The translations under genes and the position numbers were made by a program. From the NCBI GenBank assembly GCA_947628385.1, contig CANQZS010000001.1, positions 1-41,723 on the forward strand: a stretch of 41,723 bases of DNA, given 5' to 3'. The DNA is from an uncultured Clostridia bacterium (GTDB taxonomy: Bacteria; Bacillota; Clostridia; Oscillospirales; Ruminococcaceae). The notes beneath the pieces were generated by a model. It worked only from the letters and a program-made list of their open reading frames with translations, searched no databases and had not been told where the DNA came from. Below are positions 1-41,723 of this stretch, in pieces. Positions within the stretch are counted from its first letter, which is position 1, and each line of letters begins with the position of its first letter.

Positions 1-1041
1 ACCGTGGTAGCCACAGGAACATACATAATTTCTGTCTTTTGCATGGTTGAATTTGCCGCATATAGGGCAGCATTGACTTGTAAAGGCGGGGTTTACGTAC
101 TCTACACTTATCCCTACTAACGCTGCCTTGTACTCAATATATTGAGCCAGACGGTAAAAACTCCAATTAGAAAGACTACGATTGTTTTTACGACTTGTTC
201 TTGTCTCCTTGCGCACATTGGCTAACGCTTCAAGCCTAATAGTACCAATGCTATTATCAATAGCAAAATTGACTATTTGACGACTGAGTTTATGGTCGAT
301 GTCTTGCATAATACGATGTTCTTTATTGCCCATTTTACGGACTGCATTAAGTTTCTTACGCTTGCCGAGTTTCTTCCGCTTGGATGCAAAACGGCGGCGT
401 ATATACTTATTCTTACGTCCGTTACCTACAAATTTAACTTTGCCGGTATCGGTAACGCAGACGGCAGGACACTTAATGCCAAGGTCTACGCCCATTACAC
501 CGGTGTTGTTAGATTGTGTGGTTTCCTGTTCGATAGCTATTTGAGCAATATATTTACCGTTTTTGGTGGTAATACGCAGTGTACCGAGTTTATGTGTAGA
601 TAATTTATCATACACGTCTGCCGGTATGAGAGCATTAACATTGATACGGCAAAATTCTCCTTCTATAAGGACAGGGAAATTTACTGCTGCATTTGTGACT
701 TTATACCCTTGGTTGTTCCATATAGCCACAGGCTTCCTAAGTATAGGAACAACGACAGGCTTTACCTCTCTATCAGGGTATTTTGCTTTAACCCATTCTG
801 CCTTTTTAACGTCTTTTGCATATTTACGGAACACGCTTATTGCATCGCGAATAGCTTGACATCTTAAATTAGACGGCAAGGGTGCAATTATATCTTTGGA
901 AGTTAGCCTTAGAGCCTGATTTTCCGCCACGCACATAGCAACAATTTTATTTACTGTTGCAATATATTCTTTACACACAGCATCAATCAATGCTTTTTGT
1001 TCCGGTGTAGGCAACAGCTTGATTTTGACTGTTGTAGTCAT
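1..1041 (-). CDS. tnpB: IS200/IS605 or IS607-type TnpB-family protein (RNA-guided endonuclease), 3' end truncated by window edge
   Basis: Manual reverse-strand translation begins MTTTVKIKLLPTPEQKALIDAVCKEY..., with RuvC-I 'GVMGVDLGIKCPAVCVTDTG', RuvC-II 'IGTIRLEALANVRK', and zinc finger 'CPICGKFNHAKDRNYVCSCGYHG' running off position 1. Catalytic D and E are present. RBS AGAAAGGAGATGATATATT precedes the ATG. Confidence 0.9.
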   Translation of the reverse strand, partial: MTTTVKIKLLPTPEQKALIDAVCKEYIATVNKIVAMCVAENQALRLTSKDIIAPLPSNLRCQAIRDAISVFRKYAKDVKKAEWVKAKYPDREVKPVVVPILRKPVAIWNNQGYKVTNAAVNFPVLIEGEFCRINVNALIPADVYDKLSTHKLGTLRITTKNGKYIAQIAIEQETTQSNNTGVMGVDLGIKCPAVCVTDTGKVKFVGNGRKNKYIRRRFASKRKKLGKRKKLNAVRKMGNKEHRIMQDIDHKLSRQIVNFAIDNSIGTIRLEALANVRKETRTSRKNNRSLSNWSFYRLAQYIEYKAALVGISVEYVNPAFTSQCCPICGKFNHAKDRNYVCSCGYHG

Positions 1042-1130
1042 AATATATCATCTCCTTTCTAAAAATATTTATTTTGTGAATATATATATAAAGCGGCAGA
1101 CTAAAAACTTTAATCTGTCGCGAAAAACAT

Positions 1131-1222
1131 AAAAAAAAGAGGAAAAGCGTACACTTTTCCTCAAAAAATTATACTTCATATCTGTATAATTTTATTATAT
1201 CATAAATACTGATAGATGTCAA
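1131..1222 (-). promoter_or_regulatory. Promoter (TTGACA-17-TATAAT) followed by GATATGAAG and an intrinsic terminator hairpin: attenuator-like leader upstream of tnpB
   Basis: Reverse complement: TTGACA TCTATCAGTATTTATGA TATAAT AAAATTATACAGATATGAAG ... GAGGAAAAGtgtacgCTTTTCCTCTTTTTTTT. Confidence 0.75.
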
Positions 1223-1250
1223 GCAGTTTTAGGCAACGAACCTGTATTGT

Positions 1251-2501
1251 TTAGCAATACGGAATCGCCATGATTGTACCGCTGTCAATCTTATCCTTTA
1301 AGCTCTGAAGCATCGGCAGGTAATGTGAATAATAGATGGGTTCACCTTCTATAGAAAGACGCGTACATGAGCCAGTTTCAACGACATCCTCTATGTTGGC
1401 AACAGTGTCACACAATTTATTATAATCGTTATCACTCCACCAACCTTCAGCCATCTCATAAGCTGTAATGTATTCAATTAAGAAATTCATCAATCCGTCA
1501 GGGCAATCTATTTCCCTCACATTATATATTGCAGAAGATTGAGAACCGTACAAGTCTCCATACCTTATGTTTCTCGCTTCATACTCTGTTTGCCTTAACG
1601 TCTCCCCCATCTCATTCTTGGCATCTACTATGTTGCGTCTCAATTCTTTATTTGTGAGCTTATTCATTATAGCAGACGCTTCGGCTCTCGTGAGATTGTC
1701 CTGCGGGTTAAACAGATAGCTTTCATCACCTTCTACTATTCCTGTGTAATACAGTGCAGCCACATCAGTACGGTAATCAGGCGAAACCCAACACCAGTCG
1801 GGGACAACCAACAAAGCACCCCAAAAAACATCAGTGTCGTTTATGGGATAGGAATTTAATTTCTCTCCCAATTCCGGCTCTGTAATAAACACTGCTCTTG
1901 TTATCAGTCGTGCGGCTTCTTCTCTTGTAATCGGTGTATCATTGAGTATATCGCGTTCTACACCTTGCATAGAATCTCCAAAATTCAGTTCTTCTCTGGG
2001 GTCAAACGCTTCTGATGATGTGCCGTCAGGATAATATGTTTTAGGGGCATATCCCTTTGGGAAAGCATTCGTATAATATCCCCTAATCTGTTCCGTATAC
2101 TCACCTGTCGTTCCTATTATGCCCAATTCCACCGCCTTGTTCAGGTACGGTTGCGCCCATGCCGTCCAGTGATTGCTCCAGTACCGTTCGTCCCCTTTAT
2201 CGTCCGTTACGTACTGCTCATAATCTTCACCTACCGGTTCTACTTCCTGTCCAAGCTTGTCACATACGTAGTTTATCACCGCCGTGGTGAACTCCTCATG
2301 CGTAATCATGCCGTCAGGACGGAATGAGCCGTCCGTATATCCCTTGAATATACCTTGCTCGGTCAGTGTATTTATGGTATCATACGCCCAATGCGTAGTA
2401 GGTACATCAGGGAACGTCTTTGCCGATGCAGCAAATCCGAAAGATGAAACTATCGCTGCCGACATTACAAGCGCGATTACTTTCTTTAACGTCCTTTTCA
2501 T
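1251..2501 (-). CDS. S-layer homology (SLH) domain protein, secreted
   Basis: Signal peptide MKRTLKKVIALVMSAAIVSSFGFAASA; SLH motifs 'FPDVPTTHWAYDTINTLTEQGIFKGYTDGSFRPDGMITHEEF' and 'YTGIVEGDESYLFNPQDNLTRAEASAIMNK'. Confidence 0.85.
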   Translation of the reverse strand: MKRTLKKVIALVMSAAIVSSFGFAASAKTFPDVPTTHWAYDTINTLTEQGIFKGYTDGSFRPDGMITHEEFTTAVINYVCDKLGQEVEPVGEDYEQYVTDDKGDERYWSNHWTAWAQPYLNKAVELGIIGTTGEYTEQIRGYYTNAFPKGYAPKTYYPDGTSSEAFDPREELNFGDSMQGVERDILNDTPITREEAARLITRAVFITEPELGEKLNSYPINDTDVFWGALLVVPDWCWVSPDYRTDVAALYYTGIVEGDESYLFNPQDNLTRAEASAIMNKLTNKELRRNIVDAKNEMGETLRQTEYEARNIRYGDLYGSQSSAIYNVREIDCPDGLMNFLIEYITAYEMAEGWWSDNDYNKLCDTVANIEDVVETGSCTRLSIEGEPIYYSHYLPMLQSLKDKIDSGTIMAIPYC

Positions 2502-2551
2502 TTTAATCAGTCCTTTCTTTAAGGTCGTTGTTCCTTTTATTCTGTAACCCT

Positions 2552-2580
2552 ATTATACCACATTTGGGGCGATTTGTCAA
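2552..2580 (-). promoter_or_regulatory. Sigma-A-type promoter of the SLH gene
   Basis: Reverse complement TTGACA-AATCGCCCCAAATGTGG(17)-TATAAT. Confidence 0.75.
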
Positions 2581-2608
2581 GAGGTATTTTATTTTTTTTA
2601 GATTTTTC

Positions 2609-2637
2609 TTGACATTTTATTAAAATTGTGATATAAT
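2609..2637 (+). promoter_or_regulatory. Sigma-A-type promoter of the MerR-like gene
   Basis: TTGACA-TTTTATTAAAATTGTGA(17)-TATAAT. Confidence 0.75.
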
Positions 2638-2672
2638 AAGGCAAATAAAATATAAAACATGAAAGGGTGAGA

Positions 2673-2987
2673 ATGATGTTCTATTCCATAGGTGCGTTTG
2701 CAAAGGAACTTGGTGTGACACCGCAAGCATTAAGACACTGGGAAAAAATAGGCAAATTGGTTCCGCACCATAGAACGCCGGGTGGACAGCGAGTATATTC
2801 ACAGGAACAGGTCGTGGAAGTCCTCGGGTTTTTGCCTGACAGGGAGATTACGATAAAATTCACAAATGGCAAGTTGAAAAAAGGCACTTTTTCAGATTTG
2901 ACTATAAATGAACTCGACCAAATTATCCGCCTTGCGGCACAAACGCGGCGTGACCTCATACAAAAGGGCGCAACGGTAGAGGAATAA
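2673..2987 (+). CDS. MerR/IS607-TnpA-N-terminal-like HTH DNA-binding protein (no recombinase domain)
   Basis: MFYSIGAFAKELGVTPQALRHWEKIGKLVPHHRTPGGQRVYSQEQ: MerR-type winged HTH. The remaining ~60 aa do not resemble a serine recombinase. Confidence 0.75.
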   Translation: MMFYSIGAFAKELGVTPQALRHWEKIGKLVPHHRTPGGQRVYSQEQVVEVLGFLPDREITIKFTNGKLKKGTFSDLTINELDQIIRLAAQTRRDLIQKGATVEE

Positions 2988-2997
2988 ATAGCACAAA

Positions 2998-3024
2998 CAA
3001 GGTCGGAGCGACCTTTATAAAATA
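2998..3024 (+). terminator. Terminator-like hairpin after the MerR-like gene
   Basis: AAGGTCGgagCGACCTTTATAAAA. Confidence 0.4.
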
Positions 3025-3054
3025 TCGACTCACAAAAGCAAAAAACATAACACA

Positions 3055-3085
3055 AAAAAAGAAGGTCAAACGACCTTCTTTTCTC
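3055..3085 (-). terminator. Intrinsic terminator of the Rpn-like gene (possibly bidirectional)
   Basis: AAAAGAAGGTCaaacGACCTTCTTTT with T/A tracts. Near-identical hairpins occur at 4219-4246 and 25290-25316. Confidence 0.7.
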
Positions 3086-3092
3086 TTTTTTG

Positions 3093-4046
3093 TTATGCAG
3101 TTGCCAATTCCCTTACTGTATCTTCCGATAAATTCGTACTTTGAGCTATTTGCGCTATTGTAAGAGAACCAAGCTTTATCAAATTTCTTGCTGTTTCAAT
3201 GTTAGCCTGTGTTACTCCTTGTGCGATGCCTTGCGCCACTCCTTTTTCGAGACCTTTCTCGTAATATCCTTCACCAATGTTGCACATTGTATTCGCCTCC
3301 CTTTCCAAATTGGTTGACATTTTAACACCGAAATCCTCTTTGAGAATTTGCTTTTTCTTATTATGTTCTATTTCTATTGAAAACAGCACATCTAAGAACC
3401 GCAGCATCTCATCCTTTGCTTTCTCGTCATCTCCCAACCGTATCATGACGAGATGCAGCAAATCATAGTTTTGAGGACTTTCCTTTAACACTCCCGTTGA
3501 GTCCTCACCTTTGATATAATAGTGTGTTACCGTGTTCATTTCCTCTTTTGTCGAGTTCATGCAAATCCAGATTGAATAGACCTTTTTTATTTTGTCGTAA
3601 TCTGAATGCTCGAACTCTGTACCCTTTTGGGCGGAAATTAGCCGACAACAGTAGTATATGCCACGTTTAACCAAAGAATACCCGGGATTGCTTTTCTTTT
3701 GTGCCTCGACGTTAATAATCAGTTCTATATAACCATTATCACTTGGAGCTTTAGCTTTGAAACGTACGTCATAAATTATCATGCCCTCTGTGATGGTCTT
3801 ATCTTCGTTGGATAAGCCGTATATGTTTGATGTATCGGTATGTACTCCTACGTCACCAATGCCCGGTTCATCCTCGATGTAGCTGATTATTTCCTCAATA
3901 GTGCAATCCTTGTACTCAGATACACAGCCACGTAAAATATGAGCCAATACCGTTTTGTCGGCTAAAACACGTTTTGCAGCTCTGTCTATCTGTGTAAACC
4001 CATCAGACACATCTATTGAGTTTGCCAAGTTTGTCTTTTCGTCCAT
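3093..4046 (-). CDS. Rpn/PD-(D/E)XK nuclease family transposase-like protein
   Basis: FTQIDRAAKRVLADKTVLAHILRG..., GMIIYDVRFKAKAP...GYIELIINVEAQK (D...E-x-Q/K core), low-complexity C-terminus GLEKGVAQGIAQGVTQ. Confidence 0.75.
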   Translation of the reverse strand: MDEKTNLANSIDVSDGFTQIDRAAKRVLADKTVLAHILRGCVSEYKDCTIEEIISYIEDEPGIGDVGVHTDTSNIYGLSNEDKTITEGMIIYDVRFKAKAPSDNGYIELIINVEAQKKSNPGYSLVKRGIYYCCRLISAQKGTEFEHSDYDKIKKVYSIWICMNSTKEEMNTVTHYYIKGEDSTGVLKESPQNYDLLHLVMIRLGDDEKAKDEMLRFLDVLFSIEIEHNKKKQILKEDFGVKMSTNLEREANTMCNIGEGYYEKGLEKGVAQGIAQGVTQANIETARNLIKLGSLTIAQIAQSTNLSEDTVRELATA

Positions 4047-4120
4047 AAATTGTTCTCCTCCTTCACATTATAATATAAAATTCTTTATTTTGCAATAGAT
4101 TTATAAACTTTTCATCAAAA

Positions 4121-4204
4121 AAGAGGAAAAGAATACACTTTTCCTCTTAAAATAAGCTTCATATCTATTTAAGTTAATTATACCACAAATTACGCTAAAG
4201 TCAA
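4121..4204 (-). promoter_or_regulatory. Promoter + GATATGAAG + terminator attenuator-like leader upstream of the Rpn-like gene
   Basis: Reverse complement: TTGACT-16-TATAAT TAACTTAAATAGATATGAAGCTTATTTT AAGAGGAAAAGtgtattCTTTTCCTCTTTTTT. Confidence 0.7.
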
Positions 4205-4218
4205 GCTTTTAAGCACAA

Positions 4219-4246
4219 AAGAAGAAGGTCAAACGACCTTCTTCTC
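4219..4246 (-). terminator. Intrinsic terminator of the 440-aa ORF gene
   Basis: AGAAGAAGGTCaaacGACCTTCTTCT immediately after the stop codon. Confidence 0.6.
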
Positions 4247-4253
4247 TTGTTCT

Positions 4254-5504
4254 TCACTGTTCAGCTTCAGCGGCTTCTTCATCCCCCGAATACCCCTCTT
4301 GATAACGTTCAATCGGTTCTTTTGTGAGGTTCGTATAGTTATCCGCCGTATTTTTGGTTGTGAAATCCATACCCACAAAGGCAAGCTCGTTGTCCATGTA
4401 TTGAGATATGTTTTCTACGTTGAAGTAATACGTATACGCTCCGACATTTGGGTTGATGGAGTTGATTGTCACCGCCCATAAGGGACTCGGGAAGCAATCT
4501 GCAACCGACTTTACATCATGCGCGTTTGTCAGATATATCTTTTGTGTCGGTTGTACGGCAAGCTCAACGAATGTGTTGAGTTCCATTGGCTCGTCATTCG
4601 TGCCAAATTCGCCCGAATCACGGATTTCCTTTGCTTGTGCGATTAGCTTATCGCTTACAGCCTTAAAATCCACATTTTCGTATGGAGTCAGAGACAACAT
4701 CTCAAATCCCGCTCCTTCATTGCCCTGTGCCTTTAACCGTTCCTCCTGACGCTTAAATCCCTCGTTTATATCGTCAACCACTTCTTGTGTTGAACCGCTG
4801 TTATTCCACCGTTCGCGTAATTCATCTTCCGGCATTAACGATATATCGTTGTTATACAGCTTCTTGAAGCTAAACTTATCACCTTCAAGAGATATAACCA
4901 AAGTGTATGAACCCAATACATTATGTGTGTCCATCCTTATAGCCGTTATCTTTACGTTCATCTCCGGCACGGGCGGCGGTCCAATAGGAAGCTTAAACGC
5001 TATACCGAAGTTCTCGTTATCGGTATATTCCGCTGTTTTAAGCCTGTCATAGGTTTGAGATATAAAGACATTGTTGCCTTCTACGTTTTCAATGTCCGTA
5101 TATTCGCTATCCGAAGCAAGGAACAGGGAATTATTACTGCGATAGTTTATATAATAACCCACCTTGTAATCATTGCCGGCATTGGAATACTGCGGCGCGA
5201 ATATCAGTCCGTCGAAGTCAACACCTTCAACGCCTATGGACAACGTATTACCCTGTTTATCCTGTGCCGATAATACCTTGTCGTTCAAGTAATTTGACGC
5301 GTTATACGTCGGCATCGGTTCAGCATAGTTTGAATTGGTAGTGTCTGTTATAGGTGTTTGGTCGGATTGGTAAGGGTTGTCAGGGATATTCGACTGATTA
5401 CCGTTATTGCTTCTTTTACTCAGAACCAACCCGAATATTATTATCCCCGCTATTACGATTGCCGCAACAACTACAACTATAACCTTTTTCTTATTCTCGT
5501 TCAT
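4254..5504 (-). CDS. Membrane-anchored hypothetical protein
   Basis: Likely start MNENKKKVIVVVVAAIVIAGIIIFGLVLSKRSN (N-terminal TM anchor) preceded by AAAGGAGA; no recognised domain. Confidence 0.75.
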   Translation of the reverse strand: MNENKKKVIVVVVAAIVIAGIIIFGLVLSKRSNNGNQSNIPDNPYQSDQTPITDTTNSNYAEPMPTYNASNYLNDKVLSAQDKQGNTLSIGVEGVDFDGLIFAPQYSNAGNDYKVGYYINYRSNNSLFLASDSEYTDIENVEGNNVFISQTYDRLKTAEYTDNENFGIAFKLPIGPPPVPEMNVKITAIRMDTHNVLGSYTLVISLEGDKFSFKKLYNNDISLMPEDELRERWNNSGSTQEVVDDINEGFKRQEERLKAQGNEGAGFEMLSLTPYENVDFKAVSDKLIAQAKEIRDSGEFGTNDEPMELNTFVELAVQPTQKIYLTNAHDVKSVADCFPSPLWAVTINSINPNVGAYTYYFNVENISQYMDNELAFVGMDFTTKNTADNYTNLTKEPIERYQEGYSGDEEAAEAEQ

Positions 5505-5539
5505 TTTTATATTCTCCTTTCGGCTGATTTTTTGATACA

Positions 5540-5628
5540 AAAAAAGAGAAAAATTTACGCACTTTTCCCTTAACATAAATCTTCATATCCGATAATAAGA
5601 TTTTATCATAAATAAAAACTTTTGTCAA
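5540..5628 (-). promoter_or_regulatory. Promoter + GATATGAAG + terminator-like hairpin leader upstream of the 4254-5504 gene
   Basis: Reverse complement: TTGACA-17-TAAAAT CTTATTATCGGATATGAAGATTTATGTTA AGGGAAAAgtgcgtaaaTTTTTCTCTTTTTTT. Confidence 0.65.
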
Positions 5629-5650
5629 GAGATTTTGCGCAACACATAGC

Positions 5651-5718
5651 CACATTGGGCTGTCTTTCGACTTCTTGCTGTTACACAAGCACATTTCGGG
5701 TTGCCCCACCCCTACATA
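5651..5718 (-). repeat. Dispersed intergenic two-hairpin repeat, copy A
   Basis: Transcript-sense: TATGTAGGGGTGGGGCAACCCGAAATGTGCTTGtgtaacagCAAGAAGTCGAAAGACAGCCC. Confidence 0.7.
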
Positions 5719-5746
5719 ATTTGCCATATATTTTTGTCGGGTTTTT

Positions 5747-5816
5747 GTGGACTGTCATGTATACGACTTCTCGCCTTACATCGAGCATAAACTCGGGACG
5801 TCCCCTCCCTACATAT
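5747..5816 (-). repeat. Dispersed intergenic two-hairpin repeat, copy B
   Basis: Transcript-sense: TATGTAGGGAGGGGACGTCCCGAGTTTATGCTCGatgtaaggCGAGAAGTCGTATACATGACAGTCCAC. Confidence 0.75.
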
Positions 5817-5817
5817 T

Positions 5818-6510
5818 TTACCATTTATGATGTTTGTTGAGCTTTTTCTGAATATCGTATTGCATTTGCCCCAGAGAGAATAAAACCGCAAACCGATAAT
5901 CATACGTATCATATATGTCGATTTTCTTTTTTTGTGTTATATATTCCTCTTTGAGGAAATATTGTGCCCCGTCTGTCGTATAACGTTCATAGCCGGTCGT
6001 TAAATCCATTATACACGCTTTTGCCGTTCCTTGACGTATAACAGACGCTGCCGCAGTCGAATGATAATGTGTCATTACTATTGCAAAGTTTAGGTCTTTG
6101 AAATACGTTACCATTCCATCATATTTGCTTTTATCAAAACCGATGTTTGCAAAAGACCGGACAGCATTACGAAATTTTTTGTTTTCCCACGGGAAGCTTA
6201 AAACAGGTGTTTGCGTAAAATCTACCTCACCTTTTTCCCCTGTATCTGTTATAGACGGGAATACAGTAAGACGTTCGTTTCTTTCCAAATGACAATATAT
6301 CGGTTTTGCAGCATACGAGGCACATATATCATTGATAACGCACTTTATAAGAAATTGAATAATATCAAGTTTCTCCATGTCATTTTCTACTTCATACAGC
6401 ATAGATTGTATCTCTAATAAAGCTGTCTGAAACATCTGTGCCTTAAACGAAAAGGAGCTGAAAATTTTCTTTATCCTTTTCCCATATACCTCTCTTTTTA
6501 GGCTATACAC
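5818..6510 (-). CDS. Hypothetical protein
   Basis: 230-aa ORF following the 133-aa ORF after a 1-nt gap; no recognised motif. Confidence 0.6.
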   Translation of the reverse strand: MYSLKREVYGKRIKKIFSSFSFKAQMFQTALLEIQSMLYEVENDMEKLDIIQFLIKCVINDICASYAAKPIYCHLERNERLTVFPSITDTGEKGEVDFTQTPVLSFPWENKKFRNAVRSFANIGFDKSKYDGMVTYFKDLNFAIVMTHYHSTAAASVIRQGTAKACIMDLTTGYERYTTDGAQYFLKEEYITQKKKIDIYDTYDYRFAVLFSLGQMQYDIQKKLNKHHKW

Positions 6511-6511
6511 A

Positions 6512-6913
6512 TTAGTTCTCCTTCCCTATATGCAGTGTTTCTTTTAGCATATTAATAATATTTTCCCTCTCACTCTTACATAATAGTATAGCATAATCTA
6601 CATAACTCTGCAATTCTAAAACGGCTTTTTTATATTGCCCTTTCTGTATATACAATCGCATTTTCCCCAAATAGTATAATGGAGTCAGAGCGTTTACATC
6701 TGCTTGCCCGAAACCAATCGGAACAGTTCTCAATACATGGTAGAAGTCTACCAAAAGCTGTCTTGCTTCAAGCTCCGTACTGTTATCGAAATCAAAATTA
6801 TCTGTTATAGATAATAACGGCTGTGCAAGCTTTTTGTATATGAGGTATATATTATTTTTCTTATCTATGTATTTTTGCCCGTCATAAATACCTTTCCATC
6901 TCATATTATCCAA
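6512..6913 (-). CDS. Hypothetical protein
   Basis: 133-aa ORF in tandem with 5818-6510. Confidence 0.55.
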   Translation of the reverse strand: MDNMRWKGIYDGQKYIDKKNNIYLIYKKLAQPLLSITDNFDFDNSTELEARQLLVDFYHVLRTVPIGFGQADVNALTPLYYLGKMRLYIQKGQYKKAVLELQSYVDYAILLCKSERENIINMLKETLHIGKEN

Positions 6914-6976
6914 ACTCCTTATTCAAACAGGTGTGTTGTTTCTCTTTATATATCTTATGAACTGCTTGTGACCGTC

Positions 6977-7195
6977 TTAATCATATACACTATCCTCTTC
7001 ACTGTCCCAAGAAGAAGGGACTTCTGTGATGATTGGTATACCCTTTATCATATCTTCAATGGTCATTTCATCATTATTGGTAGTCTGTTCTTTTTGCTTG
7101 ATATTTTGTGCAGCGTAAATTTCCCTTTTCCGCAAGCCTATCCTAAACGGTCTCGTCGTTATAGAAGGGGAATGCGCCCTTATTTTTTTATTCAT
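6977..7195 (-). CDS. Hypothetical small protein
   Basis: 72-aa ORF colinear with the minus-strand cluster, acidic C-terminus. Confidence 0.45.
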   Translation of the reverse strand: MNKKIRAHSPSITTRPFRIGLRKREIYAAQNIKQKEQTTNNDEMTIEDMIKGIPIITEVPSSWDSEEDSVYD

Positions 7196-7225
7196 TCTTT
7201 ACACCTTCTTTCGCGTCTTAATTAT

Positions 7226-7981
7226 TCAAAATTCCATTTGCACAGGTTGAGATATGCGCTCCTTGCTTATTCTGTAAAACTCCTTATCCTTTTCTATCCC
7301 TATAAATCTCCTGTTGAGACTCTTACACGCTACCCCTGTCGTACCGCTGCCCATGCAACTGTCCAAAACTATGTCATGCTCGTTTGTGTATGTCTTTATC
7401 AGTTCTTTTATCAATGCTACCGGCTTCTGTGTAGGGTGTAATGCCGATTGCTGACTGTCTTTTGCGAACCGCCATACCGACTGAGGATAACGCTCTGTGC
7501 TGTCGTATGATACAAGTCCGTACTTACCGTAATCATCGGATGCCTTACAATTTCGTTTATGCTTTGCCGTAGCTATTTTCCGCGTATGTCCCGTAGTCTT
7601 TTGCGGGTTGTATGTAGGCGGTTTCTCATAAAAGACACATATATCCTCATGACTGCGTAACGGCATCTTATTGGCGTTGAGAAAGCCTGTAGGCTGTGAT
7701 TTCTCCCATATCAGGTTATATCTCCACATAGCCTTGTTGCTTAACATTAACTCTGCCGTAAACATACCATTCGCGAATAACACTATTGCACCGTTTGGCT
7801 TGATTATCCGCTTGTACTGCGCCCATAACGGTTCAAACGGTATCACAGTGTCCCATTCGTTTGAAGCGGTTTGCCCGTACGGTAAATCGGTGCAAATCAT
7901 GTCTATTGACCTATCGGGAACGGCGTTCATGATTTCCAAGCAGTCACCGCAGAATAGCTGCATATCTTCCATCTCGCTCAC
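7226..7981 (-). CDS. DNA N6-adenine/N4-cytosine methyltransferase
   Basis: Motif IV 'ICTDLPYGQTASNEWD' (DPPY-like), motif I 'VLDSCMGSGTTGVACKSLNRRFIGIEKD', 'HPTQKPVALIKELI'. Confidence 0.9.
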   Translation of the reverse strand: MSEMEDMQLFCGDCLEIMNAVPDRSIDMICTDLPYGQTASNEWDTVIPFEPLWAQYKRIIKPNGAIVLFANGMFTAELMLSNKAMWRYNLIWEKSQPTGFLNANKMPLRSHEDICVFYEKPPTYNPQKTTGHTRKIATAKHKRNCKASDDYGKYGLVSYDSTERYPQSVWRFAKDSQQSALHPTQKPVALIKELIKTYTNEHDIVLDSCMGSGTTGVACKSLNRRFIGIEKDKEFYRISKERISQPVQMEF

Positions 7982-7988
7982 CTTCTCC

Positions 7989-9014
7989 CTATATCTTACC
8001 GTCTAAGCAGTATTTACACAACGTATAACCTTTGGTAATAGCTTTTTGCGGGTTAGTGAATGTCACCTGACTATTTCCTGCCGCATATCTGCAAGTCGGA
8101 GTGTGCAGCTTTTTTGTTTGTGGATTGCCTATGTATGTCTTTTTTACTTTTGGCGTTCCTGCCGGTCGGTATACGTGCTGATGTACGTTGTTTAGTAATA
8201 GCTTTGATAACACATAATCGGGATGCTGCGGTAATACGGTCAGCTTACCGCAAATAGGGCATTTAGCTGTAGAAAAAACCGCTCCTGCGACATATTCTTT
8301 TATTTGGTTGGGTGAGAACATCTTTTTGCAGTTATAGCAGCCGCACAGGTCGGATATAACGATGTCAGGCTGATTTTCACGGCTATGGCTCACAATTTTG
8401 TCCATTTGAATCAGCCTTTCTGCACGTTTGTTTCCCGTCTTAAACTTATCCCCTAAAGCTTTAACAGTATCGGTATATGATAGCTTTATATGTACCATAT
8501 ATACAGGCATATTGAGTTTTTCCTGAAGCTCGTCGGAAATCTCCTTAATATGCTGTGTTTTCAGCATGTATACGAATACCTTTACCCCATCCTTATACGG
8601 TTCTGCACCCTTCATCCGAATATCCGTTATATCCTGTAAATACTCCTCTATGGTATGCTTTATCTCTTTCCATCGCCGTTTTTTAGCCTTGTTATATCGT
8701 AATCTTTCTTTCTTGTTCTCGTAATGCTTCCAAAACGGTTTTTCGGGGAATTTTACGAGCATAAAGCAGTTCTTCCTAATACACTCATGCTTTTCCAAAA
8801 GCTCTTTTGTCAGTGCGCCTGTATGCTGTTCATACAGACACATCCCTATCACACCCTTCTTTCGTCTTGAACCGTCAATGCACTTGTACCATTTATCCTC
8901 AAACGGTAATTGTTCATCCGGCAACGGTTCATCATACGGTATATCGGCTGTATAATTGACTACAGCGTCTAAAAACGCTTTACGCAGCTTTTCTGTATCA
9001 TTCAACTCCCTCAC
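7989..9014 (-). CDS. Hypothetical zinc-binding protein with Ada-like metal-binding C-terminus
   Basis: CGCYNCKKMF...CPICGK zinc-ribbon and C-terminal 'YIGNPQTKKLHTPTCRYAAG...GYTLCKYCL'. Confidence 0.7.
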   Translation of the reverse strand: MRELNDTEKLRKAFLDAVVNYTADIPYDEPLPDEQLPFEDKWYKCIDGSRRKKGVIGMCLYEQHTGALTKELLEKHECIRKNCFMLVKFPEKPFWKHYENKKERLRYNKAKKRRWKEIKHTIEEYLQDITDIRMKGAEPYKDGVKVFVYMLKTQHIKEISDELQEKLNMPVYMVHIKLSYTDTVKALGDKFKTGNKRAERLIQMDKIVSHSRENQPDIVISDLCGCYNCKKMFSPNQIKEYVAGAVFSTAKCPICGKLTVLPQHPDYVLSKLLLNNVHQHVYRPAGTPKVKKTYIGNPQTKKLHTPTCRYAAGNSQVTFTNPQKAITKGYTLCKYCLDGKI

Positions 9015-11970
9015 CTTCTTCTGTTTCTTCCGTCTCTGTATCTTCGTTTGGTTCTTCGGGTTCCGGTGTTCCCGGTTTTGGTTCCGGTTCAGTATTAACT
9101 GTGCTGCTCGGCGTATATAGCTTACTGCTTTGTGCGTTCAGCCTCCGGTTATATGCTTCATACTCCGAATACCCTTTACAAGCCTCTACAGCGGCACTGG
9201 CGGCAAGATAAAGCTCTCTTGATGTATTATCATGCCCTGTATAATCTTCAAGCTTTTTCAGGGCGGTATTTGCCTTTTCCAGTAGCTCTTGTTTGGCTTT
9301 TGCCTCGCCTTCACGTTCTGCTTTCTCTTTTGCTGCTGCTTCGGCAGACTGCATTTCTGCCTTATGCGCCAGTTCTTTGTTCTGTTCCTCTATCTCCTTC
9401 TGCCGTGCCTGTTCCCGCGCTTCTTCAGCATGCTTTTCCCTTTGCTTTTGCAATTCACGCAGTTTCTCGTACGGAACACTACGCGCATCAAGCACGGACT
9501 TTTGATTGCTCAATCTGGTTAAATACCCGTTTTTAACATCGTTATCGGAAATAAGACCAATGAGCATATTTGCGTTCTGATAGGCTTCCTGTATCTTGTC
9601 AATGTCGTCAACGCTCTTACATGTCATATCCTCATAAGCTTTCAAGGCTGTCTCTGCTTCCTGCTGACGGTTTTTGTCCTGACTAAGCCACTCCTGCTCA
9701 TATATCCGCAGCTTTTCCGCCTCTCGGTCTTGTTCTTCCTTTTTGAGTTTATCTATAAGGATTTGCGAGAATAGGTCTGTATCACCCGTGTCAGCGTCCG
9801 TCATGTTACCGTTTGAATCAACGTTTCTTTCAATTACAGTAGCAGGACGTTCCCAGTCGAGTACGGGAAGGTCTTTATGTGTCTTGTCCATGAAGTCTTT
9901 CCAGATATTTATGGCGTACCTGCCCCTTGACAGATTAGGTATCTGACGCGGAGTGTCATATCCTACCCATACAGCCGTTGTATATTGCTTTGTATATCCG
10001 CAGTACCAACTATCCCGTTCATCGGACGTTGTGCCTGTTTTCGCGCCTGTGGGATGTCCTTCGACTTCAACGCCTGTACCGTCTGTTGTAACGGTTTTAA
10101 GCATATCGGTTAAGATATATGCCGTATCGGGTTCGTATACTTTGGCTTTCTGTATCTCGCCGTTAAATATAGTACCGCGTCCCTCATAATCAAGCCGTGT
10201 AATACAGATATTATCGGTATATATACCGCCGTTCTGAATGGTATAATACGCTTTCGCCATATCGCATACCCTTACGCCGTGCGTCATACCGCCCAAAGCG
10301 AGAGCGGATGTGTTATCGGTAGGAGTAAGTGTACCGAACCGCATAAGTGACATATATTCAAGGCTTGTTGAAGGTTTGATGTCGGATATAATCTGGAACG
10401 GAATGGTGTTGATTGACTTGGCAAGCGCATACCGTAATGTTACATCACCGCTGAAAGTGCGTGTTGAGTTTTGAGGACCGCCCTCTATATACGTGTCACG
10501 CATTACAAGGGACGGATAATATCTGCCGGTATCTATTGCCGGACCGTATACGGCTATAGGTTTTATGGCAGAACCCGGCTGACGTTCAGCTAAAAAGCCT
10601 CGGTTATATTCATCGTCCGTTCCTCTGCCGCCTACAATAGCCTTTACATACCCCGTGCTGTTGTCTATAACGACCGCAGCACCTTGCATGGCGTATTTGC
10701 CCGATACCGTGTCCGTTTCCGTAAATGATTTCAAGCCGTTATCCACGCTGTATTGTAAGCTGTTCTGCAGGTCGGTACTGAATGAGGTATATATCGTATA
10801 TCCACCGGCTCTTATTTCGTTTGAGTATGCCGTATATGTATTGGAATACCTATCCCTGTACGCCTGATATTCATTGTCGTCGTTAAAGGTGTATTGGAAG
10901 CCGAAATTATTAAGCTCCATGAGCTTCAACGTTGCGCAGTGTATGGCATAGCTCGTCTGATATGACTCTGTGCTTATTTCCGGCTGTTCAAGTACGAGAT
11001 TGACCGTTTCATTTGCGGCTTGCTGTCTTTCTTCTTCGGTTATATCCCCCGCGTTCAGCATTATATCGAGAACCTGATTGCGCCGTTCCGTAGCCTGTTC
11101 AAGATTGATTACGGGGTTGTATCTTGACGGGTTATTTGACATACCCACAAGCATAGCACACTCGGCAAGAGTAAGCCGACCGGGCGATTTGCCGAAATAA
11201 TACTTGGCAGCACCGCCTATACCGTAACATCCGTTACCGTAGTAATTGGAGTTGACATAAAACTCCATTATCTGTGACTTGCTGTATTTATCTTCAAGCT
11301 CCGGTGCGATAAAAAACTCGGTAAGCTTCCGGTTAAAGGTCTGTTCCTGCGTAAGCAGCATATTTTTTATGACCTGTTGTGTTATTGTAGAACCGCCCTG
11401 TGTAATATGCCCGAGGTTTTTGATATAGCTAAACCCCGCTCTTGCCAGTGCTGTATAGTCGATACCGTGATGTGACAAGAACCGTTTATCTTCAACGGCG
11501 ATATATCCCTGTTGTATATACTCCGGTACTTGGTCGATAGGTATATACTCATAGTTGCTTTTGTATATCTCTGCTATCTGCTCGTCATTTTCGTTGTATA
11601 TCCGTGTATTGTCAAGGAATTTGAAGGTGTTCTCATTTATGCTCGACAGCTTTTCATACGCTATCGCCTTTGCCTTTGATATATACGGACTGATGATACA
11701 TACACCGGCTATACCGCAGACGACAATAACGCCTATGACTGATAATATAACCGGTTTAAGAACCGATTTCTTTGGCTTATCTACCTTGTTGAGTGCTGTC
11801 TTGTACGCGCGTATTCTTTTGTCCAGTATATGAACCGATTGCCTGTCCATCGGCAGCGGATTATCGTTCTTCTTCTCGTTCCGTGCGAATATAACCATGA
11901 GTGACCGCTTCAGCGCGGCATATCTTTTATTAAGCTCGTCAATGAGCGTTTGTTTATTCTTCTTTCCCAT
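8998..11970 (-). CDS. Bifunctional class A penicillin-binding protein (GT51 + transpeptidase) with long charged C-terminal extension
   Basis: GT51 'VEDKRFLSHHGIDYTALARAGFSYIKNLGHITQGGSTITQQVIKNMLL'; transpeptidase 'RQPGSAIKPI' (SxxK), 'AKSINT' (SxN), 'TGAKTGTTSDERDSW' (KTG); N-terminal TM; coiled-coil and E/P-rich tail. Confidence 0.93.
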   Translation of the reverse strand: MGKKNKQTLIDELNKRYAALKRSLMVIFARNEKKNDNPLPMDRQSVHILDKRIRAYKTALNKVDKPKKSVLKPVILSVIGVIVVCGIAGVCIISPYISKAKAIAYEKLSSINENTFKFLDNTRIYNENDEQIAEIYKSNYEYIPIDQVPEYIQQGYIAVEDKRFLSHHGIDYTALARAGFSYIKNLGHITQGGSTITQQVIKNMLLTQEQTFNRKLTEFFIAPELEDKYSKSQIMEFYVNSNYYGNGCYGIGGAAKYYFGKSPGRLTLAECAMLVGMSNNPSRYNPVINLEQATERRNQVLDIMLNAGDITEEERQQAANETVNLVLEQPEISTESYQTSYAIHCATLKLMELNNFGFQYTFNDDNEYQAYRDRYSNTYTAYSNEIRAGGYTIYTSFSTDLQNSLQYSVDNGLKSFTETDTVSGKYAMQGAAVVIDNSTGYVKAIVGGRGTDDEYNRGFLAERQPGSAIKPIAVYGPAIDTGRYYPSLVMRDTYIEGGPQNSTRTFSGDVTLRYALAKSINTIPFQIISDIKPSTSLEYMSLMRFGTLTPTDNTSALALGGMTHGVRVCDMAKAYYTIQNGGIYTDNICITRLDYEGRGTIFNGEIQKAKVYEPDTAYILTDMLKTVTTDGTGVEVEGHPTGAKTGTTSDERDSWYCGYTKQYTTAVWVGYDTPRQIPNLSRGRYAINIWKDFMDKTHKDLPVLDWERPATVIERNVDSNGNMTDADTGDTDLFSQILIDKLKKEEQDREAEKLRIYEQEWLSQDKNRQQEAETALKAYEDMTCKSVDDIDKIQEAYQNANMLIGLISDNDVKNGYLTRLSNQKSVLDARSVPYEKLRELQKQREKHAEEAREQARQKEIEEQNKELAHKAEMQSAEAAAKEKAEREGEAKAKQELLEKANTALKKLEDYTGHDNTSRELYLAASAAVEACKGYSEYEAYNRRLNAQSSKLYTPSSTVNTEPEPKPGTPEPEEPNEDTETEETEEGEGVE

Positions 11971-12064
11971 GATTTTCTTCTTCCTTCCCTGAGCTATGTC
12001 CCCTTACAGACTGTGGACTGTTACATACGCATATCCCCATACGAAAACCAAAGTGGATTGTTAT

Positions 12065-12090
12065 AAAAAAAGCAGCATACGTGGACTGCT
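12065..12090 (-). terminator. Intrinsic terminator downstream of the TldR-like gene
   Basis: Reverse complement AGCAGtccacgtatgCTGCTTTTTTT. Confidence 0.6.
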
Positions 12091-12144
12091 ATATAACTTC
12101 TTGCTCATACGTCAAGCTTAAATTCGGGATGTCCCTTCCCTACT
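12081..12144 (-). repeat. Dispersed intergenic two-hairpin repeat, copy D (immediately downstream of the TldR-like gene)
   Basis: Transcript-sense: AGTAGGGAAGGGACATCCCGAATTTAAGCTTGacgtatgagCAAGAAGTTATATAGCAGTCCAC. Confidence 0.75.
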
Positions 12145-12152
12145 GTATCGTC

Positions 12153-13163
12153 TTACGCCGCTTCCTGCTCTGTAATCTCAGTTGTTTCCTCGTTTTCTTC
12201 GGTTTCGTCCGGTTCCTTTTCGAGCAGAATAAGCTTCTTGCCCCTGTCATGCATCTTATATGTCAAAATCGTGACAAAATCACACCACGCGTTATCAAGT
12301 ATCGCCTGACGTTTCTCGTCATCCTTTTCCTTTGCAAGCAGTTTCTTGACCGAAACATCGTCGATGTAGATGTAGTCATACGTGTTTGCAAGCTCCGTAG
12401 TGCGCTTCTGTATAAAATCGCGTCTCTGATTTGCTATATGCTTATGTATCTTGGCGAGACGCACACGTATTTTTTCGTAGTTGTTTGAGCCTTCCTGTTT
12501 CTTGCTCAATACCTTCTGCGCCCGTATCATTCTGCTGTAAGACAGGTCATAGAATTTCGGCATACCCGCATAGTTGCCGTTATCATCAACATACAAGTCT
12601 GTGTCGGAAAAATGCAGTGTGATTGAATTTTCTTCGGATAATTCCTTTTCCTGTATGTTTTCGACGTATGCGCATCCTATCGACACGTAATACTTACCGT
12701 CCGGGTCCTGTGATACGGTACATGATTTTGGAATATATCCTTCAGGTATCGGTCTGTGAACGTTCATCCTTACCGCGCCTGCTTTTCTAAGCCTAATCAT
12801 GTCTCCCATCATGCCCTGAAACGGTATGGTATATGATTTATGCGATGCCCTTTTTGACTTAAACTTCGGATACGCCGACGCCTTTACCTTGAAGAAGTTT
12901 GAATATGCCGCGTCAAGATGCCTGAGCGAATATGTCAACGCAGACGAGTCTACTTCCTGCAAGAAAGTGTTTTCTTTTTTCATCTGTGTTAAATCCCTTT
13001 GACATTCATAGTAGTTTACCGTTCTTTTTTCTTTTTCATAAGCCGACTTGCGTATGTCCAGATAATAGTTATATACGAACCTTACGCAGCCAAACGACTT
13101 ATTCATAAACTCCTGCTGTTCCTCTGTCGGATAAATTCTGTACTTAAATGCTTTGTGTGCCAT
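12153..13163 (-). CDS. TnpB-family protein with degenerated/truncated RuvC nuclease: TldR-like candidate
   Basis: TnpB N-terminus 'FKYRIYPTEEQQEFMNKSFGCVRFVYNYYLD', 'SALTYSLRHLDAAYSNFFK', 'YPKFKSKRASHKSYT'. RuvC-I 'GIDLGLKD' equivalent is 'SITLHFSDTD'; RuvC-II 'IEDL' equivalent is 'IDDV'; protein ends after 'GKKLILLEKEPDETEENEE' with no zinc finger and no RuvC-III DRDxNAA. Confidence 0.85.
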   Translation of the reverse strand: MAHKAFKYRIYPTEEQQEFMNKSFGCVRFVYNYYLDIRKSAYEKEKRTVNYYECQRDLTQMKKENTFLQEVDSSALTYSLRHLDAAYSNFFKVKASAYPKFKSKRASHKSYTIPFQGMMGDMIRLRKAGAVRMNVHRPIPEGYIPKSCTVSQDPDGKYYVSIGCAYVENIQEKELSEENSITLHFSDTDLYVDDNGNYAGMPKFYDLSYSRMIRAQKVLSKKQEGSNNYEKIRVRLAKIHKHIANQRRDFIQKRTTELANTYDYIYIDDVSVKKLLAKEKDDEKRQAILDNAWCDFVTILTYKMHDRGKKLILLEKEPDETEENEETTEITEQEAA

Positions 13164-13196
13164 TTTAATTACTTCCTTTCTTTGTGAATATTAACT

Positions 13197-13250
13197 GTGG
13201 ACTGTTTCTTGCTGTAAAACAAGCAAATGCAAGGCTGTCCCATCCTCATA
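13197..13250 (-). repeat. Dispersed intergenic repeat, copy E (upstream of the TldR-like gene)
   Basis: Transcript-sense: GAGGATGGGACAGCCTTGCATTTGCTTGttttacagCAAGAAACAGTCCAC. Confidence 0.6.
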
Positions 13251-13251
13251 T

Positions 13252-13947
13252 TTATAACCCCAGAGCCGCTTTTGCGAGCGAGTCTGCAAGGTCATTGTAT
13301 TTATCTCCCGAATGACCTTTTACCTTTTTGAACTCGACTATAAGCCGGTTCGAGATTGAATTGCAGAAATGCCGATAGGCTTTTGTTCCCGGCTTGTTCG
13401 CTTTCCATCTGCCGGTCGCCCATTTCTCGATGCCCTCATAGTCGTAGTATAGCTGTAAGTGCGATACGCCCTGATGAAGACACCAACGCATAGCTGTCTC
13501 TGCGCCCATAAGTTCACCGGCGACATTACGCATAGTTGACAATTCCTTGTTATGATAGCTGTTATTTAAATAAATCTCCCTGCCGTCATGGGAAATGACG
13601 ACTCCATACGCAAATTTATTTGTTCTCGCATCATAACTGCCGTCTACGTAAGCTATAGCTGTCGCTCGTTCGCCTGTGAGCAGCTTATGTGTTTTCTGCC
13701 ATGTCTTTATGCCTTCCGGCTGCTTGGATATAGCCGGTCTTGACGGTTTTCTCGGCTGCCTACCTGACGATTTGCCCGGTGCGTTGTCAGGGACTTCACC
13801 TAAATAGTCAATAGCTTCTTGCCTTGTACGAAACCCCTTGTACTCGCAGTTTTGAAACCCGTCTACCTGTTTCTTACACTCATCCCAAGTATCGAAAATA
13901 CCTGTTGTATAGCCGTTTCGGACTGCATAAAAATTATTCTTACTCAT
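13252..13947 (-). CDS. rnhA: Ribonuclease HI with N-terminal viroplasmin-like domain
   Basis: 'FYAVRNGYTTGIFDTWDECKKQVDGFQNCEYKGFRTRQEAIDYLG' (viroplasmin) and RNase H 'AIAYVDGSYDARTNKFAYGVVI ... ELMGAETAMRWCL ... VKGHSGDKYNDLADSLAKAAL'. Confidence 0.92.
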   Translation of the reverse strand: MSKNNFYAVRNGYTTGIFDTWDECKKQVDGFQNCEYKGFRTRQEAIDYLGEVPDNAPGKSSGRQPRKPSRPAISKQPEGIKTWQKTHKLLTGERATAIAYVDGSYDARTNKFAYGVVISHDGREIYLNNSYHNKELSTMRNVAGELMGAETAMRWCLHQGVSHLQLYYDYEGIEKWATGRWKANKPGTKAYRHFCNSISNRLIVEFKKVKGHSGDKYNDLADSLAKAALGL

Positions 13948-13974
13948 GTTTTCTCACCTCCTCTGTAATATAAT

Positions 13975-14034
13975 CATGGACTTTCTTCTTGCCTACATAT
14001 CAAGCAAAATTCGGGCAGTCCCATCCCTATATAT
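13975..14034 (-). repeat. Dispersed intergenic two-hairpin repeat, copy F
   Basis: Transcript-sense: TATAGGGATGGGACTGCCCGAATTTTGCTTGatatgtaggCAAGAAGAAAGTCCATG. Confidence 0.7.
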
Positions 14035-14110
14035 ATTTTTAAGTTATATATATAAATATAACTATATATATCTCTCTATATATAAAGATATACAGTATAT
14101 CTCTTATCTG
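14035..14110. other. AT-rich tract with short inverted repeats
   Basis: ttttaagttatatatataaatataactatatatatctctctatatataaagatatacagtatatctc; AGTTATATatataaATATAACT. Confidence 0.5.
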
Positions 14111-14131
14111 TTCTGTATTGTTTCTGTTTTC

Positions 14132-14386
14132 CTATGGCTTCGACTGAACAAGTTGGCGAAGCCGTAAGTCTTTAGAAATTTCAGCCGTGCTATGGTAGTG
14201 AGCTTAATTACCGGTTCAGCTACACCGGCAGTGACACTGTTGCAGGCAGAAAACTCAAGGCTGAACCTTTTGGCTCTATGCTGTAGCTAAATCTAATGGC
14301 TGAACTTGTTCAGTCAGCAGCTTCGCCACAAGGCTGAAATTGTTGTGCTTGTGTTGCTTGTTCAGCGAAGCCATAGAACGTCCATT
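14132..14386. repeat. Complex nested/crossing inverted-repeat region with iterated TTCAGCC/GGCTGAA motif
   Basis: Outer arms CTATGGCTTCG-A-CTGAACAAG / CTTGTTCAGCGAAGCCATAG (~20 bp, one bulge); GGCGAAGC/GCTTCGCC; AATTTCAGCC/GGCTGAAATT; GGTTCAGC/GCTGAACC; CAGTGtCACTG. Confidence 0.75.
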
Positions 14387-14387
14387 C

Positions 14388-14433
14388 GAGTATATACAGG
14401 GATGGGGATATAACCCCCCTATACATACTCGAA
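14388..14433. repeat. Long imperfect inverted repeat
   Basis: CGAGTATATACAGGG ... CCCCTATACATACTCG. Confidence 0.6.
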
Positions 14434-14608
14434 AAGACATTCATATAAAGCAGAAGATTGAAAACTTTAATTAACTGGTATAAGTTTTCAGTTTGCCATA
14501 TAACGGAGAAATTCAACCATTTTTACATCTATTATCCGATGTAACGCCGAGCCGCCCGACGTTTAGGTATCATGGTCTGTGCATATAGCACCGGCTCATA
14601 CAAACACT

Positions 14609-14626
14609 GTATATACGCGTATATAC
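14609..14626. repeat. 18-bp perfect palindrome
   Basis: GTATATACGCGTATATAC. Confidence 0.7.
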
Positions 14627-14981
14627 GTAAATGTTCATATTTTTCCTACCAAACAGATTTTATAGCGTACAATTTTTGCGCTTGACGGTCTGAATGTAAT
14701 TCTCCCTTCTTACATGTAATCATCCCGGTAGATTTTCTGCATCGGCTCTGAGCTCACCTGCTGCTTTTTTACGCAATGTCAAACATATACCTAATGTGTG
14801 ACATCCAAAAAAACATCGCCTTAAAAAAGATATTTAGTTGTGAGAGAAACTTTTGAGGGAAAAAGTTCTTCATTTCCCCCCTATAAATTAGATAAGCGTT
14901 TTTTCACGTTTTTTTGAAAATTTTTGAAAAAAATATTTACAAAATCTATCGTGTTTATTTGTGTAAAATTATGAAATATGC

Positions 14982-15010
14982 AAAAAAGAGAACAGTGTTC
15001 TTCTGTTCTC
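14982..15010 (-). terminator. Intrinsic terminator of the virD4 transcript
   Basis: Reverse complement GAGAACAGaagaacaCTGTTCTCTTTTTT. Confidence 0.8.
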
Positions 15011-15020
15011 CTTATTGTTC

Positions 15021-17015
15021 CTATTCATCGGCGAATGTTATCTCGTTATTTGAAAGCGGTTCATCCGCCCAATACTCTGCGAAATCCGACATATCAAGCT
15101 CAATATCCGCGCCTTCCGGTATCTCCTTTTTTAAGGGCGGCGGTTCATCTTTTGGCTTGAACCTGCTCATAACCGCTGAAAAGATACCGTTTTGCTCTGA
15201 TGTATCATCATCGTCATCATTTTCAGGTCTGTTCCCGTACTCTTGCTGTTTCAGGTAGCTTTCTAGATACATTCTGTCCTGTTCCTCGTATCTCTTTCTG
15301 CCTTCCGTATCGGTTATGGACGGTCTTTCGGTTATAGGCACGTCACGGAACTTGTTAGCTTCGGGATGCTGTGAGAAGTCATACTTGTACGCTTCCATGA
15401 CGTTCTTGCCACGGAATATTATAAGCGACCTGTCCAATGGGAAACGAAGTATCTCGTCAGGCGTATATATCTTGCGTTTACCGTCACCGCTGCTGTGTTT
15501 ATGACCTATACTGATTAAAGGTTCTATCTTTTCATGCTGTACCGTTCCTACCTTGACCGTTGTCTCTCCGGCACGGTCAGAGATGAATTTTGCTGTTATG
15601 GGGTCATTGCAGCCTAAAAGCAAGTGCGTGTCACAGTTACTTAGGATGGTTTGCCATTTGCCGTTAGGATACCGTTCTTCAAGCTGTGTTATGTTCTGGA
15701 ATATAACCGATATGTTAATGTCACGGCTTCTTACCGTTGCTATTTTCTTTTCAAAATCCGCGATTGTTCCTATATTCGGAAACTCATCAAGAAGATAGTT
15801 TATCGGTACAGGGCATTTGTTCCCGTGCGTATCAGCATAGTCTACTTGGTCTATAAACGCGAACGAGAAGAATAGCGTAGATAGGAAGTTTAACGCCGAA
15901 TGTTGGTCGGACATTATACAGAAATACGCACAAGGCTTTTTAGCCGGAAGCGTCAGGTCAATATCGTCCTTTGCGGTAATTCTCTTGATAATATCGGCTT
16001 GGAACACCTGTAATCTGTTCGACAAGCCGGTTATAATATTGCCGCGCATGTTATCGGAACCTTGCTTAAATGTCATGTACGGACCGACACATAATTGCTC
16101 ATCTTGTGCTAAACTCATGCTGTCAAACATGGTATCAAGATATTTTTCGCCGAGCGGATTTTGAATAAGGTCATACGCGTCGCCTATAGACTGCTTGCCT
16201 AATGTTTTATAGTCATGTCCGCGTTCTACTCGAAGCATAAGAGCCTTTAACAGTGACATGGCGGCATTATCCCATACGTCGCCTTTACCCGTTCCTGTGT
16301 TCTGGATAACAACAGACGCGAATATCTGTGCGCGTATCTCGTCGCCGCGTAATTCTTTAAGACAGTCCCAACCATCGGATTTATCGGGATGAACTAAGTC
16401 AAAAACACGTACAATATATCCGTTATCTTTCAAATATTGAGCCGTTGATTCGTAAAGCTCGCCTTTCGGATCGGTAACAATTACAGACTCACGGCGTTTA
16501 ACTGTTTGTATAATGAAAGGGCGAGCATAACCTCGTGATTTACCGCTTCCGCTGCATCCAAATACGGCTACGTGCTTATTCATTCGGCTTTTCATGTCTG
16601 TGTTTATAAGCTTCTTACCGCTTTTGTCCAACTGCCCCAATATTGTTCCTTCCGCTTTCTGAGGGGTATTGATTTTTGCATATCCGTCTATATCCGAAGA
16701 ATCCAGTTTACCCGCCGTTCCATATACACCTGAGTCGGAATACTTGAAATTGCGCTCGTCAAAAGTAAACAGGTCAAAATTATTTTTCTTTGCAACCAAT
16801 ACAATACCGCCTATCATTAACAGGAAGATAATTACAGCCATACTGAAGGAGAACCCTGTTTGCGGCATATCACGTATTAGTGTAATGGGGTTAAATGACA
16901 TTGATTTCCCTGCCAATACATGCCTGAATATCATAGCAAGGTATATGGATATAACGAACATAATACCTAACGCTTTTAATATGGTCTTTTTCTTCTTTTT
17001 CAATAATTCAAGCAT
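15021..17015 (-). CDS. virD4: VirD4/TraG-type type IV coupling protein
   Basis: N-terminal TM helices, Walker A 'GCSGSGKSRGYARPFI', 'VTDPKGELYESTAQYLKDNGYIVRVFDL', Walker B 'YLLDEFPNIGTI'. Confidence 0.92.
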   Translation of the reverse strand: MLELLKKKKKTILKALGIMFVISIYLAMIFRHVLAGKSMSFNPITLIRDMPQTGFSFSMAVIIFLLMIGGIVLVAKKNNFDLFTFDERNFKYSDSGVYGTAGKLDSSDIDGYAKINTPQKAEGTILGQLDKSGKKLINTDMKSRMNKHVAVFGCSGSGKSRGYARPFIIQTVKRRESVIVTDPKGELYESTAQYLKDNGYIVRVFDLVHPDKSDGWDCLKELRGDEIRAQIFASVVIQNTGTGKGDVWDNAAMSLLKALMLRVERGHDYKTLGKQSIGDAYDLIQNPLGEKYLDTMFDSMSLAQDEQLCVGPYMTFKQGSDNMRGNIITGLSNRLQVFQADIIKRITAKDDIDLTLPAKKPCAYFCIMSDQHSALNFLSTLFFSFAFIDQVDYADTHGNKCPVPINYLLDEFPNIGTIADFEKKIATVRSRDINISVIFQNITQLEERYPNGKWQTILSNCDTHLLLGCNDPITAKFISDRAGETTVKVGTVQHEKIEPLISIGHKHSSGDGKRKIYTPDEILRFPLDRSLIIFRGKNVMEAYKYDFSQHPEANKFRDVPITERPSITDTEGRKRYEEQDRMYLESYLKQQEYGNRPENDDDDDTSEQNGIFSAVMSRFKPKDEPPPLKKEIPEGADIELDMSDFAEYWADEPLSNNEITFADE

Positions 17016-17060
17016 GATACATTACCTCCTCTCCAATTATTGATATAAACCATACACTAT

Positions 17061-17090
17061 CCCCATGCGGTATATATAGCCGCATGGGGT
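17061..17090. repeat. Perfect intercistronic hairpin without T-tract (virD4/hydrolase gap)
   Basis: CCCCATGCGGtatatataGCCGCATGGGG. Confidence 0.65.
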
Positions 17091-17105
17091 GTGTATTATT
17101 GTAAA

Positions 17106-19610
17106 TTACCACGGACTTGCGTCATATTGTTGTTTAGCCGAGTTTGTATACCAGAAGATATTAGCGTCAATAGGGTCACTCCACATGATGTAGTAGAACG
17201 TACCCGATGAATGTAAGCCTCGGCTTGGGTTTTGAGAAACAGGCGTTTCCCCTGCAACATAACCGCATTGACCGTCGGAACTGCGGTACCGTGTATTCCA
17301 ATCTCCCGATTTAGCACAATCGAGCGGGAACATATCAAACTCTACCACATACGATGGCATTGTAGCATTGCCTTCAACAAGGATACTGCGTACAAGTGCT
17401 ATAGCATCAACTGTCGGTGCGGCATTAAAACTCTTATTTGCATACCATCCGCCTTCCGAGAACCGCCTGTATACCTTGTTATAGAAGTCATTGGGGTCAG
17501 TCTTACCTTTACCGTTGTATTTCCAGTTATACAGATTACGCATGTGTGAGATAACGGCTGACAAACCATCTTTGTCTGTTCCTGCCTCGCCCACGGCAAG
17601 TCCGGCAAGATTACGTATTTGCGACTCACTCAAAGCAAACTTCTGCGATGTGGGATACGAACCCAGTCCGGAGGTTACCGGATAATTAGGTCTGCAAAAA
17701 TATCCGCTTGAATACCATGAGCCGGGAACATCTGTATACATGTGTTCGCCTACACAGCCGCCGTCATTATTGACATCACTGATACCCGGTCCACTGTTTC
17801 CTTCTATTGTATAAAGCTTGCCGTCTTCGTATTTCTCTATAATTCCCACATGTTTATTTCCGCCGCGTATTACGAGGTCGCCCGGCATAGGTGTATATTC
17901 ACCGCTCCTAAACTGCAACATAGAGAAATATGTACCGCATCGTTCATAATCACCGCACCATGCCGTTTTAGGTATAACATCCGGTCCGATTCCGCATTGG
18001 TCGGCACACCATGATACAAACACGGCACACCACGGGAAGTTCCCACCGCTTACGCTATGTCCATAGAACCATGTATTATATTTGACATTGTTGGTGGTGC
18101 CAATCTCTTTTTCGCCTATCTGACTCAATGCCATAGCCACAATAGCAGAACCGCTTCCGTTTCCGCCGTAATATGCGCCGGAGCTTTTACTAACTCCAAA
18201 ATATTCTAATGAAACACCTTCACCTGCCCCGTTACCAACTAATTCCTTGAAGTATCCGGCTCTGTAAGCAGGGTTATAGCTGCCGACATAATCTCCGCTT
18301 GCAGGCACAGCCTCGTCGAACTTGACAACTTCATTGCATATTTCATCGACGCTTCTTGCTTTTATTGTATAGTCCAGATATACAATAGTTTCAGAATGTT
18401 CTATACCGTCATCATCCTCATAAGTGAATGTTTCTGTACGTTCATTCACAGTAGGGTCAATATACAGTATTTCGGCTAATGCGGATGTGAAATATTCAGA
18501 ATAATCGTTCCTGTCATACGTTCCCGCTTCCATGGCAGCCAAAGCTTCATCCATTTGCTTTTGAGGAAGCATATCACCTTTCCACTTCTCGGGTGGCACT
18601 TTCCAGTCGGGGTAATTATCTTTATCCGGTTCCTTGAATAAGCCGCTCGATGATTTATCCCCGAGCCATGTTAAGAAATTGTCGAAATTTTTGTCCTGTA
18701 CTTCATCATTTGTTTGTACGGTATAAAGGCTCATAAGTTTAACAACTTCGGAATCTGTTGAAACTTTTCCGCTTGCCAAGGGGTCGTTAAGGACTTTTAC
18801 CACACTGCACGAATAACCACGTTTACGCGAATTAAAGTCCTTGTCTATATATTTAAGAACCTCTTCATGCCTATAATCATATGCTTGTCTGGCAATTTCT
18901 ACCATTTTATCCATAGTCTTCATTGCTTTGTCGGGAGCTTCATTGAAGTCCTTTTCCTGACCGGTCGTGTCTTGGTCGGCAACTATTCGCAGCGAGTCCT
19001 CATCAAACAGATAGTCTTTATAGTCCCCACCGTCCCATTCGGTAAAACCGAGCCAACCCGTTACGGTGTCCCATGCGCCGGTTACAGTACCCCATGCAGA
19101 GTCCCACCAACCTTTTACCATATCAACCAACGGCGCAATCGTGTGTTCATAGGCTTCTTGAATAGGCAAAAAGATGACTGACGGCACAAGAGAAAGTAAC
19201 ATTATAGGCAGAACGATAATAATGGCGGCAATGGCTATGATGATTTTCCTCATTCCTTCATCTTTTACCACTTCCACTGCGGCTCCGACAAGATTGCCGG
19301 ATGCTGCCTTTCCCGCCGCTTTTCCTAAAGCCACTGCGCTGTTTGCAGCTGTTTTTGCGCCTTTTTCCAACGATTCTGCCGAACTCTGCGGGTTCTTGTT
19401 ATTACTTGTATTAAACGGCTTGCTGCCCATAGTCGGCTTAAACCCATTGCCCGGTTTTTTGTTGCCGTCGCTGTTCCGATTTGAATTGAAATTATTTCTA
19501 TTCTTATTATCACCGGAGGACTGTTTTGTATCTTTCGCCGAGTTCCCGGAGTTGGTGTTTGGCTCGGTTTTATCATTGGAGCCGGACTTGGTATTATCAA
19601 AATCAGCCAT
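17106..19610 (-). CDS. T4SS-associated cell-wall hydrolase: membrane protein with CHAP domain and C-terminal SleB/Hydrolase_2-like domain
   Basis: TM 'IIIAIAAIIIVLPIMLLSLVPSVIF'; CHAP 'ALSQIGEKEIG...NFPWCAVFVSWCADQCG...PGDLVIRGGNKHVGIIEKYEDGKLYTIEGNSG'; 'LAGLAVGEAGTDKDGLSAVISHMRN'. Confidence 0.85.
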   Translation of the reverse strand: MADFDNTKSGSNDKTEPNTNSGNSAKDTKQSSGDNKNRNNFNSNRNSDGNKKPGNGFKPTMGSKPFNTSNNKNPQSSAESLEKGAKTAANSAVALGKAAGKAASGNLVGAAVEVVKDEGMRKIIIAIAAIIIVLPIMLLSLVPSVIFLPIQEAYEHTIAPLVDMVKGWWDSAWGTVTGAWDTVTGWLGFTEWDGGDYKDYLFDEDSLRIVADQDTTGQEKDFNEAPDKAMKTMDKMVEIARQAYDYRHEEVLKYIDKDFNSRKRGYSCSVVKVLNDPLASGKVSTDSEVVKLMSLYTVQTNDEVQDKNFDNFLTWLGDKSSSGLFKEPDKDNYPDWKVPPEKWKGDMLPQKQMDEALAAMEAGTYDRNDYSEYFTSALAEILYIDPTVNERTETFTYEDDDGIEHSETIVYLDYTIKARSVDEICNEVVKFDEAVPASGDYVGSYNPAYRAGYFKELVGNGAGEGVSLEYFGVSKSSGAYYGGNGSGSAIVAMALSQIGEKEIGTTNNVKYNTWFYGHSVSGGNFPWCAVFVSWCADQCGIGPDVIPKTAWCGDYERCGTYFSMLQFRSGEYTPMPGDLVIRGGNKHVGIIEKYEDGKLYTIEGNSGPGISDVNNDGGCVGEHMYTDVPGSWYSSGYFCRPNYPVTSGLGSYPTSQKFALSESQIRNLAGLAVGEAGTDKDGLSAVISHMRNLYNWKYNGKGKTDPNDFYNKVYRRFSEGGWYANKSFNAAPTVDAIALVRSILVEGNATMPSYVVEFDMFPLDCAKSGDWNTRYRSSDGQCGYVAGETPVSQNPSRGLHSSGTFYYIMWSDPIDANIFWYTNSAKQQYDASPW

Positions 19611-19643
19611 CGTTTTTCTCCTCCTCTCCGATAAAATGCACTC

Positions 19644-19670
19644 GTAGGGTATAGCTCACCTATACCCTAC
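19644..19670. repeat. Perfect intercistronic hairpin without T-tract
   Basis: GTAGGGTATAG ctcac CTATACCCTAC. Confidence 0.65.
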
Positions 19671-19687
19671 ACTATGCACTTTTATCT

Positions 19688-22594
19688 TTATTTCTTTTTA
19701 CCTTTGTTTCCTGTGTTACCTTTGTTTCTTGTATTTTTGGTCGGATATGCCTCGACTGTTGACCGTCCCTTTCTGGTTATATACCCACCGGTTTGAGACG
19801 GTGTTGTATTATTACCCGGTTCTCTGCCTGTCGCGGGAATATTGGGTGTAACCGAAGCGGACGGCGCAGGGTTATTTTGACTACGCGTTTCAACAGGAGT
19901 GTTGTTCTCTATAGCTCCACGTGCCGGTTCAATAGGTGAGTTATGCGCACCCATACCTGTACCGCTTAACGGAGTATGAGATGGTTCGTCCTGTAATTCT
20001 ACAGTGTTTGCCGGCTGATAAGGTGACGGTGATTTATCCGATTGAGAAACCGATTGTGTCTCTTCTGAAGCTGTTGCGCCGCCAAAGCTTGCTACTCCGC
20101 TTGATTTTTCCGAAGAACTGCTCGGACGTGAAGAACCTTCTGAAATGGGTTTGCCGCCTTTTGTAGAGTCACCTTCTGACATGGGCGCACTGCCCGGTAC
20201 CGAAGGATTTTCGGACGAAGGGGTATTACTTGGTGCTGACGGACTTCCTGCGCCGGAAGAACCGCCATAGCTCGAAATACCGCTTGTATTGTCTGTCGGG
20301 TTTGACATACCGCTTGAAGCACCGGTTGGAACTCCTGTTTGAGCAGTTGTAACCGGCTCGTCTTTAACTTCTACACTGCCGCCCGAAGCATAATATGTAG
20401 AACCGTCAGCGCCTTCAAAGGCTACATAGCCGTTCTTCTCGGCTTCAGGCAACTTTGCGTACGACTCAGCAGTTCTTATGCTGAACTCGCTCGCCTCGCC
20501 TTCGTTACCGTTACTGTCTATCGGTGTATATGTACCCTTCATTTCACCGTTGTTCATGTTCAGGTCACACACATCTCCGCTGCCGTCTATGTATTCGCCG
20601 TTTGCGGATGACATTGCATTTGAAAGTCCCGGAATAGCCTTGTCAATGTTATTTTCTCCCGCACCGCCGAATAATTGCTCATACGTTGCGCCGATAACAC
20701 GTTCATCGGTTATGCCGCCGTCCATGCCGGTACGCATTAAGGCTTGTGCCGTACCTACACCGCGTGATGTGATAGTTGCCGCTTTGATAGCAGAGATATT
20801 ATCCTCTCCCGCCGCTGTCTTCATAGCCGCAGGATTGCTTATGGCTGCTATCTTTGTTGCAGCGTCTCTATCGCTCTTGCTTGCGATAACCTCTCTGCCT
20901 TGTTCGTCAAAACTGGTTACGCCCGGCTTAGGATTGCCCGCTTTATCGAATAACTGCGACGCATACGCCGACATATCCACCTTTTTGGTGTTGCTGACGC
21001 TATCATTTCCGGTGTTATTATTCTTTTGTTCCGTATAGTTTGAACGTATCTGCGCACGTTTTTGTTCCATCTGTTCAAGCGATTCGGCGGTATGAACATT
21101 ACCGTACTTATCCGTCCACTCATAGCTGCCGTCCGGTCTTTGCTTAATGTCTGACTCTTTGCCTACGTTCTCATAACTGCCTACTACAGCGTCTTTTTGT
21201 GCCTTCATAGCTTCAAAACTTTCTGCGCTGTATTGGTTGCCGTTCCTGTCAGTCCAGTAGAACCGTCCATCATCACCGCGTATAATATCCTCATCGTTAC
21301 GCAAGGGTTTGACACCCGCGCCATAAGCAGCACGAGCAGCCGCTTGCTGTGACAATATACCGGTCATTGAATTGGACTTATGTTCTTCACCGTTCGCGTC
21401 AGTCCATACATAATTACCTCGGTCGTCTCTTGAAATACCGCTTTCACCCTCATACTGAGCATAACCCTTTTGTACTGCGGCTCTGATGCCTTCTGCTTGC
21501 CTGTAGTTATTTGCGTTCCAGAGATTACCGTTCTTATCCTGCCATGAATATCCTCCGTCAGCATTACGGAAAATCGTGGACTCCTGTCCGTGCGGTGTAT
21601 TGGGTATGTTTTCAGCAGCCTCTCTCGCACCTCTGTTTGCAAAGTGTGTACCGATAGTATAAGCCAGTCCACCCTTCCATCCGCCTTTTATAAGCGAATT
21701 GCCGAGTGCGTTATTACCTGCGCCCATAGCAAGCGCACCGGTAGTCTTTGAACCCAAACCTAACATGGATGCGCCTACAGCCATTACGTCATCAGCCAGA
21801 CTGCCGCCTGTATGTGCCGCGTTTACACCGATTGTCTGCAAGTATGTATCAAAGCGTTGTGCTACCTTACAGAACGCAAGACCTAATATCATGCGGAACA
21901 GGATATTAGAGCCGGTAAAGGTCATAACGGATATAATCATCTTAACAGACCATACATTCAGAAGCATAAGCAAGCATTGACCGAAGAACATACTTAACCA
22001 TTTCTTGAATATGGATGTTGATTCTTGCGTTGAAAGTGTCGCCCATGCTAAAGGCGAAGTGTACGTCAATACACCTACCATTAAATATCTCTCAACGACC
22101 TCCAAGAACAGTTTTAGCAAATTCCATCCGAGCATGAATGTCATGATAATGGACAGAACTGTTCCTGCAGCACCATCAATCAAGCCGGTTAAAAGAGCAG
22201 ACGTGTCTTGCATGACTGATTGAGACATAGCACTTGCGTCTACGCCCAACAGTGCTTGATAAGGATAGGTGAACAGATTGACAATCGCCTCGAGGAAGTA
22301 GTTACCAAACCAAATCATCGCGAAAGCTAATGCCATACGTACACCGATTTCCATTGGGGTAGACCGTGAACTGTTTAACGGTCCGGTGAAGAATTTGAGT
22401 AGCTGAAATGCACCCAAGCCGACAACCAAACCAATCGCCACACCCTGTAAAATAGTATACATCGTGCCAATAACAGGGAAATTAGTGGTGAAAAACGAGA
22501 GATTGAATGTCAACATGCGGAAAATCCATGTGAAAAGAAAATCCATTACACCGGCTCCCCAGTTCAGTACATTTCCTATCAGTGAATTAAACAT
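19688..22594 (-). CDS. VirB6/TrbL-like T4SS membrane protein with tandem-repeat C-terminal region
   Basis: Multiple TM segments in the first ~300 aa ('VERYLMVGVLTYTSPLAWATLSTQEST'); soluble region with repeats 'DGxYxWTDxNGNxxxAES'. Confidence 0.8.
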   Translation of the reverse strand: MFNSLIGNVLNWGAGVMDFLFTWIFRMLTFNLSFFTTNFPVIGTMYTILQGVAIGLVVGLGAFQLLKFFTGPLNSSRSTPMEIGVRMALAFAMIWFGNYFLEAIVNLFTYPYQALLGVDASAMSQSVMQDTSALLTGLIDGAAGTVLSIIMTFMLGWNLLKLFLEVVERYLMVGVLTYTSPLAWATLSTQESTSIFKKWLSMFFGQCLLMLLNVWSVKMIISVMTFTGSNILFRMILGLAFCKVAQRFDTYLQTIGVNAAHTGGSLADDVMAVGASMLGLGSKTTGALAMGAGNNALGNSLIKGGWKGGLAYTIGTHFANRGAREAAENIPNTPHGQESTIFRNADGGYSWQDKNGNLWNANNYRQAEGIRAAVQKGYAQYEGESGISRDDRGNYVWTDANGEEHKSNSMTGILSQQAAARAAYGAGVKPLRNDEDIIRGDDGRFYWTDRNGNQYSAESFEAMKAQKDAVVGSYENVGKESDIKQRPDGSYEWTDKYGNVHTAESLEQMEQKRAQIRSNYTEQKNNNTGNDSVSNTKKVDMSAYASQLFDKAGNPKPGVTSFDEQGREVIASKSDRDAATKIAAISNPAAMKTAAGEDNISAIKAATITSRGVGTAQALMRTGMDGGITDERVIGATYEQLFGGAGENNIDKAIPGLSNAMSSANGEYIDGSGDVCDLNMNNGEMKGTYTPIDSNGNEGEASEFSIRTAESYAKLPEAEKNGYVAFEGADGSTYYASGGSVEVKDEPVTTAQTGVPTGASSGMSNPTDNTSGISSYGGSSGAGSPSAPSNTPSSENPSVPGSAPMSEGDSTKGGKPISEGSSRPSSSSEKSSGVASFGGATASEETQSVSQSDKSPSPYQPANTVELQDEPSHTPLSGTGMGAHNSPIEPARGAIENNTPVETRSQNNPAPSASVTPNIPATGREPGNNTTPSQTGGYITRKGRSTVEAYPTKNTRNKGNTGNKGKKK

Positions 22595-22617
22595 TTATTT
22601 ATATCCTCCTCTCTCGT

Positions 22618-23070
22618 TTAATCTGTTGACGGTGCTTCAGGTCCTGTTGTTAAATCAGGATTGTCACCAATACCTTGTATTATTTGAGCATTTCCCCCTT
22701 CAGGCTTCCAACCAATGTTGCGCCACGTAGATGCCGAAAACTTGAATATTAAAGGAATCAGCATTAAGATAAACAGTGCAGCACCGATATGAAACAGTCG
22801 CTTTTTTGCTATTTCCATAGACTTTTCGCTCGGCATAAAGAATGAAAAAGCACACATAGCAATGCCTATACATCCCAAAGGAACCGATATTGCCTTTATG
22901 AAGTTAAACATCGTCACCAATGCCCCGTTTATATTGGCAGCGTTTAAGTCACCGGCATCTGTTCCGGCAGCAAATGCCGTAATGCTCATGATATTAAACA
23001 TAAAAATACCTACAAGGAGTAAATGACATAACTTCTTACAGGTATGTTTCATTTTCTTCTTAAACTCCAT
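22618..23070 (-). CDS. VirB2/TrbC-like small membrane protein (pilin-like)
   Basis: Start at MEFKKKMKHTCKKLCHLLLVGIFMFNIMSITAFA; two hydrophobic segments typical of TrbC/VirB2. Confidence 0.6.
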   Translation of the reverse strand: MEFKKKMKHTCKKLCHLLLVGIFMFNIMSITAFAAGTDAGDLNAANINGALVTMFNFIKAISVPLGCIGIAMCAFSFFMPSEKSMEIAKKRLFHIGAALFILMLIPLIFKFSASTWRNIGWKPEGGNAQIIQGIGDNPDLTTGPEAPSTD

Positions 23071-23110
23071 TGCTTTCACTTCCTTAAAACTTTTGTAGAT
23101 TGAGAAAAAA

Positions 23111-23159
23111 GACAATAAGGGCAGTCCTCCCACGAATGAGAGAACTACCCCCTGTTGTC
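23111..23159. repeat. Intercistronic imperfect hairpin
   Basis: GACAA..GGG..AGTCCTC ... GAGAACT..CCC..TTGTC. Confidence 0.5.
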
Positions 23160-23164
23160 AAAAA

Positions 23165-23623
23165 TCATGAACCGGTCGGTATTGTACCATCCCAAACACC
23201 GGTAGTATTCTCGTTACCTGCGAACCACTTCGCAGCTTGCGTAATGACAATAGGTGCAAGGTATGTAATAGCCAAGCCGATAAGTACACTTACAGCAAGC
23301 TTCTTTGCAATGCCCATACCGCGTTCACCGCCGAAGAAGAACATAAATCCACATACACCCAAAGCAATAACCGCGATAGGAATAGCAATGGCGCTCATGG
23401 TCTTGTAAACGTCCTGCAAACCGTTGCCAACCTTTTGGGCGATTTGTCCACCGTTATCAGCGAACAGGATACTTGCAAACGCAATCATGAGTACCATGCA
23501 GATTGATGTTACGAACGTAACACGAGCTATAACCTTGCTCTTTGCTACAGTCTCACTGTTTGCATAAGCCATAGCCTTGCATTGTGCCGCTATAAGTGCA
23601 TCGTTTACCGTTTGTGTTACCAT
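23165..23623 (-). CDS. VirB2/TrbC-like small membrane protein, second copy
   Basis: Start MVTQTVNDALIAAQCKAMAYANSE; segments VIARVTFVTSICMVLMIAFASILF, MSAIAIPIAVIALGVCGFMFFFGGERG, LAVSVLIGLAITYLAPIVI. Confidence 0.6.
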   Translation of the reverse strand: MVTQTVNDALIAAQCKAMAYANSETVAKSKVIARVTFVTSICMVLMIAFASILFADNGGQIAQKVGNGLQDVYKTMSAIAIPIAVIALGVCGFMFFFGGERGMGIAKKLAVSVLIGLAITYLAPIVITQAAKWFAGNENTTGVWDGTIPTGS

Positions 23624-23642
23624 AATGGGAACATCTCCTTTC

Positions 23643-24056
23643 TCAATCTTCTTCACCTGCGAACCGCATCATACTCGCGAGCATTATATCGTCAGCCGTT
23701 TGTATATCGGTTGACGATGGGGGCAAAGTTTGTTCACTCATACTCTGTGTCTCAGGTGAATTGTTTTGTGTTATATGAGATAAAGAAGCCTGAGAAGGCG
23801 TTGGCATTACCGTCGTCGGTGTTTCCGCAACGGGGTTCTTCCTCGGTCTGCCCCTGCCTCTTTTCTCCGTAGTAAATGTTGTGGTCGGCGTTGATTTATT
23901 TTTCCTTTGCTCATACGCAACAACCGCTTGCGCGATATATATTGAACGCCGACGCTGCGGTAGATTGTTTAACACGTCCATAGTAAATTTCTGTTGATTG
24001 TCTATGGGGTTAAACACCAGTGAAAATCTGTTTATATGCTTTTTCACATATATCAC
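23643..24056 (-). CDS. parR: ParR-like partition adaptor with AT-hook-like motif
   Basis: RHH-like 'RFSLVFNPIDNQQKFTMDVLNNLPQRRRSIYIAQAVVAY', AT-hook 'KRGRGRPRKNP'; overlaps parM stop by 4 nt. Confidence 0.75.
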   Translation of the reverse strand: MIYVKKHINRFSLVFNPIDNQQKFTMDVLNNLPQRRRSIYIAQAVVAYEQRKNKSTPTTTFTTEKRGRGRPRKNPVAETPTTVMPTPSQASLSHITQNNSPETQSMSEQTLPPSSTDIQTADDIMLASMMRFAGEED

Positions 24057-24982
24057 CGCCTATTACGAATCGCATTAAGCAAGGCTTCATAACCTTGCGC
24101 GTTCGCGTGAACATTGTTTATGAAATACGGGTTTGAAATTCCGTCAGCGCGTTCTATCCACGGCTTAAACCGTTCACTGCCGCCGCCTACGAAAATGCCT
24201 TTTGAAAAAACAAGGTCAATACCGTATTCCGTTAATTTGCGAATCAAATCCGCTATATATAACTCCGCTTCCTGATTGATAACAGGAAGTATCGGGGTTT
24301 TCTCTGATAGCTCCGTGTTTGTCTTTATAACCGTGTCAATTTGGTCTTCGTTTGGAGCGTTTCCGTATTTCTCACGTACCGCCCATGCAATTTTGTTATA
24401 AAGATGAATTAACCCTATATCCAAAGACTGACAAAATTCGGGGTCAATAACGCCTCTGTTAAGCGAAATTATGTCTGTTGTATATCCGCCGATGTCGATT
24501 ATGTAAGACCGGTCAAACTTGCTTATATCACGGAAATCCATGAATATAGCCGCATAACCTTGTGAAAAGACCGTAACATTATCAATCTGTAGTTGATACT
24601 GCTTGTTGTTATATGAAAAACTGATAATGCCGCGATTGCTGAAATACTGCTTGAATTTATCTTTAAGCCGCAGCAGATGTGACGGCGGCAACCCCACACC
24701 AAGCGAGATATGTACCGTTCCGTTTGTATCTGCCTTCCGATAATCAAGCTCTTTCGCTATGGCAAACAGAGTAAGTATGAAATACTCGTCCGTCTGTGTT
24801 TTATCCTGTAAGTACGAAACACGCTTTTGCGAAAGCATATAGTATTTGTTGTTGTACTCCATTACGCCGTGATTGAACGGCATCCGGTCATTTGACTGTT
24901 TCAGTCCCGCAACAAAGATTTGCGAGGCGGTCTTTATACATCTGTTTCCTGTGTCTACTCCGATAATTAACTGTTTCTCCAT
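24053..24982 (-). CDS. parM: ParM/Alp-type actin-like plasmid segregation ATPase
   Basis: 'IIGVDTGNRCIKTA', 'SYIIDIGGYTTDIISL', 'KGIFVGGGSERFKPWI'. Confidence 0.88.
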   Translation of the reverse strand: MEKQLIIGVDTGNRCIKTASQIFVAGLKQSNDRMPFNHGVMEYNNKYYMLSQKRVSYLQDKTQTDEYFILTLFAIAKELDYRKADTNGTVHISLGVGLPPSHLLRLKDKFKQYFSNRGIISFSYNNKQYQLQIDNVTVFSQGYAAIFMDFRDISKFDRSYIIDIGGYTTDIISLNRGVIDPEFCQSLDIGLIHLYNKIAWAVREKYGNAPNEDQIDTVIKTNTELSEKTPILPVINQEAELYIADLIRKLTEYGIDLVFSKGIFVGGGSERFKPWIERADGISNPYFINNVHANAQGYEALLNAIRNRR

Positions 24983-25020
24983 TGTCCTCTACCCTTCTGT
25001 TTCGTTGGAAAATAAAAAAA

Positions 25021-25106
25021 GGGGCAAAAAGTTACTTTGAATAACTTTTTGCCCCTTCTTTGACAAAGAAAAAAGGAGTAACCGTATACTTTAATACAGT
25101 TACTCC
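25021..25106 (-). terminator. Two tandem intrinsic terminators inside the parM leader
   Basis: GGGGCAAAAAGTTA..TAACTTTTTGCCCC + T tract, and GGAGTAAC..GTTACTCC + TTTTTT, both between promoter and parM start. Confidence 0.8.
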
Positions 25107-25235
25107 GCTTATTTTCTTTATTAAAAATAAAGCGTTTAGGTCATAAACATACTATACTTATAATTAGGTACAATATCCCTGACCTTTTCCTTCATATCGT
25201 CGTGCGAGAAAGCCGTAAGACTTTTTCACACTACT

Positions 25236-25264
25236 ATTATAACGTATTAAAAATATTATGTCAA
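25236..25264 (-). promoter_or_regulatory. Consensus promoter of the parM leader
   Basis: Reverse complement TTGACA-TAATATTTTTAATACGT(17)-TATAAT. Confidence 0.8.
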
Positions 25265-25289
25265 GTAGTTTTGAAAAATTTTTTTATAA

Positions 25290-25316
25290 AAAAAAAGAAG
25301 GTCTTACGACCTTCTT
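25290..25316 (-). terminator. Intrinsic terminator of the 91-aa ORF
   Basis: AAAGAAGGTCgtaaGACCTTCTTTTTTTTT (reverse complement). Confidence 0.75.
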
Positions 25317-25342
25317 TACTTTGTTTATACTTTTATTTTCGC

Positions 25343-25618
25343 TTATGATTGATTTTTCCATTCGTGAACATTCCCCACGTACATTTCGGTACTGTCCGTC
25401 CTGTCCGCGAAATTTGTTTTAATACACGCATAACGTTTGTCAGGTTGTATTGTTCCGACAGAATCCCATCCGTTTTCCTCTATATCTATTCTAAGCTCTT
25501 CTGTATAACTTTTCTCCAAAGCTTCGATAGCTTCTTCTTCGGTCTCAAACGGATAGACCGAGACTTCCGGGTCAAACGAATACGTGAAGATTAACGCATA
25601 ATTTTTCTTGTTTTCCAT
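25343..25618 (-). CDS. Hypothetical protein (91 aa)
   Basis: Own promoter and terminator, RBS AAAGGAGAGATG; no known domain. Confidence 0.6.
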   Translation of the reverse strand: MENKKNYALIFTYSFDPEVSVYPFETEEEAIEALEKSYTEELRIDIEENGWDSVGTIQPDKRYACIKTNFADRTDSTEMYVGNVHEWKNQS

Positions 25619-25635
25619 TTTTTCATCTCTCCTTT

Positions 25636-25673
25636 ATTATACCTCAAACCTCCCGATTTTCAAGAGGTTTGAG
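25636..25673 (-). promoter_or_regulatory. Promoter of the 91-aa gene overlapped by a 10-bp perfect inverted repeat (candidate operator)
   Basis: TTGAAA-16-TATAAT on the minus strand; CTCAAACCTC-11-GAGGTTTGAG spans the -35 and spacer. Confidence 0.55.
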
Positions 25674-25684
25674 CAAATAACCCC

Positions 25685-27070
25685 TCATATAGAGGAGTTA
25701 TTTTTGTTCTGTCTTTGTGTTAGTAAAAAATCATCTATACCTTTTATCTCCGGTGCAGACCACTCAGGACAGTCATAGCCGTGCTTATATAGCATTTGGG
25801 TGTTTTTTTCGACCGCATAAAATAAATTTGGAGACGTGAGTGTTACATACATATTATGTGAGCTCATTATATCAAGCTGCTTGCTTAAAACATCACATAC
25901 AGCCTGTTTCCCCCAATAAAGGCAACTGTATTCGTATCCGTTGTCCTTTATAATCTTACGCAGCGTTTTACTCGCCTTTGCAACGTGCGGGTTTGTAACC
26001 TTATCCATATCCAAAGCATTGACGATAGTCTTAACGCCGCTGCTTTTTATTTCCTTCAATACCTTGTCAAGCATTGAAGTAGCACTAACGCCGAGAATGG
26101 CGATATATGCGATATTCGGATTGTTATTAAACGCCGCCGCAACATCAGCTTTCAAAGCACCCTCCGTTAAACGGATAACGGTATTCGGTCCAAGCTCCGG
26201 GTTATTCATGGGGAAATGTATTCTGCACTGCCCCACCGTTCCCGAATTGAAACCGGAAGATGAATTGGTAATATACCGTAAACGTCCGCTGTCTGTACGA
26301 ACTTGGAAATTGACTATCTCGCCGTACTGGTTACGCACCGGAATCAGTATGCCCGGTGTGTATCTGAAACACCAAAAATCCGATACCTTGAAGAAGCCGG
26401 GGACGTTATCGAGAGGGATATTTAAGTGGTTATATAAATATGTTCCTATATATATACCCGCATAAATATTTCTTTTCAACATCGTCTTTAACTCCGGTTG
26501 TTCTGCGTAGAGAACGTCAAAGTCCATATCCATGAACTTCTCCAAAGCAGCCGGTTTCTTCTTTGGCAGTGAAAAGAGCTCCGGCAGAGTCCGATATTCA
26601 TTTGCCTGTATATCTTCCTCTGTAAGTCCTCTGCTGAGAAGCTTTTCCTTATGTTCTTTTCTAAGTGATAATTTTGGAATGTCAATCAATGACGAGTATA
26701 TCGTATCAAGCTGACTGTCCGTAAGATGTGACGTATCATCAATCGGTGTTTCTTTCTTGCGCGTGGTTTGGCGAACATTATCGGTCGTACCGAGACGCTT
26801 ATTTATCTCTCTTAACGCTTTCCGACCGGCTTCTTTGGTGTATTTCTCAACGCCCAATCCGAATCGGGTATATAAGGCGAGAGTCCCGCCGTGTTCATCA
26901 CATTTGACGCATCGCCATGTACCCTTGGCAATGTTGATGTTCAAGTGATAACCGTCTTTATCGCAGATAGGGCATTTAACATAGAATGAATTTTTAGAAC
27001 GTGCTTTTGGCGCACGCTCTAAACCTAATATGTCCGCTACTTGGGATATGGTAAAATCCATGTCAATCAT
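25685..27070 (-). CDS. CHC2 zinc-finger primase-like protein with toprim-like/DUF3854-like C-terminal region
   Basis: CHC2 finger 'CPICDKDGYHLNINIAKGTWRCVKCDEHGGTLALY'; 'RLTEGALKADVAAAF...YIAILGVSATSMLDKVLKEIKSSGVKTIVNALDMDK'. Confidence 0.85.
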   Translation of the reverse strand: MIDMDFTISQVADILGLERAPKARSKNSFYVKCPICDKDGYHLNINIAKGTWRCVKCDEHGGTLALYTRFGLGVEKYTKEAGRKALREINKRLGTTDNVRQTTRKKETPIDDTSHLTDSQLDTIYSSLIDIPKLSLRKEHKEKLLSRGLTEEDIQANEYRTLPELFSLPKKKPAALEKFMDMDFDVLYAEQPELKTMLKRNIYAGIYIGTYLYNHLNIPLDNVPGFFKVSDFWCFRYTPGILIPVRNQYGEIVNFQVRTDSGRLRYITNSSSGFNSGTVGQCRIHFPMNNPELGPNTVIRLTEGALKADVAAAFNNNPNIAYIAILGVSATSMLDKVLKEIKSSGVKTIVNALDMDKVTNPHVAKASKTLRKIIKDNGYEYSCLYWGKQAVCDVLSKQLDIMSSHNMYVTLTSPNLFYAVEKNTQMLYKHGYDCPEWSAPEIKGIDDFLLTQRQNKNNSSI

Positions 27071-27360
27071 GCCCCTTTCATGCCGTTTTCCTTATCTTTT
27101 AACAACTTTACTTCTGCTATCATGTCCGAAGTAAGCATTGACTCATCGCAAAACTGTGCGACTTCTGCCGGCTCATCTATATATGGAATTACGCTCCAAA
27201 GGAATCCGGCAAGTTGGTCTTTTGAGTAATTCTTGTTTACCAGACCATATCCGATAAGGTTCTGCAGAAAAGCAGTCGCAATACCGCTGCCGACAGCAGA
27301 AATTTTATTGTTGCGATACCAGTTGATAAAGGCTTCTTTATTGAAAAACTCTGTATTCAT
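27067..27360 (-). CDS. Hypothetical protein (97 aa)
   Basis: Operonic with the primase gene (overlapping stop/start). Confidence 0.6.
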   Translation of the reverse strand: MNTEFFNKEAFINWYRNNKISAVGSGIATAFLQNLIGYGLVNKNYSKDQLAGFLWSVIPYIDEPAEVAQFCDESMLTSDMIAEVKLLKDKENGMKGA

Positions 27361-27378
27361 GATTTTCTCCTCCTTTTA

Positions 27379-27792
27379 TTACGCCGATTTCTTGACTTCA
27401 CGATAGTATTCGGAATAGTACACCATGTGCATTATAAGGTGGAGATGATTTATCTCATCCCTTATCCCCTCGAATACCTCATAGCAGCCTTTCATACTGC
27501 GCGGCAGTCCTACAACGTTACCGTGACCGTTTTTATCCAGAAACGGCATTGTTTCTTTTGAAACGTCGAAGTATAAGAAATTATCGTGTATCCGGCTAAG
27601 CAGTATTTCAGGCATAACAGATATGTCGATGTCTATTCTGTAATACTTCCCTGTATTGCCTATTTCGTGATAAAGGATATACGGAATTTTATCACTGCCT
27701 TTTTCACAGTTGCCTTTCATATATATCCAATCACAATTCTTATAGGTCACAGCCGCGTCAAGCAGCTTTAAGTTTATCTGTTCGTATGTCAT
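27379..27792 (-). CDS. Hypothetical protein (137 aa)
   Basis: Operonic ORF with RBS (AGGAGG); no recognised domain. Confidence 0.6.
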   Translation of the reverse strand: MTYEQINLKLLDAAVTYKNCDWIYMKGNCEKGSDKIPYILYHEIGNTGKYYRIDIDISVMPEILLSRIHDNFLYFDVSKETMPFLDKNGHGNVVGLPRSMKGCYEVFEGIRDEINHLHLIMHMVYYSEYYREVKKSA

Positions 27793-27809
27793 GTTTATAA
27801 CCTCCTTTT

Positions 27810-27844
27810 CCTACGCGAGCGGTAAGAAATACCGCCCGCGCAGG
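27810..27844. repeat. GC-rich intercistronic hairpin without T-tract
   Basis: CCTACGCGAGCGGT aagaaat ACCGCCCGCGCAGG. Confidence 0.6.
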
Positions 27845-27854
27845 AGTAAAAAAA

Positions 27855-28583
27855 TTACATATTTGCGAGAATAATCTCCGCAGCTTTCTTGTATTCGGGG
27901 TGTTTCGCCGAGTTATACTTTGTCGCAAGGAACTTTATATAATCGGGGTTCTGACCGTTTATCTCACCGAGCGTCTGACCGTAATACTGACCTCTGATAG
28001 CTATAACGAGTTTCAAAGCGTCTTCCAGGGTTTCGGGAAGTTTCGGTGCTTCAGCCGGTTTTCTTGCCGCTGTGTTTGCTGTTCCCTTCTGCGCCGGAGT
28101 TTTTACTGCCGGTGTGTTGGGAACGAGCGGGTTATTTGCAAGCTGCGGAACAGCCGGAATACCCGCATCACACGGTATAGGTTCGGGATTGTCGCCGTAG
28201 CAGTTAGCCGTACCGAATCCTGCGTTTGCAAGTGCGCGACCTTTAGCCGACGTACAAGCCATTTCGATAGCCTTTTCCGTATCACCGGAGAATACACAGC
28301 TTCCGCTGCTCTTACTGATAACGTCACCGTTCATGGTGATAACACAGGTAGCCTTGAACAAGTTGAGCTTTTCGATAAACTCAATTTGTGAATCGTCGAT
28401 AACACCGACAATATTATTTTCGGTGCAGTAAACCTGAAACCAAAGCACTCTGTCCTGAACTAACAGATACTTACGTACCTCGCCGTTCTTATCAGCGATG
28501 TCGATAAGATATGAAGCCGGGGAGAATGAGCATTTACGTACTCCATACTCCTTAATCTCTGTTTTTTCGTTTTTCTTTGTCAT
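27855..28583 (-). CDS. Rad52/Erf-like single-strand annealing recombination protein (tentative)
   Basis: 'SGSCVFSGDTEKAIEMACTSAKGRALANAGFGTANC' resembles the Rad52/Erf-type signature; C-terminal 'RGQYYGQTLGEINGQNPDYIKFLA' motif common in phage/ICE recombination proteins. Confidence 0.55.
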   Translation of the reverse strand: MTKKNEKTEIKEYGVRKCSFSPASYLIDIADKNGEVRKYLLVQDRVLWFQVYCTENNIVGVIDDSQIEFIEKLNLFKATCVITMNGDVISKSSGSCVFSGDTEKAIEMACTSAKGRALANAGFGTANCYGDNPEPIPCDAGIPAVPQLANNPLVPNTPAVKTPAQKGTANTAARKPAEAPKLPETLEDALKLVIAIRGQYYGQTLGEINGQNPDYIKFLATKYNSAKHPEYKKAAEIILANM

Positions 28584-28604
28584 AATTCTTTCTCCTTTCT
28601 TTTA

Positions 28605-29462
28605 TTAAGTACGGTTGTTTTTCATAGCAAGCCGTTCTTCTTCGCGTCTTTGCAAACCCTGCTGAACAAGAGGAATACACGTGGTATTCTCCCAGATTTC
28701 GATGTATCTGGTAACACTGTGCATCATGCGGAACATATCCTCATCACTGACGTTGATAGCCGCTTCCGTTACGACGTTAAACTTTTTGGAGTCGTATGCC
28801 GTAGCTCCGTTCTGCTGCTCTTTGACAGCGGCAATACCATTGGTAATTTTGATGTACCACGGATAGTTGCTGACCTGTCCGTCACTGCGTATTGGCGTGT
28901 GGGTTATGCTTAATTTTGTCACAGGCGCAGTCCCCATTGTTCTGTTTATTTGATAAACATTAACTCTGTCCTGCGTATGTGTAAAATCAGGCTGCCCCGC
29001 CTCTGACACTTTGGAGTTGAGAACTTCCTGAAATACCTGCTTGTACTCCTGCCCTACCTGCAAAATGTTGTCGGCTGTAACGCCTTTTTCGGATGTAGCA
29101 GCCTTATACAGATTCTGCAGGTTCTTATAGGTGCCGTTAAGCATCTTAACAACTCTCTCCGACAAGACATAACCCGACTTCGTAGGCTCGGATTTAGAGA
29201 TAGTCTGCTTCGCAGCTTTATACAGCCGATAAATCGTGTCAATGCTAAGATTAGCCTTCGCAGTAACACTTTTATCGCCGGTTCCGTTGGAATAGTCGCA
29301 GATATGACACAAGATAGTGCTTTTGGGTGCATGATGTCCGCCTCCGCTGCCGTGAAGATTTGCGTAGTCTTCAATGTTCGCGGGAATTAGGTTGTCGCAA
29401 AAGTCAATGACTTTGTTTTTGCCGTTTGTTTTTGTGATGTTTGTACTGACAAAATTTGCCAT
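28605..29462 (-). CDS. Hypothetical protein, first gene of the transfer/replication operon
   Basis: 285 aa, RBS AAAGGAGG; no confidently recognised domain. Confidence 0.65.
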   Translation of the reverse strand: MANFVSTNITKTNGKNKVIDFCDNLIPANIEDYANLHGSGGGHHAPKSTILCHICDYSNGTGDKSVTAKANLSIDTIYRLYKAAKQTISKSEPTKSGYVLSERVVKMLNGTYKNLQNLYKAATSEKGVTADNILQVGQEYKQVFQEVLNSKVSEAGQPDFTHTQDRVNVYQINRTMGTAPVTKLSITHTPIRSDGQVSNYPWYIKITNGIAAVKEQQNGATAYDSKKFNVVTEAAINVSDEDMFRMMHSVTRYIEIWENTTCIPLVQQGLQRREEERLAMKNNRT

Positions 29463-29502
29463 GTATTTTTACCTCCTTTATAAAATTTGTTGTGTGTGTA
29501 TA

Positions 29503-29648
29503 GAAAAAAAGACAACGAAAATATATATAATTCGCTGTCTTTTAACTTGGGGAAATAAAAAAAGAGAGAAAGTATACAACTTTCCCTCTTAAAAATAAAG
29601 CTTCATATCTTTATGATTTTATTATATCACTTTTTCAGTATTTGTCAA
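29503..29648 (-). promoter_or_regulatory. Promoter + GATATGAAG + two tandem terminator hairpins: leader of the large minus-strand operon
   Basis: Reverse complement: TTGACA-16-TATAAT AAAATCATAAAGATATGAAGCTTTATTTTT AAGAGGGAAAGTtgtatACTTTCTCTCTTTTTTT, then AAAAGACAGCGAA..TTCGTTGTCTTTTTTT. Confidence 0.72.
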
Positions 29649-29720
29649 TCATTTTTTTAGCTATACAATTTGAACAAATACAGCCTTTCAAGATTAAATA
29701 AAGTTTATACATTTTTTCAT

Positions 29721-29762
29721 CAAAAAAACGTGAAAAAAGTCCTATCTAATATATAGGGGGAG
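29721..29762 (+). repeat. A-rich ~40-bp block, near-identical inverted copy at 14875-14916
   Basis: CAAAAAAACGTGAAAAAAGTCCTATCTAATATATAGGGGG vs CAAAAAAACGTGAAAAAACGCTTATCTAATTTATAGGGGG (reverse complement of 14875-14916). Confidence 0.75.
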
Positions 29763-29785
29763 TTAAAGAGAAAAAAGGTTCGTAG

Positions 29786-29892
29786 GCTTTTTTGAGTGAC
29801 CTATCAATATCGACCGGCTTATAAGCTTATAAATAGAACAAAAAAGTCCTTTCCTTAATTTTTTGTTATCCCGATAGGTCGCTCCAAAAAGC
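29786..29892. repeat. Large stem-loop/cruciform in divergent hub
   Basis: Arms GCTTTTTTGAGTGACCTATC / GATAGGTCGCTCCAAAAAGC (18/20), with inner 14-bp perfect palindrome TTATAAGCTTATAA (29819-29832) and inner AACAAAAAA/TTTTTTGTT hairpin. Confidence 0.75.
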
Positions 29893-29901
29893 GTATGAGC
29901 T

Positions 29902-30002
29902 TTATGTAGGGGTGGGACAACCCGAATTTAAGCTCGATGTAAAGCGAGAAGTTGTATATGTATAACAGTTCACTGTGACGGATTTGCATACAGCAGTCCA
30001 CT
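29902..30002 (+). repeat. Dispersed intergenic two-hairpin repeat, copy G (opposite orientation, upstream of plus-strand operon)
   Basis: TTATGTAGGGGTGGGACAACCCGAATTTAAGCTCGatgtaaagCGAGAAGTTGTATATGTATAACAGTTCAC...GCAGTCCAC. Confidence 0.75.
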
Positions 30003-30034
30003 GTACATTTCCATTGCAAAGGAGAGGGTTTACA

Positions 30035-30262
30035 ATGAAAACAGAAGAAAAGAAGATACAGGGTATAACGCGCATAGTCGATGAAGTTATTGCCACGCTT
30101 GTGTTTGTGGCGGTCGGACTATGGATAATGACGATGTGGTTGTGTATGAACACGACCTTTAACGTTATAAGCTTCATTATAGCGTTTTTGTCCGTGACAC
30201 TCTCAATTATAACAGAGGTTGTATGGGACAGAAAATTAAAAAATTGCGGATATAAGGAATGA
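30035..30262 (+). CDS. Small membrane protein
   Basis: MKTEEKKIQGITRIVDEVIATLVFVAVGLWIM... two TM segments; RBS AAAGGAGAGGG. Confidence 0.6.
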   Translation: MKTEEKKIQGITRIVDEVIATLVFVAVGLWIMTMWLCMNTTFNVISFIIAFLSVTLSIITEVVWDRKLKNCGYKE

Positions 30263-30273
30263 GGGGAAAGACA

Positions 30274-31101
30274 ATGAACAAGACAAAGATTGAGTGGTGT
30301 GATGCAACATGGAACCCTGTTACCGGCTGCCGGCATGGGTGCGATTATTGTTATGCTCGCAAACTGGCAAAGCGGTTTTCATACGACGGTCAGGAGCGCG
30401 ATGCTTCAATGGAATTGCAGAGCAAATGGTTACACGACTCGGCAGCGTTGAAGTCGGGAGTGGGAAATACAGTCTTGGAATATCCGGTCAACCTTACAGA
30501 TGGACGTGTTGTACCTTATCCGTTTGACTTTGCGCCGACGTTCCATCGTTACCGTCTTAATGAACTGGCACACATGGCAAAGCCGAGGAACATATTCGTT
30601 TGCAGTATGGCAGACCTTTTCGGCTCTTGGGTGTCTGAGGAATGGATAAAAGCAGTGTTTGAGGCTTGCAAGCAAGCTCCACAGCATCGTTATCTGTTCC
30701 TGACGAAAAACTCAAACAGATACATTGACCTCGACAATAAGCGTATCTTGCCGTGGTCGGAGAATTTTTGGTTTGGTACGACGGTAACTCGCCCGACCGA
30801 CGAGTTTACATGGTTTGAGGGTAGGAAATATCATTGGTTTTTATCCATAGAGCCTATGCTCGAACGGTTTGGACCTATATCGGGAATGGAACATCTGCCG
30901 GAATGGATAATCATCGGCGCAGAGACAGGCAACAGAAAAGACAAGGTTGTTCCCAAGAAGGAGTGGGTAGACGACATTGTAGACTTCTGCGACAGATACA
31001 ATATCCCGTTATTTATGAAGGACAGCCTTGTGCCGATAATGGGCGAGGAAAACATGCGCAGAGAGTTTCCATGGGAAAAGGCAGGTGATAGTAATGAATG
31101 A
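30274..31101 (+). CDS. DUF5131 (phage Gp37/Gp68-like) protein, Cys-rich radical-SAM-like motif
   Basis: MNKTKIEWCDATWNPVTGCRHGCDYCYARKLAKRF ... FLTKNSNRYIDL ... WFLSIEPMLERFGPISGMEHLPEWIIIGAETGNRKDKVVPKKEWV. Confidence 0.9.
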   Translation: MNKTKIEWCDATWNPVTGCRHGCDYCYARKLAKRFSYDGQERDASMELQSKWLHDSAALKSGVGNTVLEYPVNLTDGRVVPYPFDFAPTFHRYRLNELAHMAKPRNIFVCSMADLFGSWVSEEWIKAVFEACKQAPQHRYLFLTKNSNRYIDLDNKRILPWSENFWFGTTVTRPTDEFTWFEGRKYHWFLSIEPMLERFGPISGMEHLPEWIIIGAETGNRKDKVVPKKEWVDDIVDFCDRYNIPLFMKDSLVPIMGEENMRREFPWEKAGDSNE

Positions 31102-31555
31102 TATAGCTGCAATAACTGTTATAATCATTATTCTCGTTTTAGCGATAATAGCCTGCTGTGTCATAAAAGAGTTTACCTCTGTGGGGAAGAAGCTAAAAGT
31201 AGAACGTATATTGAAAGTTATAGGGACTGTGTGTTGTATAGGAATAATAGCAGCATTGATAACAGTGGTAACTATAACCGATAGAAATATGAAAGAACAA
31301 AACAAAGATAAAATGATTGTAACTGTAACACCCACAGTGCAAACAGAACAGATAACTTCCTATGATGAGATATACATATATGGCTACAAACCTGACGGAA
31401 CGCTCTATGAGGGCAGCGGCGAAAAGAAGTATGACGTATACAGTACGGGGAGTTTTAATAATACTTGCATAAAAGTCAGATGTACTGTTGAAGACGCAAA
31501 TAATCTTTTGGAAATGGCGCGGGAATGTAATATTGAGATAAAAAAGGCTGAATAA
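31094..31555 (+). CDS. Membrane protein with 'IYGYKxDGTLYEGSGE' domain (paralog 1)
   Basis: Two N-terminal TM segments then VTPTVQTEQITSYDEIYIYGYKPDGTLYEGSGEKKYDVY...IKVRCTVEDANNLLEMARECNIEIKKAE. Confidence 0.75.
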   Translation: MNDIAAITVIIIILVLAIIACCVIKEFTSVGKKLKVERILKVIGTVCCIGIIAALITVVTITDRNMKEQNKDKMIVTVTPTVQTEQITSYDEIYIYGYKPDGTLYEGSGEKKYDVYSTGSFNNTCIKVRCTVEDANNLLEMARECNIEIKKAE

Positions 31556-31579
31556 GTAAAACAGAAAGGATTGATTAAA

Positions 31580-32041
31580 ATGCAAAGTGAGGCAATTATA
31601 ACTGCCATAAATGCGCTTGCCGAGAAGGTTGGCATAGCAGTTGACTGGACATCATCGAATATAGTTCCTTGTGTACAGGAAATCGCAAATAAGTACGTCG
31701 CGATGAAGATAACGTCCTCGTATGTATGGTTGGGTATAGGAATTATTTGTATAATAGCCGCACTTGTCTTTTTGCTTATAGCGAATAGACAAAGCAAAAG
31801 TTTCGACAATTATTCTCAACAATGTCGTCAAGCGAAAAAAGAAAACGCTGACGATGAAGATTTGAAAATGTTATGCAAAAAACGTGACAATGCGAAAGAA
31901 CTTGCATATTGGTATTATTTTGTAGCCACTTTATTTGGTATCGGCGGAGTTGTGATAATAATACCAACAATATTTACTTTGGTAAAATATTATATGGCTC
32001 CCGAAATACAGGTAATTGAATATATACAGTATTTGATGTAA
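31580..32041 (+). CDS. Membrane protein, hypothetical
   Basis: Two TM segments: YVWLGIGIICIIAALVFLLIA and YYFVATLFGIGGVVIIIPTIFTLV; RBS AGAAAGG. Confidence 0.65.
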   Translation: MQSEAIITAINALAEKVGIAVDWTSSNIVPCVQEIANKYVAMKITSSYVWLGIGIICIIAALVFLLIANRQSKSFDNYSQQCRQAKKENADDEDLKMLCKKRDNAKELAYWYYFVATLFGIGGVVIIIPTIFTLVKYYMAPEIQVIEYIQYLM

Positions 32042-32073
32042 TTCATCAAATTCTTGAAAGGAGAAAATGAAAA

Positions 32074-33180
32074 ATGCGGTTTAAGGTTTCAAAAAATCAG
32101 TTCCGTAACGCCGTAAAGATGGCTATAAAGGCAGTAACACATACGCCGCAATTACTGATTCTGTCAGGGTTGCACATAGAGGCATTCGCAGACGGCAGAG
32201 TAAGCGTGACCGGCAACGGTGTATCGGTGATAGCAAAGGCATGGATAGATAACGTCGATGTCAAAGAGCCGGGTTCAGCCATTGTAAACGCTCAAATGCT
32301 GAACAGAATGGTACAGACAATATCCGAAGATTTAATTGAGATATTCACCGATGATGATAACAAAAGCACCGTTATAAAGTATGGTCGGAGCCGATTAAAG
32401 CTTAATACTATAGAGGGTGTCTTCCCTACATATATGGACTTCAACCCCGACTATAGTATTGAAATGGACGGCTCTGTATTGGCGGATATGTTCAATAAGG
32501 TTGTCGCCTTCGCTTCAGACGAAAATACACATCTTGCCTCCTGTGCAGGTGTCAGCTTTAAGGTTGATGGCGGAGTGGTGGAGCTTGCCGGAACAGATAC
32601 ACGCCGGCTTGCCTGTGTAAAACAGGTGATAGATGATACAGAGGAAACATTCTCGGTTGTACTGCCGACGAACGGAATTAAGCTTTTTCTCGGCAATAAA
32701 GACGAGGAATGGTTCACTATCGAAACGGATTTACGGACTATCCGGTTCAGGTCAAAGACTTGTCAAATATATATGAGCCTTTTGGACGGAACGTTTATGA
32801 GCTATGATAAAGTGCTGAATGTAAGTCCGAGAATAACGGCGACTATGGATAAGGGTGAGCTTACCAACGCCGTAAGCAGAGCGATGCTGATGTCAGGTAT
32901 GGCTTTTGGACCGGACAAACCTCCCGTTGTAATGGATGTGTATAATCACAAGGTTTTGATTATGTGCAGAGCGTCCAACGGTACATATAGTGAAGAACTG
33001 TCGGCAGATATTGACGGCGAGGATATAAAGATAGGCTTTAACTGTATATATCTGTATGACGTTATAAGCCGATGTGACAATGACACCGTTACACTTGAAC
33101 TCACCGAACCGCTTAAAGCCGCGCTTGTTCATGATAACGGTGCAACATATCTTACAATGCCGATGCGGTTATTGACATAA
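32074..33180 (+). CDS. dnaN: DnaN-like DNA polymerase III beta sliding clamp
   Basis: Clamp-like three-domain length (368 aa), 'LAGTDTRRLACVKQ', C-terminal 'TYLTMPMRLLT' (canonical clamp MPMRL ending). Confidence 0.85.
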   Translation: MRFKVSKNQFRNAVKMAIKAVTHTPQLLILSGLHIEAFADGRVSVTGNGVSVIAKAWIDNVDVKEPGSAIVNAQMLNRMVQTISEDLIEIFTDDDNKSTVIKYGRSRLKLNTIEGVFPTYMDFNPDYSIEMDGSVLADMFNKVVAFASDENTHLASCAGVSFKVDGGVVELAGTDTRRLACVKQVIDDTEETFSVVLPTNGIKLFLGNKDEEWFTIETDLRTIRFRSKTCQIYMSLLDGTFMSYDKVLNVSPRITATMDKGELTNAVSRAMLMSGMAFGPDKPPVVMDVYNHKVLIMCRASNGTYSEELSADIDGEDIKIGFNCIYLYDVISRCDNDTVTLELTEPLKAALVHDNGATYLTMPMRLLT

Positions 33181-33195
33181 ACGAGGTATAAACCA

Positions 33196-34032
33196 ATGGA
33201 TAAGGAAAAGGCAGCGATTGAAAGGTTGCAAATAGGCGCAGAAGCCGCCGAAACCTACTATAACGCACCGCTGATTGTCTGTTACAGCGGCGGTAAGGAC
33301 AGTGACGTACTGCTTCAGCTTGCACTTAACAGCGGTATCAGGTTTGAGGTACTTCACACGCATACGACCGCTGACGCACCGGAAACAGTCTATCATGTTA
33401 CCGAAACATTCCGCAGACTGGAAGAACACGGTATCAAATGCGCAAGAGAATATCCGACGTATAAAGGTAATCCTACCTCGATGTGGCAGTTAATACCACA
33501 AAAGAAATTGCCGCCTACAAGACTTATGCGATACTGCTGTGATGTATTGAAGGAACAGGGCGGTAAAAATCGTGCCATTGCCACAGGTGTACGGTGGAAT
33601 GAAAGCTCGGCAAGGTCTAAGCGCGGTATCTATGAAGATGCTGCTCATAAACCCGAGAACAGAATAGTCATCAACAATGACAACGACGAAAAACGCAGAT
33701 GGTTTGAACGGTGCGAGATACAGGCTAAGACGGTTATAAACCCCATAATCGACTGGACGGATGCCGAGGTTTGGGACTATATTGCAGACAATAAAATACC
33801 GTGCAATCCGTTATACTGTGAGGGGTTCAAACGTGTCGGTTGTATCGGATGCCCGTTGGCAAACAAGCATAACAGGCAGATAGAGTTCCAAAGATACCCG
33901 AAATACAGACAGATGTATATACACGCGTTCGATAGGATGCTAAAGGTACGTGAAACAGAAGGAAAAGACAATCGTACATGGAACGACGGGTATGACGTGT
34001 TCAGGTGGTGGATGGGCGAAGATAAAGGATAA
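33196..34032 (+). CDS. PAPS reductase/PP-loop family protein
   Basis: PP-loop 'LIVCYSGGKDSDVLLQLAL'; 'AIATGVRWNESSAR'; 'CNPLYCEGFKRVGCIGCPLANK'. Confidence 0.88.
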   Translation: MDKEKAAIERLQIGAEAAETYYNAPLIVCYSGGKDSDVLLQLALNSGIRFEVLHTHTTADAPETVYHVTETFRRLEEHGIKCAREYPTYKGNPTSMWQLIPQKKLPPTRLMRYCCDVLKEQGGKNRAIATGVRWNESSARSKRGIYEDAAHKPENRIVINNDNDEKRRWFERCEIQAKTVINPIIDWTDAEVWDYIADNKIPCNPLYCEGFKRVGCIGCPLANKHNRQIEFQRYPKYRQMYIHAFDRMLKVRETEGKDNRTWNDGYDVFRWWMGEDKG

Positions 34033-34046
34033 GGGGGATTTTACAA

Positions 34047-34637
34047 ATGAAGAAGGTAATGGCTGTTATATCAGGGTTAATGATTATGTTATCAGCGACA
34101 GCAAACGCCGCAGAGTTTGAAACATGGTATGCCGGCGCGGAGTCGGGGTTAAATTTGCGCTCCGAGCCGAACGCTGACAGTGCTGTTATAACGGTATACC
34201 CGCATGGCACGGAATTATCCGTTATTGGTACAGACGGCGGTAAATGGTGGCAAGTATGGGACGGAATAAATCAAGGTTGGGTTAGCAGTGAATACATGGT
34301 AGACAGTGCGGATAAGTACGCAGAGCCGCAGCCGCAAATAGGTGAATATTTGGGTGTGTTCCGTGTAACAGGCTATACGCCCGACCCGGCAGAAAACGGC
34401 GGTGGTACAGTTGACTGTTTCGGTGTTCCGCTCGAATTGGAAATCGGTGACATTGTGGCGGTAGACGCAAGCGTTATACCCTTAAATACATGGCTATACA
34501 TAGAGGGTGTAGGCTACAGGAAAACTCACGACACAGGAGTTTACGGAAGGGTTATAGACGTATTAACCGCAAGTAATTATGAGTCGGACATGATAACTGC
34601 TGACCGTAACGTGTATATCGTTGAGGGGGTGGAATAA
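34047..34637 (+). CDS. Secreted SH3b + 3D-domain protein
   Basis: Signal peptide; SH3b 'GLNLRSEPNADSAVITVYPHGTELSVIG...WWQVWDGINQGWVSSEYM'; 3D domain 'FRVTGYTPDPAENGGGTVDCFGVPLELEIGDIVAVDASVIPLNTWLYIEGVG...DTGVYGRVIDVL'. Confidence 0.85.
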   Translation: MKKVMAVISGLMIMLSATANAAEFETWYAGAESGLNLRSEPNADSAVITVYPHGTELSVIGTDGGKWWQVWDGINQGWVSSEYMVDSADKYAEPQPQIGEYLGVFRVTGYTPDPAENGGGTVDCFGVPLELEIGDIVAVDASVIPLNTWLYIEGVGYRKTHDTGVYGRVIDVLTASNYESDMITADRNVYIVEGVE

Positions 34638-34816
34638 TGAGCAGCGAAGTAGAATTTTTTTGTCGAGTCCCGACGTATGGTAAAACCAAAATATACATTT
34701 CAAACAGTAATGACAAAGGCTGTTTGTTAATCGGAGTAGGTGGGAAACAGTACAGAGTACCGGCTAAAAATTTATTGTGGTCGGTAAAGAAATGTATGGG
34801 TATAGAGGACGAATAG
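34637..34816 (+). CDS. Small hypothetical protein (59 aa)
   Basis: ATG overlaps upstream stop (TAATG); MSSEVEFFCRVPTYGKTKIYISNSNDKGCLLIGVGGKQYRVPAKNLLWSVKKCMGIEDE; below the ORF-track length cutoff. Confidence 0.5.
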   Translation: MSSEVEFFCRVPTYGKTKIYISNSNDKGCLLIGVGGKQYRVPAKNLLWSVKKCMGIEDE

Positions 34817-34829
34817 AGGGGTGATAGAG

Positions 34830-35069
34830 ATGTATTTGACATCAAAACTGGTGATGTATGTTATATACATGATAATCGCTGTTATAACGGTTTCTGCACT
34901 GGCTCGGTCATGGTTCACGCGAACCCAAAGAACCGGAGGAAGGAAGACACAAAGGTCTGCTATGATAAGCTATATCGTTATCTTTACTGTCAGTGCATTG
35001 CTTATGACTTGGTATAACTTTGCATGGCTGATTGTAGAACTTTTGGAACAGATAAGTAAAATAGGATAG
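34830..35069 (+). CDS. Small membrane protein
   Basis: MYLTSKLVMYVIYMIIAVITVSALA... two TM segments; RBS GAGGGGTGATAGAG. Confidence 0.55.
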   Translation: MYLTSKLVMYVIYMIIAVITVSALARSWFTRTQRTGGRKTQRSAMISYIVIFTVSALLMTWYNFAWLIVELLEQISKIG

Positions 35070-35096
35070 CATATATATCAAAGGGAGTAATTGGCG

Positions 35097-35582
35097 ATGT
35101 GGCGTAAGGAAATAACGAAAAAGCTGTCGGAGCTGTTGGAAAGGCATCTCAACCCGAGCAACGATAGCCGCATATATACGGCAAAAGAGGTTACATTCGA
35201 CTATTCATCGGTCGATAGAGTCAGAGTTGACTATATGCAATTCAAGCCGCCGAATACAACGATAAGCGGTTTAGAACGGGGCGATTTCTTCTGTTACGAA
35301 GTTAAATCATCGGCAGAGGACTTTCACTCAAAGCACGGTCATAACTTTATCGGTGACTATAACTACTACGTTATGCCAGAAGCTGTATACCTCGCTGTAA
35401 AGAAAGAAATCCCGTTTGGAACAGGTGTATATGTCGCGGATAATGCTTTTACTCATTTGGAATGCGTACAAGCCGCGAGAAGGAAGAACCGAAATCGCTC
35501 AAACCTCGAACTGCTGTTCATGATGTACCGTTCAGCATTAAGAGATTTATATAAATTCAAAGGAAGTGATAAACGTGACTGA
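35097..35582 (+). CDS. MmcB-like PD-(D/E)XK nuclease family protein
   Basis: 'DRVRVDYMQFKPPN...GDFFCYEVKSSAEDF' (D...ExK core), 'YYVMPEAVYLAVKKEIPFGTGVYVAD'. Confidence 0.65.
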   Translation: MWRKEITKKLSELLERHLNPSNDSRIYTAKEVTFDYSSVDRVRVDYMQFKPPNTTISGLERGDFFCYEVKSSAEDFHSKHGHNFIGDYNYYVMPEAVYLAVKKEIPFGTGVYVADNAFTHLECVQAARRKNRNRSNLELLFMMYRSALRDLYKFKGSDKRD

Positions 35583-35970
35583 AGTAGAGAAGCTGAAAGT
35601 CATTGACAAGTTTATGCAAGGGTATTTACCGATACAGGACGATATTATCACACTGTTAAAGACAATGCCCGACAGTGATTTGGCAAGAGAGAGGATAATT
35701 TCAAAGCTGAACCCTATTGCTACACCGTTGTTTGAGATGTACGAAAAGCCGCTGAACGACATTGTAAGCGTGTATACGGACGAATCAGTACCGTTTCTGA
35801 TAATGATACTCGAAAAGATTATCAAGGAGCTTAAAAGAACGTCAAATTATTCGCCTTTAATGCTTGACTTTCTTGAAAAGAACACTGAAATGACGGCGTA
35901 TATGTGGTCTGTACCGTATTTGGAAGTTGCAAAGGCAGATACAGAAGAACAACAGGGCGATAACCGGTAA
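35575..35970 (+). CDS. Hypothetical protein
   Basis: Overlaps preceding stop; RBS AAAGGAAGTGATAAAC before GTG. Confidence 0.6.
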   Translation: MTEVEKLKVIDKFMQGYLPIQDDIITLLKTMPDSDLARERIISKLNPIATPLFEMYEKPLNDIVSVYTDESVPFLIMILEKIIKELKRTSNYSPLMLDFLEKNTEMTAYMWSVPYLEVAKADTEEQQGDNR

Positions 35971-35982
35971 GGAGTGTGACTT

Positions 35983-37614
35983 ATGAACAGAGCGCAGATA
36001 AACTTGACGGATGAAATCACTGTTGACGGCTTCTGCGGCGGCGGTGGATGGTCTACGGGGTTTGAACTGGCGATAGGCAGACCGGTTGATATAGGTATTA
36101 ACCATGACGCGGATGCCATTGCCATGCACAAACGCAACCATCCGTATACCAAGCACTATAACGAAAACATCTACGAAGTTGACCCGTACGAAGCGGTGTC
36201 AGGACGAAATGTGGGTTGGGCGCATTTTTCACCGGATTGCACACACTTCTCTCGTGCAAAGGGTGGTACGCCGGTTAAAAAGTCTATCCGTAGCTTGGCA
36301 TGGGTAGTTACAAAATGGGCGGGAACCGTTCATCCACGGATAATCTCTATGGAGAACGTACCGGAGTTCATGACTTGGGGACCGCTCTGTGCAAGACGAA
36401 CCAAAGACGGGCGCATATACAAGGTTGACGGCACTATTGCTGAAAAGGGCGAGTATGTACCGTATGCCGAGCAGCAGCTCGTACCGGATAAACGTAAAAC
36501 CGGTCAGACGTTTAAGCGGTTTATATCCGTTATGAAATCGTATGGTTATGACTGCAAGTGGAAGATACTGACCGCCGCCGATTACGGTGCGCCTACTATA
36601 CGAAAACGGTTATTTATCCTGTTCCGTAACGATGGACAGCCTATACGTTTCCCGATACCTACACACGGTGACCCGAACAGTAAAGCTGTTAAAACCGGTA
36701 AACTAAAGCCGTGGCATACGGCGGCAGAATGTATTGACTGGTCTGTCCCCTGCCCTTCTATCTTTGAGAGAAAGAAGCCTTTGGCAGAGAATACGCTGAA
36801 ACGTATCGCAAAGGGCATACAGAAATTTGTTGTCGATAACCCCGACCCGTTCCTTTTGGAAACGGACGATTCCGGTATCGTTGCCCCGACTATAATGTGC
36901 AATAACACAAATAACGTCGGCGCGGATATAGATACGCCTTTGCCGACTATCACTACGGGCAACAGGAATTATCTTGTATCGCCCATGCTAATTCAGTATC
37001 ACGGCGAACAATCGGAACGTGAAACACGCGGGCAAGTCCTTAACCAGCCTCTGCAAACGGTCGATACGGCGAATAGGTATGGTTTGGTTACGGCGTTCAT
37101 TTCAAAGTATTTCAGCGGTGGATATGCCGGCTCCGGTGCTTCGATGAAAAAGCCTATGCCGACCGTAACAGCGATAGACCATAATTCTGTCGTGTCCGTA
37201 CATATTTCACCTGAGGCAGAAAAAAGTGACAAGCACTGTGCGGACGTACAGGCGTTCTTGATTAAGTATAATCACACAGGTACAGCGAAAAACGTCGATA
37301 AGCCGTTAGATACGATAACAACCAAAGACCGATTTGGGATTGTAACGGTAAAGAGCGAGGAATACAGGATAGTCGATATAGGTATGAGGATGCTCACGCC
37401 GAGGGAGCTATATAACGCGCAGGGATTTCCGGCAGATTATGAGATAGAGACGGATTGTGACGGCAAGGCATACCCGAAGACAAAGCAGATAGCACGATGC
37501 GGTAACAGTGTTCCTCCCCCGTTTGCAACAGCGATAGTACGGGCAAACGCGCCGGAATGGTGTGGGGTTAAGATAGAAACAATGCAGGAATTGAACCGTA
37601 TGATAGCGGTATAA
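35983..37614 (+). CDS. DNA (cytosine-5) methyltransferase
   Basis: Motif I 'VDGFCGGGGWSTGFELA'; motif IV 'HFSPDCTHFSRAKGGTP'; motif VI 'SMENVPEF'; motif X 'QIARCGNSVPPPFATAIVRAN'. Confidence 0.92.
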   Translation: MNRAQINLTDEITVDGFCGGGGWSTGFELAIGRPVDIGINHDADAIAMHKRNHPYTKHYNENIYEVDPYEAVSGRNVGWAHFSPDCTHFSRAKGGTPVKKSIRSLAWVVTKWAGTVHPRIISMENVPEFMTWGPLCARRTKDGRIYKVDGTIAEKGEYVPYAEQQLVPDKRKTGQTFKRFISVMKSYGYDCKWKILTAADYGAPTIRKRLFILFRNDGQPIRFPIPTHGDPNSKAVKTGKLKPWHTAAECIDWSVPCPSIFERKKPLAENTLKRIAKGIQKFVVDNPDPFLLETDDSGIVAPTIMCNNTNNVGADIDTPLPTITTGNRNYLVSPMLIQYHGEQSERETRGQVLNQPLQTVDTANRYGLVTAFISKYFSGGYAGSGASMKKPMPTVTAIDHNSVVSVHISPEAEKSDKHCADVQAFLIKYNHTGTAKNVDKPLDTITTKDRFGIVTVKSEEYRIVDIGMRMLTPRELYNAQGFPADYEIETDCDGKAYPKTKQIARCGNSVPPPFATAIVRANAPEWCGVKIETMQELNRMIAV

Positions 37615-37632
37615 AAAAAGGAGTGATAAAAA

Positions 37633-38070
37633 ATGATGTATCAGATATTAGCTTGGACATTGTCTATATGTGTTTTAATAATTTTTATAACCGTTATGTT
37701 AAATGGAAGGGATATAATAAATCCAACACTGGCTACTACAATAGTAGTAACAGCAAGTGTTATAATGTTGGGAACTTTTGGAGTTGTTGTATGGAAAGAT
37801 TTTCAAGTAACTAAACTTGAAGACTATGAGACAGTTGTAATTATAAAGCCGACTGTGACTACTCAACCATTATATACAGGCGACGAAGTATATATCTATG
37901 GATATAAAGAAGACGGCTCGTTATATGAAGGCAGCGGTGAAACAGAATATACGGTATATGATACAGAAGATAATGATACGTATGTGAAAATAAAATGTAT
38001 CACAGACGACGCCAAAGATTTGATGAAGATGAGCCGTGAGTGCGATATTGAAATAAAGAAGGTGGAATAA
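37633..38070 (+). CDS. Membrane protein with 'IYGYKEDGSLYEGSGE' domain (paralog 2)
   Basis: PTVTTQPLYTGDEVYIYGYKEDGSLYEGSGETEYTVYDTEDNDTYVKIKCITDDAKDLMKMSRECDIEIKKVE. Confidence 0.75.
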   Translation: MMYQILAWTLSICVLIIFITVMLNGRDIINPTLATTIVVTASVIMLGTFGVVVWKDFQVTKLEDYETVVIIKPTVTTQPLYTGDEVYIYGYKEDGSLYEGSGETEYTVYDTEDNDTYVKIKCITDDAKDLMKMSRECDIEIKKVE

Positions 38071-38071
38071 A

Positions 38072-38542
38072 ATGGTAGAATTAGGAACAATAGATTCCAT
38101 AGTAGGGATTTTAATTGCAATTACAGTGTTTGTATTTGGAGTTATGACTTTTCTAATGTTATCTGGCAGAATAAACCCTGTAACAGTATTGGTAACAGCG
38201 ATAATATTAGGAATTATTGTTACACTGTCTTTTGTAATGCAAAAAGTATTACATAATGAATATACATCTTCTCAAACAAGTGACAATGAAATAGTAATGT
38301 CAGTAACGCCAACGATGACATCTTTGCCGTTGGAAAAGGGAGATACCGTAAAAATATATGGGTACACCGAAGACGGTACAATCTTTAAGGACAATATTGA
38401 TAAGGAATATACAATATATTCTGTGGAAGATAGGTATTCTATATCTCCGGTAAACGTGCGCTGTACTACATCTGATGCTAAAGAATTAAGAGAAATTCTT
38501 TCAAAGAGTAAAGATATTGAGGTTGTAAAGGTATCACCGTAA
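38072..38542 (+). CDS. Membrane protein with related domain (paralog 3)
   Basis: PTMTSLPLEKGDTVKIYGYTEDGTIFKDNIDKEYTIYSVEDRYSISPVNVRCTTSDAKELREILSKSKDIEVVKVS. Confidence 0.72.
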   Translation: MVELGTIDSIVGILIAITVFVFGVMTFLMLSGRINPVTVLVTAIILGIIVTLSFVMQKVLHNEYTSSQTSDNEIVMSVTPTMTSLPLEKGDTVKIYGYTEDGTIFKDNIDKEYTIYSVEDRYSISPVNVRCTTSDAKELREILSKSKDIEVVKVSP

Positions 38543-38572
38543 TAAACATAAAGAAAGGTTGGACATTGGAAA

Positions 38573-39214
38573 ATGAGCATATTACTGATATTACTCTTTA
38601 TTGTATCATTAACTGTTTTTATAGAAGGAGTCCAGATAATAAGATTGACTTCTGACTGTCTCCTTTCAATACCGGCTGTTATAATACCGTCAGACTTAAA
38701 GCAAGGAGATACAATAAATATATACGGGTTACAAAAGGATGGCACTTCTGATACTCCCCATATAAATAAGCTATATGCCGGATATGTCGTATATAAAGTG
38801 GGAAACGGTTGTGTGACTATTTGTTGTAATAGGGTTGAGAGCAAGAGTATATCAAAGTTTATACATGAATATCCGTACATTGAAATAACAAAGGCATACG
38901 GGCATTTGTTAAATGATGATTTCCTCGTAAATGTCTCATATCCTATGACGGCATCCTTACCTATCAAAATAGGCGATTGTATATACTTATTTGGGTATAA
39001 GGAAGACGGTTCTGTATATGAAGGCAGTGGGAGAAAATACATAGTACAACATGTAGATGATGAATGTATGCCTATGCAGATAAGCATACGTTGTGCGTTT
39101 TCGGATGCGAAAAGACTATCGAAAATGATACGTGAATGTGAAGATGTTAAGGTAGTACGAGTTGAACGGGAATATGCCCAACAGAGGTACAAAAGAGAAA
39201 AAAAGTTATTGTGA
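38573..39214 (+). CDS. Membrane protein with two copies of the domain (paralog 4)
   Basis: LKQGDTINIYGLQKDGT...VTICCNRVESKSISKF and LPIKIGDCIYLFGYKEDGSVYEGSGRKYIVQHV...ISIRCAFSDAKRLSKMIRECEDVKVVRVE. Confidence 0.72.
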   Translation: MSILLILLFIVSLTVFIEGVQIIRLTSDCLLSIPAVIIPSDLKQGDTINIYGLQKDGTSDTPHINKLYAGYVVYKVGNGCVTICCNRVESKSISKFIHEYPYIEITKAYGHLLNDDFLVNVSYPMTASLPIKIGDCIYLFGYKEDGSVYEGSGRKYIVQHVDDECMPMQISIRCAFSDAKRLSKMIRECEDVKVVRVEREYAQQRYKREKKLL

Positions 39215-39236
39215 TATAAAAAGGGGTGTAAAAGAA

Positions 39237-39860
39237 ATGCAGTTATTCGACGCGGAAATCACAGAAATTCGCAGTAAGAAAATAACGATACCTGCGGAAT
39301 CACGAGAAGATGCGGGTAGTATTGCTCATGATATGTACCTAAACTCACAGATTGAACTGTCAAAAGGGGATTTTAACAGTTATGGGGTTTCAATATCGCC
39401 CAGAAATATAACCTTGTCTAAAATTGTCAACGGATATATAAGGTTCAATAATAATTCGGATGAATGGGTAAATTGTTCTGTAAACCTTGAAACAAAAGAG
39501 GTTTTCGGCTTTAATGCACCTGACAAGCTGAACGGATATACATTCACATTATGGCTATATGACGCTTTCTTTGACGTATGGGGCGAGGATATGGTAGAAT
39601 CCGGAGATTTTTGGACAAAGCTTAATGTTATCGAAAAGAAAAAGGAAACAAAGAAAGCAGAGCAAAGTAATAACGACAGTCCATCTCACGGTCATTGGTG
39701 TATAACAAGACCGGGATATTATGACTGTTCCGTATGCGGCAAATATTATAAAAACGGCTGCGTGACCTTAAAAGAAGCGGCAAAAAACCTTCAATCTCGT
39801 AAATACATATATTCATATTGCCCGTTTTGCGGCTCTGTAATGGACGAGGACGTGATATAA
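39237..39860 (+). CDS. DpnD/PcfM-like N-terminus with C-terminal zinc ribbon
   Basis: MQLFDAEITEIRSKKITIPAESREDAGSIAHDMYLNSQIELSKGDF (DpnD-PcfM-like); CSVCGKYY...YCPFCGSVMDE. Confidence 0.65.
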   Translation: MQLFDAEITEIRSKKITIPAESREDAGSIAHDMYLNSQIELSKGDFNSYGVSISPRNITLSKIVNGYIRFNNNSDEWVNCSVNLETKEVFGFNAPDKLNGYTFTLWLYDAFFDVWGEDMVESGDFWTKLNVIEKKKETKKAEQSNNDSPSHGHWCITRPGYYDCSVCGKYYKNGCVTLKEAAKNLQSRKYIYSYCPFCGSVMDEDVI

Positions 39861-39861
39861 G

Positions 39862-40143
39862 ATGTTGACAAACATAATAAATGCGATAAGCATAATCATA
39901 TCAATAGGCGGTATTGTCTTTTTCCTCTGGTTTGCTTATAAACTCATATCAAGCTTTTATGAAGTCTTTATAAAAGAAGATTGGAGTAACGACGAGGACA
40001 ATACAACACAAGTAAACAAGGCTCAACCCCCGCGTTTCAAAAAATATCAATATTGCCCCTATTGCGGGGAGAACTTTGAGACGGGTAAAACATACAAGAA
40101 ATGCCCGTATTGCAAGGAGTCTTTAGTAAGGAAGGTTGAGTGA
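39862..40143 (+). CDS. Membrane protein with C-terminal zinc ribbon
   Basis: TM IINAISIIISIGGIVFFLWFAYKLI; YCPYCGENFETGKTYKKCPYCKESL. Confidence 0.65.
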   Translation: MLTNIINAISIIISIGGIVFFLWFAYKLISSFYEVFIKEDWSNDEDNTTQVNKAQPPRFKKYQYCPYCGENFETGKTYKKCPYCKESLVRKVE

Positions 40144-40258
40144 GTATGAAAAGAAAGAGCAGAACGCCCTTACGTGAGCGTGTAAAACTGCTTATACACG
40201 GTCCGTAGGGATAGATAACATATCTGCATAAACAAAATTGATGAAAGGGTGAAAAACA

Positions 40259-41182
40259 ATGGGAATAGTTTTAATACTGCTTGTTGTCTTGTTGGCTGTC
40301 ATAGTTATAGCGAACATTAAGATTGTCCCGCAAGCGCATACGTACATAATCGAGAGGTTTGGCGGCTATTACGCCACATGGAACGTAGGACTGCATATAA
40401 AGGTTCCGTTCATTGACCGGATAGCAAAGAAGGTAAACATGAAAGAGCATGTAGCGGACTTTCCGCCGCAGCCTGTTATCACAAAGGATAACGTAACGAT
40501 GCAGATAGATACGGTCATATATTATCAGATAACAGACCCGAAACTGTTTGCATACGGTGTTGAACGCCCGATGATGGCTATAGAGAACCTCACAGCTACA
40601 ACGCTCCGTAATATAATCGGCGACTTGGAGCTTGACGAAACACTTACCTCGCGTGATATGGTAAACACGAAAATGCGCTCGATACTCGACGAGGCTACCG
40701 ACCCGTGGGGCATAAAGATAAACCGTGTTGAGCTTAAAAACATAATGCCTCCTGCCGAGATACAGGATGCGATGGAACGTCAGATGAAAGCCGAGCGCGA
40801 AAGACGTGAGAGCATTTTAAGAGCCGAGGGCGAGAAAAAGAGTGCAATACTCCGCGCTGAAGGTGAAAAGGAAAGCGCAATACTTCGCGCCGAGGCAAAG
40901 AAACAGACGGCGATAAAAGAGGCTGAAGGACAGGCAGAGGCTATTATCGCAGTACAGACCGCAATAGCGGACGGTATCAGGAAAATCGACGAAGCAAAGC
41001 CGAGTAAGGAATATCTTACGCTTAAATCGCTCGAAAGCTTTGAAAAGGCGGCGGACGGTAAGGCTACAAAGATAATCATTCCGTCTGAAATACAGGGCAT
41101 TGCCGGTCTGACATCTTCAATCACCGAGATTGCCCGGGGCGATACGAATAAACCGACGTCGGGGAAAAAGAAAGAAGGTTAA
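40259..41182 (+). CDS. SPFH/stomatin-prohibitin family protein (QmcA-like)
   Basis: TM + 'IVPQAHTYIIERFGGYYATWNVGLHIKVPFID...QIDTVIYYQITDPKLFAYGVE', C-terminal repeats ILRAEGEKKSAILRAEGEKESAILRAEAKKQ. Confidence 0.92.
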   Translation: MGIVLILLVVLLAVIVIANIKIVPQAHTYIIERFGGYYATWNVGLHIKVPFIDRIAKKVNMKEHVADFPPQPVITKDNVTMQIDTVIYYQITDPKLFAYGVERPMMAIENLTATTLRNIIGDLELDETLTSRDMVNTKMRSILDEATDPWGIKINRVELKNIMPPAEIQDAMERQMKAERERRESILRAEGEKKSAILRAEGEKESAILRAEAKKQTAIKEAEGQAEAIIAVQTAIADGIRKIDEAKPSKEYLTLKSLESFEKAADGKATKIIIPSEIQGIAGLTSSITEIARGDTNKPTSGKKKEG

Positions 41183-41186
41183 GGCG

Positions 41187-41723
41187 ATGAAGCGGATAAT
41201 CAGTTTTATCATGGCAGGAATTACAGCTATGGCTATGCTTGGCTCTTGCGGATATTCGCCCGTAAAATCCAATCAGACCAACCCTGATACGGAAATAAGA
41301 GGGATAGTAACGGCGTTTGTGGATGCGGAATTGCAATCTGACTATGATACGGCGAGACAGTATATCACGAGCGATGAATTGCTCGATATGACGGTTCTGT
41401 ATAATAACGTAAGCGGTTATGCACAGTTGATTTATGACGGCGTATCGGATGAAGATAAGAATATGCTGCTTAGTGCTATGGCAGATATGACACGTCCGCA
41501 GGTTACATATCAGGTCATAAGCTCCATGTTCGATATTGACAAGGCTACAGTCAAGCTCGTCGCGGCTATGCCCGATGTCACTTCCGTTGCAAAAGAGATG
41601 TCCGATAATGAAAAGTTTGAGATAATGAGTGAAGCGTTTGGATTTGACGTTTCCAATTCGGACACATTCTTTGAAGCGTATGCCGACAGACTTGATATGT
41701 CGGTTGGTGAGTTGAGCGAGATA
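41187..41723 (+). CDS. Putative lipoprotein, truncated at window end
   Basis: MKRIISFIMAGITAMAMLGSCGYSPVKSNQTNPDTEIRGIV...; lipobox MLGSC; open to window end. Confidence 0.75.
   Translation, partial: MKRIISFIMAGITAMAMLGSCGYSPVKSNQTNPDTEIRGIVTAFVDAELQSDYDTARQYITSDELLDMTVLYNNVSGYAQLIYDGVSDEDKNMLLSAMADMTRPQVTYQVISSMFDIDKATVKLVAAMPDVTSVAKEMSDNEKFEIMSEAFGFDVSNSDTFFEAYADRLDMSVGELSEI

Follow-up and report, generated by a model that had tools for sequence, protein, structure and literature searches.

The 41,723-nucleotide stretch of Clostridia DNA analyzed here (the window) encodes several small membrane proteins that share one domain of about 85 residues, which raises the question of what this domain is and what its several copies do for the DNA that carries them. 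A preliminary description had placed five domain copies in four ORFs, with three of the genes in tandem and the fourth roughly 6 kb upstream of them, and one of the proteins had been described as internally duplicated. All of these features were confirmed, and the similarity among the copies was far above chance by both HMM and codon-shuffle comparisons. The family genes, their domain copies (each a profile match), and the neighboring genes that bear on the argument are as follows.

15021-17015, minus strand: VirD4-type coupling protein
31094-31555, plus strand: gene A, 153 aa; predicted transmembrane (TM) hairpin and putative RcpC-D2-like domain
31301-31552, plus strand: domain copy in A
35983-37614, plus strand: C5 cytosine DNA methyltransferase
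37633-38070, plus strand: gene B, 145 aa; predicted TM hairpin and domain
37819-38067, plus strand: domain copy in B
38072-38542, plus strand: gene C, 156 aa; predicted TM hairpin and domain; modeled with AlphaFold2
38279-38536, plus strand: domain copy in C
38573-39214, plus strand: gene D, 213 aa; one predicted TM helix, two domain copies, and a basic tail
38648-38899, plus strand: domain copy D1 (first in gene D), the most divergent copy
38912-39166, plus strand: domain copy D2 (second in gene D)
39189-39860, plus strand: DpnD/PcfM-like protein, the start of which overlaps the end of gene D
40259-41182, plus strand: Band 7/SPFH protein

The ORF starts of A, B, and C are plausible as read from the sequence. 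Gene B begins 18 nt past the end of the methyltransferase gene and is preceded by AAAGGAG, gene C begins two bases past the stop codon of B, and the ATG of A (31094) overlaps the upstream stop, with a GTG at 31085 as the alternative start. The five copies in the window align over about 85 columns, and each matches the family HMM with an E-value between 1e-30 and 1e-39 (the model was built from the same sequences). The DNA alignment of the A and B domains gave a z-score of 16.5 over codon shuffles, and copy D1 is very divergent (25%–26% identity). A profile search of the whole 1.9-Mb assembly recovered these five copies and one more (C1:94343-94744, minus strand), which lies outside the window on the same 110,440-bp contig (C1), about 55 kb away, bringing the family on this contig to five genes and six domains. 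Two TM helices are predicted in each of A, B, and C, and one in each of D and the sixth copy.

The presence of a VirD4-type coupling protein indicates that the contig carries conjugation genes, which also include TrbC/T4SS pilins and a CHAP hydrolase. An actin-like protein and a DnaN clamp are encoded as well, and topoisomerase and NrdD genes were read by eye only. A class A penicillin-binding protein with transglycosylase and transpeptidase domains (8998-11970) is encoded near the conjugation genes. No integrase, relaxase, or VirB4 was identified on the element. The contig ends with a sodium-dependent transporter gene, and one end of the contig carrying a related element (described below) has yajC (read by eye); these contig ends make an integrated element (ICE) likely, and the family members are probably small membrane proteins of such a conjugative element. 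They are not encoded beside the T4SS genes, which lie at least 8 kb away on the opposite strand, but in a DNA-modification and replication block (DnaN/methyltransferase/PAPS-reductase). A DUF5131/Gp37 gene (30259-31101) and the PAPS-reductase (BrxP/DndC-like) gene (33196-34032) share this block with the methyltransferase gene, and the three possibly form a DNA-modification cluster. A second and larger paralogous family of six proteins is encoded on the contig outside the window (C1:87275-87853, 90876-91157, 95292-95876, 95895-96755, 104080-104406, and 104355-105503). Most of its members have a KOW/SH3-looking N terminus (F.VGDRVRVR.W.DM...CG.TGTV). As several further gene pairs on the element are also duplicated, expansion of paralogs appears to be a general habit of this element.

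Among 84,980 species genomes, the sole relative was found in a rabbit-gut Clostridia metagenome-assembled genome (contig CANPXG010000005.1). The element on that contig is colinear with the window contig, has matches for 68 of 96 ORFs (most at 34%–97% identity), and carries three family copies (La, Lb, and Lc) in the same gene block. The C domain is about 69%–74% identical to two of these copies and 57% identical to the third, and five residues are invariant in all nine known copies (D22, G28, D32, Y44, and C62, numbered by the first row of the alignment). The cytosine methyltransferase gene is immediately followed by a family copy in each element, and further copies are located a short distance upstream of the zinc-ribbon and Band 7 genes (the Band 7 proteins are 89% identical). 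The elements differ in copy number, positions, and subtype, and the rabbit-gut copy that follows the methyltransferase gene has a domain closest to that of C, not B; this mismatch of position and subtype points to gene conversion or to recurrent duplication and loss. Backbone proteins of the two elements are typically 34%–75% identical, and the cytosine methyltransferases are 89% and the NrdD-like proteins (C1:48296-50458) 96% identical, which suggests either recent exchange or strong constraint. A small TM protein (31571-32041; phrog_23747 match, E 1e-17) is conserved in both elements at 63% identity; it is preceded by gene A in the window and followed by a family copy in the rabbit-gut element.

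No further member was found elsewhere. A tblastn search with B and C found no copy in 72,556 plasmids or 50,697 phages, and scans of IMG/VR with the domain alignment, a C-type alignment, and protein B found no relatives. Searches of 200 relatives and then of genomes from the order (394), class (391), and phylum (399), overlapping sets that together sample about 1,200 other Bacillota genomes from genus to phylum, gave true members in the window's own genome only. The nearest relatives of the VirD4-type protein, a member of the VirD4-like CD1115 family, are 41%–43% identical to it and belong to Vescimonas fastidiosa pMM35_02 and Subdoligranulum plasmids; the domain was not found in these plasmid records. 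A search with the backbone AAA ATPase gave distant relatives only, and hence no family-free element for comparison. Within the data searched, the family occurs only in the two related elements, and its absence from the plasmids, phages, viral contigs, and sampled genomes makes it look element specific.

Is the domain a divergent form of something known? Pfam, NCBIfam, PHROGs, and PADLOC gave no named family for it, as the preliminary description had judged from the sequence. The RcpC model PF16976 did not match A–D at E-values up to 10 or the rabbit-gut copies at E-values up to 0.05, a sequence search of the PDB with the family profile gave a chance match only, and a structure search of a viral structure library gave nothing at E below 0.01. 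An AlphaFold2 model of C built from nine sequences had pLDDT values mostly between 75 and 92 in the domain, with the predicted order β-β-β-β-α-β. When this model was compared with the PDB by Foldseek, RcpC (9gzr_A) ranked first by probability (0.99) and second by E-value (0.038), and it was again the most probable match (0.96) for an independent single-sequence model. This check, also proposed with the preliminary description, therefore gave a mixed answer: RcpC had the highest probability with both models, but its E-values were 0.04–0.12 and all E-values exceeded 0.01. Other β-barrels (SETX and FAD-binding barrels) scored nearly as high.

Sequence comparisons pointed the same way. An hhalign comparison with seven RcpC rows was equivocal, its score being reached by 3 of 200 shuffles, and so we carried out a larger comparison with the domains of 35 RcpC proteins, which were chosen by PF16976 independently of the family's own matches. 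The score was 20.6; column shuffles gave 9.9 ± 1.8 and in no case (0/100) reached it, although the hhalign probability was below 10% (9%). The SAF half of the same 35 proteins scored 12.8, which was reached by 6 of 100 shuffles and is not significant. Global profile alignment to RcpC was colinear over 87 columns, in the order pre-motif strand, LxxGDxVxIYGY, YxVYxV, VxIRC, helix, and last strand. Scored with the family HMM, the 35 RcpC proteins exceeded their own shuffles (p = 3e-11) and reversals (p = 4e-7), p values that are optimistic because the proteins are related. The 391 class genomes gave nine weak foreign matches, of which two were SAF+RcpC (CpaB) proteins, one of them above the Pfam RcpC cutoff. 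The signal is most pronounced near the GDxV motif and weak in the α-helical half alone, so the likeness may be convergent; the LxxGDxV motif, which is part of the signal, also occurs in unrelated proteins such as alanine racemase. Each of these four lines of evidence (Foldseek, profile alignment, HMM scores, and genome matches) is weak alone. Taken together, the models and alignments make it likely that the domain has an RcpC-D2-like fold. The preliminary description had noted a loose resemblance to SAF/RcpC (CpaB) domains; the RcpC D2 part of that resemblance gained support and the SAF part did not. With the SAF domain (PF08666), the family has in common a loose GDxV strand motif.

Instead, the domain could be a generic SH3-like or other small β-barrel binder unrelated to RcpC, and the family would then hold some ligand, cytoplasmic or extracellular, at the membrane. 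Consistent with this are the other β-barrels among the Foldseek matches and weak matches of Pfam SH3_2 (PF07653) to C, D, and La (E 0.025–0.05). The SH3_2 scores of 13.8–14.7 bits fall below the cutoff of 21.8, however, and cover only the GDxV...DG stretch, whereas RcpC was the most probable match with both models and its profile alignment is colinear beyond the GDxV motif. We consider such a binder unlikely.

If the fold is RcpC-D2-like, how do these proteins relate to RcpC/CpaB (PF16976; PDB 9gzr; PMC12307814)? They resemble it in the predicted strand-helix order and profile of D2, in the membrane anchor, and in the probably extracytoplasmic location of the domain. In contrast to RcpC/CpaB, they lack SAF/D1, their short copies lack the C-terminal β-hairpin, and they have two TM helices rather than one. 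They also fall below all curated score cutoffs and occur in three to six copies per element, and the element has no tad locus. The stretch between the TM helix and the domain is only about 10 residues long, with no SAF match, and the contig encodes no T2SSE ATPase and no tad gene. Without a SAF domain or a tad gene on the contig, the family proteins are not CpaB, and the identification of A–D as ordinary CpaB proteins was rejected on these grounds together with their subthreshold scores and different number of TM helices. Likeness to a single domain of CpaB is not enough for membership.

The Tad pilus is encircled by a C12 ring of RcpC, in which the well-conserved D2 domains pack with the helix of one against a strand of the next, and D1 dimerizes (PMC12307814). 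Free D2-like domains might enter or obstruct the CpaB ring in a host or recipient cell and shut off its Tad pilus, with pilus-dependent phages, adhesion, or competing DNA traffic as example targets. A D2 without SAF is the architecture expected of a dominant-negative fragment, the rabbit-gut element's genome encodes CpaE, CpaF, TadB, and TadC, and CpaB occurs in 4 of 20 genomes of the same genus and 64 of 291 of the class. Against this, the window's own genome (a 74%-complete assembly) has no CpaB or CpaF, only PilB-, PilT-, and SpoIIIAA-like matches, and the domains have diverged far from CpaB, although a co-assembling inhibitor would be expected to keep its interface. Interference with Tad pili thus seems improbable.

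Selection on the two parts of the proteins differs sharply, in quantitative agreement with the earlier observation that divergent N-terminal TM regions accompany a conserved core. The domains have dN values of 0.18–0.44, and the hairpins 0.7–1.06. C and La, its closest relative, share 80% identity in domain DNA (z = 30) but no similarity in hairpin DNA (z = 0.4). Even in this pair, and in most others, hairpin protein and DNA could not be distinguished from residue and codon shuffles. Neutral drift simulated at the C/La dS erased hairpin similarity in at most 2% of cases, or up to 7% with a higher dS and four indels. The hairpins are thus either swapped or evolving at least as fast as neutral sequence, and the contrast with the constrained domain indicates that the domain is the functional unit. 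A domain tree was poorly resolved, with only the A+B grouping fairly well supported (90/89).

This pattern bears on a role in entry or surface exclusion, in which the proteins would block redundant transfer of the same element. They are small, membrane anchored, present in several copies, and confined to one type of conjugative element. The preliminary description had read the expansion as a sign of diversifying function, but the comparison of copies that it called for gave dN/dS values of 0.17–0.34 where dS was usable. The domain is under purifying selection, the opposite of what is expected for a diversifying surface antigen. The genes also lie apart from the T4SS genes, on the other strand and in a different block, and exclusion genes are not usually found in several copies on one element. 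A domain under purifying selection, attached to hairpins with no detectable relationship, speaks for a conserved docking or oligomerizing module rather than for diversifying exclusion proteins, and we regard exclusion as quite unlikely. A membrane-bound defense or sensor effector, with a signal-sensing domain and membrane-perturbing hairpins, is very unlikely: two TM helices and a small domain are a common layout among such effectors, the methyltransferase and DndC/BrxP-like genes are neighbors, and the La hairpin weakly matches SLATT_5 (E 0.027), but no PADLOC model matches A–D, the hairpins have no conserved residues, unlike effectors with a functional pore, and no cognate sensor enzyme was noticed nearby.

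We favor an envelope scaffold or collar over these four alternatives, as a possible rather than an established role. Proteins that consist of D2 alone, with interchangeable anchors, a constant domain, and several copies per element, fit an oligomerizing or docking module. Each protein would display one RcpC-D2-like domain (two in D), most likely at the outside of the cytoplasmic membrane, as suggested by the charge distribution in A, C, Lb, and Lc, where the inter-helix loop is more positive than the other side; the charge bias is opposite in La and absent in B, and in the sixth copy basic residues follow the lone TM helix. The hairpin would serve only as an interchangeable anchor. The stand-alone copies might act as RcpC D2 does, oligomerizing with one another as homo- or heteromers, and the oligomer could form a collar, scaffold, or docking platform that serves the element in the envelope of its monoderm host. 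The outside location, the oligomerization, and a part in transfer or envelope remodeling are conceivable, though somewhat doubtful; the explanation as a whole, that small membrane proteins of a conjugative element use D2-like domains as an envelope scaffold, is offered tentatively.

If this explanation is correct, the family would be a stand-alone example, on a mobile element, of the D2 module at work outside the Tad pilus, and its small soluble domains would make it possible to ask if D2 can oligomerize by itself. The family also flags an unnamed type of conjugative element in gut Clostridia.
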